Shown here in pieces: positions 1-64,000 of a stretch of DNA of 64,000 nt. The position numbers and the translations under genes are program-made. Within the stretch, counting starts at the first letter, position 1, and each line of letters opens with the position of its first letter. Source of the DNA: an uncultured Pelagibacteraceae bacterium. Its GTDB lineage: Bacteria > Pseudomonadota > Alphaproteobacteria > Pelagibacterales > Pelagibacteraceae. The notes under the pieces are model-generated. The model worked only from the letters and a program-made list of their open reading frames with translations, was not told the origin of the DNA and made no database searches. The stretch is from assembly GCA_902532565.1 (NCBI GenBank), contig CACAIR010000001.1, forward strand, positions 1 through 64,000, in the 5' to 3' direction.

Positions 1-425
1 ATAGTCTGCATTTCTTTTGTTTTTTTAATTTCATTGTTGAAATCACTAAAAATCAGTAAATCTTTATTTTTATTTTTTTCTGTAATTAATGATGCAACAC
101 TTAATCTCTTTTCAGTTTTATTTAATTTTCTTCTTTTATAGGCAAGTTGACCTTTGGGTCCGTGGGCTATACCACCACCGACAAAAATAGGTGCTTTCTT
201 ACTTGCATGTCTCGCCCCACCAGTTCCTTTTTGTGCATATATTTTTGAAGTTGGACCAGAAACCTCATTTTGTTGTTTAGTTTTTGCGTGTCTTCCTTTG
301 TAATTAGCATTTGTTTTGTACAAAACACTATTAACTAATTTTTTATTTATTTTTGCTGAAAAAATTTTATCAAGAACCTCAATAGAACCTTTTTTTCCAT
401 CCAAATTTAACTTATCTAATTTCAT
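1..425 (-). CDS. rplD: 50S ribosomal protein L4, 3' end cut by the window edge
   Basis: About 141 N-terminal codons are visible, starting with ATG at 425-423; the C-terminus lies beyond base 1. L4 is a large-subunit protein whose internal loop lines the exit tunnel. The loop signature is readable (GTGGARHASKKAPIFVGGG, then HGPKG). The start codon overlaps the TAA of rplC by one base (TAATG), so translation is probably coupled. The order rpsJ-rplC-rplD is the standard start of the S10 operon. Confidence 0.95.
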   Translation of the reverse strand, partial: MKLDKLNLDGKKGSIEVLDKIFSAKINKKLVNSVLYKTNANYKGRHAKTKQQNEVSGPTSKIYAQKGTGGARHASKKAPIFVGGGIAHGPKGQLAYKRRKLNKTEKRLSVASLITEKNKNKDLLIFSDFNNEIKKTKEMQT

Positions 426-1135
426 TATTTTTTCTTTTTATCTGGAGTTTTTTTGGCTAGCTCTGCAGCTTTTATTTTTTCATCAATTGTTAGTTTGTTA
501 ATGTTTTTTACTGACTTTTTAACCAAAATTTCAGTATTTTTAGCGCCTGGAATTGAGCCTTTTAAGTAAAGTAACTCATTTTCTACATCTGTTTTAATAA
601 TTTCGATATTTTGCATAGTTCTAAGTTTATCACCCATGTGACCTGCCATTTTTTTTCCTTTAAACACTTTACCAGGATCTTGTCTTTGACCAGTAGATCC
701 ATGAGATCTATGTGAAACAGAAACACCATGAGTAGCTCTTAAGCCTCCGAAATTATGTCTTTTCATAGCTCCAGCAAAACCTTTACCAATTGTTTTTGAA
801 CGGGTGTCTACAAATTTAGTATCTTTAAATATTTCTAATCCAAATTCGTTACCCTCTTTATAATCATCTATATTTTCAATTCTAAATTCTTTTAATTTTC
901 TCTTTGCTTCTGTATTTTTTTTAGCAAAATAACCTTTCATTGCTTTAGTAAGTTTAGAGTTTTTAATCTTTCCATAACCTAATTGAACAGCGCTGTATCC
1001 TCTTTTTTCTTTATCTATCACGTGAATAACTCTAGCTTTTTCCATCTTTAAAACAGTTACAGGAACCAATTGACCAGTTTTATAAAATTCTCGGGTCATA
1101 CCTATTTTTTTTCCAATTAAAGCAATCTCATTCAT
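425..1135 (-). CDS. rplC: 50S ribosomal protein L3
   Basis: 236 residues, longer than the roughly 210 of E. coli L3; the extra length is a C-terminal tail ending in a lysine run (PDKKKK). L3 is an early-assembly large-subunit protein reaching the peptidyl transferase centre. Visible landmarks are GKGFAGAMKRHNFGG (about 117-131) and GQRQDPGKVFKGKKMAGHMG; the glutamine in GQRQDPG is where PrmB methylates L3 in other bacteria. It lies two bases after rpsJ and overlaps rplD by one base. Confidence 0.97.
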   Translation of the reverse strand: MNEIALIGKKIGMTREFYKTGQLVPVTVLKMEKARVIHVIDKEKRGYSAVQLGYGKIKNSKLTKAMKGYFAKKNTEAKRKLKEFRIENIDDYKEGNEFGLEIFKDTKFVDTRSKTIGKGFAGAMKRHNFGGLRATHGVSVSHRSHGSTGQRQDPGKVFKGKKMAGHMGDKLRTMQNIEIIKTDVENELLYLKGSIPGAKNTEILVKKSVKNINKLTIDEKIKAAELAKKTPDKKKK

Positions 1136-1137
1136 AA

Positions 1138-1446
1138 TTAAATCTTAATCTCCACATCAACGCCAGAAGCTAAATCTAATTTCATTAATGCCTCAACAGT
1201 TTGTGGTGTTGGTTCAACTATATCTATTAATCTTTTATGAGTCCTCGACTCAAATTGTTCTCTACTTTTTTTATCAATATGAGGTGAACGTAAAACAGTG
1301 TATCTCTCAATTTTAGTTGGTAAAGGTATTGGTCCTTTAATTGTTGCTCCAGTTCTTTTAACAGTGTTTACAATTTCCTCAGTGGAAGCATCTAAAATCT
1401 TGTTATCATAGGCTCTTAATTTTATTCTTATATTTTGTTTTTCCAT
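1138..1446 (-). CDS. rpsJ: 30S ribosomal protein S10
   Basis: 102 residues, the normal family length. S10 belongs to the 30S head and is also NusE, the partner of NusB and NusG in transcription antitermination. Recognised by [13 protein letters not shown] at the N-terminus and [29 protein letters not shown] in the middle. It follows fusA by two bases with no tuf between them, so the str and S10 clusters are fused here and the only tuf in the window is at 15693-16883. Confidence 0.97.
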
Positions 1447-1448
1447 AA

Positions 1449-3527
1449 TTAACCTGCAATCTTTTTAGTTACTTCGTCCTGGACATTTTGAGGTACTTTT
1501 GAATAATGATCAAAAAACATAGAATATTGTGCTCGACCTTGAGACATAGATCTTAAATTATTAATATACCCAAACATGTTAGCTAAAGGAACCATGGCAG
1601 TAATAACTGTTGCGTTTCCCCTTTGCTCTTGAGTGCTAATTTGACCTCTTCTACTATTCAAATCCCCTATCACGTCACCCATATAATCTTCTGGAGTGAC
1701 TACTTCAACTCTCATTACAGGTTCTAATAATTTTAAAGTACCTTTCGTACATGCTTCTTTAAAGCAAGCTCTACTAGCAAGTTCAAAGGCAAGCACACTT
1801 GAGTCTACATCATGATGTAATCCATCTAAAATAGTAACTTTATAATCTATCATTGGAAAACCAGCTAATATTCCAGTATCAGAAACAGTCTCGATTCCCT
1901 TTTCAACTCCTGGTATGAATTCTTTTGGTATAGCACCTCCTTTTATCTTGCTTTCTACAGATCTACCTGCACCTGGTTCTTGAGGCTCTACTAACAGCTT
2001 AACTTTTGCAAACTGTCCTGCACCACCACTTTGTTTTTTGTGAATATACTCAACCTCAGATGCTTTTTCCAATGTTTCTCTGTAAGCAACTTGAGGTGCT
2101 CCTACATTTGCTTCTACTTTAAATTCCCTTTTCATTCTATCTACAATTATGTCTAAGTGTAGTTCTCCCATACCTTTAATAATTGTTTGTCCCGACTCTT
2201 CATCAGATGTAACTCTAAATGAAGGATCCTCTTTAGCTAACCTACCTAGAGCTTCACCCATCTTTTCTTGGTCAGCTTTTGTTTTTGGTTCTACTGCAAT
2301 CTCGATTACTGGATCTGGAAATTCCATTGGTTCTAATAAAACAGGTTTTTCCTCATCACATAAAGTATGACCGGTTATAGTATATTTCAGTCCTGCTAAT
2401 GCTACAATATCACCTGCATTCGCTTCTTTGATATCCTCTCGAGAGTTAGCATGCATTAAAAGCATTCTTCCAACTCTTTCTTCTTTTTCTTTAGAAGAAT
2501 TATAAATGCCAGTGCCTGTTTTTATCGTGCCTGAATAAACTCTAATAAATGTGAGTGAACCAACAAATGGGTCATTAGCAACTTTAAATGCTAATGCAGA
2601 AAAACCTGCTCGATCTTCAAATTTCATTTCTAATTCATCTTCAGATCCTGGTTTTGTACCTTTTATAGAGCCAATATCTATAGGACTAGGTAAATAATTT
2701 ATAACAGCATCAAGTAAAGGCTGAACACCTTTATTTTTAAAAGCTGAGCCAGTTAAAATTGGTACAAAACTAAAATTCAAAGTACCTTTTCTAATGCAAC
2801 TTATTAGGTCTTCTTCTTTAATCTCATCACCATTCAAATAAGCTTCCATTAGCTTTTCATCTTGTTCAACTGCCATTTCAACTAACTCTGTTCTATATTT
2901 TTCAGATATTTCTTTTAATTCATCAGGAATATCTTTGTACTCCCACTCAGCTCCTAGGGCTTCATTTTTCCAAACTTGTGCTTTCATTTTAACTAAATCA
3001 ACAACACCAGTTAATGAAGCTTCGATTCCTATAGGAACTTGAATAACCATTGGTTTTGCACCCAATCTATCTTTAATCATATCAACACATCTAAAAAAAT
3101 CAGCACCTGTTCTGTCTAATTTATTTACAAAACAAATTCTTGGAACTTTATATTTATCAGCCTGTCTCCAAACTGTTTCTGATTGTGGTTCTACTCCTGC
3201 AACTCCATCAAATACTGCAACAGCTCCATCTAAAACTTTAAGTGATCTTTCTACTTCGATAGTAAAATCTACATGGCCAGGTGTATCAATAATATTTATT
3301 CTATGATCTTGCCAGAAACAAGTGGTGGCTGCTGAAGTAATTGTAATACCTCTCTCTTGTTCTTGCTCCATCCAATCCATAGTTGCAGCACCATCATGAA
3401 CTTCTCCTATTTTATGACTCTTACCTGTATAATATAAAACTCTTTCAGTGGTAGTTGTTTTACCAGCATCAATATGTGCCATAATCCCTATGTTTCTGTA
3501 TTTATCTAAAGTGTGAGTTCTGGCCAT
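1449..3527 (-). CDS. fusA: Translation elongation factor G
   Basis: 692 residues, normal for EF-G, the GTPase that drives tRNA and mRNA translocation. The G domain is intact: AHIDAGKTT (17-25), switch I around [15 protein letters not shown] and NKLD. Domains II to V follow, with domain IV recognisable by [15 protein letters not shown] and [11 protein letters not shown]. It sits six bases after rpsG and two before rpsJ on the same strand, so it is expressed with the str cluster. Confidence 0.98.
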
Positions 3528-3533
3528 ATTTAT

Positions 3534-4004
3534 CTACCACCTAAAATGTGCAAAGGCTTTATTTGATTCAGCCATCTTATGTACATCCTCTCTTTTTTTT
3601 ACTGCAGCACCTTTTTTTTCATAAGCATCGTAAAGTTCATTAAAAATTTTATCAGACATGTGTTTATCTTTTCTTTTTCTTGCTGAGTCTACTAACCATC
3701 TAATAGCTAAAGCTTGAGCTCTTTTACTTTTAACCTCCACTGGAACTTGATATGTGGCACCACCAACTCTTCTAGATCTAACTTCTACAGTTGGTTTAAT
3801 ATTGTTGATTGCCTCATTAAATATATTAATTGGTTCATCTTTTGATTTTGTTTTAATTTTTTCTATTGCATCATAAACTATTTTTGCAGCAACTCCTCTT
3901 TTACCATCAAACATAATATTATTTATTAATTTTGGAATTATAGTTGATTTAAACTTCGGATCTGGAATGATATTTTTTTTGGGTTGAGTTTTTTTTCTAG
4001 ACAT
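3534..4004 (-). CDS. rpsG: 30S ribosomal protein S7
   Basis: 156 residues, full length. S7 nucleates assembly of the 30S head and contacts the E site. Landmarks are NNIMFDGKRGVAAKIVYDA, VEVRSRRVGGATYQVPVEV and the C-terminal NKAFAHFRW. It follows rpsL by three bases and precedes fusA by six, the standard str operon order. Confidence 0.98.
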   Translation of the reverse strand: MSRKKTQPKKNIIPDPKFKSTIIPKLINNIMFDGKRGVAAKIVYDAIEKIKTKSKDEPINIFNEAINNIKPTVEVRSRRVGGATYQVPVEVKSKRAQALAIRWLVDSARKRKDKHMSDKIFNELYDAYEKKGAAVKKREDVHKMAESNKAFAHFRW

Positions 4005-4007
4005 AAA

Positions 4008-4379
4008 TTATTTACCTTTTTTTGTTCCGTATAAAGATCTTCTTTTTTTTCTATTAGCAACACCTTGTGTATCTAGATTGCCCCTTAAAATATGATACCG
4101 AACACCAGGTAAATCTTTAACTCTTCCGCCTCGAATTAATACAACTGAGTGTTCTTGTAAGTTATGCCCTTCACCAGGAATATAAGCTGTAACTTCAAAA
4201 CCATTAGATAATCTAACTCTAGCTACTTTTCTAAGTGCTGAGTTTGGTTTTTTTGGAGTAGTTGTATAAACTTTTACACAAACACCCCTTTTTAATGGTT
4301 GTTTTTGAAGAGCTGGAACTTTATTCCTTTTACTTTGTTTAACTCGTTTTTTTTTAAGTAACTGGTTAATAGTCGGCAT
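4008..4379 (-). CDS. rpsL: 30S ribosomal protein S12
   Basis: 123 residues, full length; S12 sits at the decoding centre. The highly conserved segments [18 protein letters not shown] and [26 protein letters not shown] are present. In the first, the lysine that mutates to streptomycin resistance in other bacteria (Lys43 by usual numbering) is unchanged. It is the first gene of the str cluster and has a good promoter candidate about 110 bases upstream. Confidence 0.98.
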
Positions 4380-4445
4380 AATTATTATATTTATTTTATT
4401 AATGTTTTTGAGAGAAATAACTGACAGGTTATTTAAGGCAGCGTT

Positions 4446-4466
4446 TAGTGTCTACGAATAACACTA
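4446..4466 (-). other. Small hairpin in the rpsL leader
   Basis: TAGTGT and ACACTA form a 6-bp stem with a 9-base loop inside the predicted rpsL leader. It has no T run and is not a terminator. It could be a processing or regulatory hairpin of the ribosomal-protein leader, but nothing in one sequence proves this. Confidence 0.3.
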
Positions 4467-4488
4467 CATTCCAACCAAAAACATCGCC

Positions 4489-4516
4489 AAAATACTAATT
4501 AATTTAACTTTGTCAA
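4489..4516 (-). promoter_or_regulatory. Probable sigma-70-type promoter of the str/S10 cluster
   Basis: Read on the minus strand there is a perfect -35 box TTGACA (4516-4511), a 16-base spacer and a -10-like TATTTT (4494-4489). It lies between the end of rpoC and rpsL and would give a leader of about 100 bases. No terminator is visible after rpoC, so read-through from the rpo block is also possible. Confidence 0.6.
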
Positions 4517-4545
4517 ACTAAAACTAATGATTGAAAGGTATAATT

Positions 4546-7500
4546 TTATTGATTTACAGGGGTTTCTGAAGCTTCAATTTTATCCTGTTCTGACAAGAAT
4601 TGATTATCATCTTCAATAGCTTTTTTGTTCCATTTATTCTTAATATTACCTGTTCCAGCTGGCACTAATCTACCAACAATGACATTTTCTTTTAATCCAT
4701 TTAATGGATCTACTTTACCTTTTATTGCAGCATCAGTTAAAACTCTTGTTGTTTCTTGAAAAGAAGCTGCTGAAATAAACGACTCTGTTTGTAGTGAAGC
4801 TTTAGTAATACCCATTAAAACTCGTTCTCCGACAGCTGTTGTTTTATTTTCTGCTCTCAATTTTTCATTCATGTTATCAAACTTAATTCTATCAACAATT
4901 TCACCTGGTAAATAAGATGAGTCACCTGATGACTTAACCTCAACCTTTTTTAACATCTGTCTTAATATAGTTTCGATGTGTTTATCGTTTATTATTACAC
5001 CTTGAAGTCTATAAACTTCCTGAACTTGGTTTACAAAATATTCTGTTAAATCTTTAATACCCATTATTCTTAAAATATCATGAGGTAAAGGTTGACCATC
5101 TAATAGATATTCACCTTTTTTAATTCTTTCACCCTGATTAAAATTAATATGCTTTCCTTTTGGAATTAAATAATTAGATGGTTCACTACCATCCTCAGGA
5201 ACTATAGAAATTTTTTGTTTTCCTCTTACTTCTTTACCAAAAATAACTTGACCATCATTTTCTGCAATTATAGCACTATCTTTTGCTTTTCTTGCTTCAA
5301 ATAATTCTGCAACTCTTGGAAGACCACCTGTTATATCTTTAGTCTTAGTTGTTTCTTTTGGAAGTCTTGCAATTACATCACCAGCAGATACTTTTTGTCC
5401 ATCTTTAACTGATAAAATTGAGTCAGGCACTAAGTAATATCTTGCTTCATTATCATCTGCTTTTTTAATTACATTTCCTTTTTCGTCCCTAAGAGTTATT
5501 CTCGGTTTTAAATCAGTGCTTTTAGATTGCGATCTCCAATCAATTACTGATTTAGATGATATTCCAGTTGCGTCATCTGTTGTTTCTTGAATTGAAATAC
5601 CATCAATTAAATCAACAAAACTAGTTATACCACTTTTTTCCGCAATAACAGGTGTAGTGTAAGGATCCCATTCACAAATTTTTGTATTTGCTTTAACTTT
5701 GTCCTCATTCTTGAAAAATAATTTTGATCCGTAAGCAACTTTATATACAGCAACTTGAACTCCATTATCGTCCTCAATAGATAGTTGTGTATTTCTTCCC
5801 ATAACAATTAAATTTTTCTTTGAGTCCTCTAAAATATTCGAATTAATAATTTTTAAAGTTCCCTCATTTTTAGTAACTATTTGAGATTCTTGTTTAACTG
5901 ATGCAGTACCACCAACATGGAACGTTCTCATTGTTAATTGTGTGCCTGGTTCACCAATTGATTGAGCAGAAATCATGCCTATCGCTTCACCAACATGTAC
6001 CATTTTACCTCTAGACAAATCTCTTCCATAGCAAGTAGCACAAACTCCTTCTTTAGAACTGCATGTCATTACTGAAAATACTTTTATTGATTTAATGCCA
6101 GCAGCATCAATTTTATCGCAAGCAGCCTCATCTATCATAGATAATTTTTTTATTATGACTTCACCAGTAATTGGATTTTTTACATCTGCAGCAGTTACTC
6201 GTCCTAAAGCTCTTTCAGATAAGCTCACAACAACATTACCACCTTCTAAAATTTCTGATAATTCAATAAATCCTGGTGTTTCACAATTTACCTTGGTTAT
6301 AGTTAAATCCTGTGCAACATCACAAAGTCTTCTTGTTAAATATCCAGAACTCGCTGTTTTTAAAGCAGTATCAGCAAGACCTTTTCTAGCTCCGTGAGTT
6401 GAATTAAAATATTCAAGAGCAGTTAATCCCTCTTTGAAATTTGATGTAATAGGACTTTCAATAATTTCTCCAGATGGCTTAGCAATTAGTCCTCTCATAC
6501 CAGCTAATTGTTTCATTTGAGCAGCTGATCCTCTGGCTCCACTATCTGCCATCATAAATACTGAATTTATTTTTAATCCATCAGGTGTTTTTTCTGTTGC
6601 TGAAATACCCTTCATCATTTCGCCAGCAACTTTATCTGTACATTTTGACCAAGCATCTACAACTTTATTATATTTTTCACCCCTAGTAATTAAGCCCTCA
6701 GAGTATTGTGTCTCATAATCAGCTATCAATTTTTTAGTATCGTCAATTAGTTGTGTTTTACTCTCTGGAATAACAAGATCATCTTTTCCAAATGAAATTC
6801 CAGCTTTAAATGCATGTTTGAAACCTAAATCTTTTAATTTGTCACAGAAAATAACTGTAGTTTTTTGTCCACAAAATCTAAATACAATGTCAATTACTTC
6901 AGAAACAACTTTTTTGGGTAATAATCTATCAACTAAAGAAAACTTAATATCTTTATTTTTTGGCAATAGGTTTGCTAATAAAAATCTTCCAGCTGTAGAT
7001 GTATATTTCTCTAATTTTTTATTTCCCTTTTCATCAACAGTCTCAAATCTTGAAATTATCGTACTATGAACCTTTATTTGCCCTGATGATAAAGCAAATT
7101 CAATTTGATCTGCATCAGTAAAATAACCCGCAGATTTATCTGTTAATGGTTCTTGAGATAAATAATAAATACCTAAAATCATATCTTGACTAGGTACAAT
7201 GATTGGTTTTCCATTTGATGGTGATAAGATATTATTAGTTGAAAGCATTAAAATTCTTGCTTCCAATTGTGCTTCCAAACTTAATGGAACATGAACAGCC
7301 ATTTGGTCTCCATCAAAATCAGCATTAAAAGCAGCACAAGTTAATGGGTGTAATTCAATAGCATCACCTTCTATTAATTTTGGTTCAAAAGCTTGTACAC
7401 CAAGTCTATGTAATGTAGGTGCCCTATTTAATAATACTGGGTGCTCTCTAACTATTAATTCAAGTGCGTCCCAAACTGCATTTGTTTCTTTTTCAACTAA

Positions 7501-8709
7501 CTTTTTTGCCTGTTTAATTGTTGAAGCTAAACCTAATTTATTTAATCTGGCGTAAAGGAATGGTTTAAATAATTCTAATGCCATTTTTTTTGGAAGACCG
7601 CACTCATGTAATTTTAAGTCTGGTCCAACTACAATTACTGATCTACCAGAATAATCTACACGTTTACCTAATAAATTTTGTCTAAATCTTCCTTGTTTAC
7701 CTTTTAGCATTTCAGCTAATGATTTTAGAGGTCTTTTTCCTGTTCCGGTAATAACTCTACCACGTCTACCATTATCAAATAATGCATCAACTGACTCTTG
7801 AAGCATTCTTTTTTCATTTCTTACGATAATATCAGGTGCTTTTAAGTCCATTAATCTTTTTAGACGGTTATTTCTGTTTATAACTCTTCGATATAAATCG
7901 TTAAGATCTGATGTAGCAAACCTCCCACCATCTAAAGGAACAAGTGGTCTTAATTCTGGAGGAATAACAGGCACGACTGTCATTATCATCCACTCAGGTT
8001 TTTGACCTGTTTCAATAAAAGACTCTATTAATTTCAATCTTTTTATTGCTCTTTCCTCGTTAACTTTGGACTTAGTTTCATTAATATAGCTAACTAAATT
8101 TTTTCTTTCTAAATCAAGATCTAGATTTTTTAACATTTCTAAAACAGCTTCTGCTCCAATACCTGCTGTAAAAGCTTCTTCGCCAAATTCATCCTGATAT
8201 TTAGCTAATTCTTCCTCATTTAAAAGTTGATTTTTTTTCAAACCTGTCAAGCCTGGCTCTATAACTATAAAATTTTCAAAATATAAAACTCGTTCTATTT
8301 CTTTTAGTTTCATATCAACTGTTAGGGCAATTCTGCTTGGCAAAGATTTTAAAAACCATATATGTGCTACTGGTGTTGCAAGATTAATGTGTCCCATTCT
8401 TTCTCTTCTCACATTAGATTTTGTTACTTCAACCCCACACTTTTCACAAATAATACCTCTAAATTTCATACGTTTATATTTTCCACATAAACATTCATAA
8501 TCCTTGATTGGTCCAAAAATTCTTGCACAAAACAAACCATCCTTTTCAGGTCTAAAAGTTCTGTAATTTATAGTCTCTGGTTTTTTTATTTCACCATATG
8601 TCCATGATTTTATTTTTTCAGGACTTGCTAAAGAAATTTTAATACTATTAAAATTTTGAGCTTCTGATATTTCTGAATTTTTAAATAGATCTGTTAATTC
8701 TTTTTTCAT
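4546..8709 (-). CDS. rpoC: RNA polymerase beta' subunit
   Basis: 1387 residues, a normal proteobacterial length. The catalytic magnesium loop [12 protein letters not shown] is intact. The N-terminal zinc ribbon ([24 protein letters not shown], about 70-93) and the second cysteine cluster ([15 protein letters not shown]) are both present. The bridge-helix and trigger-loop region follows around [17 protein letters not shown]. It lies two bases after rpoB and is the last gene of the block transcribed from tRNA-Tyr. Confidence 0.98.
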
Positions 8710-8711
8710 TA

Positions 8712-11700
8712 TTAATTTAGTTCCACATTTAAAGCTAATGATTTAATTTCTTTTACTAATACGTTAAATGACTCTGGTATTCCAGATTCAAAATTTTCTT
8801 CACCTTTAACAATTGTCTCGTAAACTTTTACACGACCAGCAACATCATCTGATTTAACAGTCAAAATTTCCTGAAGAGTATAAGATGCTCCATAAGCTTC
8901 CAAAGCCCAAACTTCCATCTCACCAAATCTTTGTCCACCTAATTGTGCTTTTCCACCTAAAGGTTGTTGTGTAACCAAACTATAAGGTCCTGTTGATCTG
9001 GCATGAATTTTATCTTCTACTAAATGATGAAGTTTAAGCATATAAATAATTCCAACTGTTACTGGTCTATCAAACTGTTCACCTGTTCTTCCATCCCACA
9101 AGTATGTTTGACCAGAGCCAGGTAATTTTGCCAACTCAAGCATGTTTGTAACGTCTTTTTCTTTAGCCCCATCAAATACTGGAGTTGAAATAGGTACACC
9201 GTTTTGTAAATTTTCACATAAATCTCTAAATTCTGTTTTGCTCAATTTTTCAACTTTATCGTTAAAAATTTCCTCTCCATAAACAGATTTTAAAAAATTA
9301 GAAATTTTTTCTGTTTTTTCTATCTTTTTATTATTTTCATTAACTAAATTTTTAACCTCCTCACCAAACTCTTTACAAGCCCAACCCAAATGAGTTTCAA
9401 GAATTTGACCAACATTCATACGACTTGGCACACCAAGTGGATTAAGTACTATATCCACTGGTTTTCCGTCTTCTCTATATGGCATATCTTCAACAGGGAC
9501 AATTTTACTTACTACACCTTTGTTTCCATGCCTTCCTGACATTTTATCTCCTGGTCTTAATCTTCTTTTTATTGCAACAAATACTTTAACCATTTTCATT
9601 ACACTTGGTAACAAATCGTCACCACTTCTTATTTTTAAAACTTTGTCCTCAAATCTTTCAGTTATATCCTGTTTTGCTTTATTATATTGGTCTTTCAATT
9701 GAGATAGGGTTGTCTCATTATTTGCATTACTTACATTTATCTTAAATACATCATTAATTCCTAATTTATTTATTTTATCAAAATCAAGTTTTGTTCCTGA
9801 TTCAAGATCTTTAATTTTTTTAGTAACTGAGGAACCTGATAAAATTTGAGCAACTCTTTGCTTAATACTTCTCTCTAATATTTCTTCTTCAACAATCTTA
9901 TCTTGTTGAACTTGATCAATTTCTGCTCTTTCAATTGTTATTGACCTTTCATCTTTTTCTATACCATGTCTATTAAATACTTTTACATCTACAACTGTAC
10001 CACTACTACCTCTGGACATTCTTAGAGACGTATCAGTAACATCGATAGCTTTTTCGCCAAAAATTGATCTTAGCAATTTTTCTTCAGGTCCAGATGCTGA
10101 GTCACCTTTTGGAGTAACCTTTCCAACTAATATATCTCCTGCATTAACCTCTGCTCCAATATATACAATTCCCGATTCATCTAAATTTTTTAAAGCTTCC
10201 TCATTAACATTTGGTATATCTCTTGTAATTTCCTCTTCACCTAATTTGGTATCTCTGGCCATTATTTCATACTCAACTATATGAACAGATGTAAATACAT
10301 CATCTGTCACACATCTCTCAGAAATTAAAATGGAGTCTTCAAAATTATATCCCTGCCACGGCATAAATGCTACAGTTACATTTTTACCCAAAGCTAGCTC
10401 ACCTAATCTTGTAGACGGCCCATCTGCTATTATATCTCCAGGCTTTACTTTATCACCAACTCTTACTAATGGTCTCTGATTAATACATGTATTTTGATTA
10501 GATCTTTTAAATTTTTGTAAGTTATAAATATCTACACTCGATTTTGTGAAATCAGTTTCCTCAGTTACTTTGACTACTATTCTTTTTCCATCTATTTTAT
10601 CAACTACACCTTCTCTTTTAGCTACGATTGTAACCCCAGAATCTAGTGCTACATCACTTTCTATACCTGTGCCAACTAATGGCGACTCTGGTTTTAATAA
10701 AGGTACTGCCTGTCTCATCATATTCGAACCCATAAGTGCTCTGTTAGCATCATCGTTCTCAAGAAATGGGATTAAAGATGCAGCAACTGAAACAAGTTGC
10801 TTTGGAGATACGTCAATATAATCTATCGTTTCTGGCTTAGATAATAAAAAATTTAAATTTTGTCTACAAGAAACGAGTTCCTCTATAATATTATTATTTT
10901 TATCAATTTTTGTATTTGCTTGAGCGATGGTAAATTTTGTTTCTTCCATTGCGGATAAATACTCAACTTTGTCTTGTACAACACCATCCTTAACTCTTTT
11001 ATATGGACTCTCAATAAAGCCGTATTTATTTATTTTTGCATAAGTTGATAAACTATTTATTAATCCAATATTTGGACCTTCTGGAGTTTCGATTGGACAA
11101 ATTCTTCCATAGTGTGTTGGATGCACATCTCGAACTTCAAAACCTGCTCTTTCTCTCGTTAAACCACCTGGTCCTAGAGCTGAAACTCTTCTTTTATGAG
11201 TAATTTCAGATAAAGGATTTGTTTGATCCATAAATTGAGACAATTGTGAACTCGCAAAAAAATCTTTTAATGAAACCGTCAATGGTTTTGCATTTATTAA
11301 GTCCTGAGGCATAGCAGACTCTACATCAAGAGTAGTCATTTTTTCTTTGATGGCTCTTTCCATTCTGTAAACACCAATTCTTGCTTGATTTTCAACTAAT
11401 TCACCCACTGATCTAACTCTTCTATTGCCTAAATGATCAATATCATCAACTTCATCTTTACCATCCCGTAGATCTAACATTTTGTGAATAATAGCTATAA
11501 TGTCATCATTTCTTAATATAGTAATTTTATCAGAACATTCCTGATTTAATCGAGAGTTCATTTTTACTCTACCAACATCAGAAAGATCATATCTGTCAGA
11601 GCTAAAGAATAAATTATTAAAAATTTGAGTAGCGATTTCTATTGTTGGTGGTTCACCAGGTCTTAACATTTTATAAATCTCTGTAATAGCTTCATCTTTT

Positions 11701-12797
11701 GTATTATTCTTATCGTTTAAAATTGTTGCAAGTAAATAGGGACCTTTGTTAATTGAGTTTGTAACTGAAATTTCTAATGAACTTATATTTGCATCAAGAA
11801 TTTGATTAATTATTGTATCATTTAGTTCGGTACCAATTTTAAATGTTCCATCTTCTTGATCGTTGACTTTTACATCTTTATGAAGAAATTTTCCATATAA
11901 TGAGTCTTTAGAAACTAGAATATCCTTAAGACCTTCATTAGATAATTTTTTTGCATTTAAATAATTAATTTTATCACCTAATTTTATTACAATGTTTCCA
12001 GTTTTTGCATCTATAACTTCCTCTGAAAAATTTTTTGCTTTATAGTTTTCAGGATTAAATTTTGTTTTCCATTTTTCAGTTTTATTATCAAATATAAATT
12101 GTTCTTTATCATAAAATTCATTTACTATTTCAGATTTAGTATAGCCTAGGGCTAGCAGTAATGTAGAAGCTAGAATTTTTTTCTTTCTATCTATTTTAAA
12201 ATATAAAAAATCTTTTATATCAAATTCAAAATCTAACCATGATCCTCTATTAGGAATAACTCTACAATTAAATAAAAGTTTACCGCTTGCATGTGTTTTG
12301 CCCTTATCATGATCAAAAAATACACCTGGACTTCGATGCATTTGATTTACTACCACTCTTTGTACACCATTAGTAATAAACGTACCGCTGCTAGTCATCA
12401 TTGGTACTTCACCCATATAAACTTCTTGTTCTTTTGCTGATAAAATATCTTTTGTATTATTTTCTTGATCTATTTCATAAACAACCAATCTTAATGTACA
12501 TTTTAGCGCAGAGGAATAAGTTAAGCCTCTAGCTATACATTCTTCAACATCAAACTTTGGTTTTTCTAATCTATAAGATACATATTCTAAAGTTGCCTTA
12601 TCATTTAAATCTTCTATTGGAAAAATACTTTTAAAAACTCTATCAAAACCTTTAGTGATTTCTGCTTCAGCATTAAAATGAGTAAGTTCATCGTATGAGT
12701 TTTTTTGTACTTCGATTAGATTTGGTATGGATAAACTTTCTTTTAGTTTTCCAAAATTTTTTCTAATATTCTTTTTTTCAGTAAAAGATATTTGCAT
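8712..12797 (-). CDS. rpoB: RNA polymerase beta subunit
   Basis: 1361 residues, normal for alphaproteobacteria. Landmarks include the rifampicin-region string [22 protein letters not shown], the conserved [25 protein letters not shown] and the C-terminal [13 protein letters not shown]. It forms the catalytic core with RpoC, which begins two bases downstream. Confidence 0.98.
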
Positions 12798-12811
12798 CTA
12801 TATTTTTAAAA

Positions 12812-12830
12812 CTGATCAATAAATAATCAG
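12812..12830 (-). other. Weak hairpin between rplL and rpoB
   Basis: CTGAT and ATCAG form a 5-bp stem with a 9-base loop in the 56-base spacer between rplL and rpoB. Many bacteria have a partial attenuator at this point that adjusts RNA polymerase to ribosomal-protein output. Here there is no T run, so an attenuator role is only a guess. Confidence 0.2.
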
Positions 12831-12853
12831 CTTATGAATTCTTTCTAATTAAT

Positions 12854-13219
12854 CTATTTCAGTTCTACTTTTGCGCCGGCAGCTTCTAGTTTAGCTTTTA
12901 TTTCTTCAGCCTCTTTTTTTGGAACACCAGCTTTGACCTCTTTGGGTGCGCCCTCAACTAAATCTTTAGCTTCTTTCAATCCTAGTGAAGTTGCTGCTCT
13001 TACTTCTTTAATAACGTTAATTTTTTTATCACCAGCTGATACAAGCATGATTGAAAAATCATCTTTATCTGCTGCTGCTTCGCCACCTGCTGCTGCTGCT
13101 GGAGCCGCTGCGGCCATTGGAGATACACCCCATTTTTCCTCTAATTGTTTTGAAAGATCTGCTGCTTCAGCAACAGTCAAACTTGATAAATCTTCTATAA
13201 TTTTATTTAGGTCAGGCAT
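12854..13219 (-). CDS. rplL: 50S ribosomal protein L7/L12
   Basis: 121 residues. It has an N-terminal dimerisation helix, an alanine-rich hinge (residues about 36-50) and the globular factor-binding domain containing [29 protein letters not shown]7/L12 dimers form the stalk that recruits EF-G and EF-Tu. The gene lies five bases after rplJ, whose product anchors it. Confidence 0.98.
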
Positions 13220-13224
13220 ATTGT

Positions 13225-13746
13225 CTACTCTTTGGGTTTTGTTTCAGAAATTTCTGTGGTCAAACTACTCATTTTTTCTGAGTGTGCAAGTAAAATACTT
13301 ACTATTTTTGACGCTGAAGCATTTAATATTCCTATAATATTAGCTCGAGCCTCATCTAATGTGGGTAAATTAGCAACTTTTTCTACTCCTGCTTGATCTA
13401 AAACTTCGTTGTCCATTATTCCACCAATAAGCTTTAAATTTTCATTATCTTTTGCAAATTTAGATAGAATCCTTGCTGACATTATTGCATCTTCTCCAAA
13501 AGCAACAGCTGTAGGTCCTGAGAATAAATTTGATAAATCTTTGCACTTAGTTTTTTCTAAGGCTAATTTAGTTATTCTATTTTTAGTGATTTTAAAAATA
13601 ATACCCTTTTCTCTCATTTTAGCTCTTAACTCATCAAGCTGGGGCATGGTTAAACCTTGATAATGTGTAACCATCACTGCTTTACTATTTTCGAACTGAG
13701 TAGTCATCTCAGAAATATAATTTTTTTTCTTTTCCTTATTCATCAT
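13225..13746 (-). CDS. rplJ: 50S ribosomal protein L10
   Basis: 173 residues; L10 is the stalk base that binds several L7/L12 dimers and in many bacteria represses its own mRNA. The N-terminus ([21 protein letters not shown]) and [13 protein letters not shown] are typical. Two ATG codons stand in tandem (13746 and 13743) and either could be the start. It follows rplA by two bases. Confidence 0.97.
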
Positions 13747-13748
13747 GA

Positions 13749-14438
13749 CTATATTACCTTACCTAATTTAACTTTATAAGAAACACCCATTGTTGATGTA
13801 GCAAAAGTATTTTTAATCAAATCACCTTTTAAAGTATTGTTAGATTTTTCTTTTTCTAAGGCATCTAAAATTGCATTATAGTTTTTAAGTAATTGATCAT
13901 CACTAAAAGATTTTTTACCAATACTTACACCGATATTTCCATCTTTATCATTTCTAATTTCAACTTGACCAGACTTTGCATTAGTTACAGCCTCATTAAT
14001 ATTTTCTGAAACAGAGCCAAGTTTTGGATTTGGCATCAATCCTTTTGGTCCTAAAACTTTTCCAAGTTTAGAAAGTTTGATCATCATTCCTGGTGTGCAA
14101 ATTAATTTTTCAAAATTCAATTCACCAGATTTAATTTTTTCTATAAACTCATCGCTACCTACTATATCTGCACCAGCATCTTTTGCCTCTTGTGCTTTAT
14201 TATCTTCACAAACAACTGCAACTTTTACTTTTTTTCCAGTACCACCTGGTAAATTGACAACTGTTCTAATATTAATTTCACTTTTTTTTTGTTTATTGTT
14301 AATCTGAAAACTTAAATCTAATGACTCATCAAATTTAGAAGTACAATTCTTTTTTAGCTGAGGTAATAACTTTTCAATAGTATCAGCATTCAAGTCTCTT
14401 GTATTTTCGGGAAGTTTTCTAAATCTTTTTGATTTCAT
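13749..14438 (-). CDS. rplA: 50S ribosomal protein L1
   Basis: 229 residues, full length. L1 forms the mobile stalk at the E site and often represses the rplK-rplA mRNA. The family signature LGKVLGPKGLMPNPKLGSV is intact, as are VNLPGGTGKKVKVAVV and GVSIGKKSF. It overlaps rplK by one base. Confidence 0.98.
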   Translation of the reverse strand: MKSKRFRKLPENTRDLNADTIEKLLPQLKKNCTSKFDESLDLSFQINNKQKKSEINIRTVVNLPGGTGKKVKVAVVCEDNKAQEAKDAGADIVGSDEFIEKIKSGELNFEKLICTPGMMIKLSKLGKVLGPKGLMPNPKLGSVSENINEAVTNAKSGQVEIRNDKDGNIGVSIGKKSFSDDQLLKNYNAILDALEKEKSNNTLKGDLIKNTFATSTMGVSYKVKLGKVI

Positions 14439-14869
14439 TATTCTTTAACCTCTATACCCATTGATCTTGCTGATCCTGAAATTATCTTAACTGCTTGTTT
14501 TAAATCTAAAGCATTCAAGTCATTCATTTTTTGTTTAGCAATTTCTTCTGCTTGTTTTTTGGTAATTGAGGCAACAATACTTCTGCCTGGTTCTTTAGAT
14601 CCACTTTTTAATTTTGCTGCCTCTCTGATAAAAAAAGAAGCTGGTGGTGATTTAATTTTAAAATCAAATTTTTTATCCTTATAAACTGTAATTTCTACTG
14701 GAACAGGTTTTCCAGCCATTGATTTGGTTTTATCATTAAACGCTTTACAGAACTCCATAATATTTACACCACGTTGTCCCAAAGCAGGTCCAACAGGTGG
14801 GGCTGGATTTGCTTGACCACCCTTAATCTGTAATTTTATAAATCCACTTATTTCTTTTTTTGCAGCCAT
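14438..14869 (-). CDS. rplK: 50S ribosomal protein L11
   Basis: 143 residues. L11 is part of the GTPase-associated centre and is needed for RelA activation in other bacteria. The signature [20 protein letters not shown] is at residues about 14-33, and the C-terminal RNA-binding domain ends in [10 protein letters not shown]. It shares one base with nusG upstream and one with rplA downstream. Confidence 0.98.
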
Positions 14870-15399
14870 TAACTTATTTTCTCCACTTGATTATATTCTA
14901 ATTCAACTGGTGTTGGACGTCCAAATATAGAAACTGAAACCTTTAGTCTAGATTTTTCCTCATCTATTCCTTCAACCATACCATTGAAAGATGCAAAAGG
15001 TCCATCAACAACCTGAACTTTTTCACCAACACTATACTCTATACCAGATTTTGGCTGAGCTACACCATCCTTAATTTGACCTAAAATTTTTTCAATTTCT
15101 TTGTCGGAAACCGGTACAGGCATACCTTTAGTTCCTAAAAAACCACTAACTCTCTTTATATTTTTAATCATATGATAAATACTATTGTCCATTTCACTCT
15201 TGATTAAAACATAACCTGGAAAATACTTCTTTTTTCTCTGTATTCTCTTTCCTCTTTTTACTTCAGTAACATCATGTGTTGGAACTACTATCTCTTCAAA
15301 TTTTTCTGTGATTTTTGCTTTTTCTGCCTCTTCTTTTATTAATCCAGCTACTTTATTTTCAAAACTTGAATGAGATTGAACTATATACCAATTTTTCAT
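14869..15399 (-). CDS. nusG: Transcription termination/antitermination factor NusG
   Basis: 176 residues. The N-terminal NGN domain begins [18 protein letters not shown] and contains [12 protein letters not shown]. The C-terminal KOW domain contains [22 protein letters not shown]. NusG binds RNA polymerase and links it to Rho or to S10 of the leading ribosome. It overlaps secE and rplK by one base each. Confidence 0.97.
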
Positions 15400-15590
15400 T
15401 AGATACTTACCTTGAGTAATAATTCTAAAAAAAATTTTAAAACTTGATCTAAAAGTAAAAAAAACAAGGACATTACAACAGCCATCGCAAAAACCATTAA
15501 TGCTCCTTGAAGAGTTTCTTTACCTGTGGGCCATGAAACTTTAAAAGCTTCTTGTTTTACTTCTTGAATAAATTTAATTGGGTTTTTCAT
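15399..15590 (-). CDS. secE: Preprotein translocase subunit SecE
   Basis: 63 residues from ATG at 15590, a short single-span SecE of the type usual outside enterobacteria. The conserved amphipathic part FIQEVKQEAFKVSWPTGKETLQGA precedes one membrane helix (about 31-55). A TTG at 15599 in frame would add three residues; ATG is preferred because it gives the usual MKNPIKFIQE start. SecE clamps SecY in the inner-membrane export channel. Confidence 0.93.
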   Translation of the reverse strand: MKNPIKFIQEVKQEAFKVSWPTGKETLQGALMVFAMAVVMSLFFLLLDQVLKFFLELLLKVSI

Positions 15591-15605
15591 AACTTTCAAC
15601 TCTAT

Positions 15606-15681
15606 TGGCAGGAGCGGAGGGACTCGAACCCTCAGCCTCCGGTTTTGGAGACCGGCGCTCTACCAATTGAGCTACACTCCT
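15606..15681 (-). tRNA. tRNA-Trp(CCA)
   Basis: A 76-base cloverleaf on the minus strand starts AGGAGTG. It has D-arm GCTCAATTGGTAGAGC, anticodon loop CTCCAAA (anticodon CCA), T-arm GGTTCGAGTCC and an encoded 3' CCA. A tRNA-Trp immediately before secE is a standard alphaproteobacterial arrangement, and it is probably processed from the tuf-secE transcript. Confidence 0.97.
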
Positions 15682-15692
15682 ATATATAGAGT

Positions 15693-16883
15693 TTACTCTA
15701 TAATTTTGGTTACAACTCCAGCTCCTACAGTTCTACCACCTTCTCGAATAGCAAAATTTAATTTTTCAGACATTGCTATTGGAGTAATTAATTTCACTGT
15801 AAACTTAGCATCATCACCTGGCATTACCATTTCTGTACCAGCAGGTAACTCAACTTCACCTGTTACATCTGTTGTTCTAAAATAAAACTGAGGTCTATAC
15901 TTTGTAAAAAAAGGAGTGTGTCTTCCACCCTCTTCTTTTTTAAGAACATATGCTTGTGCTTCAAATTTAGTATGTGGCGTAACAGATCCAGGCTTACAAA
16001 GAACCTGTCCTCTTTCAATATCGTCTCTTTCTACACCTCTTAAAAGAACACCAACATTATCCCCAGCCTCACCTGAGTCTAGAAGTTTTCTAAACATTTC
16101 TACACCAGTACAAACTGATTTTTTTGTCTCTCTAATTCCAATAATCTCAATTTCATCACCAGTTTTCAGTACCCCTGATTCTACTCTTCCGGTTGCAACT
16201 GTTCCTCTTCCTGAAATAGAAAATACATCTTCAACAGGCATCAAGAAGTCCTTATCTTTAGGTCTATCAGGTTGTGGAATATGTTCATCAACATTTTTCA
16301 TCAATTCTAAAATTGAATTTTTACCAATTTCATCATCTCTTCCCTCTACGGCAGCTAGTGCAGATCCTTTTGCGATTGGAGTTTTGTCTCCTGGAAATTT
16401 ATAAGAAGTAAGTAATTCTTTGATCTCTTCCTCGACAAGTTCAATCATTTCTTTATCATCTACTTGATCTACTTTGTTTAAGTAAACAACTATTGCAGGA
16501 ACTCCTACCTGTCTTGCTAAAAGTATATGCTCTCTTGTTTGAGGCATAGGTCCATCAGCTGCATTCACCACCAATATTGCGCCGTCCATTTGAGCAGCAC
16601 CTGTAATCATATTTTTTACATAGTCAGCATGACCTGGACAATCTACGTGAGCATAATGTCTTTTTTCAGTTTCATATTCAACGTGAGCTGTTGAAATTGT
16701 AATACCCCTCTCTTTTTCCTCTGGAGCCTTATCAATTTCATCATATGCAACTGATTTACCTCCACTTGCCTCAGCTAAAACTTTTGTTATTGCAGCTGTT
16801 AAAGTGGTCTTACCATGATCGACGTGTCCAATTGTACCAATATTACAATGGGGTTTATTTCTAACAAATTTTTCTTTTGACAT
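15693..16883 (-). CDS. tuf: Elongation factor Tu
   Basis: 396 residues. Nucleotide-binding motifs are intact: GHVDHGKT (19-26), DCPGH and NKVD, followed by the two beta-barrel domains. EF-Tu delivers aminoacyl-tRNA to the ribosome. It is flanked by tRNA-Gly and tRNA-Trp and is absent from the str cluster, so this may be the only tuf copy of the genome. A GAGG Shine-Dalgarno-like stretch lies about 10 bases before the ATG. Confidence 0.98.
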
Positions 16884-16926
16884 TACTTTATTTCCTCACA
16901 TTCTTTTTGTTTCTAATTTTTATTCT

Positions 16927-17000
16927 TGGAGCGGGTAAAGGGAATCGAACCCTTACATCCAGCTTGGAAGGCTAGCGTTCTACCATTGAACTACACCCGC
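16927..17000 (-). tRNA. tRNA-Gly(TCC)
   Basis: A 74-base cloverleaf on the minus strand starts GCGGGTG. It has anticodon loop CTTCCAA (anticodon TCC), T-arm GGTTCGATTCC and an encoded CCA. It lies between tRNA-Tyr and tuf and is probably co-transcribed with them. Confidence 0.97.
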
Positions 17001-17046
17001 AAAACCCCAAGAGTAACACTCCATTATTATTTAAAATTTTACTGAT

Positions 17047-17132
17047 TGGTGGAGGGGGAAAGATTCGAACTTTCGAAGACCGAAGTCAACGGGTTTACAG
17101 CCCGCCCCATTTGACCGCTCTGGAACCCCTCC
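17047..17132 (-). tRNA. tRNA-Tyr(GTA)
   Basis: An 86-base class II tRNA on the minus strand starts GGAGGGG, with anticodon loop CTGTAAA (anticodon GTA), a long variable arm, T-arm AGTTCGAATCT and an encoded CCA. It is the first gene of the tRNA-tuf-secE-rpo block. Confidence 0.97.
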
Positions 17133-17181
17133 TCATTTGGGGAAGTGTCCCCTGTTCAATAAAGCTTCAAACAACACGCGT

Positions 17182-17209
17182 TTTATATATTTTATTTGTG
17201 TAATTGCAA
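17182..17209 (-). promoter_or_regulatory. Probable promoter of the tRNA-Tyr to rpoC block
   Basis: On the minus strand TTGCAA (17209-17204) is followed after 16 bases by TATAAA (17187-17182), about 50 bases before tRNA-Tyr. Between the two lies a short GC hairpin (GGGGA/TCCCC, 17139-17152) in the leader. No other promoter this good is seen upstream of the block. Confidence 0.5.
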
Positions 17210-17220
17210 TATGAGAATTA

Positions 17221-17249
17221 TTAAGAAAATATAGCAAAAAACGTATAAA
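17221..17249 (+). promoter_or_regulatory. Possible promoter of the rlmB-type gene
   Basis: TTAAGA (17221-17226), a 17-base spacer and TATAAA (17244-17249) stand just before the ATG at 17264, giving a very short leader. The -35 match is only 4 of 6, common in an AT-rich spacer, so support is modest. Confidence 0.35.
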
Positions 17250-17263
17250 ACTAATGAAATTCT

Positions 17264-18001
17264 ATGAATAAACCCAGTTTTTTTATTGTTGGTCAACACG
17301 CTGTAATAGAGGCACTTAAAAATCCCAAGAGAAAGGTGTTAAAAGTATTTTTGACAGAGGAAAGTAAAAAAAATATCCACAGAATAAACCCAAAAAAAAA
17401 TTTATTAGCAGATGTTAAAGTTTTTTTTAAAACCAAAAAAGAATTAGATAAATATTCTACAAAAGAAAATTTGCTTCATCAGAGTTATGTTGCTGAAATT
17501 GAACATTTAGATAAACCAATTTTAAAAGAATTTATTAAAAACAAAAATAACATTACTTTTGTTTGTTTAGATGGTGTTACAGACCCTAGAAATATTGGCT
17601 CATTAATTCGAAGTGCAGCCTCATTTAATATCGACGGTATAATAGTTAAAGAAAGAAGTTTTCCTGAGGAAAGTAAATTAATGTATAAGGCCGCAAGTGG
17701 AGCGATGGAATATATTAATGTATTTAAAGTATCTAATATTAATTCTACTTTAAAAAATTTAAAAGACAAAAACTTTTGGGTATATGGTTTTGATGGCAAA
17801 GGAGAAAAAAATTTTACTAAAGTTGAATGGAAAGGAAATAATATTCTATTATTTGGCTCAGAGGGATCTGGAATGCATCAACATACATCTAAATATGCTG
17901 ATTTTTTGGTTAAGATTGACATCAATGAAAAAATTGAAAGCTTAAATATTTCTAATAGTGCAGCCATTGTTTTTCATCATTTAAATTATTTAAAAAAATA
18001 G
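17264..18001 (+). CDS. rlmB: TrmH-family RNA 2'-O-methyltransferase, RlmB type
   Basis: 245 residues, the length of RlmB, which methylates the ribose of G2251 in 23S rRNA. An N-terminal substrate-binding domain (FFIVGQHAVIEALKN) precedes the SPOUT knot domain. The three SPOUT motifs are visible: DGVTDPRNIGSLIRSAASF, LFGSEGSGM and LNISNSAAIVFHH. It is transcribed divergently from tRNA-Tyr. TrmH paralogs look alike, so the exact RNA target is inferred. Confidence 0.85.
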   Translation: MNKPSFFIVGQHAVIEALKNPKRKVLKVFLTEESKKNIHRINPKKNLLADVKVFFKTKKELDKYSTKENLLHQSYVAEIEHLDKPILKEFIKNKNNITFVCLDGVTDPRNIGSLIRSAASFNIDGIIVKERSFPEESKLMYKAASGAMEYINVFKVSNINSTLKNLKDKNFWVYGFDGKGEKNFTKVEWKGNNILLFGSEGSGMHQHTSKYADFLVKIDINEKIESLNISNSAAIVFHHLNYLKK

Positions 18002-18038
18002 TTGATTAATTTGAAATTAATTAATAATCATTACTTAT

Positions 18039-18083
18039 GCCCTTGTAGCTCAGCTGGTAGAGCAATTGATTTGTAATCAACAG
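18039..18083 (+). pseudogene. 5' half of a tRNA-Thr gene, broken after the anticodon arm
   Basis: Bases 18039-18080 are identical to the first 42 bases of the intact tRNA-Thr at 22183 (acceptor 5' strand, D-arm, anticodon stem-loop). The sequence then diverges and no T-arm or CCA follows, so it cannot make a tRNA. The break falls just after GATTTGTAATCAA, the same string with which the 3'-half copies at 23144 and 25195 begin, as expected if a recombinase exchanged strands there. Confidence 0.85.
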
Positions 18084-18175
18084 ACTTCAATTTAGTTTCA
18101 CACACTGCATTTAACATCAAGTAAACACTAGCATAATTTAAGCAAAAAAGATTCAATAATTTTATTCTTATAAAC

Positions 18176-18198
18176 ACCAACTAGACATCGACAGATTA
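18176..18198. repeat. Left 11-bp-spaced repeat pair of the tesA unit (degenerate)
   Basis: ACCAACT (18176) and ATCGACA (18187) are 11 bases apart. The stretch ATCGACAGATTA at 18187 matches ACCGACAGATTA at 22051 in 11 of 12 bases. The rest of the 18084-18211 spacer shows no gene. Confidence 0.4.
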
Positions 18199-18211
18199 AA
18201 AATTTATTCAT

Positions 18212-18823
18212 TTAATTTAAAATATCAATAATACTTTTTTTAATAGTTTCACTTACTTTAATGGTCCCTTCTTTATTTGGATGAATTCCATCTTTTTGAT
18301 TTAAGCTTGGATTAAGTGCTACTCCATCAAGAAGAAATGGAATTAAGGTTAAATTATATTTTTTTGATAATTTCGGATAAATATCATCAAACTCTTTTTT
18401 ATATTTTTTCCCATGAGTGTTTGGTGCAACCATCCCAGCTAAAATAATTTTAATTTTTTTATTGTTAGCAATATTTATTATTTGTTCTAAATTTTTTTTT
18501 GTTTCATCTGGTTGAATTCCCCTGAGCATATCATTAGCTCCTAATCCTAAAATGATTAAATCTATTCCTGGTTCTGATAAGCTCCAATCAACTCTATTCA
18601 ATCCACCTGATGTCGTGCTTCCAGAAACACTTCCATTAATAACTTTAATATTTAAACCAGCTTCCTTAAGATTATTTTCTAAAACTATTGATAAATGATA
18701 TTCTTTAGGTAATCCATATCCAGCCATCAAACTATCACCGAATAAAACTACCTTTTCTATTGCACTTGCGTTTATGTGCACTAGAAAGATTATCAAAATT
18801 TTTATAAATATAGTTTTATTCAT
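18212..18823 (-). CDS. tesA: Secreted GDSL esterase/lysophospholipase, TesA type
   Basis: 203 residues from ATG at 18823. That start is chosen because it gives a clean signal peptide (KTIFIKILIIFLVHINASA, cleavage after ASA) before the mature protein; upstream codons are antisense to the neighbour. SGNH hydrolase blocks are intact: FGDSLMAGYG with the nucleophile serine, the SGSTTSGG glycine block, GLGANDML, and DGIHPN with the Asp-His pair. Substrates of TesA are acyl esters in the periplasm. It diverges from an ABC exporter, the classical tesA-ybbA-ybbP arrangement. Confidence 0.88.
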   Translation of the reverse strand: MNKTIFIKILIIFLVHINASAIEKVVLFGDSLMAGYGLPKEYHLSIVLENNLKEAGLNIKVINGSVSGSTTSGGLNRVDWSLSEPGIDLIILGLGANDMLRGIQPDETKKNLEQIINIANNKKIKIILAGMVAPNTHGKKYKKEFDDIYPKLSKKYNLTLIPFLLDGVALNPSLNQKDGIHPNKEGTIKVSETIKKSIIDILN

Positions 18824-19487
18824 GAGTACTCTTCTTAAATTAAAAAAAATAAATCTCAAATACCAAACTGGTAAAGATAATATCAATGTTTTAAAGAATA
18901 TTGATTTAAATATTAAGAAAAAAGAGACTGTTTCTGTTGTTGGGGAAAGTGGCTCAGGGAAAACAAGTTTAATCATGTTAATTGGGGGGTTGGAGAAACC
19001 TAACTCTGGTAAAATAATTTTCCAAGATCAGGAAATTACAGGCCTTAGTGAAGATGAGGTATCTGAGATAAGAAAAAAAAATATTGGAATAATTTTTCAG
19101 TCGTTTTATTTAATTCCTAATTACACAGCGGTTGAAAATGTTGCGCTTACACTTGAGCTCAATAATTTTAAAAATCCAGAAAAAGAGGCAAAAATTTTAT
19201 TAGATCGTTTTGGTTTGAAGCATCGTTTTAATAATCTACCAAGTCAATTATCGGGTGGTGAACAACAAAGGGTTGCTATCGCTAGAGCAATTGCAATGAA
19301 ACCAGAATTAATTTTAGCTGATGAGCCAACTGGAAACTTGGATACTGAAAATTCTATAATGATTGCAAATATTTTATTTAAGTATGTAAAAGAAGAAGGC
19401 TCTTCTTTAATCATGGTAACTCATGACTCTAAACTTGCTGACAAAGCTAAAAGAAAAATAAAAATTAAAGATGGAAAAATTAAATAA
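18822..19487 (+). CDS. ABC exporter ATPase, LolD/YbbA family
   Basis: 221 residues from ATG at 18822. Walker A is GESGSGKTS, the signature is LSGGEQQR and Walker B is LILADEPTGNLD. The MacB/LolD/YbbA family is recognised by that last string and by partnership with an FtsX-type permease, which starts 17 bases inside its 3' end. The start codon shares CATG with the tesA start on the other strand, so the two divergent genes have no intergenic space. The transported substrate is unknown; a lipid or lipoprotein role is a family-based guess. Confidence 0.88.
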   Translation: MSTLLKLKKINLKYQTGKDNINVLKNIDLNIKKKETVSVVGESGSGKTSLIMLIGGLEKPNSGKIIFQDQEITGLSEDEVSEIRKKNIGIIFQSFYLIPNYTAVENVALTLELNNFKNPEKEAKILLDRFGLKHRFNNLPSQLSGGEQQRVAIARAIAMKPELILADEPTGNLDTENSIMIANILFKYVKEEGSSLIMVTHDSKLADKAKRKIKIKDGKIK

Positions 19488-22005
19488 CCCTTCAGAATTT
19501 AGTTTGATTTTAAAATATGCTTTAAAAGACTTAAGCAGAAATTATCATAAAATATCTAGTATCATTGTTACGCTATTTATAAGTCTTTTTATATTAAGTG
19601 CTATTTTCACAATTGAAGATAGTCTTAAAAAAGAACTAAATGATAATGCTAAAGCACTTTTGGGTGGAGATTTAGAGATTGATTACAATCGTAATCCAGG
19701 AAATTTAAATTTAGTTAATCAAGTAAAAGAATTTGCAACTGTTTCTCAAATGATTGAGTTCAGTACTATGCTTTCAACAACAGGAAGAGAAAAGAATAAA
19801 TCATTATTTACTAGAATTAAAACTGTGGATGAAAAATATCCTTTATATGGAAATGTTGTTTATGAGCCAATTGGTGCTTATGAAAGAATGCAAAATGAAC
19901 CTTACTCTATCCTTATCAATGAAAGTTTATCAAAAACCCTTAATGTAAAAATTAATGAAAAGGTAAAAGTTCAAGATCAAAACTTTACAGTAATTGGAAT
20001 TATTAAATCAGTGCCAGATGTTAGTGGATTTGTTGCATTTGGAGATTGGGCTTTAGCAGGAAAAAAAACTTTAGAAATTTTAAAACTAAATGGAATTGGA
20101 AGCTTTTTAAACTATGAATACAAAGTAAAATTTAAGGAAAAAGATAAACCAGAAGAGATCGAACAACGAATTGAAGAAATTTTTAAAGATGATCAAAAAG
20201 TAAAGCTTAGATATCCTGAAAATTCTGCAAGTGGAATAAAGAGAATTATCAATAATTTTTCTCAATTTTTATCTCTTGTATCAATCAGTGCAATGTTAAT
20301 TGCAGGCATTGGAATCGCAAATACTCTGCTTTCTTTTATCAATCAAAACAACATGTCTATTGCTGTAAGAAAGGCGGTTGGCTTTTATTCAGGCAATATT
20401 AAAACCTTATATTACCTTCAGTTATTTATACTTTTATTCATCATCACTGTTGTTGCTTACGGATCGAGTTTTTTAATTGTACCAATAGTAGATAAATATC
20501 TATCTGATGGATTGGGATTGAATGTTTATCCGGTGTTTTCATTACTTAATTTTTTAAAAATATTTTTAGTTGGTTTGTTAGTTCTTGTAATTTTTTCTAT
20601 TCCAACAATCAGCTCTATAGATCAAGTAAAAGCCTCTAATTTATTTAGAAACGTATTTCAAAACCTTCAATTTTATTATTCTAAAAGATCAGTTGTTCTG
20701 AGCTTTGTTTTATTATCTATCTTAATTTTATTATTCACCATTGGATCTGAACAACCTTCTTATAGCTTGGGTTACTTTGCTGCTTTTTTTGTTTGTTTAA
20801 TTGTTTTTTTCTTACTTTCAAAATTAATTATTTTTTTTCTTAAGAAATTCAAATCAAGTCCAATAATTTCTTTAAAAGTTTCAATTAAAAATATTACTCA
20901 GACAAAAAGTATAACTCCTATAACAGTTATGTCTCTTGGCTTAGGGGTTACTTTGTTATTAACTTTAGCTTTAGTTGGTACAAATTTTCAAAGGGAAATT
21001 GCTAAATCTATTCCTGATATTGCACCCGATTATTTCTTTGTTGGTATTCAAAAAGGAGAAAGAGAGAAATTTGAACAAGGTATTTTAAATATGGATCCAA
21101 ATGCATCTATTGAAATTGTACCAATGGTTTCATCTGGTATTGTAAAAATTAATGGTATTGATCCTAATACTTATATTAAACCAGATAATGACAGTTACTG
21201 GGTTATTGGTAGTGAACGAAGATCCTCGTGGGTAGAAAATGTGCCTGAAGATAACTCAATTTTAGAAGGCGAATGGTGGGATTTATTAAATCCAGATCAA
21301 CTTCAAATATCTTTAGATGCAAAAGTTGCTAAGGATTTTAACATACTGTTGGGTGATATCTTTACTTTAAATGTTTATGGACGTGAAATTGAAGGGAAAG
21401 TAGTAAATTTTAGAGAAGTTGATTATCGAGATTTAAGCATCAACTTTGCAATGTTATTTAACCCTCAATTTGCAAAAAATATTCCACATGAGTATTTGGC
21501 TACTGCAAAATTTAATTCAAATAAATTTGATGAAACTGAAATGCTTGAAATCATGCCAAGTTTATCAATGATTAAAATTGCAGATTATTTATCAAAAGTT
21601 ACAGCTGTTTTAAATAAAGTATTTATTGCGGTTACATTAATTTCAGCGATTACCATTGTTATAGGCTTAATCGTAATTTCAAGTGCAATTATGGTTCAGG
21701 GAAAAGTAAAAGAATATCAAAATTTGGTTTTCAAAATTTTAGGTTTTTCAAAAAAACACATTATTTTTTCATCTTTAATTGAATTCATCATTATCTTTAA
21801 ATCTGTAATTTTAATTGCAGTATTCTTTGCTGTGATTGGTTCAAAATTTATTATGAAAAATATTTTTGAATTAGTGTGGATGTTTGACTTTAAGATTTTA
21901 ATTTATTTAGGACTTTCAATTGGTTTTATTACCTTGGTTTTGATATTATTAACTAACTTAAGATATCTAAATCCTAAAGTTTATCCTCTAATAAGAAATC
22001 AATAA
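19471..22005 (+). CDS. Large FtsX-type ABC permease, YbbP-like
   Basis: 844 residues, the size of YbbP-type permeases. There is an N-terminal membrane helix after ALKDLSRNYHK, a periplasmic region (about 45-255), a group of helices, a second large periplasmic segment (about 510-690) and a final helix group, giving two FtsX repeats. It overlaps the ATPase gene by 17 bases and must pair with it. Such systems extract or move hydrophobic compounds at the inner membrane; the adjacent esterase suggests a linked substrate, which is inference. Confidence 0.85.
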   Translation: MEKLNNPSEFSLILKYALKDLSRNYHKISSIIVTLFISLFILSAIFTIEDSLKKELNDNAKALLGGDLEIDYNRNPGNLNLVNQVKEFATVSQMIEFSTMLSTTGREKNKSLFTRIKTVDEKYPLYGNVVYEPIGAYERMQNEPYSILINESLSKTLNVKINEKVKVQDQNFTVIGIIKSVPDVSGFVAFGDWALAGKKTLEILKLNGIGSFLNYEYKVKFKEKDKPEEIEQRIEEIFKDDQKVKLRYPENSASGIKRIINNFSQFLSLVSISAMLIAGIGIANTLLSFINQNNMSIAVRKAVGFYSGNIKTLYYLQLFILLFIITVVAYGSSFLIVPIVDKYLSDGLGLNVYPVFSLLNFLKIFLVGLLVLVIFSIPTISSIDQVKASNLFRNVFQNLQFYYSKRSVVLSFVLLSILILLFTIGSEQPSYSLGYFAAFFVCLIVFFLLSKLIIFFLKKFKSSPIISLKVSIKNITQTKSITPITVMSLGLGVTLLLTLALVGTNFQREIAKSIPDIAPDYFFVGIQKGEREKFEQGILNMDPNASIEIVPMVSSGIVKINGIDPNTYIKPDNDSYWVIGSERRSSWVENVPEDNSILEGEWWDLLNPDQLQISLDAKVAKDFNILLGDIFTLNVYGREIEGKVVNFREVDYRDLSINFAMLFNPQFAKNIPHEYLATAKFNSNKFDETEMLEIMPSLSMIKIADYLSKVTAVLNKVFIAVTLISAITIVIGLIVISSAIMVQGKVKEYQNLVFKILGFSKKHIIFSSLIEFIIIFKSVILIAVFFAVIGSKFIMKNIFELVWMFDFKILIYLGLSIGFITLVLILLTNLRYLNPKVYPLIRNQ

Positions 22006-22039
22006 TAAAAATTTTTAAATTTATAGATTAAACTCCCAC

Positions 22040-22062
22040 ACCGACAAGAAACCGACAGATTA
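22040..22062. repeat. Right 11-bp-spaced repeat pair of the tesA unit
   Basis: ACCGACA occurs at 22040 and again at 22051, exactly 11 bases apart, in the gene-free spacer before tRNA-Thr. It is related to the degenerate pair at 18176-18198. Its reverse complement, TGTCGGT, shares TGTCG with the repeats of the next unit. Confidence 0.5.
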
Positions 22063-22182
22063 GTCACAAATGGTCTACAACAAGGTACAAGGTTACAAAT
22101 AAGAGAATTATCTTTTAATAACCAAATCTTTTATGTGTTGATTTAATTGACTTTTAACATTAAAAACTTCGTTGATACGAAT

Positions 22183-22258
22183 GCCCTTGTAGCTCAGCTG
22201 GTAGAGCAATTGATTTGTAATCAATAGGTCCGCGGTTCGAATCCGTGCGGGGGCACCA
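22183..22258 (+). tRNA. tRNA-Thr(TGT), the intact copy
   Basis: A 76-base cloverleaf with acceptor GCCCTTG/CGGGGGC (two G-U pairs), D-arm GCTCAGCTGGTAGAGC, anticodon stem ATTGA/TCAAT with loop TTTGTAA (anticodon TGT), T-arm GGTTCGAATCC and an encoded CCA. A TTGACT box at 22147 lies upstream but has no good -10 partner. Bases 22212-22258 belong to a segment repeated downstream. The 22006-22361 spacer otherwise holds only repeats and no gene. Confidence 0.96.
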
Positions 22259-22276
22259 TCACTCAATAAAATCAAC
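22212..22276 (+). repeat. att copy 1: 3' half of tRNA-Thr plus 18 bases
   Basis: This 65-base stretch, from GATTTGTAATCAA in the anticodon arm through CCA and 18 bases beyond, is identical to 23144-23208. Its first 50 bases are repeated again at 25195-25244. It marks the left boundary of cassette A inside the functional tRNA. Confidence 0.9.
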
Positions 22277-22315
22277 ACTAATTATTTTTACTAAATTTAA
22301 TAATTTTTAACTGTT

Positions 22316-22344
22316 GTGTCGAGAGTGTGTCGAACTAGTGTCGT
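22316..22344. repeat. Left 11-bp repeats of cassette A (three copies)
   Basis: GTGTCGA at 22316, GTGTCGA at 22327 and GTGTCGT at 22338 are each exactly 11 bases apart, on one face of the helix. They start 104, 115 and 126 bases from the att core. TCAAGTGGTC follows at 22347; its counterpart TCAAGTAGTC follows the repeats of cassette B. Confidence 0.85.
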
Positions 22345-22361
22345 GATCAAGTGGTCGATAC

Positions 22362-22769
22362 TTAGATCTTATTTTCTTTAGTTATTTTTTCTAAAAGTTG
22401 ATTAGATTTTTTTTCTAAGAAATTTTCAATGTTGAATGTAACTATTTTACAGCTTCCCCCTGGATTGTGTTCAATTATTTTCAATGTTTGCCTATCTAGT
22501 GTAAAATCTTTTAAATCTCTTCCAAGCCAAAATATTTCAATAGTTTTGGGATAAGCATTATAATAAATTGATGTCTTATTCATTTTTAATGTGTAGTCAT
22601 TAATCGAATATCTTTGAGCTTTTTTATCACTTATAAATTTAAAATATGTAGCACTAACTGCTTTAGAGTCTGCAAAATTACATTCTAACTGCTTACCAAT
22701 AAGATTGCTTGCATAAGCACTACCACTCAACAACAAACTCAGAACCACGATCCCTAAAAGTTTTTTCAT
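22362..22769 (-). CDS. Small secreted protein of unknown function (cassette A)
   Basis: 135 residues. A signal peptide is clear: MKKLLGIVVLSLLLSGSAYA with cleavage after AYA. The mature part is about 115 residues with two cysteines (about 30 and 106) that could form a disulfide, and ends in a lysine-rich helix. I do not recognise a domain. It is probably periplasmic. It lies with a small membrane protein between the end repeats of cassette A, so it is cargo. Confidence 0.7.
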   Translation of the reverse strand: MKKLLGIVVLSLLLSGSAYASNLIGKQLECNFADSKAVSATYFKFISDKKAQRYSINDYTLKMNKTSIYYNAYPKTIEIFWLGRDLKDFTLDRQTLKIIEHNPGGSCKIVTFNIENFLEKKSNQLLEKITKENKI

Positions 22770-22830
22770 TATTAATCCTGTAAAAATTTATAAGTTAGAA
22801 AACTTAGTTCTAAAATTATGATCATCTCAA

Positions 22831-23049
22831 TCATTTATTTATAAACCCAGCTATAAACCATCTAGTTAAAATATACCAAACTGGTATTGGAGCAAAAACA
22901 ACAAACAAACCACATAGTGCCATGAACCAGTTCCAATTATGAAGTTCTTGAAACCACATCGGAATAAACATAATTATCCAAATTGCTGATAGAGTAAAAT
23001 AAATCCTAGTAAGTCCTTTGCTTACACTTATCTTAGATTTTTTTTTCAT
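22831..23049 (-). CDS. Small two-helix membrane protein (cassette A)
   Basis: 72 residues. A basic N-terminus (KKKSKISVSKGLTR) is followed by two hydrophobic helices (about 17-33 and 40-62) separated by a short tryptophan-rich turn (QELHNWNW). No family is recognised. Same strand as the secreted protein gene and 61 bases upstream of it; the two may be co-transcribed. Confidence 0.65.
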   Translation of the reverse strand: MKKKSKISVSKGLTRIYFTLSAIWIIMFIPMWFQELHNWNWFMALCGLFVVFAPIPVWYILTRWFIAGFINK

Positions 23050-23066
23050 GATCCAAAGTTATCATT

Positions 23067-23084
23067 GTGTCGTACGTGTGTCGA
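23067..23084. repeat. Right 11-bp repeats of cassette A (two copies)
   Basis: GTGTCGT at 23067 and GTGTCGA at 23078 are 11 bases apart, in the same orientation as the left set. They lie 77 and 66 bases before the att core at 23144. Cassette B has its own pair at exactly the same two distances. Confidence 0.85.
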
Positions 23085-23143
23085 GATTACTGATAATTAT
23101 TTATAAGTATTGCTAAAGCATACTTATTTGATTGGTGATACAA

Positions 23144-23208
23144 GATTTGTAATCAATAGGTCCGCGGTTCGAATCCGTGCGGGGGCACCATCACTCAATA
23201 AAATCAAC
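23144..23208 (+). repeat. att copy 2: 3' half of tRNA-Thr plus 18 bases
   Basis: 65 bases identical to 22212-22276. The preceding bases do not continue the tRNA, so there is no D-arm or 5' acceptor strand and it is not a functional tRNA. It is the junction between cassettes A and B. The 23050-23305 spacer holds only this and repeats. Confidence 0.9.
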
Positions 23209-23258
23209 GTTAAATATTTTTTAGAAATTAGAAATTCATCCGTTAAAACACTATAACT

Positions 23259-23287
23259 GTGTTAACAGTGTGTTAGGAGTGTGTTTC
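23259..23287. repeat. Left 11-bp repeats of cassette B (three copies)
   Basis: GTGTTAA at 23259, GTGTTAG at 23270 and GTGTTTC at 23281 are each 11 bases apart. They lie 115, 126 and 137 bases from the att core, 11 bases farther than in cassette A. TCAAGTAGTC follows at 23290. Confidence 0.8.
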
Positions 23288-23305
23288 AGTCAAGTAGTCT
23301 TTTAA

Positions 23306-23647
23306 CTAACTTGCGTCTTTGTCTATCCAGTAATCTAGTTCGGACTTGAAAGTGATATCTCTTTTTTTCAAAAAATTTATAAACTTTTCTTTTCTTTCCT
23401 TTTTTATGTTTTTAAGAAAGAGAAGTATTTGTTCATAAGTTAATGATTTAAGATTTTGATTTTCAATTTCTACTTCATCATTAAAATCAATACCATATTG
23501 AGGCATCCCCTTCTTGGGACAGATACTCTCAATATAAACAATACTATCAGGGTATTGTTGTAAGGTATAATAATAAGTAGCTATTTGATTTTCAAATCTA
23601 TCGATCGCATCTTCTCTAAACTCTTTTTTGAGATTTGATTCATTCAT
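23306..23647 (-). CDS. Protein of unknown function, 113 residues (cassette B)
   Basis: I recognise no family. The protein is acidic and helical with aromatic-rich stretches (IATYYYTLQQYPDS), one cysteine, and a lysine-rich C-terminal third (FLKNIKKERKEKFINFLKKRD). No helix-turn-helix, signal peptide or membrane segment is obvious. It diverges from the nuclease gene across a 100-base spacer that contains a perfect inverted repeat, so it could be a regulator or partner of the nuclease/Mom pair; that is inference from position. Confidence 0.6.
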   Translation of the reverse strand: MNESNLKKEFREDAIDRFENQIATYYYTLQQYPDSIVYIESICPKKGMPQYGIDFNDEVEIENQNLKSLTYEQILLFLKNIKKERKEKFINFLKKRDITFKSELDYWIDKDAS

Positions 23648-23673
23648 AGTTTAAGTGTTGCTGAAGTTTATAC

Positions 23674-23689
23674 GTTAAAGAACTTTAAC
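23674..23689. promoter_or_regulatory. Inverted repeat between the 113-residue gene and the nuclease gene
   Basis: GTTAAAG and CTTTAAC are perfect inverted repeats separated by AA, in the middle of the divergent spacer. This is the form and place of an operator for a dimeric regulator controlling both genes, as with control proteins of restriction-modification systems. No such regulator is identified, so function is open. Confidence 0.4.
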
Positions 23690-23747
23690 AATTATAAATA
23701 TAAACATAAATTGTGGCAATAAATAGATATATTGCTAAATTAAAATT

Positions 23748-24296
23748 ATGAAAGAAGAAATTATATCTAGAATACAAGATGACCAAAGAGAAAATTTGTT
23801 AAAAAAGCTATTTGGATTATTGGATTCTGATGAAGGTAGAATTGGAGCAGATGCAAAAGATAAATTTGGAAATCGTTTTGAATTAAAAAGTGGTACAAAA
23901 AAGTCTGTAACAACAACCCGTGATGTTGGGGTGCATACACTAAAAAAATGGCTTGGAAAACACTGGATAGTGGGATTTGGAAAAATAAATTCTGGAAAAT
24001 TTGAGTTTGAGGAAATTTATTATCTTTCACCAAATGATATGAAGGGATTTTGTCAAAAAATAGAAAAAAAAATATCTCCAGATTTAAATATATTTAATGA
24101 AGTTCAAAATATACTTAAAAAAGAAAAATACTCTTCTGAAAAAATCGAAAGATTAAAATATCTTGTTAACAGAGGATATACATTAAATAATCCAAAGATA
24201 CCCTACAAATACATTGTTGAAAATGGAGTTTTGTTGAGAAAGTGGAATAACAAGAGTTTGAATGATGCAATTAATTTAAGAAGCAAAAAGATATAA
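23748..24296 (+). CDS. PD-(D/E)xK restriction-endonuclease-like protein
   Basis: 182 residues. The N-terminal half has the catalytic layout of PD-(D/E)xK nucleases: D35 in RIGADAKDKFGN, then E45-L-K47 in RFELKSGT, and a following core strand around HWIVGFGKI with EEIYYLSPNDM. The string G-x-D-A-x-D-x-x-G-N-x-F-E-L-K-S is typical of type II restriction endonucleases and their relatives. The C-terminal part (about 115-182) is basic and may bind DNA. Its 3' end overlaps that of a Mom-like gene by 21 bases, pairing cutter with modifier. Family-level call; recognition sequence unknown. Confidence 0.65.
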   Translation: MKEEIISRIQDDQRENLLKKLFGLLDSDEGRIGADAKDKFGNRFELKSGTKKSVTTTRDVGVHTLKKWLGKHWIVGFGKINSGKFEFEEIYYLSPNDMKGFCQKIEKKISPDLNIFNEVQNILKKEKYSSEKIERLKYLVNRGYTLNNPKIPYKYIVENGVLLRKWNNKSLNDAINLRSKKI

Positions 24297-25079
24297 CTGT
24301 TTATTTTTATCTTCTTCTTTTTTTTTCTTATCAATATCAATATGTCTTTTTTGATCTTTAGAAAGGACATTTTTAAATGGTTTCCACCACAAAGTTTTAA
24401 TATTTAAATAATCAGCATTCATTTGATCGTTCCCTCCATTATTTCTTTTTCTCGAACCATGAAGAGATCCACCACTTTTTTTCTTTGGAATAAAATTTGT
24501 AGCTTTATAAACAGTTCCTTCATGATGTTCATCATCTGCCCAAGAAACTACAGCTTCGACATTTGGAGAATTTGGATATTTTCTATACCAATCTGCCTGC
24601 AAAATTTTTAATGCAGAACCAATTGCACAACTTGCAACAGAAAAAGCATGATGTTGATTATTATTAGAAATTTTTTTATCTTGAACTGTTGGGCTGATCC
24701 ACAGTCTTGCTAACTCTAATATATTTAATGGTGGTATTCCAAATAGTGGGACACTTAATCTAGGATACGCAAAAAGAATAACCCCAACTGGAATTTTGTC
24801 AATCATAACCCAGTATGGTAACTGCGCCATAGTCCTACCTCTGTGCAAGTAATGATAAACCATAATTATTCGTGTAGCCTCTTTTAAGTTGGCTATTTCT
24901 AGAGTTAGTCTTTTTGATAACTTGCCTTTATCTGCATCGAAATTTGGATATCTCCCAAAATTTTTAATCCACTCCATTTCTTTAGCGCCTGGTGGATTAT
25001 AATTAAACCAACCCTTTTTAGTATTTTCTGGAAACTTAACTTCGTGAGCTAAAGTATTTTTAATCAATGATTCCTTCAT
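24276..25079 (-). CDS. Mom-like DNA-modification protein (GNAT fold)
   Basis: 267 residues. The core resembles phage Mu Mom, a GNAT-fold protein that converts adenine to a carbamoylmethyl form protecting DNA from restriction. Matching features are a YHYLHRGR segment (about 76-83), the block ILELARLWISPTV, an alanine-rich helix with LKILQADWYRKYPN, and VSWADDEHHEGTVYKATNF, corresponding to the Mom string of the type S-x-A-D...G-T-x-Y-x-A-T-N-W. A charged lysine-rich tail follows. It is convergent with the nuclease gene. The fold call is by motif only; enzymatic activity is inferred. Confidence 0.6.
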   Translation of the reverse strand: MKESLIKNTLAHEVKFPENTKKGWFNYNPPGAKEMEWIKNFGRYPNFDADKGKLSKRLTLEIANLKEATRIIMVYHYLHRGRTMAQLPYWVMIDKIPVGVILFAYPRLSVPLFGIPPLNILELARLWISPTVQDKKISNNNQHHAFSVASCAIGSALKILQADWYRKYPNSPNVEAVVSWADDEHHEGTVYKATNFIPKKKSGGSLHGSRKRNNGGNDQMNADYLNIKTLWWKPFKNVLSKDQKRHIDIDKKKKEEDKNKQLYLFAS

Positions 25080-25117
25080 TGGTACTATATTATACTTTAT
25101 TTTTTTTATTTTCTACT

Positions 25118-25135
25118 GTGTTAATGGTGTGTTAA
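25118..25135. repeat. Right 11-bp repeats of cassette B (two copies)
   Basis: GTGTTAA occurs at 25118 and 25129, exactly 11 bases apart, 77 and 66 bases before the att core at 25195. These are the same distances as the GTGTCGT/A pair of cassette A. Confidence 0.85.
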
Positions 25136-25194
25136 GATTTGAATTAACTTTTAATTAGCGTTGATAGTTTTTATCTTTTTAAATTTAGACTCTC

Positions 25195-25244
25195 GATTTG
25201 TAATCAATAGGTCCGCGGTTCGAATCCGTGCGGGGGCACCATCA
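25195..25244 (+). repeat. att copy 3: 3' half of tRNA-Thr (outermost)
   Basis: 50 bases repeat the 3' half of tRNA-Thr from GATTTG through CCA and three further bases. It lacks the 18-base extension shared by copies 1 and 2, so it is best read as the original chromosomal 3' half displaced by the insertions. Not a functional tRNA. Confidence 0.88.
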
Positions 25245-25270
25245 GTATTTTAACACTTCAAAGATATAAA

Positions 25271-26308
25271 TTATTTGATATACTTAATTGACATAGGCAT
25301 GCCTTTTTCTAGGTCTTTGTTTGCTTGTTTACCTAAAATCTCCTTATAGTGTTTTGGATGAAGTCCAAATCCTGGACGGACCGATTTAACATTGGTCTCA
25401 GTAATCAACTCGCCTTTTTTAATATCTTCAGCAACATAAAGTGATCTCGAAAAATCTCTTTGGTTTTGCATTTTTTCTGTAATTTCAAAAGTAACTTTAC
25501 CAATCATTTTCTCTGCACTTCTAACGGCATAAACCATTTCCTTAAACTCTTTTTCATCTAGCGAAAAATGAGAATCGACACCTCCATTACTTTTATTTAA
25601 AATTAAATGCTTCTCTATTACTCTTGCTCCATATGGAATAGATACTACCGGTGCCACTATTCCCAAGGAATGATCAGATAAACCGACCATTACATTAAAG
25701 CGTTTTGCAATTTCAGGTATTGTTGCTAAATTTGCTTCTTCATTTGATGTTGGATATGCAGAGGTACATTTAAGAATGATGATCTGATTGTTGCCTTGTT
25801 TTTTGCACGCTTCAATAGCCAATCGAATATCATCTTCGCCAGCAATTCCAGTTGAAATAATAACTGGTTTACCTTTAGATGCTACAAGTTCAATTAATGG
25901 AATATCCGTGATTTCATATGACGCGATTTTATAGGCTGGCACATTAAGTTTTTCTAAAAGTTCTACTGCTGATGGATCAAAGGGAGAAGAAAAACAAACC
26001 AATCCTTCTTCAGCTGCTGTTTTAAACAAATCTTGATGCCACTCCCAAGGCAGATGAGCCTCTTTATAGAGATCATACAGATACTTTCCATCCCAAGCTG
26101 TACCATGATCAATTTTAAACTGACTATTCTTTACATCTAAAGTAATTGTTTCTGCCTTGTAAGTTTGAAGTTTAACACAATCAGCGCCAGCACGTTTCGC
26201 TGCGCGAATAGTTTCCTTTGCCAATTCTAACTTACCATTATGATTAGCGGATAATTCAGCAATTATAAATGTTTTTTTTTTTAAAAAATCAAATGTTCCT
26301 ATTTTCAT
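25271..26308 (-). CDS. pseI: Pseudaminic acid synthase (NeuB family)
   Basis: 345 residues from ATG at 26308, preferred over a TTG at 26320 that lies inside the upstream gene. PseI condenses a 2,4-diacetamido-trideoxy-altrose with phosphoenolpyruvate. The TIM barrel carries FIIAELSANHNGKLELAKETI, KLQTYKAETITLD, GTAWDGKYLYDLYKEAHLPWEWH and GLSDHSLG; the C-terminal antifreeze-like SAF domain begins near SRSLYVAEDIKKGE and ends with RPGFGLHPKHYKEILGK. These strings favour PseI over sialic acid synthase. It follows the HAD gene by one base. Other Pse enzymes are not in the window. Confidence 0.85.
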   Translation of the reverse strand: MKIGTFDFLKKKTFIIAELSANHNGKLELAKETIRAAKRAGADCVKLQTYKAETITLDVKNSQFKIDHGTAWDGKYLYDLYKEAHLPWEWHQDLFKTAAEEGLVCFSSPFDPSAVELLEKLNVPAYKIASYEITDIPLIELVASKGKPVIISTGIAGEDDIRLAIEACKKQGNNQIIILKCTSAYPTSNEEANLATIPEIAKRFNVMVGLSDHSLGIVAPVVSIPYGARVIEKHLILNKSNGGVDSHFSLDEKEFKEMVYAVRSAEKMIGKVTFEITEKMQNQRDFSRSLYVAEDIKKGELITETNVKSVRPGFGLHPKHYKEILGKQANKDLEKGMPMSIKYIK

Positions 26309-26309
26309 T

Positions 26310-26987
26310 TTAATGACCAAACATTTTTTTTAATTGTTGAAGTGATAATTCATCTAAAGAATTAACCCTAAAATCAGCCTCATATTCTAGTGACACTTTT
26401 ACTTTCTTATATTCCCCTGTGAGAACTTGCACAGTCCTAAATCCATCTTTTTTTAAATTTACAAAATCCTTTTTAGGATTATCACCAATGTAAATCAAGT
26501 CTTTTGGTTTGGCTCTCTCCCATTCTAATATCTTATAAAAACAATAAGTAGAAGGCTTTGAATAATTCACGCCATAATTGTGTGTAAGCATCATATTTCT
26601 GAAATACTTTTCAATTTTTAATGCTTTAATTTTTTTGGTTTGAACAATTTTGTTACCATCCGTTAACAAATATTTGGGATATTCTTTAAATCGCTCCAAA
26701 CAACTTCTCCCAGATACAGATAAGGAGATTTTAGGTTTATGTAATCTATAAACAGACAAGCATTTTTGTATGAGTGTTTTATTTGATAGATGGTATTTTC
26801 TTAAAACAAAGTCAAATATTTTTCCTCTTCCCTGTTTTTGTAAAGTTTGAACAAATTCGGAATAGATTTTTTTTGACACTGCTACTTGATATTTCTTAGA
26901 TAAATAGTCTGCAACAGCTTTAAAACCACTTTTAACATAAGTGATTTCCTTATATAAAGTATCGTCTAAATCAAATACAATAATCAT
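26310..26987 (-). CDS. HAD-superfamily hydrolase of the sugar cluster
   Basis: 225 residues from ATG at 26987, which overlaps the preceding stop codon as ATGA. HAD motifs are present: FDLDDTLY (motif I, nucleophile D), LLTDGNK (motif II), the lysine in NYSKPST (motif III) and YIGDNPKKDF (motif IV). An alpha-helical cap lies between motifs I and II. It probably dephosphorylates a sugar phosphate intermediate in this cluster, which is inferred from position; substrate cannot be read from the sequence. Confidence 0.75.
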   Translation of the reverse strand: MIIVFDLDDTLYKEITYVKSGFKAVADYLSKKYQVAVSKKIYSEFVQTLQKQGRGKIFDFVLRKYHLSNKTLIQKCLSVYRLHKPKISLSVSGRSCLERFKEYPKYLLTDGNKIVQTKKIKALKIEKYFRNMMLTHNYGVNYSKPSTYCFYKILEWERAKPKDLIYIGDNPKKDFVNLKKDGFRTVQVLTGEYKKVKVSLEYEADFRVNSLDELSLQQLKKMFGH

Positions 26988-28882
26988 AGATATGTATCGC
27001 TCAAATGCCTTACTAACGTCACTTGCTTGGTTGAAGCTAAAAATGGATATGAACTTATATTCGTCCCCAAAGCTTCTAAATAAAACCAATAAAAGGTGTC
27101 TAAACCAGCATGAATAGAAAGCATAGATGCTCCTCCAACGCGCGGATTACATTCAATTAAGAATACGTTACCAGACTCATCTATTATAGCTTGTAAAATA
27201 ATATGCCCGTAAAAGTCAAACTTGTTCAGAAAATTTACAAACTTATCCTTCAAAGATGTATTTTCAAAATTAGTAGTAACTTGAGATTCTCCATCAACTA
27301 CCTTAACACGCTTTCGCATAACTAGACCTTTGACTTTATTATTTTTTGTTACATATGCATCCACTGAAATTTCATACCCTTCTTTGAAAGGTTGAAATAT
27401 TGGATCTTTTAGAGAGGCTGCATGTAGTTGTGCTTGAGTAGCATCTAAGTTTAACCCAATCGATAATGCACCGGCTCCATAACGTTCTTTCACCACAAAC
27501 TTCTTTGAATTCAATTGTTCTAAGTTAATTGAGGAAGGAACAGCAACTTTTTTAAGACTTTCAAGTTCAGCAAACTTAAGTTTATCTAGACAAGTATTAA
27601 CTGTTGAAGGTTCTGAAACCATTACTTCAATTCCACTATCAGAAAGGATTGATTTATTACGTGCAAAAAACTCCAACTCACCATCTCTGGTTGGAATTAT
27701 GGCCCCAACATTATTAGACTTGCAATAAGTAATGAGTTCACTGATATTTAATTCATTTATTTTGGGCATTTGCCAAAACACATCTACGAAATATCTTCCA
27801 ATACAAGTATTATCCATATCTGCCCCAAAAATCTTTGCTTTCTTGGAGACTTTTTTTACTCCAGCCCTAACTGCTTTAATAAGAGGCACTTTCTTAGAAA
27901 TACTCGTAATTAGAACATTTGAATTATCGGAAGGTTGTTGCTCACTGTTTCGGTTTTTCTCAAATTCTATTATATAAGGAATTGCAGTTTCAAGATCTTC
28001 TTCGGGTAACCAATTTACCGCTTTTTTTAGTTCGTTCAGATCGGCTTGAGATGCCTCAAAAGGTATATCTGAAGCTACCTCTTGTTTTATCATCTTTGGG
28101 AAATGACTATTTAATATCTTCAAAACGTCTGCTACACTTCGCGAACGACCTGTTCCTAAATTTATGACGCCCTCGAATTCTGAAAGCCCTAATTTGAGTA
28201 ACCCTTTAGCTGAATCCTTAGCATATAAATAATCAAATATTCCTTCAGGCCTGTATATTAAAATTTTTTTCTCCTGTATCAAATCTCTAATCCAGCGAGA
28301 AATGACATCGCGAGAGTTTTTTCCATAACCTCTAAAAATACGGACACAAACAGACGTGAAACTATCTCTTTTGAAAGTTCGTAGAAAGTCCAACTCAACT
28401 TCATGTGCTAATTTAGCCATTCCAGTTAAGTTTCTTGGAGAAATTGGATCTGTTTCCTTAAGATTTACTGGTTTAGTACAAGCTGAATCAAAACTGTATA
28501 ATGACTTTTCATAAATCAAATAACTTGATGGAAAAACAACCCTTTTGAGTCCTTTAACATTACGCATCAAGGTCATTAGATGATTACTTAACCTTACGTT
28601 GTGCCAAAAATTCTCATCCCAATGATCATATGTTTCTTTGGATCTTTCAAAAGTAGCAGCTAAATGAATAAATATTTCTGGGTTAAAGTTATCAAGCTCT
28701 TCTTGAGTAATATAATTTAGGTCTCCACGTCTAAAAATTACCTCTTTCGGAAATCCCTCAGGGATAGGCTGTAAATCGCATGCCATCACAGTGGCCCCAT
28801 TTTGAATTAAAATAGGTATCATTTCGCTGCCAATTACACCTGCAGCTCCACTTACAAATACTCTTCTACCACGATAATTCAT
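26984..28882 (-). CDS. Fusion of an NAD-dependent epimerase-like domain with an ATP-grasp domain
   Basis: 632 residues. Residues 1 to about 310 are an extended SDR domain with the NAD-binding glycine motif GAAGVIGSEM. The usual catalytic YxxxK reads TGMAK, so the tyrosine is replaced by threonine. Residues about 325-632 form an ATP-grasp ligase: VVKERYGAGALSIG in the nucleotide region, GYEISVDAYV, and the metal-binding FLIECNPRVGGAS. ATP-grasp enzymes join a carboxylate to an amine or thiol. The gene sits between an acetyltransferase and a HAD gene, each overlapping, so the product probably tailors the same nine-carbon sugar. Confidence 0.75.
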   Translation of the reverse strand: MNYRGRRVFVSGAAGVIGSEMIPILIQNGATVMACDLQPIPEGFPKEVIFRRGDLNYITQEELDNFNPEIFIHLAATFERSKETYDHWDENFWHNVRLSNHLMTLMRNVKGLKRVVFPSSYLIYEKSLYSFDSACTKPVNLKETDPISPRNLTGMAKLAHEVELDFLRTFKRDSFTSVCVRIFRGYGKNSRDVISRWIRDLIQEKKILIYRPEGIFDYLYAKDSAKGLLKLGLSEFEGVINLGTGRSRSVADVLKILNSHFPKMIKQEVASDIPFEASQADLNELKKAVNWLPEEDLETAIPYIIEFEKNRNSEQQPSDNSNVLITSISKKVPLIKAVRAGVKKVSKKAKIFGADMDNTCIGRYFVDVFWQMPKINELNISELITYCKSNNVGAIIPTRDGELEFFARNKSILSDSGIEVMVSEPSTVNTCLDKLKFAELESLKKVAVPSSINLEQLNSKKFVVKERYGAGALSIGLNLDATQAQLHAASLKDPIFQPFKEGYEISVDAYVTKNNKVKGLVMRKRVKVVDGESQVTTNFENTSLKDKFVNFLNKFDFYGHIILQAIIDESGNVFLIECNPRVGGASMLSIHAGLDTFYWFYLEALGTNISSYPFLASTKQVTLVRHLSDTYL

Positions 28883-29445
28883 CAGACATCACCTTTTACG
28901 ATTCCATGGACAATCGAGTCGTAAAATTTTCCAAATTCAAATATATGATTTCGCATAACTCCCTCTTTCTTGTAACCATTATCCTCAAGAATTGAGATAT
29001 GAAATTTTCTAAATGCAAAGCTTTCTGTAAACATGCGGTTAAATTTCATTTCTTCAAAAACCACTTTTTTTATCAAAGATATAAAATTATTCATATCCTC
29101 TTTATAAAGTTTGTTATCCTTAGCTCTTTGATCATCCAAAAGAAATGACATTTCTGCCCTTTTATCTTTCCAGGATAAATTAACTAAACCTCCATAACCG
29201 ATTAATTGATTTTTTTTAAGAAAGCTAAAAAGTAACTGTTTTGTTTCATTATCACTAAAAAAGGATTTTACTTCATTTTTAAAATAAAGGGCCTGATCAT
29301 CTGACGATAATTTGACAGCTTGTCTCAAAATAGGCATCTGTGCATTCCTCCATTTCCGAATACTTTCCATGTCTTCCTGACGAATAGGAATTATATTGTA
29401 GTTACCTTGGGAAAAGTTGTTTTGCTCAAGTGCTATATATTTCAT
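28882..29445 (-). CDS. GNAT acetyltransferase, possibly PseH-like
   Basis: 187 residues of the RimJ/PseH type of GNAT fold. IRPIR-like start (NIIPIRQEDMESIRKWRN), an acetyl-CoA region near GYGGLVNLSWKDKRAEMSFLLDD, and FRKFHISILEDNGYKKEGVMRNH, the usual closing motif of this group. In pseudaminic acid synthesis PseH N-acetylates the 4-amino sugar before PseI acts, and pseI is three genes downstream. First gene of the cluster, one-base overlap with the next. Confidence 0.7.
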   Translation of the reverse strand: MKYIALEQNNFSQGNYNIIPIRQEDMESIRKWRNAQMPILRQAVKLSSDDQALYFKNEVKSFFSDNETKQLLFSFLKKNQLIGYGGLVNLSWKDKRAEMSFLLDDQRAKDNKLYKEDMNNFISLIKKVVFEEMKFNRMFTESFAFRKFHISILEDNGYKKEGVMRNHIFEFGKFYDSIVHGIVKGDV

Positions 29446-29461
29446 TCTTCAAAATAAATCT

Positions 29462-29490
29462 CTTATACCATCTATTATATTGTCTAGCAA
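29462..29490 (-). promoter_or_regulatory. Possible promoter of the pseudaminic-acid-like cluster
   Basis: TTGCTA (29490-29485), a 17-base spacer and TATAAG (29467-29462) lie just before the acetyltransferase gene on the minus strand. A perfect TATAAT also stands at 29479-29474 but without a good -35 partner. The spacer separates nadK from the cluster and shows no terminator. Confidence 0.4.
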
Positions 29491-29515
29491 GTAAAGGCAG
29501 GTGCTAAAATTTTTT

Positions 29516-30286
29516 TTAAGATGTTTCTCTTCTTAACTGTTCTATCTTTATCTTTTTTTGAAGACTTTTGTTTTTATCATACAAAAGATTGAATTTTATT
29601 TTTTTATCAGTTTTTACAACAACATTTTTTGCATTTCTCACTTCGATATTATCTGCTACTGCACTTATAGGTCTTTTTTTTGGATTCAAATTTTTTATAT
29701 TAATTTTTGATTTATCGCTAACAATTTTTCCTTTCCATCTTCGTGGCCTAAAAGGACTTATTGGAGAAATTGATAATTTTTTTGAATTAAGACTTAATAT
29801 AGGTCCGTGAACAGAGAGATTATATGCTGTGCTTCCTGCAGGCGTTGAAACTAAGACTCCATCAGAAACTAATTTTTTAATTATTTGTTTCGTACCATAA
29901 TAAATCGACAAAGATGCTGCCTGTCTACTTTGTCTTAGAATTGAAACTTCATTAATTGCCAAATATTTTCTAGATTGATTTCTTTTATTTTTAACTGTCA
30001 TTTCTAGAGGAGATATCGTTATCATTTTAGCTTTAGATAGATTTTTCATTATCGATTTAGATGAAAATTTATTCATCAAAAATCCATAATTACCTGAGTT
30101 AATTCCATAAAAAATTTTTTTTGATTTTTTATTTTTTTTTAATGTTTGAAGCATAAAACCATCTCCACCAATTACGATGATAATATCAGTTCTAAGGATC
30201 TTATTTTTCTTTAAAATATTCAATAATTGAGATTTTATCTTTAAAGATTTTTGGTTTTTATCAGAAATAATTTGCATTTTTCTCAT
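29516..30286 (-). CDS. nadK: NAD kinase
   Basis: 256 residues from ATG at 30286 (a second ATG at 30277 is an alternative). NAD kinase makes NADP from NAD and ATP. The GGDG motif is VIGGDGFMLQTL (about 48-59), with YGINSGNYGFLMN and STPAGSTAYNLS following. Upstream codons in frame lie within tRNA-Leu and are excluded. The start is only six bases after the tRNA CCA, so the mRNA must be made with, and cut from, the tRNA-Leu transcript or be nearly leaderless. Confidence 0.9.
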   Translation of the reverse strand: MRKMQIISDKNQKSLKIKSQLLNILKKNKILRTDIIIVIGGDGFMLQTLKKNKKSKKIFYGINSGNYGFLMNKFSSKSIMKNLSKAKMITISPLEMTVKNKRNQSRKYLAINEVSILRQSRQAASLSIYYGTKQIIKKLVSDGVLVSTPAGSTAYNLSVHGPILSLNSKKLSISPISPFRPRRWKGKIVSDKSKINIKNLNPKKRPISAVADNIEVRNAKNVVVKTDKKIKFNLLYDKNKSLQKKIKIEQLRRETS

Positions 30287-30292
30287 ATCAAA

Positions 30293-30378
30293 TGGTGCCC
30301 TCGGCCAGACTCGAACTGGCACTCCGCAAGCGGCAAGGATTTTAAGTCCTTTGTGTCTACCAATTTCACCACGAGGGC
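30293..30378 (-). tRNA. tRNA-Leu(TAA), the intact copy
   Basis: An 86-base class II tRNA on the minus strand: acceptor GCCCTCG/CGAGGGC, D-arm with GGTAGACAC, anticodon stem AAGGA/TCCTT with loop CTTAAAA (anticodon TAA), long variable arm, T-arm AGTTCGAGTCT and an encoded CCA. Its 5' 39 bases are duplicated at 31607 and 33543. It is immediately upstream of nadK. Confidence 0.96.
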
Positions 30379-30459
30379 ATGAGTTATTTTCATGAGTGTT
30401 TATGCCAATATTTATATTTGAACAAGAGGAATAAGTAAATTTTTTTTATTTTATCTCCC
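30340..30459 (-). repeat. att copy 1 at tRNA-Leu: 5' half plus promoter region
   Basis: 120 bases, collinear without gaps with 31607-31726 and differing at roughly ten positions. It begins TTTTAAG in the anticodon loop, covers the 5' half of tRNA-Leu and continues about 80 bases upstream of the tRNA, including its promoter. The duplicated half is the 5' one, so an incoming element supplies tRNA 5' end and promoter together. Confidence 0.9.
30411..30439 (-). promoter_or_regulatory. Promoter of the intact tRNA-Leu
   Basis: On the minus strand TTTACT (30439-30434), a 17-base spacer and TATAAA (30416-30411) lie about 33 bases before the tRNA 5' end. Both boxes and the spacer length are conserved in the second copy at 31678-31706, although neighbouring bases differ, which supports function. 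Confidence 0.6.
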
Positions 30460-30461
30460 TA

Positions 30462-30480
30462 GTTTCTAGTCTGTTTCTAG
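30462..30480. repeat. Left 11-bp repeats of cassette C
   Basis: GTTTCTAG occurs at 30462 and 30473, 11 bases apart, 122 and 133 bases from the att core start at 30340. The same octamer pair recurs at the right end of the cassette. Confidence 0.85.
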
Positions 30481-30482
30481 TT

Positions 30483-30500
30483 ATCCTATAGAATCCTATA
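30483..30500. repeat. 10-bp-spaced ATCCTATA pair, cassette C
   Basis: ATCCTATA at 30483 and 30493, 10 bases apart, 143 and 153 bases from the core. The same motif stands at the same distances in cassette D, so unlike the 11-bp repeats it is shared between cassettes. Confidence 0.7.
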
Positions 30501-30501
30501 A

Positions 30502-30633
30502 TCATCTACGGAAAAAATAATACCAAATTAATATTGAAATTAATATGAAGGGAAAAATAAATACAGTTAATTCATAAGGAATTCCAAGTTGGTTATCAAT
30601 TATTTCAGCGAAAGATTTTATTATTTCACCCAT
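30502..30633 (-). CDS. 43-residue single-span membrane protein (cassette C)
   Basis: Start ATG at 30633, TGA at 30502. Residues 1-22 are polar (MGEIIKSFAEIIDNQLGIPY), followed by a hydrophobic helix (about 22-40) and a basic end YYFFRR. It lies three bases after the 106-residue gene on the same strand, typical of an operon member. No family recognised; the tight spacing and clean topology argue for a real gene. Confidence 0.5.
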   Translation of the reverse strand: MGEIIKSFAEIIDNQLGIPYELTVFIFPFILISILIWYYFFRR

Positions 30634-30636
30634 TGT

Positions 30637-30957
30637 CTATTCACTCATGCATTTTTTATACATTTTTTTTGCAGTAAATTCATTTTTAACATTGTAGGTT
30701 CTCTCCAGGCATTCTTGTTTTTTTGAGTCTCGACTATCTAATTTCTTGCCAGCCCAACCAAAAATATCAGTAAACATAGAACCAAAACCTAATATTGCTA
30801 AAAAAACTAATACTAAAACAAAAGTAATCCCAAAGAATGAGTCTGCTTTTTTGTTAAATTCATCCTGTCTTTGATTGTTACTTGCCGATCTACCGCCAAA
30901 ATATTTATTTATAATCTCTTTTTCAGCTTCTTCACGTTTTTTCTTATTTTTGGTCAT
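30637..30957 (-). CDS. 106-residue membrane protein of unknown function (cassette C)
   Basis: A charged N-terminus (TKNKKKREEAEKEIINKYFGG) and a polar stretch precede one hydrophobic helix (about 43-65). A charged C-terminal region with two cysteines (ECLERTYN and KKCMSE) follows. No family recognised. It lies three bases after the 102-residue gene and three before the 43-residue gene. Confidence 0.6.
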   Translation of the reverse strand: MTKNKKKREEAEKEIINKYFGGRSASNNQRQDEFNKKADSFFGITFVLVLVFLAILGFGSMFTDIFGWAGKKLDSRDSKKQECLERTYNVKNEFTAKKMYKKCMSE

Positions 30958-30960
30958 CTT

Positions 30961-31269
30961 TTATATTAGTCCTATTAGAAAATTTTCGGTAGGAACATTA
31001 GTTATCAACGCGCCAAATAATAAGCAAACAATAAAATAAAGCACCTCAGCGAAAATATTTTTTGATTTTACATAATTTTTCATCATTGGGAATAAATTGT
31101 ATAAGAGATAAGTGTTTGCGCACAATATAATGAGCCAAATGGCTATAAATATATAATCATTAACACTATAAATTCCTATATTTAAACCTGCACCATCAAG
31201 CTTAACATATGCAAAAAAGTAAATTATTTGAAGAACAATTAATGAAATTATGATTGTTATTCTATTCAT
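30961..31269 (-). CDS. 102-residue membrane protein of unknown function (cassette C)
   Basis: Three hydrophobic segments (about 4-22, 38-60 and 76-101) separated by short polar turns suggest a small integral inner-membrane protein. No family recognised. It is followed after three bases by the 106-residue gene and preceded by a 30-residue reading frame. Confidence 0.6.
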   Translation of the reverse strand: MNRITIIISLIVLQIIYFFAYVKLDGAGLNIGIYSVNDYIFIAIWLIILCANTYLLYNLFPMMKNYVKSKNIFAEVLYFIVCLLFGALITNVPTENFLIGLI

Positions 31270-31276
31270 AAAAGAC

Positions 31277-31369
31277 TCAGTTTAATAAGGCTTTAATTAA
31301 ATCAAATCCTCCATTTAAAATTAGAAATATTGCAATTATCAAACCTATCGTTGCTAATATTTTTTTCAT
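31277..31369 (-). CDS. Possible 30-residue membrane micropeptide (cassette C)
   Basis: ATG at 31369 to TGA at 31277 encodes a peptide with a short basic start (MKKILATIG), one hydrophobic stretch and the end GGFDLIKALLN. It would be the first gene of the cassette C operon, seven bases before the next. No strong Shine-Dalgarno is visible, so it remains tentative. Confidence 0.35.
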   Translation of the reverse strand: MKKILATIGLIIAIFLILNGGFDLIKALLN

Positions 31370-31460
31370 TACAAATTTAATAAAATTGACTCAATAAATT
31401 GATTATGTCTATAAGATTAAATAAAAGTTCCATAATTTATTTTATAATACCATCTATTTA

Positions 31461-31479
31461 GTTTCTAGTCTGTTTCTAG
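31461..31479. repeat. Right 11-bp repeats of cassette C
   Basis: GTTTCTAG at 31461 and 31472, 11 bases apart, 146 and 135 bases before the att core at 31607. Identical in sequence and orientation to the pair at the left end. Confidence 0.85.
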
Positions 31480-31541
31480 TTTAGCAAAATTTATTATTCA
31501 TATTTTCCAATAAAAATAATTCAAGGTTTTCTTAAAGTGTA

Positions 31542-31583
31542 GGATTTAATGGGATTTAAGACTGTATGAGACTCTATGAGACT
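31542..31583. repeat. 10-bp-spaced pairs at the right end of cassette C
   Basis: GGATTTAA at 31542 and 31552 and TATGAGACT at 31565 and 31575, each pair spaced by 10. TAGGATT and TGGGATT in the first pair resemble the ATCCTATA pair of the left end in inverted orientation. They fill the last 65 bases before att copy 2. Confidence 0.55.
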
Positions 31584-31606
31584 ATAAAATATCTCTACCC
31601 TATGTT

Positions 31607-31726
31607 TTTTAAGTCCTTTGTGTCTACCAATTTCACCACGAGGGCATTAATGAATTTCATGAGTGTGTATGCCAATATTTATAATTGAACAAGATGAATA
31701 AGTAAATTTTTTTTATTTTATCTCCC
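31607..31726 (-). repeat. att copy 2 at tRNA-Leu: 5' half plus promoter region
   Basis: 39 bases identical to the 5' part of tRNA-Leu (31607-31645) plus about 80 bases matching the upstream region of the intact gene. The T-arm and CCA are missing, so no tRNA can be made, yet a promoter with the same boxes is kept at 31678-31706. Confidence 0.9.
31678..31706 (-). promoter_or_regulatory. Promoter copy in att copy 2, now without a tRNA
   Basis: TTTACT (31706-31701), a 17-base spacer and TATAAA (31683-31678), as at the intact tRNA-Leu. If active it would transcribe leftward through the broken tRNA half into cassette C. Confidence 0.5.
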
Positions 31727-31728
31727 CA

Positions 31729-31748
31729 GATCCGAGAATGATCCGAGA
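31729..31748. repeat. Left 11-bp repeats of cassette D
   Basis: GATCCGAGA at 31729 and 31740, 11 bases apart, 122 and 133 bases from the core at 31607, exactly the distances of the GTTTCTAG pair in cassette C. Confidence 0.85.
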
Positions 31749-31749
31749 T

Positions 31750-31768
31750 ATCCTATAAGATCCTATAA
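31750..31768. repeat. 10-bp-spaced ATCCTATAA pair, cassette D
   Basis: ATCCTATAA at 31750 and 31760, 10 bases apart, 143 and 153 bases from the core, as in cassette C. Confidence 0.7.
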
Positions 31769-31817
31769 TAAGATGTTATAAACTTTAGGCATAGCGCATG
31801 GTAACAGAACGCTCCAT

Positions 31818-32411
31818 TTAATCCAGTTGAGATTCTACAAATTCCCAATTAATTAATTTTTCGTAAAAATTCTCTAAATAATCAGGCCTTCTATTTTTAT
31901 AATCTACGTAATAAGAATGTTCCCACACATCACAACCTAAAATAGGTTTCATATTTTGTATTAAAGTATTTTCAGCGTTTTGTGTTTTGCTGACTACTAA
32001 CTTACCGTTGTTGATTGATAACCAACACCATCCGGAACCAAATTGAGTAATTCCTGCTTGAATAAACTGTTTTTTAAATTCATCTGTGCTTCCAAAGTCT
32101 GTTTCAATTCTTTTTTTTAACTTCTCAGGCATTATACCTCCACCATTTGGCTTCATGCATTTCCAGAACATTATGTGGTTCCAGTGTTGACTAGCATTAT
32201 TAAAAATACCTGCTTTAGATCTATCTTTAGATGAACTAATAATAATTTCTTCTAATGACATTTTAGACATATCAGTGTCTTTAATAAGATTATTTAAATT
32301 AGTTATATAAGTTTGGTGATGCTTACCATGATGAAGATCAAGAGTTTCCTCAGACATTATTGGAGCTAGTGCTGATTTTGAATAATCCAATTTTGGTAAT
32401 TCAAATAACAT
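31818..32411 (-). CDS. sodB: Superoxide dismutase, iron/manganese type
   Basis: 197 residues, full length. It starts FELPKLDYSKSALAPIMSEETLDLHHGKHHQTYITNLN; metal ligands are the histidine of the LDLHHGKHH helix, the histidine of SQHWNHIMFW, and the Asp and His of CDVWEHSYYVDYKNRRPDYLENF. The string AGITQFGSGWCWL favours the iron type. It detoxifies superoxide in the cytoplasm. It sits inside a tRNA-Leu-bounded cassette, unusual for a core housekeeping function. A repressor-like palindrome overlaps its promoter. Confidence 0.93.
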   Translation of the reverse strand: MLFELPKLDYSKSALAPIMSEETLDLHHGKHHQTYITNLNNLIKDTDMSKMSLEEIIISSSKDRSKAGIFNNASQHWNHIMFWKCMKPNGGGIMPEKLKKRIETDFGSTDEFKKQFIQAGITQFGSGWCWLSINNGKLVVSKTQNAENTLIQNMKPILGCDVWEHSYYVDYKNRRPDYLENFYEKLINWEFVESQLD

Positions 32412-32465
32412 GTTATAAGATATAATTCTTTATTACATTTTTAAATGACCATTGTGACGCTGATA

Positions 32466-32494
32466 TTTATAATTGAAATGTCCAGATAGGACAA
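32466..32494 (-). promoter_or_regulatory. sodB promoter with an overlapping palindromic operator
   Basis: On the minus strand TTGTCC (32494-32489), a 17-base spacer and TATAAA (32471-32466). The 15-base inverted repeat TGTCCAGATAGGACA (32479-32493) covers the -35 box and half the spacer, the usual place for a repressor. Which regulator binds is not known. Confidence 0.5.
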
Positions 32495-32536
32495 AATTAA
32501 TGATGAATAAATATCTGTAATAGTTATTATTAGTTA

Positions 32537-32746
32537 ATGAAAAACAATATTGTTAAATCTCACTTAAAAAAAAAATCACAGGCAAAGCTTGCTTTATCAA
32601 TTAGCCTATTTTTCGTGCTTTTAACCGCAACTGGATACCTCTTTAATTCTAAAGAAGTAATTTTTCTATTCTATATTTTTTGTTTTGTATTTTTCTATAA
32701 TTTAATAATCCAATTTTTATTAGAAAGATTTGATATTAAATCATGA
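32537..32746 (+). CDS. 69-residue two-helix membrane protein (cassette D)
   Basis: A basic N-terminus (KNNIVKSHLKKKSQAK) is followed by two hydrophobic segments (about 17-36 and 42-60). No family recognised. Divergent from sodB, and its stop overlaps the start of a 45-residue frame (ATGA), suggesting translational coupling. Confidence 0.55.
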   Translation: MKNNIVKSHLKKKSQAKLALSISLFFVLLTATGYLFNSKEVIFLFYIFCFVFFYNLIIQFLLERFDIKS

Positions 32747-32880
32747 TAAAAACACTTTTTAAATTAAAGTTATTAAAATTAATACTAATTGGAGGGGTAT
32801 CAACGGCCTATATTTTTAGAAAATACTGTGATCAAAAAAATGAAGTAAAGAGTAAAAAAGAAAAAAAACTTTTAAACTAA
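32743..32880 (+). CDS. Possible 45-residue membrane peptide (cassette D)
   Basis: ATG at 32743 overlaps the preceding TGA by ATGA; the frame ends with TAA at 32880. It has a short basic start, one hydrophobic helix (about 9-25, ending in GGVSTAYIF) and a very lysine-rich tail. Its end overlaps the convergent DUF4149 gene by nine bases. The coupling overlap is the main support. Confidence 0.4.
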   Translation: MIKTLFKLKLLKLILIGGVSTAYIFRKYCDQKNEVKSKKEKKLLN

Positions 32881-33261
32881 AAGAAATACCAAACAAATCA
32901 TTTGGACAAAATTAATTACTACTGAGATAAAGTGTGAAAATTTGAATTTTTTATCCTGTTTTTCATCTCTATATTTATTAATCAACGGCATTAATAAATA
33001 ATTTGATGTGGCGAATAAGATTGTGATCAATAAGATTAGATAAAAATCAACGCCTAATTTACTTAAAAATAAAAAGATTAGTAGGATAACGAAACTAATC
33101 ATTAAATTCACATTATAATAAAAAGGAAATATCCTTCTTATAAACTTTCGGGCATTATCTTCATCTAGAGTAGTAAATACTACTGGAGCAATCACGAAGG
33201 AGAAGAATAACATTATCCCCAAAATCATCGCTGTTAAATAAATACTAACTTGTTCGATCAT
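32872..33261 (-). CDS. DUF4149-like membrane protein
   Basis: 129 residues with four hydrophobic helices. The first helix and following loop, FFSFVIAPVVFTTLDEDNARKFIRRIFPFYY, match the DUF4149/TMEM205-like signature of small inner-membrane proteins of unknown function. It precedes nothing on its strand except a convergent small frame and follows the 61-residue gene by three bases. Confidence 0.65.
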   Translation of the reverse strand: MIEQVSIYLTAMILGIMLFFSFVIAPVVFTTLDEDNARKFIRRIFPFYYNVNLMISFVILLIFLFLSKLGVDFYLILLITILFATSNYLLMPLINKYRDEKQDKKFKFSHFISVVINFVQMICLVFLLV

Positions 33262-33264
33262 AAT

Positions 33265-33450
33265 TTAGTTTTCTATTGAATTTTCTTCTTTCATTAATAT
33301 TGGTCTTCCATCATGAGCAGTATTAAGTGGTATAATTTTTCCTTTATACTTTGCACATAAAGTCGGGGCATTTCTAATCTTGTCCCCTAACTTTACCTCT
33401 AAATCAACAATAACTAATTTTGCATCATCTAATTCTTTTAATATTTTCAT
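33265..33450 (-). CDS. 61-residue protein of unknown function (cassette D)
   Basis: A small soluble protein with alternating hydrophobic and charged residues (KLVIVDLEVKLGDKIRNAPTLC, then KGKIIPLNTAHDGRPILM), which looks like a compact beta fold. One cysteine. No family recognised. A TTTTCTCC stretch (GGAGAAAA on the coding strand) lies before the ATG as a Shine-Dalgarno candidate. Three bases separate it from the DUF4149 gene. Confidence 0.5.
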   Translation of the reverse strand: MKILKELDDAKLVIVDLEVKLGDKIRNAPTLCAKYKGKIIPLNTAHDGRPILMKEENSIEN

Positions 33451-33542
33451 TTTTTTCTCCTATAGTTAAAAATCTAATATTTTTAATCTCTATCATAAGC
33501 TTTTTTCTCTCTAAATAGATCTTTTTTACTCGACACAAACTA

Positions 33543-33581
33543 TTTTAAGTCCTTTGTGTCTACCAATTTCACCACGAGGGC
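33543..33581 (-). repeat. att copy 3 at tRNA-Leu: 5' half only (outermost)
   Basis: 39 bases identical to the 5' part of tRNA-Leu, from TTTTAAG in the anticodon loop to the first G. The conserved promoter region of copies 1 and 2 is absent; instead the coding end of the AIG2-like gene runs into it. It is best read as the original chromosomal 5' half. Confidence 0.88.
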
Positions 33582-33976
33582 ATTAGTGCTTTATTTAGAT
33601 ATTTTTTTTCTAGATTGCAATCTTTATATCCTCGTTTTATAACATTTAAATATTTTTCAGTTGGAAATTTAAAAGGAGATTTTTTAACCATAGTATAGGT
33701 CATGACTTTTTTTCCATAATACGAAAAATAATATTTTTTATACAAAACTGGATAATCCTCATAAAGGTCTAATTTTTTTTCATCACTTTTAGAGATTTCA
33801 AATAACCCGCCTGGAACAATTGAATTTTTTTTTGGCTCTATATCTGCGGCTCTATATTTGCTTCTAAATGTTAATCTGAAGTTTTTTAAATTAATTTTTT
33901 TTATAAAAACACTATCTTTACATCTTCTTTTCATTTGAAAATGATGAAGGTTGCTTCCATAAGCAAAATAAAGCAT
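33569..33976 (-). CDS. Gamma-glutamylcyclotransferase/AIG2-like protein ending inside a tRNA remnant
   Basis: 135 residues. The N-terminal YFAYGSNL is the substrate-binding signature of the fold, and the acidic DLYEDYP segment (about 71-77) carries the candidate catalytic glutamate. Such enzymes release 5-oxoproline from gamma-glutamyl compounds. The last residues MPSW and the TGA stop are read from the 5' end of the tRNA-Leu remnant, so the gene once overlapped the tRNA. It follows the cinA-like gene immediately. Confidence 0.75.
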   Translation of the reverse strand: MLYFAYGSNLHHFQMKRRCKDSVFIKKINLKNFRLTFRSKYRAADIEPKKNSIVPGGLFEISKSDEKKLDLYEDYPVLYKKYYFSYYGKKVMTYTMVKKSPFKFPTEKYLNVIKRGYKDCNLEKKYLNKALMPSW

Positions 33977-34726
33977 TTAACGATCCACTACTTCTATTTT
34001 TTTTTCTTTTACGAACTTAAGTATTTGTAAATTACAGTTATCAATTTTACTTTGATTCTCTGAACGAAGAACAATCGATACACCAAGTTTACCTGCATGA
34101 AAAAATGGATAGCTGCCTATTTCCACATCTTTATTTTGATCTTGAACCTTAGTCAATGAGTTTGCTATTTCACTTTCAACAGTTCTTAAACTGATTGTGT
34201 GACTCAAAATTGGCTCCCCTCCTACTATTCTATTTTTCAAACCACCCAACATTGATTTTAAAATTGATGGAACGCCTGGAAGACAAAATACATTTTCAAC
34301 ACTAAATCCTGGTGCCCCACTTGTTGGATTTAAAATTAACTTTGCATTTTCTGGCATCCACACCATTTTTTGTCGACCTTCATTAAATTCGCCTGGTTTG
34401 TAATAAGCCTCTAAAATTTTGAAAGCTTCTTTATGTATTTCATATTTTATTCCAAATGCTTTAGATACTGATTGTGCTGTTATATCGTCATGAGTTGGCC
34501 CGATACCACCTGAAGTAAAAACATAATTATTTTCTTTTCTTAAAGTGTTTAATGTATCAACAATTGTCTTCTCAATATCAGCAATAACTCTTACTTCGTT
34601 TACTTTTACTCCAATTGAATTTAACCAAGAGGCCAAAGTACTGGTATTTGTGTCCTGAGTTCTTCCAGAAAGGATTTCATTTCCAATAATCAATATCGCA
34701 GCATTAACTTTTGTGTTTTTAATCAT
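33977..34726 (-). CDS. CinA-N/molybdopterin-binding-domain protein
   Basis: 249 residues of the MoCF-binding fold shared by MoaB, MogA and the N-terminal half of CinA. Motifs are IGNEILSGRTQDTNT, FTSGGIGPTHDDIT and GAPGFSVENVFCLPGVPSIL. It lacks the C-terminal NMN-deamidase domain of full CinA, so it is the short YfaY-like form. Its ATG is 20 bases from the sfsA start on the other strand. Function is uncertain; possibly cleavage of pyridine-nucleotide or ADP-ribose compounds. Confidence 0.75.
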   Translation of the reverse strand: MIKNTKVNAAILIIGNEILSGRTQDTNTSTLASWLNSIGVKVNEVRVIADIEKTIVDTLNTLRKENNYVFTSGGIGPTHDDITAQSVSKAFGIKYEIHKEAFKILEAYYKPGEFNEGRQKMVWMPENAKLILNPTSGAPGFSVENVFCLPGVPSILKSMLGGLKNRIVGGEPILSHTISLRTVESEIANSLTKVQDQNKDVEIGSYPFFHAGKLGVSIVLRSENQSKIDNCNLQILKFVKEKKIEVVDR

Positions 34727-34746
34727 TTTATATATATAATTTGAAT

Positions 34747-35445
34747 ATGGAATTTACCAAGTCTTTAATAAAAGGCAAACTAATCAAAAGATATAAAAGG
34801 TTTTTTGTAGATGTTAAAATAGACAAAAAAATTGTTACTGCTCATTGTCCTAACACTGGATCAATGAAGGGATTACTTGATGAAGGTAACGAAGTTTATC
34901 TGCTACCAAATACTAACCCTAAGAGAAAACTTAAATACGGACTGGAAATCATAAAAACTAGAAAAAATTTAGTGGGTGTTAATACACATATAGCCAATAA
35001 GATAGCTCAACATGCTTTAGAAAATAATCTTATTAAAGAGCTGAAAAATTACAACTTAATTAAGCCGGAAGTTTTTTTTAACAAAGAAACTAGATTTGAC
35101 TTTCTAATTGAGAAAAATAAACAAAAAAGTTTTGTTGAAGTTAAAAATGTTACACTTTTTAGAGATTCAAATACTGCTGAATTTCCTGACGCAATAACTT
35201 CAAGGGGTTCAAAACACCTACTTACACTCATTGATGCCATAAAAAAAGGTTATAAATCTTATTTATTATTTTTAGTTCAAATTCAAAATATAGAAAAATT
35301 TAAAATTGCTAAAGATATTGATACTGAATATTATAAGAATTATATTTTAGCAAAAAAAGCGGGTGTTAATTTTTTGGCTTATAGATGTGATATAAGTTCT
35401 AAAAAGATTTTGATAGATAAAAAGCTTAAAATTATTGATGATTGA
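34747..35445 (+). CDS. sfsA: SfsA family protein
   Basis: 232 residues from ATG at 34747; a TTG six bases earlier is a poorer start. Family strings are LIKGKLIKRYKRFFVDV, VTAHCPNTGSMKGLL, FDFLIE...SFVEVKNVTL and FPDAITSRGSKHL. The fold contains an OB domain and a nuclease-like domain with the D/E-x-K residues. Named for sugar fermentation stimulation in E. coli; its molecular role is unsettled. It overlaps map by eight bases. Confidence 0.88.
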   Translation: MEFTKSLIKGKLIKRYKRFFVDVKIDKKIVTAHCPNTGSMKGLLDEGNEVYLLPNTNPKRKLKYGLEIIKTRKNLVGVNTHIANKIAQHALENNLIKELKNYNLIKPEVFFNKETRFDFLIEKNKQKSFVEVKNVTLFRDSNTAEFPDAITSRGSKHLLTLIDAIKKGYKSYLLFLVQIQNIEKFKIAKDIDTEYYKNYILAKKAGVNFLAYRCDISSKKILIDKKLKIIDD

Positions 35446-36208
35446 TTATAAAGAAAAATTTGAAAAAATGAAAATTGCAGGAAATTTGGCAGCAAAAACT
35501 CTTGACATGTTAACTGAAAATATAAAAGAGGGTATTTCAACTGATTACATAGATAAACTAGGGTATGAATTCATTAGAGATAATGGTGGGTATTCTGCTC
35601 CTCTTTACTATAGAGGTTACACTAAATCTTTATGTACGTCATTAAACCATGTTGTGTGTCATGGTATTCCGTCAGATAGAATTTTACGTGACGGCGATGC
35701 TGTAAACGTTGATGTTACTGCAATAATAAATGAGCATTATGGAGATACTAGTAGAATGTTTTGTATTGGAAAAACTCCTGTAAAATTAAAAAAACTAATT
35801 GAAGTGACTTATCAATCTATGATGAAAGCAATTAAGATTTTAAGACCTGGAATAAAACTTGGAGATATTGGATATGAAATTCAATCTTATGTTGAGGAAA
35901 AAGGTTTTTCTGTTGTAAGAGATTTTTGTGGTCACGGAATAAGTACATCATTTCATGAACCTCCAAATATTTTACATTATGGAAATAAAAACTCGGGAAT
36001 GGATTTAAGACCTGGAATGACTTTTACTATTGAACCAATGATCAATTCAGGTAATTATCATACTAAAATGCTAAATGATGGCTGGACAGCTGTTACAAAA
36101 GATAAATCTTTATCAGCACAATTTGAACATACATTAGGAATTACTGAAAATGGTTATGAAATCTTCACAGAATCTGCTAAAGGTTATTCAAAGCCTCCGT
36201 ATTTATAA
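35438..36208 (+). CDS. map: Methionine aminopeptidase type I
   Basis: 256 residues from ATG at 35438, chosen over TTG at 35435. It removes the initiator methionine of new proteins. The five metal ligands are visible: D in VNVDVTAI, D in YGDTSRMF, H in GHGISTSFHEPP, E in FTIEPMI and E in AQFEHTLGI. Full length. Follows sfsA with an overlap and precedes purB by three bases. Confidence 0.95.
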   Translation: MIDYKEKFEKMKIAGNLAAKTLDMLTENIKEGISTDYIDKLGYEFIRDNGGYSAPLYYRGYTKSLCTSLNHVVCHGIPSDRILRDGDAVNVDVTAIINEHYGDTSRMFCIGKTPVKLKKLIEVTYQSMMKAIKILRPGIKLGDIGYEIQSYVEEKGFSVVRDFCGHGISTSFHEPPNILHYGNKNSGMDLRPGMTFTIEPMINSGNYHTKMLNDGWTAVTKDKSLSAQFEHTLGITENGYEIFTESAKGYSKPPYL

Positions 36209-36211
36209 TTA

Positions 36212-37504
36212 ATGATTAAAAGATATTCGCGAAAAGAACTTACTGATATTTGGTCAGAAGAAAATAAATATAAAATTTGGCTTGATGTTGAAATTGCAGC
36301 TGCTGAAGCGATGGAAAAACTTGGCCAAATCCCAAAAGGTGTTTCATCAGTTGTAAGAAAAAAAGCTAAAATCAATGTAAGTAGAATTCATAAAATAGAG
36401 ACTGAGGTTAAACATGATGTAATAGCATTCCTTACTTCAGTTACTGAAAAAGCTGGTATCAAAGCAAGATATTTACACCAAGGAATGACATCTTCGGATG
36501 TTTTAGATACTAGTTTCAATATTCAGTTGATCCAATCAGGTAAAATCATTTTAAAAGATATTGATCAAATTTTAAAAGTATTAAAAAGACAAGCAAAAAA
36601 ATACAAATTTACTCCTTGCATAGGTAGAAGTCACGGTATTCATGCAGAGCCAATAACATTTGGGTTAAAACTAGCCTCTTTTTATGAAGAATTTAAGAGA
36701 AATAAAAAAAGATTAATTGATGCAATCAATGAAGTATCAACATGTGCAATTTCTGGTGCTGTTGGAACATTTGCAAATATAAATCCGCAGATTGAAAAAC
36801 ATGTTGCAAAAAAATTAGGTTTAAAAGTTGAACCAATATCTACTCAAGTAATTCCAAGAGACAGACATGCATTTTATTTCTCTGTTTTAGGAATTATCGC
36901 TGGATCAATCGAGAGAGTAGCAGTTGAAATTCGTCACCTACAAAGAACAGAAGTTTATGAAGCACAAGAATATTTTTCTAAAAATCAAAAAGGATCATCA
37001 GCAATGCCTCATAAAAAAAATCCCATCTTGAGTGAAAATTTAACAGGTTTAGCTAGAATGGTTAGAAGTACTGTAATCCCAGCTCTTGAAAACATTGCCC
37101 TTTGGCATGAGAGAGATATTTCTCACTCTAGCGTTGAAAGAAATATTGGACCAGATGCTAACATTACAACTGATTTTGCATTATTTAGGCTTGCAAATAT
37201 ATTGGATAAAATGATTATTTATCCAAAAAAAATGCTTGAAAATTTAAATTTAACAAAAGGTTTAATATTTTCACAAGAAGTTATGTTAGAACTTACCAAA
37301 TCAGGTTTAAGTAGAGAAAAATCATACAAAATGGTTCAATCATATGCAAAGAAATGTTTTACAGAAAATTTAAATTTAATTGATGTAATTTTATCTGATA
37401 GATTTATTGTCAGTAAGATCAATCCCAAAAAACTTAAATCTATATTTAATTACTCTAAACACTTTAAAAATATAGATCATATTTTTAAGAGAGTCTTAAA
37501 ATAA
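36212..37504 (+). CDS. purB: Adenylosuccinate lyase
   Basis: 430 residues. It acts twice in purine synthesis, on SAICAR and on adenylosuccinate, releasing fumarate. The fumarase-superfamily signature GSSAMPHKKNPI (about 264-275) carries the mobile catalytic serine; TSSDVLDTSF and GRSHGIHAEP complete the active site. First gene of a purine run; it overlaps purC by one base. Confidence 0.97.
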   Translation: MIKRYSRKELTDIWSEENKYKIWLDVEIAAAEAMEKLGQIPKGVSSVVRKKAKINVSRIHKIETEVKHDVIAFLTSVTEKAGIKARYLHQGMTSSDVLDTSFNIQLIQSGKIILKDIDQILKVLKRQAKKYKFTPCIGRSHGIHAEPITFGLKLASFYEEFKRNKKRLIDAINEVSTCAISGAVGTFANINPQIEKHVAKKLGLKVEPISTQVIPRDRHAFYFSVLGIIAGSIERVAVEIRHLQRTEVYEAQEYFSKNQKGSSAMPHKKNPILSENLTGLARMVRSTVIPALENIALWHERDISHSSVERNIGPDANITTDFALFRLANILDKMIIYPKKMLENLNLTKGLIFSQEVMLELTKSGLSREKSYKMVQSYAKKCFTENLNLIDVILSDRFIVSKINPKKLKSIFNYSKHFKNIDHIFKRVLK

Positions 37505-38289
37505 TGAAAAAAGGGAAAAAATTATATGAGGGTAAAGCTAAAATTATTTATGCAACAAATGATAAAAATTTAGTTATTCAATATTTTAAAGATGATGCGA
37601 CTGCATTTAATAACCAAAAAAAAACAACGATTGAGGGAAAAGGTGTCCTCAACAACAGGATCTCAGAACACATACTTTCGAATCTTTCACAAATTGGTAT
37701 TAAAAATCATCTGATAAAAAGATTAAATATGCGTGAACAAGTTATTAAACTTGTTGAAATAATTCCTATTGAATTCATTGTTAGAAATGTTGCAACAGGA
37801 TCGATTACTCAAAGATTAGGTATAGAAGATGGGACAATTTTAAAAGAACCACTTATTGAATACTGTTTAAAAAATGACAAACTTGGAGATCCATTAATTT
37901 CTGAGGAACACATATTAACTTTTGACTGGGCTACAAAAAAAGAAATAGATAAAGTTAAAAAACTGATTTTAAGAATTAATGATTTTATGATTGGTATGTT
38001 TAGAGGTGTGGGAATAAAGCTTATCGATTTTAAATTAGAGTTTGGAAGAATTAAAATTGATGGTAAAAATGAGATAATTTTAGCAGATGAAATAAGCCCT
38101 GATACCTGTAGATTATGGGACAGTATTACAGATAAAAAACTAGATAAAGATAGGTTTAGAAAAGATCTGGGAGATTTAATACCAGCATATACAGAAGTTG
38201 CCAAAAGACTTGGTATTCTTCATGAACAATCAAATGTTTCTGCGGTAAATGTAACGAAATTATCATCAATAAAAAGAAGGAAAAAATGA
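37504..38289 (+). CDS. purC: SAICAR synthetase
   Basis: 261 residues. PurC joins CAIR and aspartate using ATP. It starts GKKLYEGKAKIIYATND and contains EFIVRNVATGSITQRLG, LIDFKLEFG and LADEISPDTCRLWD, all diagnostic. It starts within the purB stop and overlaps purS by four bases. Confidence 0.97.
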   Translation: MKKGKKLYEGKAKIIYATNDKNLVIQYFKDDATAFNNQKKTTIEGKGVLNNRISEHILSNLSQIGIKNHLIKRLNMREQVIKLVEIIPIEFIVRNVATGSITQRLGIEDGTILKEPLIEYCLKNDKLGDPLISEEHILTFDWATKKEIDKVKKLILRINDFMIGMFRGVGIKLIDFKLEFGRIKIDGKNEIILADEISPDTCRLWDSITDKKLDKDRFRKDLGDLIPAYTEVAKRLGILHEQSNVSAVNVTKLSSIKRRKK

Positions 38290-38528
38290 AAATTTCGGTA
38301 ATAATAACTTTAAAAAAAGAAGTTCTAGATCCGCAAGGAAAAATTATCCAACAAACATTAGATGGAATGGGTTTCAATAACATCAATGAAGTAAGACAAG
38401 GTAAATATTTCGAAATTAATACTAAAGAAAATGATCCACATAAGGCTAAAGATCAAGTTGAAGTTATGTGTAAAAAACTTTTAGCTAATCTCGTTATTGA
38501 AGATTATAAAATTATTGATGTGCAATAA
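38286..38528 (+). CDS. purS: FGAM synthase subunit PurS
   Basis: 80 residues. PurS is the small bridging subunit between PurQ and PurL in the three-part enzyme. Diagnostic strings are LKKEVLDPQGKIIQQTLDGMGF and VRQGKYFEI. It starts by an ATGA overlap with purC and precedes purQ by three bases. Confidence 0.94.
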   Translation: MKISVIITLKKEVLDPQGKIIQQTLDGMGFNNINEVRQGKYFEINTKENDPHKAKDQVEVMCKKLLANLVIEDYKIIDVQ

Positions 38529-38531
38529 TTA

Positions 38532-39215
38532 ATGAAATCATCTGTTATTACATTTCCTGGCTCAAATTGTGATAGAGATATGGATGTAGCTTTAAAAAAA
38601 TTTGGTTTTAAAAACAAAATGGTTTGGCACAATGATGCTGAACTTCCCAAAAGTGATCTGGTAGTTTTACCTGGTGGGTTTTCTTACGGAGATTATTTAA
38701 GATGTGGAAGTATGGCATCAAAAACCAAAATAATGAAATCTGTAGTTAATTTTGCAAATTCAGGTGGAATAGTTATGGGTATTTGTAATGGTTTTCAAAT
38801 TTTAGTAGAAACAGGTTTGGTTCCTGGTGTTTTACTTAGAAATAAATATTTAGAATTTATTTGTAAAAATGTCTTTGTTAAAATTATCAATAATAATAAT
38901 GCTTTTTTTAAGAATATTGATATCGAAGTTTTAGAATTTCATATTGCACATAATGAGGGTAACTATTTCTGTACAAATGATCAATTAAAAGAGATTGAAG
39001 ATAATGAACAAATTGCAATTAATTATTGTGATAAGAATGGAAATACAGAAGAACAGTTTAATCCTAATGGATCGATCAAAAATATTGCAGGTATATTTAA
39101 TAAACAAAAAAATGTTTTAGGCATGATGCCCCACCCTGAAAGAATGATTGATCCTTTTTTATCTGGCGAAGATGGATCTCTTTTTTTTAGTAATTTAATT
39201 AATAATTTAAAATGA
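38532..39215 (+). CDS. purQ: FGAM synthase glutaminase subunit PurQ
   Basis: 227 residues, class I glutamine amidotransferase. [14 protein letters not shown] opens the protein; the nucleophile cysteine is in GICNGFQIL (about residue 86), and the catalytic His-Glu pair is in MMPHPERM. It supplies ammonia to PurL. Overlaps purL by four bases. Confidence 0.96.
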
Positions 39216-41404
39216 TTGTAAATGAACAAGTGGCTATTGATCATGGGCTTAAAAAAGAAGAATATATTAAAATTTGTGAATTACTTAAAAGAACTCCTAA
39301 CATTACTGAACTAGGTATCTTTTCAGCAATGTGGAATGAGCATTGTTCTTATAAATCATCAAGACTTCACTTAAAAAAACTTCCAACTAAAGGTAAACAA
39401 GTTATTCAGGGACCAGGAGAAAATGCTGGAGTTGTTGATATTGGTGACAATGATGCAATTGTATTTAAAATTGAAAGTCATAATCACCCATCATTCATTG
39501 AGCCCTATCAAGGAGCTGCAACTGGTGTTGGTGGTATTATGAGAGATATATTTACAATGGGAGCAAGACCTATTGCAAATTTAAACTCTCTTCATTTTGG
39601 ATCTCCACAAAACAAAAAAACAAAAAATTTACTTCGAGGTGTGGTTCATGGAATTGGAGGTTATGGAAATTGTATGGGAGTTCCAACAATAGCTGGTCAA
39701 ACAAACTTTGATAGCTCTTACAATGGTAACATTTTAGTCAATGCGATGACTCTGGGGCTGGTTAAAAAAGATAAAATTTTCTACTCAAAAGCTGCTGGAT
39801 TAAATAAGCCAGTAATTTATGTTGGATCAAAAACTGGTAGAGACGGTATTCATGGTGCAAGCATGGCCTCGGCTAGTTTTGATGAAAAAATTGAGGAAAA
39901 AAAACCGACAGTTCAAGTTGGAGACCCCTTTACTGAAAAATTATTACTTGAAGCTTGTTTAGAATTGATGGCTGGAGACTCGATTATCGCTATTCAAGAT
40001 ATGGGAGCTGCAGGACTTACATCATCAAGTATTGAAATGGCTTCAAAGGGAAATCTTGGAATTGAAATCAATTTAAATAAAGTTCCATGTAGAGAGACAA
40101 AAATGACTCCATACGAAATCATGCTTTCTGAAAGCCAAGAAAGAATGTTAATTGTTCTTGAAAAAGGGAAAGAGGAAAAGGCAAAAAAAATATTCGATAA
40201 ATGGAATTTAGATTTTGCAATAATTGGAAAGACAACTAATTCAAAAAAAATTGAGCTTTTTTTTGATAACAAACAAGTTACCGATATTCCAATTAACACT
40301 TTAGTTGAAAATTCACCAATGTATGACCGTAAGTGGAAAAAAGCAAAACTCCCTAAAAAAAATAAGATTAAAAAAGAAGATCTTAAAAATCTAAAGATTA
40401 TGGATGTTTTAAAAAAAGTATTATCTAATCCAAATGTCTGCAGTAAAGAATGGATTTGGAGGCAATATGATCATACTGTTATGGGTGATACTATTCAAAA
40501 ACCAGGTGGAGATTCTGGTGTTGTAAGAGTTCATGGTTCAGATAAAGCAGTTGCAGCATCAGTAGACTCCTCTGCAGTTTATTGTTGGGCACATCCTTTG
40601 ACTGGTGGAAAACAAGTTGTTTGTGAAAGCTTTAGAAATTTAATTTCTGTTGGTGCAGAACCAATTGCTATCACAAATTGTTTAAACTTTGGTAGTCCTG
40701 AAAATGAGGACAATATGGGAGAGTTTGTTGAATGTGTTCAAGGTATTGGTGAAGCTGCTAAATATTTAAAATTCCCAGTCGTTTCTGGAAATGTATCCTT
40801 TTATAATCAAACAAAAGAAGTGGGCATTAAACCAACCCCATCTATAGGTGGTGTTGGATTAATAAAAGATTATAAAAAAATGATTACTATGGATTTCAAA
40901 GAAGTTGATAATATTGTTTTAGTTATTGGAAAAACTGAAGGTCACATAGACCAAAGTTTATTTGCAAGAAATATTTTGGACGAAAAAAATGGTCCTCCAC
41001 CAGAGGTAAATCTTTTTAATGAAAAAAATAATGGAGAAACCTTATTGAAATTAATTGATGCAGGTCACATTAAAAGTGCTCATGATGTTTCAATTGGTGG
41101 AATTATTACTGCAGTTGCAAAAATGTGTATTAAAGGAAACAAGGGAATTAACCTAAAAAAACCTAAATATTTAATTAATGAAATTGAGTACTATTTTGCT
41201 GAAGATCAAGGTAGATATATAATTGAAGTTAGTAATGATAGATTAAAAAAAGTGGCTGATATATTAAACAAAAATGCTGTACATTATGATGAGCTTGGAA
41301 CAATAAATGATGGACAATTATTTATAAATGAGAAGTCAAAAATTACAATTGACGAGTTAAAAACATCGAATACAAATTGGCTTAAAGATTATATGAATAA
41401 ATAA
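39212..41404 (+). CDS. purL: FGAM synthase large subunit PurL
   Basis: 730 residues, the small-PurL form that works with PurS and PurQ. N-terminal [52 protein letters not shown] and the second ATP-binding half [12 protein letters not shown] and SAHDVSIGG are all present. It makes formylglycinamidine from FGAR. One-base overlap with the bolA-like gene. Confidence 0.97.
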
Positions 41405-41634
41405 TGGCAATGAATTTAAAAGAAATCGAAAGTTTAATTAAAGAGGCTTTAACTGATGCAACTGTAGAAATACAAGACTTGGCAGGAGATGGAAATCATT
41501 ATTCTGCAACAATAACATCATCACAATTTTCAGGAAAAAGTAAAATTGAACAACATAAAATGGTGTATAATTCTTTAAAAGGTAAAATGGGAAATGAGCT
41601 GCACGCACTAGCAATAAAAACAAAGGAGCAATAG
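41404..41634 (+). CDS. BolA-like protein
   Basis: 76 residues, the short BolA/IbaG type. The fold signature is HYSATITSSQFSGKSKIEQHKMVYNSLKGKMGNELHALAIKT, with a conserved His and the FxGKSxxxRH-like helix. BolA proteins bind a shared iron-sulfur cluster with monothiol glutaredoxins; the glutaredoxin is the next gene, overlapping by one base. Confidence 0.93.
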   Translation: MAMNLKEIESLIKEALTDATVEIQDLAGDGNHYSATITSSQFSGKSKIEQHKMVYNSLKGKMGNELHALAIKTKEQ

Positions 41635-41969
41635 TGGATGATAATACAAAAAACCTAATTCAAAATTATATAGAAAATAATGAAATATGTTTGTTCATGA
41701 AAGGAACGCCAGATGCTCCTCAATGTGGATTTTCAATGGCTGTGACTAATATTTTAAAAATTCTTGAGGTTAATTTTAAAGGAATAAATGTTTTGGAAGA
41801 TCAAAATATTAGAGAAGGGATAAAAGTTTTTAGTGATTGGCCTACAATTCCTCAACTTTATGTTAAAAAAGAATTTTTGGGAGGTTGTGATATTATTAAA
41901 GAGATGTACGAAAGTGGAGAATTAAAGAAATTTTTTGAAAACAAAGGTATAAATTTTAAAAATAATTAA
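41634..41969 (+). CDS. grxD: Monothiol glutaredoxin, Grx4 type
   Basis: 111 residues. The CGFS active site (C31) in KGTPDAPQCGFSMAV and WPTIPQLYVKKEFLGGCDIIKEM are typical of Grx4, which carries iron-sulfur clusters. The start is GTG at 41634, overlapping the preceding TAG; AAGGAG at 41623-41628 is a strong Shine-Dalgarno five bases upstream and decides this start over an out-of-frame ATG. Confidence 0.95.
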   Translation: MDDNTKNLIQNYIENNEICLFMKGTPDAPQCGFSMAVTNILKILEVNFKGINVLEDQNIREGIKVFSDWPTIPQLYVKKEFLGGCDIIKEMYESGELKKFFENKGINFKNN

Positions 41970-41978
41970 TTTTTTATT

Positions 41979-42590
41979 TTATCTAATTAAATTTCTTAAT
42001 AGCTTTGAAAAAAATTTTCTCATTAAAGATAATCTAGATATTTTATCAAATTTAAAATTATTACTTTCATCAAGACTAAATTCTATTGATTTTTCCCAAA
42101 ATAATTCAAGAATTAAACTTTGTCTAAAATACTTTGACAATTTTTTTGCTGTTGAAACAGTTATGACTGGTTCCATGTATTGAATTCTTTTTTTTATTAA
42201 TAGTTCATTTTTGATATCATCAAACTCTAAATGCCAAAGGTGATCATTTTTATTTTCAAAAACTAGATTATCTTCTAAGGTACTTGGAACCTCTATATAA
42301 CCTTTAATAGAAATTCTTTCCAATTCTTTTATAAAAAAAGCAACATCTTCCACATGTTCAATCACATGAGAGGCAATCACAAAATCAAATTCTTTATCTT
42401 TAAATGGTAATTTCTTATCTTCAAGTTTTATAAATTTTTTATTTTTATAAAAATGAGATAAATCTTGAATATCACAAATTACATTAGCTTTTTCATGCGC
42501 CGTGTATCCACAACCTATGTCTAATATTTTCCAATTTGGATTTTGCTCGATTAAATTATCTATGTGCTTTTTTGAAGATCTTTTGATCAA
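41979..42590 (-). CDS. Class I SAM-dependent methyltransferase, target unknown
   Basis: 203 residues. Motif I is ILDIGCGYTAHEKA, the following acidic strand is VICDIQDL, and DFVIASHVIEHVEDVAFFIKELERI is the typical Methyltransf_11 segment. The C-terminal third is basic. It lies five bases after rpsD on the same strand. Substrate cannot be deduced; small-molecule or envelope-sugar methylation are both possible. Confidence 0.75.
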   Translation of the reverse strand: MIKRSSKKHIDNLIEQNPNWKILDIGCGYTAHEKANVICDIQDLSHFYKNKKFIKLEDKKLPFKDKEFDFVIASHVIEHVEDVAFFIKELERISIKGYIEVPSTLEDNLVFENKNDHLWHLEFDDIKNELLIKKRIQYMEPVITVSTAKKLSKYFRQSLILELFWEKSIEFSLDESNNFKFDKISRLSLMRKFFSKLLRNLIR

Positions 42591-42595
42591 AACTT

Positions 42596-43213
42596 TTATC
42601 TTGAATAATATTCAATAACTAAATTAGGTTCCATAACAATTGGATAAGGAACCTCTTCAAACTTTGGAACCCTTACAAACTTTAATTTTTTATTCTTTTC
42701 ATCCATTTGTATGTATTCAGGCGTTTCTCTCTCTTTATTTGCTAAAGCAATATCAATAATTGCAAGTTGCTTGGACTTATCTCTTATTTCAATTGTGTCC
42801 TCCTCTTTTACTAAGTAAGAGGAAATATTGACTTTTTTACCATTCACTTTTACATGACCATGATTAATTAATTGTCTAGCAGAAAAAATTGTAGTTGCAA
42901 ACTTTGCTCTATAAATTATCGCATCAAGTCTTCTCTCTAAAAGACCAATTAAATTTTCACTCGTGTCCCCTTTTAGCATCGCAGCTTTTTTATAAATATT
43001 TCGAAATTGTCTTTCATTAATATTTCCGTAATAGGCTTTAAGTTTTTGTTTAGCCTGTAATTGAATTCCATAATCAGAGGGTTTTGAAGATCTCGATTGA
43101 CCATGTTGTCCTGGTCCATAAGCCCTAGTATTAAAGGGACTTTTTGGTCTACCCCATAAGTTGACTTTTAACCTTCTATCAACTTTGTGTTTGGAGTTTA
43201 ATCTTTTTGTCAT
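42596..43213 (-). CDS. rpsD: 30S ribosomal protein S4
   Basis: 205 residues. S4 nucleates 30S assembly and acts in proofreading. The S4 RNA-binding domain is visible ([44 protein letters not shown]), as are the N-terminal [15 protein letters not shown] and the closing [12 protein letters not shown]. It is separated from the S10/alpha clusters, as often in this group of bacteria. Confidence 0.97.
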
Positions 43214-43253
43214 TTAAATATGGGTTTTATAAACTTACTCTTAAGATTGTCAA

Positions 43254-43967
43254 TCAACGTTTTTTTCCTAAACTAGCAAATACACCAGATAAAATACGGG
43301 TTTCTTTTGATGATAATTCCATCCTATAGAAAATATTTCTCAAGTTTTCAAGCATAATTGGTTTCTTTTCATAAGTTTTAAAAAAATTTATTTCTTCTAA
43401 ATTTTGAATACAAAGATTGGACATTTCTTGAATCTCTTTTTTTGAAGCAGCTTTTATTTTTTTTGATTTAATAAATTTTATCTTTTTAGATTTAAGAATA
43501 TTAGAAACATAATGAGCAATAATTATCAAACTGTGAGACAAATTTAAAGATTTAAATTTTGGGTTAGTTGCGATTTGTAATGTATAATTTGAATAACTAA
43601 TTTCATTATTAGATAATCCTGATGCTTCTGATCCAAAAAGAAAAGCTATCTTTTTTTTAAAATTTATGTTTTTAAGATCTTCTAGTTGAATATGTTTAAT
43701 ATTTTTATTTCTAAATCTGGCAGATGTTGCAATAACAACATCAATATTATTTAAAGCAGATTGTAAATTGTCAAAATTTTTACAATTTTTTATAATATCT
43801 TTAGCACCAACAGATGTTGCTAAAATTTTGTCATTTGGAAAAATGGGTTTCGGGTTAATTACTATCATCTCTTTAAATCTAAAATTTTTTATTGCCCTTG
43901 CACACGCACCGATGTTTTCCGAAAGCTGAGGTTTATGTAATATAAATGTAATATTATTGGTTATCAT
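43254..43967 (-). CDS. trmJ: tRNA (cytidine/uridine-32-2'-O)-methyltransferase, TrmJ-like
   Basis: 237 residues. A SPOUT enzyme with FILHKPQLSENIGACARAIKNF, KKIAFLFGSEASGLSN and LNLSHSLIIIAHYV as the three knot motifs, and a C-terminal helical dimerisation segment, which is the TrmJ layout. It methylates the ribose of position 32 in several tRNAs. Four-base overlap with the DUF1989 gene. Confidence 0.85.
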   Translation of the reverse strand: MITNNITFILHKPQLSENIGACARAIKNFRFKEMIVINPKPIFPNDKILATSVGAKDIIKNCKNFDNLQSALNNIDVVIATSARFRNKNIKHIQLEDLKNINFKKKIAFLFGSEASGLSNNEISYSNYTLQIATNPKFKSLNLSHSLIIIAHYVSNILKSKKIKFIKSKKIKAASKKEIQEMSNLCIQNLEEINFFKTYEKKPIMLENLRNIFYRMELSSKETRILSGVFASLGKKR

Positions 43968-44833
43968 TTCCTCTCTAAGCCGTGATTTCTATTATAATCT
44001 GAAATATTAGTTGGTTTTAAATTTTTTATAAATTTTTTATCAACTTTCCAAATTGTGACCTTTAATGGATGGCATTTTGCAACATCAGAAGAATGTTCAG
44101 AACCACAATCTCCACCGGGACATGCTGAAAGTACTCCAAGTAAATCAGTCTCAGCAAAAAATTCTAAATAATCTCCTGGTCTTACTGGACTAGCTTTCAT
44201 AAAGTATTGTTTAGTATCATTGGTAAAACCAGTTAACATAAACACATTTAACACATCATGTACTATTTTTTCTGCTTCATCTAATTCTATATTTTTCTCT
44301 TTTACTAAGGCTCTAGTTAAATTTGAATGACAACAATAATGATAATCATTATTTGAAAGTAATTTAGATGTATATGGATCACATCTAGTGCCAATTACAT
44401 CATGAACAGAACCTCCATCTTTATCATAATCATACCAATCTAATGTATCCCAAGTAATCATTGCTAAAGATCTTAAATACGGAAAGCTACTAAACATTTT
44501 ATCTCCAACTGATAAATGTGTTCCATACAGTGCTCTGGTTTTTCCAGAGTAAAATTTTTCATCTAAATTGTTTAAACTGAATAAATTTAGATCCCCCACC
44601 TGTGGTCCATCTAGGCTTTCAATTCTAAAAAACTCACCGAATTTTACTTCAAAAGTTTTTGCATCCCTAGGAGGAATAATTAGTTCATTTTTTTTGATTA
44701 AATTTTTTCTTGCTAGGTGCAAAATACTCAAGTTTTTATCTTCAATTGTTGCATTCGGATAACAAACTACAGGATCGGCTCCCAACCTACTCTCAATATC
44801 AAAGGGTTTTTTAGAAAATTTTTTAATTTTCAT
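43964..44833 (-). CDS. DUF1989 (urea-carboxylase-associated) family protein
   Basis: 289 residues. Family strings are VPPRDAKTFEVKFGEFFRIESLDGPQVGDLNLF-like (here IPPRDAKTFEVKFGEFFRI...), TRALYGTHLSVGDKMFSS, CCHSNLTRAL and LLGVLSACPGGDCGSEHSSDVAKCHPL. Several conserved cysteines and histidines suggest a metal site. Relatives occur beside urea-carboxylase and glycine-cleavage-like genes; the reaction is not established. Three bases after cimA on the same strand. Confidence 0.75.
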   Translation of the reverse strand: MKIKKFSKKPFDIESRLGADPVVCYPNATIEDKNLSILHLARKNLIKKNELIIPPRDAKTFEVKFGEFFRIESLDGPQVGDLNLFSLNNLDEKFYSGKTRALYGTHLSVGDKMFSSFPYLRSLAMITWDTLDWYDYDKDGGSVHDVIGTRCDPYTSKLLSNNDYHYCCHSNLTRALVKEKNIELDEAEKIVHDVLNVFMLTGFTNDTKQYFMKASPVRPGDYLEFFAETDLLGVLSACPGGDCGSEHSSDVAKCHPLKVTIWKVDKKFIKNLKPTNISDYNRNHGLERK

Positions 44834-44835
44834 AT

Positions 44836-46437
44836 TTATAAGCTTGCAGGAGCTTTATCTTTAAATAATTTATAATCTAAGCTATCTACTAACGCTTTAA
44901 ATGATGCATCAATAATGTTTGTAGAAACACCAATTGTAAACCAATTTTTTCCTTTTGAGTCTGTACTTTCGATTGACACTCTTGTAACTGCTTCAGTGCC
45001 TGTGTTTAAAATTCTAACTTTGTAATCAACTAATTTTAAATCCTTCAAATATGTTGAATATTTAGCTAATCGATCAACATTTTGCCTGATGGCATTATCT
45101 AGTGCATTAACTGGTCCATTGCCTTCTCCTTCACAAATAATTTTTTCTCCATCAACTACTAATTGGGCTTTTGCAGATGAAACTAAATCTCCTGATTCAT
45201 TTTTTTTTACCGAAACATCGTATTCATTAATTGATATATATCTTGGTATTTCACCAATAATTCTCCTTGCTAATAATTCAAATGATGCGTCAGCTCCATC
45301 GTAACTATACCCAATAAACTCTCTATCTTTAACCTCATCCAATAATTTTTTAATTTTAGGGTCATTTTCCTCAATATTAATCTTTATACTTTTTAGTCTT
45401 GAGATTATGTTCGATCTACCAGACTGATCAGATACAACAATATTTCTAGTGTTACCTACTTCCTCAGGATTTATATGTTCATAAGTTTTTGGATCTTTTT
45501 GAACTGCTGAAACATGTAATCCTCCTTTATGAGAAAAAGCAGCAGCACCCACATAGGGTAAATGTTGGTTTGGTTTTCTATTTAAAATTTCATCTAATAA
45601 TCTTGAACAATTCGTTAAATTTTGAATTTTTTTCGAATTTATCCCAATTTCAAAGTTAGATGAAAAATCTTTTTTTAAATAAAGTGTTGGTATTATAGAC
45701 ATTAAATTTGCATTACCACATCTTTCACCCAGTCCATTTATTGTACCTTGAATCTGTCTGACACCAGACAATACTGCTGTTAATGAATTAGCTACTGCAT
45801 TGCCAGTATCATTATGAGCATGAATTCCTAAGTTTTTTCCTGGTACTACTTTTGTAACTTCACTAACTATTTGTTTTACTTCATGTGGAAGTGTTCCTCC
45901 ATTTGTATCGCATAGTATTACCCACCTAGCACCTTGGTCATAAGCAGCCTTGATGCAAGAAATTGCATATTTTGGATTTGCTTTATAACCATCAAAAAAA
46001 TGTTCTGCATCAAACATAAATTCTTTTTTTGCTTTAACGAAATGTTTAGCACTTTCGGAAATATTATCTAAATTTTCCTTATTTGTTATTCCTAAGGCAA
46101 TATCAACATGAAAATCCCAAGACTTACCTACCAAACATACTGCAGGGGTATTAGAATTCATAAGTGCTGACAAACCAGTATCATTTTCTGCACTTCGTCC
46201 TGATCTCTTAGTCATTCCAAAAGATGTTAGTTTTGAATTATTAAAATTATATTTTTTTTGAAAAAATTCTGTGTCTGTTGGGTTAGCCCCAGGCCATCCT
46301 CCCTCTATATAATCCACACCCAAATTGTCCAAAGCTAAGGCAATTTTTTCTTTATCTTCCAAAGAAAAGTCAACTCCCTGTGTTTGAGCTCCATCTCTTA
46401 GAGTTGTATCAAATATGTATAATCTTTCTTTGCTCAT
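44836..46437 (-). CDS. cimA: (R)-citramalate synthase
   Basis: 533 residues, the length of CimA rather than short homocitrate or HMG-CoA lyases. It condenses pyruvate and acetyl-CoA for isoleucine synthesis without threonine. DTTLRDGAQTQGVDFS opens the barrel, IHAHNDTGNAVANSL holds the metal histidines, and the C-terminal LeuA-type allosteric domain (about 395-525) is complete, so isoleucine feedback is likely. Overlaps cysS by four bases. Confidence 0.9.
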   Translation of the reverse strand: MSKERLYIFDTTLRDGAQTQGVDFSLEDKEKIALALDNLGVDYIEGGWPGANPTDTEFFQKKYNFNNSKLTSFGMTKRSGRSAENDTGLSALMNSNTPAVCLVGKSWDFHVDIALGITNKENLDNISESAKHFVKAKKEFMFDAEHFFDGYKANPKYAISCIKAAYDQGARWVILCDTNGGTLPHEVKQIVSEVTKVVPGKNLGIHAHNDTGNAVANSLTAVLSGVRQIQGTINGLGERCGNANLMSIIPTLYLKKDFSSNFEIGINSKKIQNLTNCSRLLDEILNRKPNQHLPYVGAAAFSHKGGLHVSAVQKDPKTYEHINPEEVGNTRNIVVSDQSGRSNIISRLKSIKINIEENDPKIKKLLDEVKDREFIGYSYDGADASFELLARRIIGEIPRYISINEYDVSVKKNESGDLVSSAKAQLVVDGEKIICEGEGNGPVNALDNAIRQNVDRLAKYSTYLKDLKLVDYKVRILNTGTEAVTRVSIESTDSKGKNWFTIGVSTNIIDASFKALVDSLDYKLFKDKAPASL

Positions 46438-47777
46438 TTAAATTTCCAGAGTGTTTTACCATCTTTGTCCTCTATTAAAACACCTTTGTCTAAGAGCTCA
46501 TCTCTAATTCTATCAGCTTCTTTATAATTCCTATTTTTTCTGGCTTTATTTCTTAAACTAAGCAAATTTTCAATTTCAGATTCAGTTATAGATACTCTAT
46601 TCTTTTTAAACTCATTCCATTGATCACTAGTTTCATTCATCAAACCAATAAATTTACATGCAGAAACAAATAAGTCTATTTTTTCACCTTTGTAAGCTTT
46701 TTCATATAATTTGTGAAGGTTGGCAATATATCCTGGGGTATTCAAATCTTCATATAATGGTTTTAAAATTTCATCAGAAACTTTGACAGATTTAAGATTA
46801 GAGGAATATACTTTGTACCATTTATCTAAGGTGTTTTCACAATCACTTAATAATTTATCGTTCCAATCTAATGGTTGTTTGTAATGTGCACTCATCAAAG
46901 CTAATCTAATTATTTGGCCACTAATCTTATTTCTAAAATCTTTTATCTTAAGAATGTTACCTTGAGATTTAGACATTTTTTCTCTGGACATGGTAATAAA
47001 TGCATTGTGGACCCAATAATTTGCAAAAACTTTTGTATCGTTTGCGCATCTAGATTGAGCTATTTCATTTTCGTGATGAGGAAAAATTAAGTCTATACCT
47101 CCGCCATGAATATCGAATTCATTACCTAAAAATTTTTTTGACATAGCTGAACACTCTAAATGCCAACCTGGTCTACCTTTGCCCCATGGTGAATCCCAAG
47201 CAGGTTCATCATTATTTGATGGTTTCCATAAAACAAAGTCTTCTGAATTTTTTTTATTTTCACTTATTCCTACTCTAGATCCAGCAACTAAATCTTCTAA
47301 ATTTTTATTTGATAATTTTCCATAATCAGAAAATTTTTTAACCTCAAAATAAACATGTTTTTCATTTTCATATGCAAATCCCTTTTTAATTAGACCATTA
47401 ATCATTTCAATCATAAGATCAATGTGCTCAGTTGCTTTTGGCTGATAAGTGGGATTTTCACAATTCAAAAACTCACAATCTTTAAAAAAACTTGAGGTCA
47501 CTTTTTCTGTAAGTTTTTTTGTAGAAATTTTTTGTTCTTGTGAAGATTTAATTATTTTATCATCAATATCAGTTATATTTCTTACGTAAGTAACTAGGGG
47601 AAATTCATTTTTTAATAATTTAAATAAAATATCAAAAATTACTAAAGGTCTTGCATTTCCTATATGAGGATCATCATAAACTGTAGGTCCACAAACATAC
47701 ATTCCAACATTTTTTTTTTCTCTAGGAATAAAATGTTCTTTTTTATTACTTAAGTTATTTGTTAAAAAAATATCCAT
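46434..47777 (-). CDS. cysS: Cysteinyl-tRNA synthetase
   Basis: 447 residues. Class I motifs: the HIGN form of HIGH in YDDPHIGNARPLVIFD and KMSKSQGN. Zinc ligands are the first cysteine in YVCGPTVYD and the cysteine-histidine group of GWHLECSAMS and PHHENEIAQS. Full length; single-copy essential enzyme. Confidence 0.97.
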   Translation of the reverse strand: MDIFLTNNLSNKKEHFIPREKKNVGMYVCGPTVYDDPHIGNARPLVIFDILFKLLKNEFPLVTYVRNITDIDDKIIKSSQEQKISTKKLTEKVTSSFFKDCEFLNCENPTYQPKATEHIDLMIEMINGLIKKGFAYENEKHVYFEVKKFSDYGKLSNKNLEDLVAGSRVGISENKKNSEDFVLWKPSNNDEPAWDSPWGKGRPGWHLECSAMSKKFLGNEFDIHGGGIDLIFPHHENEIAQSRCANDTKVFANYWVHNAFITMSREKMSKSQGNILKIKDFRNKISGQIIRLALMSAHYKQPLDWNDKLLSDCENTLDKWYKVYSSNLKSVKVSDEILKPLYEDLNTPGYIANLHKLYEKAYKGEKIDLFVSACKFIGLMNETSDQWNEFKKNRVSITESEIENLLSLRNKARKNRNYKEADRIRDELLDKGVLIEDKDGKTLWKFK

Positions 47778-47828
47778 TTCAATTGATTAAGAAATATACC
47801 TTATTTGATGATTTGTTAATCTAATTGA

Positions 47829-48566
47829 TTATCTAGGAATCTTGCAAACTGGAATTGGCTCCATTTTATGCAAGTTTTGATTTCGAATTTTTTCGTATTG
47901 TTCTCTGTGGGGAGAATTTGGGTTGCCCATTGCATCTTCAAGCTCTGAATATTTGAAACCTAATTGACCTTCATCTGTTCTTCCGTCATCCCACAAACCA
48001 TCAGTAGGTGGAGCATCGATAATTTCTTTTAATATGCCCAATTCTTTTCCAAGCTCCCATACTTCAGTTTTATTACAATCTGCTATTGGTGAAATATCTA
48101 CTCCTCCATCACCATATTTTGTATAAAATCCAACTCCAAAATCTTCAACTTTATTGCCAGTTCCAACTACAATTCCTTTGTTTGCAGCAGCTACTTGATA
48201 AAGGGTTGTCATTCTTAATCTTGCTCTTGAATTTGCAAATCCATGTTCATTATCAAATTGAGATAAGCTTGAATTAAAAGCTAAAAATAACTCATCTAAA
48301 TTTATTGTATGTGCTTCAACATTTTTAAAATTTTTTACCAACCATTCTTGATGTTTTAGACTTAAATCATGTTGATTTTCTTTTTGTTTTATTGGCATTG
48401 ATAGAACTATTGTTTTAAATCCTGTCATTGCGCTAAGTGTACTTGAGACGGATGAGTCTATTCCACCAGATATTCCAACTACCAAAGATTGGGCTTTACT
48501 TGGCATTTGATCAACATATGACTTAATCCAGTTTGAAATATATTTAATTTTTTCTGAAGGTATCAT
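47829..48566 (-). CDS. nadE: NAD synthetase, ammonia-dependent type
   Basis: 245 residues, the short form without a glutaminase domain. The ATP pyrophosphatase loop is VVGISGGIDSSV (about 28-39); GTGNKVEDFGVGFYTKYGDGGVDISPIADCNKTEVWELG and DGRTDEGQLGFKY are the deamido-NAD and ATP contact regions. It converts deamido-NAD, ATP and ammonia to NAD. Works upstream of nadK at 29516. Confidence 0.93.
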   Translation of the reverse strand: MIPSEKIKYISNWIKSYVDQMPSKAQSLVVGISGGIDSSVSSTLSAMTGFKTIVLSMPIKQKENQHDLSLKHQEWLVKNFKNVEAHTINLDELFLAFNSSLSQFDNEHGFANSRARLRMTTLYQVAAANKGIVVGTGNKVEDFGVGFYTKYGDGGVDISPIADCNKTEVWELGKELGILKEIIDAPPTDGLWDDGRTDEGQLGFKYSELEDAMGNPNSPHREQYEKIRNQNLHKMEPIPVCKIPR

Positions 48567-48604
48567 AACTAATATTTAATAATCTTCTATTGGAAAGCAA
48601 TAGA

Positions 48605-49984
48605 CTAAGATGCCGCCTGAATAGCATTTTTAGAATAGCTGCTATTCTTTTTTATCTCATCTGAAATCAAAAATGCTAGTTCTAAAGCTTGGTTTGCATT
48701 TAATCTAGGATCACAGTGTGTATGATATCTTGAAGATAAATCTTTTTCTGAAATTTTTTGTGCTCCTCCTGTGCATTCTGTCACATTTTGACCAGTCAAT
48801 TCGATATGCAACCCACCTGCATAGCTACCTTCGCTTTGATGACATGAAAATACGTTTTTAACTTCTTTTAAAACGCTATTGAAGGGCCTTGTTTTAAAAC
48901 CTGTCGAAGCTTGCATTGTGTTTCCATGACACGGATCACAAGACCAAATCACATTTAGTCCTTCCTTTTTGATAGCTCTTATTAGTTTCGGCAAATGTTT
49001 AGAAACATTATCACAGCCAAATCTTGATATTAATGTAATTTTACCCTTTTCGTTTTTAGGATTAATTTTATTACATAAATTTATTAAATCATCTGCTTTT
49101 AATGTTGGTCCACATTTAATACCAACTGGATTTTCTATTCCTCTGCAAAATTCAACATGTCCTCCATCTAATTGTCTAGTTCTATCACCGATCCAAACAA
49201 AGTGCGCAGAGGTATCGTGATTTTCACCTGTAGTAGAGTCTGTTCTAGTCATTGACTCTTCAAAAGGTAATAATAAAGCTTCATGAGAAGTCCAAAAATT
49301 TACTGTTTTTAACCTCCTATTAAAATCTGAATTTATTCCACATGCATCCATAAAATCTAGAGCATTAGCTATTTGATCTTCTAATTCTTTAAATCTTTTA
49401 GTCTCTGGACTTTTTTTAATAAAACCTAAATTCCATGTATGTACTTTTTTTAAATCAGCAAAACCTCCATGTGAGAAAGCTCTAATTAAATTAAGTGTAG
49501 CTGCTGATTGGGAGTATGCTTTAAATAATCTTTTTGGATCTGGTATTCTTGCTTTTTCATTAAATTCAATTCCATTTATATTGTCACCTAAATAACTAGG
49601 CAATTCTATACCATCTTTTACTTCAACTGGTGAACTTCTAGGTTTTGAAAACTGACCAGCAATTCTACCTAACTTAACAACTGGCAATGATGCAGAATAA
49701 GTTAATACTAAAGACATCTGTAACATTAATTTAAATGTATCTCTTATATTATCTGGGTGAAATTCCGCAAAACTCTCAGCACAATCTCCTCCTTGCAATA
49801 AAAAAGCTTTACCATCTACAACTTCAGCAAGTTGTTGTTTAAGATGTCTAGTTTCACCAGCAAATACTAGGGGTGGAAAAGTTCTTATCTTGTCTAAAAC
49901 TTTATCCAACTCCTTTTTGTCCGGATACTCTGGAATATGTTTTACAGGATACTTCCTCCAACTATTTACTTTCCAATTTTTCAT
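48605..49984 (-). CDS. 3-deoxy-7-phosphoheptulonate synthase, class II
   Basis: 459 residues from ATG at 49984; AAGG six bases upstream supports it over TTG at 49990. It is the first step of aromatic amino acid synthesis. Class II (plant-type) strings are FAGETRHLKQQLAEV, FLLQGGDCAESFAEF, GRIAGQFSKPRSSP, VWSCDPCHGNT and GGLHIELTGQNVTEC. Metal ligands Cys (GGDCAE), His (DPCHGNT), Glu (HIELTG) and Asp (HCDPRLN) are all present. Confidence 0.95.
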   Translation of the reverse strand: MKNWKVNSWRKYPVKHIPEYPDKKELDKVLDKIRTFPPLVFAGETRHLKQQLAEVVDGKAFLLQGGDCAESFAEFHPDNIRDTFKLMLQMSLVLTYSASLPVVKLGRIAGQFSKPRSSPVEVKDGIELPSYLGDNINGIEFNEKARIPDPKRLFKAYSQSAATLNLIRAFSHGGFADLKKVHTWNLGFIKKSPETKRFKELEDQIANALDFMDACGINSDFNRRLKTVNFWTSHEALLLPFEESMTRTDSTTGENHDTSAHFVWIGDRTRQLDGGHVEFCRGIENPVGIKCGPTLKADDLINLCNKINPKNEKGKITLISRFGCDNVSKHLPKLIRAIKKEGLNVIWSCDPCHGNTMQASTGFKTRPFNSVLKEVKNVFSCHQSEGSYAGGLHIELTGQNVTECTGGAQKISEKDLSSRYHTHCDPRLNANQALELAFLISDEIKKNSSYSKNAIQAAS

Positions 49985-50019
49985 GTTCAACCTTGAATTG
50001 TTGTATCAGAGTTTTTTTT

Positions 50020-51840
50020 TTATTCAACGGTGACAGATTTAGCTAAATTTCTAGGCTTATCTATGTCAAAACCTTTTTTTAATGCCGAATAATAAGCTAA
50101 TTTTTGTAATGGTATAGTCAAAAGAAAAGGCAAAAGATCCTCATTAGTACTTTCAACTACTACCGTTTCCCAAATATTTTCAGAAATGACATTATCATTA
50201 CTTTTGTTGGTTATTAATAATACTTTTGCTCCTCGGGCAATTACTTCCTGCATATTTGAAATTGTTTTTTTATAATAATTATCTCTTGGCGCTAAAACCA
50301 CTACAGGCATACCTTCTTCAATTAATGCTAAAGGCCCATGTTTCATTTCTCCAGCTGGGTAACCTTCGGCATGGATATATGATAACTCTTTCAACTTTAA
50401 GGCTCCTTCTAGAGCAATTGGATATGAAAATCCTCTTCCTAAAAACATAGATCCTTTTGCTTTATTAAATGTACTAGATATTGTTTGTATTTTATTATCA
50501 GTTAGTAAAGTCTTCTCAACTAAATTAGGCAAATCTTTAATGTCTTTTAGTTTTTGAATGAATATCTCTTTTTTTAAATCTTTTCTCAATAAACCAAGTT
50601 TCAATGATAAAATATATAATATTAACATTTGACCTAAAAATGCCTTAGTAGAAGCTACACCTATCTCTGTCCCACAATGAATAGGTAATACAAATTCGGA
50701 TTTTCTGGCTATAGAGCTTTCAATTACATTAACTACAGAACATGTTTTCATCCCATTATTTTTACATAAATCTAAAGCAGCATAAGTATCAGCTGTTTCA
50801 CCAGATTGAGAAACAAAAACATATAAATTTTCTTTTTTAAATCTATTTTTTCTATATCTGAATTCAGAAGCTATATCGACACTAACATCCAAAGAAGTTA
50901 ATTCTTCAAACCAGTATTTTGCCATTAAACAACTATGATAAGCTGTTCCACAGCCGATTAAGGTTATTGAAGATATATCATTTATTTTCCAAGGAAAATT
51001 ATAAATATTTATATCATTGTTTGTATTATCTAAATATTCTTTAATTCCATTTTTAAGAGTGATTGGCTGGTCATCAATTTCTTTAGCCATAAAATGTTTG
51101 TAATCACCTTTGTCATACTTTTTTTCATCAGATGACAATTCTAATACCTTTTTATTTATCTTAGTACCTTCTTCATCAAAAAACTCTACATGATCTTTTT
51201 TGATAAAACAAAATTCTCCATCATCTAAATACGTAATCTTATTAGTCATTGATTTCAGAGCATAAGAGTCCGAACCAAGGTAATTTTCATTTGGACCATA
51301 ACCAACAGCTAATGGCGAACCTCTTCTAGCACCTACAATTAAATCAGGTTGATCTTTAAATAATATACCTAAAGCGAAACTTCCATGAAGAGATTTTAGA
51401 GTTTTCTTAATTGAATTAACAATATTCTGTGTTCTTAAATGTTCAGTAATCAAATGAACAATAACTTCTGTATCTGTTTGTGATTTAAACTTATGCCCCT
51501 TTTCTACTAAAAATTTTTTTAATAATGTAGAATTTTCTATAATACCATTATGTACTACAGAAACATTTTGTGATGAATGTGGATGAGCATTTATACTATT
51601 AGGCAATCCATGAGTTGCCCATCTGACGTGTCCTATGCCTATTTTACCTTCCATATTTTGAACTAAAGAATTTTTTTCAAGTTTATCAACTCTACCTTCG
51701 GTCTTGACTTCGTTTATTAAGCCCTCTGAAAGTGTTGCTATACCAGCTGAGTCATATCCTCTGTATTCTAGCTTTTTTAATGAATTAATTATTGTTGCGG
51801 AAACAGATTTGTTACTATTTATTCCTATTATTCCACACAT
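50020..51840 (-). CDS. glmS: Glucosamine-6-phosphate synthase
   Basis: 606 residues. The N-terminal glutaminase has the catalytic Cys2 (MCGIIGIN) and GIGHVRWATHG; two SIS sugar-isomerase domains follow (GCGTAYHSCL, SQSGETADT, AEGYPAGEMKHGPLALIEEG) and the protein ends DIDKPRNLAKSVTVE as usual. It makes GlcN-6-P from fructose-6-P and glutamine. Two bases after the GlmU acetyltransferase gene. Confidence 0.97.
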   Translation of the reverse strand: MCGIIGINSNKSVSATIINSLKKLEYRGYDSAGIATLSEGLINEVKTEGRVDKLEKNSLVQNMEGKIGIGHVRWATHGLPNSINAHPHSSQNVSVVHNGIIENSTLLKKFLVEKGHKFKSQTDTEVIVHLITEHLRTQNIVNSIKKTLKSLHGSFALGILFKDQPDLIVGARRGSPLAVGYGPNENYLGSDSYALKSMTNKITYLDDGEFCFIKKDHVEFFDEEGTKINKKVLELSSDEKKYDKGDYKHFMAKEIDDQPITLKNGIKEYLDNTNNDINIYNFPWKINDISSITLIGCGTAYHSCLMAKYWFEELTSLDVSVDIASEFRYRKNRFKKENLYVFVSQSGETADTYAALDLCKNNGMKTCSVVNVIESSIARKSEFVLPIHCGTEIGVASTKAFLGQMLILYILSLKLGLLRKDLKKEIFIQKLKDIKDLPNLVEKTLLTDNKIQTISSTFNKAKGSMFLGRGFSYPIALEGALKLKELSYIHAEGYPAGEMKHGPLALIEEGMPVVVLAPRDNYYKKTISNMQEVIARGAKVLLITNKSNDNVISENIWETVVVESTNEDLLPFLLTIPLQKLAYYSALKKGFDIDKPRNLAKSVTVE

Positions 51841-51842
51841 AA

Positions 51843-52466
51843 TTATTTTTTATTTCTTTTGTAATTTTTAACTTCTATTTGTTGACTTCTTGTTAAAGCT
51901 AATGACCCTTTCTTGACTTTTTTTGTAATGATAGATCCTGCTCCCACTGTACTTCCTTCTTCAATAGTGATTGGAGCTATTAAAGATGAATTAGATCCAA
52001 TAAAAACATTATCTTTTATTTTTGTTTGATTTTTATTTACTCCATCATAATTACATGTAATCGTACCTGCTCCAATATTTACTGATTTTCCTATCACGCT
52101 ATCACCAATATAAGTTAAGTGATTTGCTTTAGATTTTTTACCTAAAGTACTTTTTTTAATTTCTACAAAATTACCTATTCTAGAACCTTCTTTTAAAATT
52201 GAACCAGGTCTTATTCTTGCATATGGACCTATTTCAACTTTGTTTTCTAATTTACAATTTTCTAGATGCGAAAAAGATTTTATAATTACATTGTTTCCAA
52301 TTTTAACTTTAGATCCAAAAACAACATACGGTTCTATGATTACATTTTTTCCAATTTTGGTATCTTTTGAAAAAAAAACTGTCTCTGGTCCATTCATTTT
52401 TACACCTAATTTTAAAAATTTTTTTCTTAATTGATTTTGTGAATTTTTTATATTTAAATGTTTCAT
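51843..52466 (-). CDS. glmU: GlmU acetyltransferase half only (left-handed beta-helix)
   Basis: 207 residues, less than half of the roughly 450 of bifunctional GlmU. It corresponds only to the C-terminal GlcN-1-P acetyltransferase: hexapeptide coils from about residue 33, then [27 protein letters not shown], the catalytic histidine in [11 protein letters not shown], and [15 protein letters not shown]. The N-terminal uridylyltransferase (with its LAAGxGTRM loop) is absent and no trace lies in the 71-base spacer before gph. It sits with glmS, so the pathway role is clear; UDP-GlcNAc formation needs a separate enzyme. Confidence 0.85.
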
Positions 52467-52537
52467 ATTTGAAATTCTTTATATTAAGTATATATCTTTC
52501 TTAATTCACAAAATATTTCTTAAAAATACTTTTGATT

Positions 52538-53221
52538 ATGAGACAAAAATTTACAATTCTTTTTGATTTAGATGGTACTTTGGTTGATACTGCACCTGAT
52601 TTAATGCGTGCTCATAATCACGTAATGAAACAATTCGGATATCCAACTAAATCAACAGAGGAAATCAGAAATTTAGTAGGTCAAGGTGCTGGAGCAATGT
52701 TAGGTAGATCTATTTGGGGTCAAGCAAAGAAAGAATTTGGAAAAGTTCAAGATGAAAATACAAAAAAAAAAATGATAAAAGAATTTGTTGATTTTTATGG
52801 GAAGAATATTGTTAATGAAAGTACTTTAATTAAAGGTGTAAAAGAATTTCTTATTTGGTCAAAAGAAAAAAAAATTTCTATGGCTGTATGTACTAATAAA
52901 CAAGAACACTTAGCAAAAGATCTTTTAAAAAAAATTGGTATTTATGATTTCTTTGAATATGTAGCAGGTCATAATACATTTAATTATTGTAAACCCGATC
53001 CTAGACATTTAACTTCTGTTGTAGAAATTTTAAATGGAGATATTAAGAAAACTCTAATGATAGGTGATAGTGAAACAGATGCTAATGCTGCTAGAGATGC
53101 TGGGATACCTGTTATTTTATTAGAAGACGGTTATACGGAAAAAAATACAACTGAAATTTACCATAATCACTTGATAAAAGACTTTGAAGGCATTGAAAAA
53201 ATAATAGTTAAATATCTTTAA
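52538..53221 (+). CDS. gph: Phosphoglycolate phosphatase-like HAD hydrolase
   Basis: 227 residues from ATG at 52538 (a TTG at 52532 would add two). HAD motifs: FDLDGTLVDTAPDL, AVCTNKQEHL, the lysine in YCKPDPRHL and MIGDSETDANAARDAGIP. These strings are typical of Gph, which removes 2-phosphoglycolate. Divergent from the glmU-like gene. Confidence 0.82.
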   Translation: MRQKFTILFDLDGTLVDTAPDLMRAHNHVMKQFGYPTKSTEEIRNLVGQGAGAMLGRSIWGQAKKEFGKVQDENTKKKMIKEFVDFYGKNIVNESTLIKGVKEFLIWSKEKKISMAVCTNKQEHLAKDLLKKIGIYDFFEYVAGHNTFNYCKPDPRHLTSVVEILNGDIKKTLMIGDSETDANAARDAGIPVILLEDGYTEKNTTEIYHNHLIKDFEGIEKIIVKYL

Positions 53222-53275
53222 TATTGATTATTTTTTTTTAACGATTAAAAACAACTTCGTTAATTAGGAGTTAAA

Positions 53276-54778
53276 TTGATAGTTCATAAAGTAAAAGTTT
53301 ATCCATCTAAAATACATTTACCGAAAAAAAAACAACTTGCTTGGAAAATTGCTGAAACAGCAAGTGATAACAGTAAACTAAGTAAAGAAGCTATAGAGAT
53401 GGCAATAAATAGAATTATTGATAATGCGTCAGTAGCAATTGCATCAATAAATAGAAAACCAGTAATTTCTTCCAGGGAAATGGCTTTGAGCCATACAAGG
53501 AAAAATGGTGCAACAATATTCGGAATTAATAGTAAATTAAAATTTGATTGTGAGTGGGCAGCTTGGTCAAATGGGACAGCTGTAAGAGAACTTGATTTTC
53601 ATGATACTTTCCTAGCTGCGGATTACAGTCACCCTGGAGATAATATTCCACCACTTATCAGTGTAGCCCAACAAAATAAAAAAAGTGGTATAGATCTTTT
53701 AAGAGGAATTATAACTGCTTATGAAGTTCAAGTAAACTTAGTTAAAGGAATTTGTTTACATAAACATAAAGTAGATCACATAGCTCATCTAGGTCCTAGT
53801 GTAGCAGCTGGAATAGGCTCTATGTTAAAATTAAACACAGAAATTATTTATCAAGCAATACAACAAGCATTACATACAACAATTTCTACGAGACAATCTC
53901 GAAAAGGTGAAATTTCAAGTTGGAAAGCATATGCTCCTGCACATGCAAGTAAACTTGCAATAGAAGCTGTTGATAGAGTTATGCGTGGTGAAGGTGCACC
54001 AAGTCCAATTTATGAAGGTGAAGATAGTGTAATAGCAAGAATATTAGATGGAAAAAAAGCAATTTATAAAGTTCCTCTTCCAAAAAGAGGAGAAGTCAAA
54101 AAAGCAATACTTGAAACTTATACAAAAGAATATTCAGCTGAGTATCAATCTCAAGCTTTGATTGACTTAGCTAAAAAACTTAAAAAAAAAATACAAAATT
54201 TAAATCAAATAAAAAAAATTGATATTTATACTAGTCATCATACACACTATGTGATCGGTACTGGCGCAAATGATCCACAAAAAATGGATCCTAATGCGAG
54301 TAGAGAAACGTTAGATCACTCGATAATGTATATATTTACTGTTGCTTTAGAAGATGGCACTTGGCATCATGTAAAATCTTATACAAAAGCTAGAGCAAAA
54401 AGAAGAAGCACTATAAAAATATGGAAATCAGTCAAAACTCATGAAGATAAAAAATGGACTAAGAAATATCACGATTCAAATCCTGAGAAAAAAGCATTTG
54501 GCGCTAAAGTAGTTGTAACCCTTAAGAATGGTAAAAAAATTTCTGAAGAACAGGGCGTTGCTGATGCTCATCCATATGGAAGTCGTCCTTTTAAAAGAAA
54601 AAATTACATTAACAAATTTTTGACTCTTACAGAAAATATATTAAGTAAAAATGAATCTAGTAGATTTTTAAAAAATGTACAAAACTTGAAAAAGCTTAAA
54701 CCAGGACAATTAAACCAATTAAATATAGAGGTAAGAAAAAGTAAACTTAAAAGAAATTTAAAAAAAGGAATTTTTTAA
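53276..54778 (+). CDS. prpD: 2-methylcitrate dehydratase
   Basis: 500 residues, MmgE/PrpD family. Start is TTG at 53276, decided by AGGAG at 53266-53270 five bases upstream. The helical domain has [44 protein letters not shown] lies near the end. It dehydrates 2-methylcitrate in propionate breakdown. First of a prpD-prpB-prpC operon with one-base overlaps. Confidence 0.93.
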
Positions 54779-55674
54779 TGCACTTTGTGGAAAAAGATCC
54801 AAAGCAAAAAAGAGAAGATCTAGTTAAAAAATTAAAATTAAATAAAATTTTGAGAGTTCCTGGTGCTTACAATCCTTTGACAGCAAAATTAATTGAGGAA
54901 ATCGGTTACGATGCGGTTTATGTTTCAGGTGGTGTAATGGCTAACGACCTTGGTTTTCCTGATATAGGTTTAACAACGCTCCAAGATGTAAGTACACGAT
55001 CTTATCTTATTTCAAGAGTAACAAATCTTCCAACAATCGTTGATATTGATACAGGTTTTAAATCTTGCAAAGAAACAATTAAAACTTTTGAGGAATTTGG
55101 AATTTCTGCAGTTCATTTAGAAGATCAAATTGAAAGAAAAAGATGTGGTCACTTAGATAACAAAGAATTGATATCTACTGATGAAATGGTAAGTAAAATT
55201 AAAGAGTGTGTATCAGCTAAACAAGATGAAAATTTTAAGATTATTGCTAGATCAGACGCAAAAAGTGTGGAGGGTATCGATAAGATGATTGATAGATGTA
55301 AAGCATATATTGATGCAGGCGCTGAAATAATTTTTCCAGAAGCTTTACAAGATGAAAAAGATTTTGAGAAAGTCAGAAAAGAACTATCATGCTACTTGTT
55401 GGCAAATATGACTGAGTTCGGTAAATCAAAATTATTTAATTACAAAGAACTTGAAAATTTAGGATACAATATAGTTATTTATCCTGTTACAACACAAAGA
55501 TTAGCAATGAAAAATGTAGAAGATGGGTTGAGAGACATTTATGCAAATGGACACCAGAACAATATTATTGATAAAATGCAATCTCGAAAGCGATTATATG
55601 AACTTGTTGATTACGAAAAATATAATAGTTTAGATGAGAAAATTTATAATTTTAGCACTGAAGGTCATGAATAA
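54778..55674 (+). CDS. prpB: 2-methylisocitrate lyase
   Basis: 298 residues, isocitrate lyase/PEP mutase superfamily. VPGAYNPLTAKLIEEIGYDAVYVSGG, DIDTGFKS, HLEDQIERKRCGHL with the catalytic cysteine loop (KRCGH), and RSDAKSVEGID are diagnostic. It splits 2-methylisocitrate into pyruvate and succinate. Overlaps both neighbours by one base. Confidence 0.94.
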   Translation: MHFVEKDPKQKREDLVKKLKLNKILRVPGAYNPLTAKLIEEIGYDAVYVSGGVMANDLGFPDIGLTTLQDVSTRSYLISRVTNLPTIVDIDTGFKSCKETIKTFEEFGISAVHLEDQIERKRCGHLDNKELISTDEMVSKIKECVSAKQDENFKIIARSDAKSVEGIDKMIDRCKAYIDAGAEIIFPEALQDEKDFEKVRKELSCYLLANMTEFGKSKLFNYKELENLGYNIVIYPVTTQRLAMKNVEDGLRDIYANGHQNNIIDKMQSRKRLYELVDYEKYNSLDEKIYNFSTEGHE

Positions 55675-56798
55675 TGAGTGATGATATTAAAAAAGGATTA
55701 CTTGGAATAGTTGTTGATGAAACTGAAGTTTCAAAGGTAATGCCTGAAATCAACTCTCTTACTTACAGAGGATATGCTGCTCAAGATTTATGTGAATATT
55801 GCAAATTTGAAGAGGTTGCTTATTTAATTTTAAATAAAGATTTGCCAAATACCATTCAGCTGAGAAAATTTGAAAAAGAGGAAAAAAATAATAGAGATTT
55901 ATCCAAAGATCTTTATTCAATACTCAAAAAAATGCCTAACAAATCCCATCCAATGGACGTAGCTAGAACAGCTGTAAGTATAATGGGTCTTGAGGATAAA
56001 GAAACTACAGACTCTTCTCCTGAGGCAAATATGAGAAAGGCTATAAGAATTTTAGCTAAAACGCCTACAGCTTTAGCAGCTTTTTACAGATTAAGAAAAG
56101 GTAAAAAAATCATCAAACCTAAAAAGAATTTAAATATTGCTGAAAACTTTTTTTACATGTGTTTTGGAAAGGTGCCTCAAAAAGAAATTGTCAAAGCTTT
56201 TGATGTATCACTTATTTTATACGCCGAGCATAGTTTTAATGTTTCTACTTTTACTGCAAGAACTATAACAAGTAGTTTATCTGATATTCATGGTGCAATT
56301 ACAGGCGCTATAGCAAGTTTAAAAGGACCTCTCCATGGAGGAGCTAATGAAGAAGTAATGCATATGATGGATAAGATAAAAAAACCAGAAAATGCTCTAA
56401 AGTGGATTAATAATGCATTAGATAATAAAGATGTTGTTATGGGTTTTGGGCATAGAGTTTACAAAAGTGGAGACTCAAGAGTTCCCACTATGAGAGAATA
56501 TTTTGGAAAAGTTGCAAAAATTAAAAAAGATAAAAAATTTGAAAAAATTTATGACATAGTTGAAAAGGTAATGATTGAGAGAAAAAATATTCATCCAAAT
56601 GTTGATTACCCTACAGGACCAACTTATCACTTAATGGGATTTGATACTGACTTCTTTACACCAATTTTTGTAATTTCTAGAATAACTGGTTGGTCAGCAC
56701 ATATTATGGAGCAACACGCAGCAAATAAACTTATTAGACCTTTAGCAAGTTATAAAGGTAACCAACACAGAAAAGTTGTTCAATTAAATCAAAGATAA
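55674..56798 (+). CDS. prpC: 2-methylcitrate synthase (citrate synthase family)
   Basis: 374 residues, the short citrate synthase form. Catalytic histidines and aspartate are in GPLHGGANEEVM, MGFGHRVYKSGDSRVP and HPNVDYPTGPTYH. Position after prpD and prpB makes methylcitrate synthase likely; the family also accepts acetyl-CoA, so some citrate synthase activity is possible. Convergent with the next gene with one base between them. Confidence 0.9.
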   Translation: MSDDIKKGLLGIVVDETEVSKVMPEINSLTYRGYAAQDLCEYCKFEEVAYLILNKDLPNTIQLRKFEKEEKNNRDLSKDLYSILKKMPNKSHPMDVARTAVSIMGLEDKETTDSSPEANMRKAIRILAKTPTALAAFYRLRKGKKIIKPKKNLNIAENFFYMCFGKVPQKEIVKAFDVSLILYAEHSFNVSTFTARTITSSLSDIHGAITGAIASLKGPLHGGANEEVMHMMDKIKKPENALKWINNALDNKDVVMGFGHRVYKSGDSRVPTMREYFGKVAKIKKDKKFEKIYDIVEKVMIERKNIHPNVDYPTGPTYHLMGFDTDFFTPIFVISRITGWSAHIMEQHAANKLIRPLASYKGNQHRKVVQLNQR

Positions 56799-56799
56799 C

Positions 56800-57429
56800 C
56801 TATTTTTTTTCAATTTTAGCAAATCTAGAATTTCTTATAATTTCACAACCATAACCATTATCGTTTACATACTCATCAATAGCTTTTTTAACTCCTGGTG
56901 CATAAGATAAATTGTAATCATCACATAAAATTGTACCATCATTTTTAACCACTTCACTACAACAATTTAAATCATTTTTTACAGTTTTGTAATCATGACC
57001 ACCATCTAAGAATACGTAATCGACCTTGCTCATGTCTATTTTTTTTAATACTAAGTTTGAATTTCCTTTTATTAAATGAATATTTTTTTTAAATTTCTTT
57101 AATAAATCTCTAACAGCTTCTATAGAATATGGATCTTGTCTTTTAATATATTTAAAATAAATTTGTTTTAGAGGATTTGAAAAATTTGTATTTGGAATTA
57201 TTTCTGATTTATTTTCTTCACTTTTTTCAAATAAATCTAATCCTATATATTTGAAATCATCATTATGAATATTAAAGAGTAATTCGCAAACATTTCTTGC
57301 TGTTACTCCATGAAAAACCCCTACTTCTAAAAAAACTTTAGGATTTTTTCTTTTTATTTGTTCTAAAAAAAATTCACCATCACCTTTTTGCTTAAGGCTT
57401 GTTTTTCTAAAATACTTTTTGTATTTCAA
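56800..57429 (-). CDS. Class I SAM-dependent methyltransferase (Methyltransf_24-like)
   Basis: 209 residues. FLEVGVFHGVTARNVCELL is motif I, YIGLDLFEKSEEN the second acidic strand, and DYVFLDGGHDYKTVKNDLNCC with TILCDDYNLSYAPGVKKAIDEY is the metal-associated Methyltransf_24 pattern seen in sugar and macrocin O-methyltransferases. Five bases after nrdB but functionally unrelated. Substrate unknown. Confidence 0.72.
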   Translation of the reverse strand: MKYKKYFRKTSLKQKGDGEFFLEQIKRKNPKVFLEVGVFHGVTARNVCELLFNIHNDDFKYIGLDLFEKSEENKSEIIPNTNFSNPLKQIYFKYIKRQDPYSIEAVRDLLKKFKKNIHLIKGNSNLVLKKIDMSKVDYVFLDGGHDYKTVKNDLNCCSEVVKNDGTILCDDYNLSYAPGVKKAIDEYVNDNGYGCEIIRNSRFAKIEKK

Positions 57430-57434
57430 TTGTA

Positions 57435-58466
57435 TTAACTAAATGCTTCTGCCCAAGTACCTTGTGTTGATGCTTTAGAATATTCTGTTGCTCTTCCTTC
57501 AAAAAAATTCATATGTTCAACAGCATTGAGCATTGTATCCAGCCAAGTTAAAGGATTTTTTTCAATGTCATAAATTGGTTTCAAGCCTAATTGTACCAAT
57601 CTTCTGTTACCAATAAATCTTATATAATCTTTAACTTCTTGAGCTGTTAAGCCCTCCATCGGACCCATCTCAAAAGCTAGATCAATAAAAGCATCTTCAT
57701 GCTCAATAATAGTTCTGCATGCCTCATAAAGTTCTTTTTTTAATTTTGGAGTCCAAATTTCTGGATTTTCTTTTATAAACTCTTTAAAAATTCTGATCAT
57801 AGAATTACAATGAAGAGTTTCGTCTCTTACAGACCAAGTAACTATTTGACCCATTCCTTTCATTTTATTATGTCTTGGAAAATTTAATAGGATTGCAAAA
57901 CTTGCGAACAATTGTAAGCCTTCAGTGAAGGCACTAAACACTGCAACTGTTTTAGCAATATCTTCTTTAGAATTTACATTAAAGTCCTGCATGTAATCAT
58001 ACTTATCTTTCATCTCTTTATATTTCATAAAAGCAGAGTACTCAGACTCTGGCATTCCAATTGTATCCAACAAATGTGAATAAGCAGCAACATGAACTGT
58101 TTCCATTGCAGCAAAAGCTGTCATCATCATTAAAACTTCTGTAGGTTTAAATACTGTTGTATAATGTCTAAGATAACAATTATTAACCTCTACATCTGCT
58201 TGAGTGAAGAATCTAAATATCTGTGTTAATAAATTTTTTTCTGGTTGAGATAAGTTTTTTTGCCAATCTCTAACATCATCACCTAGTGGAACCTCTTCAG
58301 GTAACCAATGTATCCTTTGTTGTGTTAACCAAGCATCATAACACCATGGATATCTAAATGGTTTGTAAACAGGGTTCTCTACCAATAAACCCATTTTTTT
58401 TGGTTGAATAATTTCTTTTTTTTTAGTTTGGATAATTTCTGAATTTTCTTTCTTTGCTACTGACAT
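57435..58466 (-). CDS. nrdB: Ribonucleotide reductase small subunit, class Ia
   Basis: 343 residues from ATG at 58466, chosen over GTG at 58475 because GGAG stands eight bases upstream. Di-iron ligands and the radical tyrosine follow the Ia pattern: ADVEVNNCYLRHY, then METVHVAAYSHLL with Tyr four residues after His, and RDETLHCNSMIRIF and IIEHEDAFIDLAF. It ends with the peptide that docks on NrdA. Overlaps the nrdA stop by ten bases. Confidence 0.94.
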   Translation of the reverse strand: MSVAKKENSEIIQTKKKEIIQPKKMGLLVENPVYKPFRYPWCYDAWLTQQRIHWLPEEVPLGDDVRDWQKNLSQPEKNLLTQIFRFFTQADVEVNNCYLRHYTTVFKPTEVLMMMTAFAAMETVHVAAYSHLLDTIGMPESEYSAFMKYKEMKDKYDYMQDFNVNSKEDIAKTVAVFSAFTEGLQLFASFAILLNFPRHNKMKGMGQIVTWSVRDETLHCNSMIRIFKEFIKENPEIWTPKLKKELYEACRTIIEHEDAFIDLAFEMGPMEGLTAQEVKDYIRFIGNRRLVQLGLKPIYDIEKNPLTWLDTMLNAVEHMNFFEGRATEYSKASTQGTWAEAFS

Positions 58467-60394
58467 GATAAACACTCCTCATATTCTGTTTCTTCTGTTT
58501 TGGTTGATTTATTTTTATAAACATTGGCCATAATATCTGTTGATTTAGCATCATTAATATTTTCAGCTCTCTGGATTGATTTTGATCTACAGTAATAGAG
58601 GCTTTTTAAACCTTTTTTCCAAGCATCAAAATGAATTTTATGAAGTTCTTTTTTATGAACATCTGCTGGTAAAAATAAATTTACTGATTGAGCTTGAGAA
58701 ATAAATGGAGTCCTATCACCACTTAAATCAATAATCCAATGCTGATTTAGTTCAAAAGCAGTTTTAAATACATCTTTTTCTAAGTCAGTTAAAAAATCTA
58801 AATGAGAAACTGAACCTTGATTTGTTGTAATGGTAGACCAAGTCTCGTCATCATTTTTTCCGTGACTATCTAAAATTTCCTCTAAATACCTATTTCTAAC
58901 GTTAAAAGATCCTGATAAGGTTTTGTGAGTATAGCTATTGGCTGCTATTGGCTCAACTCCTGGTGAAGCGCCACCACAAATAATTGATATAGATGCTGTA
59001 GGTGCGATTGCTGTTTTATTGGAAAATCTCTCTTTAAATCCATATTCTGCAGCATCAGGACAAGCGCCTCTTTCCTCAGCTAAATCCTTTGACGCTTGAT
59101 TAACTTTTTCGTGAATATTCTTAAAAATTTTTTTATTCCAAGCTTTTGCCATTACTGATTCAAGCGGAATTCTATTTTTTTGTAAAAAAGAATGGAAACC
59201 CATTACGCCAAGACCAACACTTCTTTCTCTGTTAGCTGAATATTTTGCATCTTTAAATTGATCTGGAGCTTTATTTATAAAGTCAGATAATACGTTATCA
59301 AGAAATCTCATCACGTCATTAATCATATTAGGATCATCTTTCCATTCTTCATATTTTTCTATATTTAAAGAAGATAAGCAACAAACTGCTGTTCTATCTT
59401 TCCCATCTTTATCAATACCCGTAGGTAAAGTAATTTCACTACATAAGTTTGAGGTTTTAACAGTTAAATTTGCTAACTTATGATGTTGTGGAATTTGTCT
59501 ATTAACAGTATCAATATAAATGATATAAGGTTCGCCAGTTTCAATTCTAGCAGTTAACAGTCTTATCCATAAATTTCTTGCTGAAATGGTTTGTTGAATT
59601 GTTCCATCTGCAGGACTTTTTAAGGCCCACTGTTCATCAGTCTCTACCGCCCTCATAAATGCGTCGGAGATTAAAACACCATGATGAAGATTAAGAGATT
59701 TTCTATTTGGGTCACCACCAGTCGGTCGTCTCATCTCAATAAATTCTTCTATCTCTGGATGATCAATTGGAAGATAACAAGCAGCTGAACCTCTTCTTAA
59801 CGAACCTTGGCTTATAGCCATTGTTAAAGAGTCCATCACTTTTATAAATGGAATTATTCCAGATGTTTTTCCAACTTTACCAATCTTTTCTCCAATAGAT
59901 CTTAAGTTACCCCAATAACTTCCGATACCTCCACCTTTGGCAGCCAACCAAACGTTTTCACTCCAAAGATCTAAAATACCTCCAAGACTATCCGACGCTT
60001 CATTTAAAAAACAAGAAATAGGTAATCCTCTTTTTGTTCCACCATTAGATAAAACTGGTGTAGCCGGCATAAACCATAAATTACTAATGTAATTATAAAT
60101 TCTTTGTGCATGTAGGTTGTCGTCTGCATAGGTGCTTGCCACTCTTGCAAACAAATCTTGATAAGACTCATTATGACCAAGATATCTGTCTTTTAAAGTT
60201 GCCTTACCAAAATCAGTTAAATTTGCATCTCTAGAACGATCAATTTTGATAATAATCCCTTTTTCATTTTGAAATAATTCAGTTTCGTTATTTAATGAAA
60301 ATAAATCAGGTCTGTTATTTCTTGAAACTTCTTTAACTTCAGGGATATATTCAGAGACAGCTTTCTTTAAGGCCTGAGATAATATTTTATTCAT
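58457..60394 (-). CDS. nrdA: Ribonucleotide reductase large subunit, class I, without ATP cone
   Basis: 645 residues, about 100 shorter than E. coli NrdA; the shortening is at the N-terminus, where no ATP-cone domain (the activity allosteric site) is visible. The barrel has PATPVLSNGGTKRGLPISCF with the first redox cysteine, NLCSEITLP with the catalytic N-C-E set, and TASISIICGGASPGVEPIAANSYTHKTLSG. The tail ECLSCQ keeps the CxxC that reduces the active site. Loss of the cone suggests insensitivity to dATP shutdown. Two NrdR-like boxes lie upstream. Confidence 0.93.
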   Translation of the reverse strand: MNKILSQALKKAVSEYIPEVKEVSRNNRPDLFSLNNETELFQNEKGIIIKIDRSRDANLTDFGKATLKDRYLGHNESYQDLFARVASTYADDNLHAQRIYNYISNLWFMPATPVLSNGGTKRGLPISCFLNEASDSLGGILDLWSENVWLAAKGGGIGSYWGNLRSIGEKIGKVGKTSGIIPFIKVMDSLTMAISQGSLRRGSAACYLPIDHPEIEEFIEMRRPTGGDPNRKSLNLHHGVLISDAFMRAVETDEQWALKSPADGTIQQTISARNLWIRLLTARIETGEPYIIYIDTVNRQIPQHHKLANLTVKTSNLCSEITLPTGIDKDGKDRTAVCCLSSLNIEKYEEWKDDPNMINDVMRFLDNVLSDFINKAPDQFKDAKYSANRERSVGLGVMGFHSFLQKNRIPLESVMAKAWNKKIFKNIHEKVNQASKDLAEERGACPDAAEYGFKERFSNKTAIAPTASISIICGGASPGVEPIAANSYTHKTLSGSFNVRNRYLEEILDSHGKNDDETWSTITTNQGSVSHLDFLTDLEKDVFKTAFELNQHWIIDLSGDRTPFISQAQSVNLFLPADVHKKELHKIHFDAWKKGLKSLYYCRSKSIQRAENINDAKSTDIMANVYKNKSTKTEETEYEECLSCQ

Positions 60395-60427
60395 TTTTTG
60401 TTATAATAATTATTGTTTATTACGAAA

Positions 60428-60475
60428 ACAACTATATGTTGTATACGCTTAATAGTAATATACTATATAACTAGT
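60428..60475. promoter_or_regulatory. Two NrdR-like boxes upstream of nrdA
   Basis: ACAACTATATGTTGT (60428-60442) contains CTATATGTTG, one base off the family core CwATATaTwG. A weaker second box begins CTATATA at 60463. The cores are 31 bases apart, three helical turns, the usual spacing of NrdR box pairs. NrdR represses nrd operons when dATP is high. The spacer also faces the phosphohexomutase gene on the other strand. Confidence 0.45.
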
Positions 60476-60552
60476 AAATCAATAGAACATTTATAGAACA
60501 TTATAAAAAAAATTCAACTATAAAAATAAAAAAAATATAAGTAATTAACAGA

Positions 60553-62007
60553 ATGAGCCAGTCAATAAAAATAAACCCTTTAGGCTTTAGAGAATATGAC
60601 GCAAGGTGGGTTTATAAAAAGGATATCAATTCTGAGGGAATCATAAATCTTGGAAAAGGGTTAGGAACACAAATAAAGAATCATACAATAAAAAAAAATC
60701 CAAGAGTGATTGTTGGACATGACTATCGCTCTTACAGTGAGGAAATAAAAACAGCTCTTAAAAAAGGCTTAATATCCACTGGTTGTAATATTGAAGATAT
60801 AGGTTTGTCTTTATCACCTATGGTTTATTTTGCACAATTCAATTTAAATGCTGACGCAGTTGCTATGGTTACTGCTAGTCATAACGAAAATGGATGGACT
60901 GGTGTAAAAATGGGTATCAAAAAAGGTTTAACTCATGCACCTGAAGAAATGAAAGAACTAAAAGATATTACTTTAAATCAAAAGTTTTCTAAAGGTGAAG
61001 GAAATGAGAAGCAAATAAAAAATTTTGATAAAATATATAAAGATGATCTAATTTCAAAAAATAGAATTAAAAAAAAAATAAAAGCTGTTGTTGCATGTGG
61101 TAATGGAACAGCTGGTATCTTTGCACCAGATATCTTAAGAAATATTGGCTGTGAGGTAATTGAGCTAGATTGCAATTTAGATTGGACTTTTCCAAAATAT
61201 AACCCAAATCCAGAAGATTTAGAAATGCTACATGCTATATCCAAAGAAGTTAAAGCTAATAATGCTGATATTGGTTTTGGTTTTGATGGAGATGGAGATA
61301 GAGTTGGAGTCATTGACAATAAAGGAAATGAAATCTTTTCTGATAAAATTGGTTTGTTAATAGCTAGAAGTTTATCGTCAGTTCATAAAAATTCTAAATT
61401 TATTGTAGATGTAAAATCAACAGGGTTGTATTCAAAAGATAGGATATTATTACAAAATAACTGTGAAACTATTTATTGGAAAACTGGACATTCGCACATA
61501 AAAAGGAAAGTTAATACTGAAAAGGCTTTAGCTGGATTTGAGAAAAGTGGTCATTTCTTTTTCAATAAACCATTAGGTTTTGGTTATGACGATGGTATTA
61601 ATTCAGCAATTCAAATTTGTCATTTACTAGATAAACAAAACAAAAAGATCAGTGAAATAATTGGTGAATTACCGAATACATATCAAACACCAACAATGGC
61701 TCCCTTTTGCGAAGACGATGAAAAATATAAGGTTGTTGAACAACTAGTTGAGCAAATTAAAAAATTCAAAGAAAAAAAAATAACAATTGATGGGCAAATA
61801 ATAACTCAAGTTTTAACTGTAAACGGCATAAGATTTTCATTTGATGATGGTTCCTGGGGATTAATAAGAGCATCATCAAATAAACCTTCTTTGGTCGTTG
61901 TTGTTGAAAGCCCAACATCAAATGAAAGGAAGAAAAAAATCTTCGATTTTATTGATGTTTTGCTTCAAAAAACTGGAAAAATAGGAGAATACGACCAAAA
62001 AATTTAA
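60553..62007 (+). CDS. Phosphomannomutase/phosphoglucomutase
   Basis: 484 residues, alpha-D-phosphohexomutase family. The phosphoserine loop is VTASHNENGWTG, the metal loop FGFDGDGDRVGVID, the sugar-binding loop GFEKSGHFFF, and the final phosphate-binding RASSNKPSLVVVVE. It interconverts hexose 1- and 6-phosphates for envelope sugars. Strings fit the AlgC/ManB type better than GlmM. A hairpin with a T run follows the stop. Confidence 0.9.
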   Translation: MSQSIKINPLGFREYDARWVYKKDINSEGIINLGKGLGTQIKNHTIKKNPRVIVGHDYRSYSEEIKTALKKGLISTGCNIEDIGLSLSPMVYFAQFNLNADAVAMVTASHNENGWTGVKMGIKKGLTHAPEEMKELKDITLNQKFSKGEGNEKQIKNFDKIYKDDLISKNRIKKKIKAVVACGNGTAGIFAPDILRNIGCEVIELDCNLDWTFPKYNPNPEDLEMLHAISKEVKANNADIGFGFDGDGDRVGVIDNKGNEIFSDKIGLLIARSLSSVHKNSKFIVDVKSTGLYSKDRILLQNNCETIYWKTGHSHIKRKVNTEKALAGFEKSGHFFFNKPLGFGYDDGINSAIQICHLLDKQNKKISEIIGELPNTYQTPTMAPFCEDDEKYKVVEQLVEQIKKFKEKKITIDGQIITQVLTVNGIRFSFDDGSWGLIRASSNKPSLVVVVESPTSNERKKKIFDFIDVLLQKTGKIGEYDQKI

Positions 62008-62076
62008 TAGTAAATAAATCTGATTTTCAACTAAGAAGTGTTCATAAAAATTTAAAGAATCAATTAATGTAAAGTT

Positions 62077-62115
62077 GAGGTGATGGAGGGAGACTGAAAT
62101 CACCTCTTTTTTTTT
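62077..62115 (+). terminator. Intrinsic terminator after the phosphohexomutase gene
   Basis: GAGGTGAT (62077) and ATCACCTC (62099) form a perfect 8-bp stem with a 14-base purine-rich loop, followed by nine Ts (62107-62115). It lies 70 bases after the stop codon and faces the end of the TauE/SafE gene. Confidence 0.8.
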
Positions 62116-62899
62116 ATAGACCAGAATATCTAAATACAAAAATTGTACCAACTATGTATAAAAATATTCCAAAAAAAACTTGAAGTTTAGTTTTATCGAT
62201 TTTGTGAGCTGAATTTGCCCCTACTTTAGCCATAAACATTGTGATTGGTATAAAAATTAAAAAAGCAGGTATGTTAATAAATCCCACACTTAATGGTAAT
62301 TTTACATTTAAAATTGATCCAGAATACCAAAAACCTATAGCGCCAAATACAGATATTATAAAACCAATTGTTGCAGCACTGCCTATGGCTTTTTTAATTG
62401 GATAACCAAAATATTTTAATATCGGCACATTCATTACTGCTCCGCCTATTCCCATGGGGGCTGAAATGAATCCTGAAATTAGTCCAAAAAGAATTCGAAA
62501 ATGTAATTTAAATTTATTTTTACTGATTGATTGCTGGTTAGAATTAATTAATAGATATGTACCTAAAAAAAAAACAACTATTGTAAAAAATACAACTAAT
62601 AACTTTGTTTTAGCCATAGCAGCAAACGTTGTTCCGATCAAAACACCCATCACAACAAACAATCCATAGGTTTTAACAATATTAGGATCCACAGAATTAT
62701 ATTTATTGTGAGTGTAAACAGAAACTATCGAAGTTGGAATAATAATTGCAAATGAAGTTCCTACCGCTAAATGCATTAAATAATTCTTATCAACACCTAG
62801 AGCTTCAAATATAAAAAAAAGAAAAGGTACAGTTATCAAACCACCACCTATGCCAAATAAACCAGCAAAAAAACCTACTGGAAAAGCAGTGGCAATCAT
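62114..62899 (-). CDS. TauE/SafE-family membrane transporter
   Basis: 261 residues, almost all hydrophobic, about eight membrane helices. The two family repeats are visible: GFFAGLFGIGGGLITVPFL near the start and GFISAPMGIGGAVMNVPIL in the middle. Members export or import small organic or sulfur anions (sulfonates, sulfoacetate, sulfite); substrate here is unknown. The stop falls in the T run of the convergent terminator. Confidence 0.85.
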   Translation of the reverse strand: MIATAFPVGFFAGLFGIGGGLITVPFLFFIFEALGVDKNYLMHLAVGTSFAIIIPTSIVSVYTHNKYNSVDPNIVKTYGLFVVMGVLIGTTFAAMAKTKLLVVFFTIVVFFLGTYLLINSNQQSISKNKFKLHFRILFGLISGFISAPMGIGGAVMNVPILKYFGYPIKKAIGSAATIGFIISVFGAIGFWYSGSILNVKLPLSVGFINIPAFLIFIPITMFMAKVGANSAHKIDKTKLQVFFGIFLYIVGTIFVFRYSGL

Positions 62900-62948
62900 C
62901 AGAAGTATATATATAGAATATTGATTTGATAAAAATGAATTAAGCAGA

Positions 62949-63932
62949 TTAACCTACTCTACTTTCAACATTGTTATATCTAATTTTTTCCATTAAGTGA
63001 TTTATTTTTTGTACATCTGCATCACGTACACACATATTTTCGCTCAAATATCTTTTCCAATGACTTGCTCCTGTTTGTCCATGAAATAAACCTAAAGTAT
63101 GTCTCATAATTTGATTTAATCTTGTACCTTTTTTTAATTCATCCTTCACATATGGAATTAAATTTTCAATTACTTCTTGTCTACTAAGTATAGTTTCATT
63201 TTTGAAAATTTCTTTTTCAATTTCTGCTAACAAGTATGGTGAGTGATAAGCTGCTCTGCCAATCATTACTCCATCTGTTTTCTTAAGATGACTATTAATT
63301 TCTTCAATTGAAGAAATTCCTCCATTAATTATAATTTCTTCATTTGGAAAATCTTTTTTTAATTTATAAACATAATCATATTTAAGGGGAGGAATATTTA
63401 AATTTTGCTTCGGTGTAAACTTACCGAGCATTGCTTTTCTTGCATGAATTATAAAAGTTTTAATCCCAGTTAATTTTAAAATAGAAATAAAATTACATAA
63501 ATTTTCATAATCTTCCACATTATCATATCCAATTCTTGTTTTAATCGTTACTGGAAGATTGGTAGCTGATTGCATTTTGTTTAAACAATCTGCAACTAGG
63601 TCTGGTTCTTTTATTAAACATGCACCAAATTTATTTTTCTGAACTTTTCTACTAGGGCATCCTAAATTAAGGTTAATTTCATCATAACCAAAATCTTCAC
63701 CAATTTTTGTTGCTTCTGCTAAAAGTTTTGGAGAAGATCCACCTAATTGAAGAGCAACTGGTTTTTCTTTGATATTAAATTCAAGTAATTTTTTTTTATT
63801 TCCTCTGATTATTGCTTCATCAACAATCATTTCAGTGTAAAGAAGAGTGTTTCTAGAAATTAATCTTAAAAAAAAACGTTCATGACGATCTGTGCAATCC
63901 ATCATAGGAGCAACTGATACTTTCCTATTCAT
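62949..63932 (-). CDS. dusA: tRNA-dihydrouridine synthase, DusA type
   Basis: 327 residues. The FMN barrel starts SVAPMMDCTDRHERFFLRLI, the DusA signature; LNLGCPSRKVQKNKFGACLI carries the catalytic cysteine, IKTRIGYD and FIIHARKAMLGKF are FMN and tRNA contacts, and INGGISSIEEI with MIGRAAYHSPYLL bind the phosphate. The C-terminal helical domain is complete. It reduces uridines in the tRNA D-loop. Confidence 0.9.
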   Translation of the reverse strand: MNRKVSVAPMMDCTDRHERFFLRLISRNTLLYTEMIVDEAIIRGNKKKLLEFNIKEKPVALQLGGSSPKLLAEATKIGEDFGYDEINLNLGCPSRKVQKNKFGACLIKEPDLVADCLNKMQSATNLPVTIKTRIGYDNVEDYENLCNFISILKLTGIKTFIIHARKAMLGKFTPKQNLNIPPLKYDYVYKLKKDFPNEEIIINGGISSIEEINSHLKKTDGVMIGRAAYHSPYLLAEIEKEIFKNETILSRQEVIENLIPYVKDELKKGTRLNQIMRHTLGLFHGQTGASHWKRYLSENMCVRDADVQKINHLMEKIRYNNVESRVG

Positions 63933-63954
63933 GGTTTAACTTTATATTATTTCT

Positions 63955-64000
63955 TTATGAGTTTGAAGCATCTGTGTCTTCTGCAGAGGTATCTTCATTT
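63955..64000 (-). CDS. C-terminal tail of an unidentified gene, cut by the window edge
   Basis: The last 14 codons of a minus-strand frame are visible (ending NEDTSAEDTDASNS, then TAA at 63957-63955). It stops 23 bases before the dus start on the same strand. The acidic, serine-rich tail is not diagnostic, so no product is named. Confidence 0.4.
   Translation of the reverse strand, partial: NEDTSAEDTDASNS

Follow-up and report, generated by a model that had tools for sequence, protein, structure and literature searches.

Mom is known as an anti-restriction enzyme of phages. The mark set by Mu Mom is a methylcarbamoyl group, its consensus is (C/G)A(C/G)N(C/T), and we know of no cognate nuclease gene for Mom in phage Mu. 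The restriction endonuclease PvuII cuts CAGCTG and is blocked by modification rather than dependent on it.

Excerpts of two papers describe Mom from phages (PMC12707154, PMC6483171). In excerpts of Iyer et al. (2021; PMC7824862), Mom domains of jumbo phages are fused to REase-fold domains and predicted to be restriction-modification systems, and momylation systems are said to occur in both phages and bacteria. As for the host lineage, the excerpted text of a 2007 study notes that tRNA genes flank a hypervariable region of SAR11 and reports that integron attC sites were not found in SAR11 hypervariable regions (PMC2217521).

A sequence-only reading of the window, by which we mean the whole 64,000-nucleotide stretch of Pelagibacteraceae DNA analysed here, had picked out a Mom-like protein encoded beside a putative nuclease and knew of no published precedent for such a combination. 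That statement holds in part. Fusions of Mom with a nuclease are predicted as restriction-modification systems in the excerpts of PMC7824862, whereas a pairing of Mom with a PvuII-type nuclease was not found in the literature on Mom with restriction, as covered by open-licence papers. The principle of Mom with a nuclease is in print already, and the PvuII-Mom pairing looks like a new variant of it.

The two genes are the cargo of a tRNA-bounded cassette

We found the two genes exactly as they had been read, including the 182-residue ORF with its D35...E45-L-K47 layout, and they converge tail to tail with a 21-base overlap, both ending in TAA (Table 1). The sequence-only reading had missed two points, namely that the nuclease belongs to the PvuII family and that a cassette bounded by copies of a tRNA-Thr 3′ end carries both genes as its cargo. 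A 33-bp core of this 3′ end is present in three exact copies, recurring at 23158 and 25209, where 0 recurrences would be expected by chance, and the stretch that is identical among the three attachment copies extends to 50 bp. The copies enclose a stack of two intervals, 932 and 2051 bp long. The second cassette (2.05 kb) contains a 113-aa ORF, the nuclease gene and the Mom homologue; no methyltransferase ORF was found in it, the 113-aa ORF having no methyltransferase match in Pfam. Right after the third attachment copy, at 25271-29445, lies what looks by eye like a cluster for the synthesis of a sialic-acid-type sugar (NeuB-like synthase, epimerase-like protein and GNAT).

Table 1. Features of the tRNA-Thr cassette site, in window coordinates
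Feature	Position	Strand	Remarks
tRNA-Thr (TGT), intact target gene of the cassette site	22183..22258	+	ARAGORN
Attachment-site copy 1, 50 bp (tRNA anticodon region to 3′ end + TCA)	22212..22261	+	
First cassette, 0.93 kb (932 bp)	22259..23190	.	
Small ORFs of first cassette	22362-22769, 22831-23049	-, -	
Attachment-site copy 2	23144..23193	+	identical 50 bp
Left arm repeats, GTGTTA-type, candidate integrase arm sites	23258..23287	.	matched by the cassette's right end
113-aa ORF	23306..23647	-	in second cassette
PvuII-family restriction endonuclease homologue, 182 aa	23748..24296	+	D35/E45/K47, NNPKIP at 147-152
Mom-family DNA adenine acyltransferase homologue, 267 aa	24276..25079	-	conserved H76 Y77 R125 S150 S179 D182 Y191 N195
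Right arm repeats, GTGTTA-type	25116..25136	.	sequence
Attachment-site copy 3	25195..25244	+	identical 50 bp

The nuclease belongs to the PvuII family

Judged by homology, the 182-aa protein is a member of the PvuII family and of PD-(D/E)xK type, as had been proposed from its layout. It matches the Pfam PvuII model PF09225 with an E of 2.6e-8 (34.4 bits vs a cut-off of 25), although barely above that cut-off, at 25.5 bits, in a six-frame search of the genome, and it matches the PADLOC type II REase models with an E of 2.6e-10. A phmmer search of the PDB gave an E of 1.2e-5 for natural PvuII and of 2.5e-12 for a single-chain PvuII construct, the latter figure being inflated by a construct that contains PvuII twice. 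The protein and the solved PvuII chains have in common the catalytic block GRxGxDAxDxxGxxxELKS, with the PD-(D/E)xK residues D35, E45 and K47 in the family positions of the alignment, and a C-terminal block that reads LNNPKIPyKYivEnG in the nuclease and INNPKIPvKYvmEhG in PvuII. The frame is intact.

The nuclease has diverged from the PvuII-like proteins, to which it is 32-38% identical in our alignments. It keeps the NN of NNPKIP and is without the HHH segment of its relatives, so its recognition site may differ from that of PvuII. The Pfam scan of the 182 aa named no nuclease family besides PvuII and found no modified-base reader domain, and NCBIfam gave 0 matches for the nuclease and 0 for the Mom homologue. 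The AlphaFold2 model of the nuclease was built from a 3-sequence alignment only and has a pLDDT of 42.7.

The neighbouring protein belongs to the Mom family

The 267-aa protein is assigned to the Mom family, with a GNAT fold, by its sequence and its predicted structure, which bears out the earlier recognition of Mom-like motifs. It matches Pfam PF25680 (Mom) with an E of 1.6e-13 (51.3 bits vs a cut-off of 27.1) and PHROG 1384 ("Mom-like") with an E of 4.8e-16. The solved structure of Mu Mom (8bv8) was not found with the window Mom as a single-sequence query, and was matched with an E of 1.5e-30 by a profile of 7 Mom sequences that includes it. The structure model, built from 41 sequences, has a pLDDT of 72.7 and a pTM of 0.72, and the GNAT core that the sequence-only reading had expected is present in it. 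The top match of this model was 8bv8 both in Foldseek (E 6.1e-7) and in VIA-align (Z 15.6, 166 residues, rmsd 3.6, 24% identical), where the runners-up were other GNATs with Z of 11.3 and lower.

Among the 41 Mom homologues, H76, Y77, G99, R125, G188, Y191, A193 and N195 are invariant (41/41), D182 is kept in 38/41, and the S150 column holds S in 38/41 and T in 3/41. In our reading of the alignment, S150 appears to fall in the column of a position that is alanine in 8bv8, which we take to be the inactive mutant S124A. Mu Mom and the window Mom are of the same family by profile and by fold, and the positions common to both form the motifs H-Y, E-x-x-R, S, S-x-x-D and G-T-x-Y-x-A-x-N. The window Mom differs from Mu Mom in sequence (24% identical over the aligned fold), in its longer N-terminus and in its setting, which is a bacterial cassette with a nuclease alongside. 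When compared with its 74%-identical relative in the viral contig L012 over 266 codons, the gene showed a pN of 0.16 against a pS of 0.80, the latter being saturated, which indicates that the Mom homologue is under purifying selection.

At the loci opened, PvuII-like relatives of the nuclease adjoin a methyltransferase

Outside the own genome, the searches turned up PvuII-like genes in 5 Acinetobacter plasmid records and in 2 viral contigs. A methyltransferase adjoins the nuclease at 4/4 of the loci opened (L004, L005, L092 and L093, of the 7 found). The methyltransferase of L004 runs across the record start and is seen as two separate pieces; that of L092 matches PF01555 with an E of 7.6e-48, and L093 has the same ORF by sequence. 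In the viral contigs L092 and L093, the nuclease and the methyltransferase lie amid phage structural-looking ORFs.

The window has in common with the PvuII system the Pfam family, the catalytic signature and the NNPKIP tail of the nuclease. However, where the four opened loci have a methyltransferase beside the nuclease, the window has Mom instead. The nuclease of L005, moreover, has a fused helix-turn-helix, which the window nuclease does not. As in type II restriction-modification systems, the nuclease gene adjoins a modification gene, here with the 21-base overlap, but the modifier is Mom and not a methyltransferase, and for this reason we speak of a type II-like arrangement and do not file it as type II. 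The own genome, which is 66.85% complete, has one match to PF01555, an N6/N4-type methyltransferase family and the one such family searched in it; the gene, whose neighbour is ribonuclease HII-like, presumably corresponds to the alphaproteobacterial CcrM.

The closest relatives of Mom are paired with an ASCH-domain gene

The closest relatives of the window Mom that we found are 74-76% identical to it and come from the viral contig L012 and a SAR116 record, AG-919-E16 (L094). The L012 protein is 75% identical over residues 6-266, and the L094 protein is 76% identical over residues 6-54, after which the contig ends inside Mom. In both, an ASCH-domain gene (Pfam E 3.2e-6 and 1.6e-4, respectively) stands head-to-head with Mom, with an overlap of 23 bases given the ATG starts as chosen (L012:5628-6783 and L094:7601-8155). 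The ASCH protein may possibly be a reader or regulator of the Mom mark. Like the window, L094 has a tRNA gene nearby (tRNA-Arg); L094 has a phage-type integrase as well, and both lie upstream. The ASCH gene, however, is at the 5′ side of Mom, whereas the nuclease of the window is at its 3′ side.

No PvuII-like protein was found in the 16.6-kb viral record of L012, and the sole match in the SAR116 genome of L094 spans 36 residues with an E of 0.046, a weak and partial one that we discounted. Conversely, the own genome (66.85% complete) showed no ASCH match.

A second nuclease-Mom pair was not found

PF09225 was found in 1/397 genomes of the order and in 1/385 genomes of the class, the own genome both times, and PF25680 was above its cut-off in 1/397 genomes of the order. 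A match of G200 to PF25680 (E 4.3e-4, below the cut-off) was rejected, since by eye it looks like a GNAT of phage type with a terminase-like neighbour. A second nuclease-Mom pair was found neither in the 397 genomes of the order and the 385 of the class nor at the 80 viral Mom loci, and thus the co-occurrence outside this locus to which the sequence-only reading had looked did not emerge from the collections scanned. A further family search gave 0 of 136, which is weak, since it missed the truncated Mom of G397 itself.

The reach of these searches depended on the query, and scans of the large collections reach mainly close relatives. The window Mom as a single protein found 0 matches among the genome and viral contigs, a two-sequence Mom profile found one genome contig (L094) and the viral contig L012, and the 7-sequence profile found at least 173 relatives in the viral contigs, of which the best 80 of 173 were scanned for PvuII-like frames. 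Searches of phages and plasmids gave Mom matches in 7 phage records and 1 plasmid; 5 of the 7 phage loci and the plasmid locus were among those scanned. No PvuII-like frame was found at the scanned Mom loci, the best 80 viral ones included, by HMM or phmmer (best stray E 0.43), and the same scan did recover the window nuclease and two plasmid PvuII-like loci. From the side of the nuclease, a search of phages and a single-sequence scan of the viral contigs both found no PvuII-like protein, and scans of the viral contigs with two alignments returned only the two methyltransferase-type loci L092 and L093.

Candidate Mom-nuclease fusions occur in viral contigs

The momylation fusions in the excerpts of PMC7824862 and the window both pair Mom with a REase-fold nuclease. 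When 10 viral Mom proteins that have long additional segments were scanned with Pfam, further candidates emerged: those of L047, L052 and L081 have weak DUF559, MTES_1575 or Vsr-type nuclease matches below the curated cut-offs, and those of L020, L064 and L084 resemble them by eye. Whereas the candidates of L047, L052 and L081 are one chain with a DUF559/Vsr/MTES_1575-like part, the window has a PvuII-like nuclease as a separate convergent gene in a bacterial cassette.

The N-terminal parts of the L047, L052, L081 and L020 proteins contain repeats matching the GerD model, and by eye these repeats look like NUMOD-type homing-endonuclease repeats; some of the viral Mom fusions may act in homing and not in restriction. 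Other domain combinations were also seen. In Roseobacter phage CRP-212 (L008:3043-3792), the Mom domain is fused to a MazG pyrophosphohydrolase domain. A contig of the viral collection (L014:4813-7983) encodes a 1056-aa protein with a central Mom domain, the C-terminus of which is C5-cytosine methyltransferase-like by eye.

The tRNA-Thr 3′ end is a hotspot for mini-cassettes in the genus

The 33-mer, with at most one mismatch, is present in 141/201 genomes of the genus, and at least 49/201, the own genome included, have it twice or more on the same strand. Together with 34 multi-copy regions (L130-L163), the window gave 35 loci and 46 intervals, which range from 411 to 7742 bp with a median of 1.6 kb. 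All 46 intervals were kept, including a few, such as L152.1 and L153.1, which look different at their ends or hold chromosomal-type genes, and not every interval between tRNA-Thr copies need be a cassette. The left and right ends of one interval have a mean of 4.8 8-mers in common, compared with 1.2 for shuffled partners. In this test 0/5000 shuffles were as high as the observed mean, and 6/46 intervals share no 8-mer. Such matching between the two ends of the same interval is as expected for paired integrase arm sites, and in many intervals the arm repeats found at both ends are specific to that interval.

Among the 125 cassette proteins, an integrase was detected in L130 only, where Pfam confirmed it; the three-sequence integrase profile used is one that remote integrases may escape. 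The own genome has one phage-integrase match, on a different contig. These observations suggest that the tRNA-Thr mini-cassettes are elements moved by an integrase in trans. In the genus, the tRNA-Thr 3′ end is a hotspot for mini-cassettes, which are often stacked and mostly have no integrase detected. We read the genus as SAR11 from its small, AT-rich genomes, its gene content and the marine SAR116 relative.

The 125 cassette proteins, which include the window nuclease, contain among the matches listed (top 25 of 77 for Pfam and top 25 of 47 for PADLOC) restriction-type families such as Mrr, ResIII, MmeI and type IIG, together with pseudopilin-like, trypsin-like and unassigned ones. The L140 cassette holds a DpnI-family protein by Pfam. 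Cassettes in L136 and L152 have a left end and a 113-aa ORF nearly identical to those of the window and differ in the remaining cargo, that of L152 including an Mrr-type nuclease. An N-terminal methylation motif of the pseudopilin-like kind occurs in 10/125 cassette proteins, and the cassettes of L134, L158 and L163 carry, by eye, tandem pseudopilin-like proteins.

Discussion

The reading that we favour, and to which we give an even chance, is that the nuclease and the Mom homologue form a minimal type II-like restriction-modification system in which adenine acylation by Mom replaces the methyltransferase. The Mom homologue would place an acyl-type group on the N6 position of host-DNA adenines, and the PvuII-type nuclease would cut incoming DNA without this mark. 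The mark would block the nuclease, both enzymes would be active, and the pair would act in phage defence. Put in full, as a PvuII-type system whose methyltransferase has been replaced by Mom, with a bulky non-methyl adenine group as the self mark and an integrase-less SAR11 mini-cassette as the carrier, the proposal is one we make somewhat more tentatively. A restriction-modification system with a Mom-type mark had already been among the proposals of the sequence-only reading; both family assignments and the adjacency speak for it and it is the most economical reading, but no second pair was found.

The argument for one system starts from the intact active site of the nuclease, which needs a protector, and the neighbour that could serve as one here is Mom. 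The position of Mom, in the place taken by a methyltransferase at all of the opened PvuII-like loci, adds slightly to this support. The restriction genes in other cassettes of the same site and the published and candidate Mom-nuclease fusions count in the same direction. In a pattern check on the textbook specificities, moreover, the Mom consensus fits CAGCT on both strands of CAGCTG, so that all PvuII-type sites would in principle be open to protection by an enzyme of the Mom kind. Avoidance of PvuII sites was not seen in the window (24 CAGCTG observed vs 16.6 expected), which we regard as neutral.

What speaks most strongly against a single system is the lone occurrence of the pair, together with the association of the Mom clade with ASCH elsewhere. 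This leads to a second explanation, which we consider a serious though lesser possibility, namely that the two genes are independent passengers: Mom would be an anti-restriction or self-modification protein from the Mom-ASCH lineage, and the nuclease a separate defence gene, which the cell could tolerate if its activity were low, its sites rare or a methyltransferase encoded elsewhere. Since both of the closest Mom relatives, from SAR116 and from a virus, stand head-to-head with ASCH over the same 23-base overlap, Mom of this clade exists apart from this nuclease, and neither the L012 record nor the SAR116 genome has a convincing PvuII-like protein. It is also consistent with independent passengers that cassettes of the same site carry unrelated cargo behind a common left end and that a second instance of the pair was not found. 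None of the 41 unfused-type Mom proteins, the window Mom included, matches a PADLOC defence model (0/41), which likewise counts against one system, as does the missing HHH segment of the nuclease, given that its site may differ from that of PvuII. Because the own genome is incomplete and was searched for PF01555 only, a protector could be encoded elsewhere in it. However, a PvuII-type nuclease with its active site intact would be harmful if nothing protected the host DNA, and a methyltransferase was present at every other PvuII-like locus opened. The 21-base overlap, furthermore, packs the nuclease and Mom together in a cassette whose sole other cargo is the 113-aa ORF.

It is unlikely that the nuclease is inactive or regulatory and that Mom alone matters, for example by shielding the cassette, or a helper phage, against restriction. 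The divergence of the nuclease from PvuII-like proteins and its poorly scored structure model, drawn from three sequences, would fit such a role, but all three PD-(D/E)xK residues and the C-terminal NNPKIP are kept and the frame is intact. Least probable of all is the other proposal of the sequence-only reading, in which the nuclease would be directed at phage DNA that bears the Mom mark. It would then be modification-dependent (type IV-like), and Mom itself would be a bait or relic. Such a nuclease would be useful, Mom being known from phages in the excerpts of PMC12707154 and PMC6483171, but we rejected it as the main reading because, with Mom encoded in the same cassette, the nuclease would threaten the host itself. 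The block of PvuII by modification and the 182 aa with no reader domain found by Pfam speak against it as well.

If the nuclease and Mom do work as one restriction-modification system, Mom chemistry, which is known from a phage anti-restriction enzyme, would mark self DNA for a bacterial restriction system. Whether Mom protects against a defined PvuII-family nuclease could then be tested in vitro with just these two proteins. The tRNA-Thr mini-cassettes, for their part, would be carriers of restriction genes in a probably streamlined and very abundant marine lineage.
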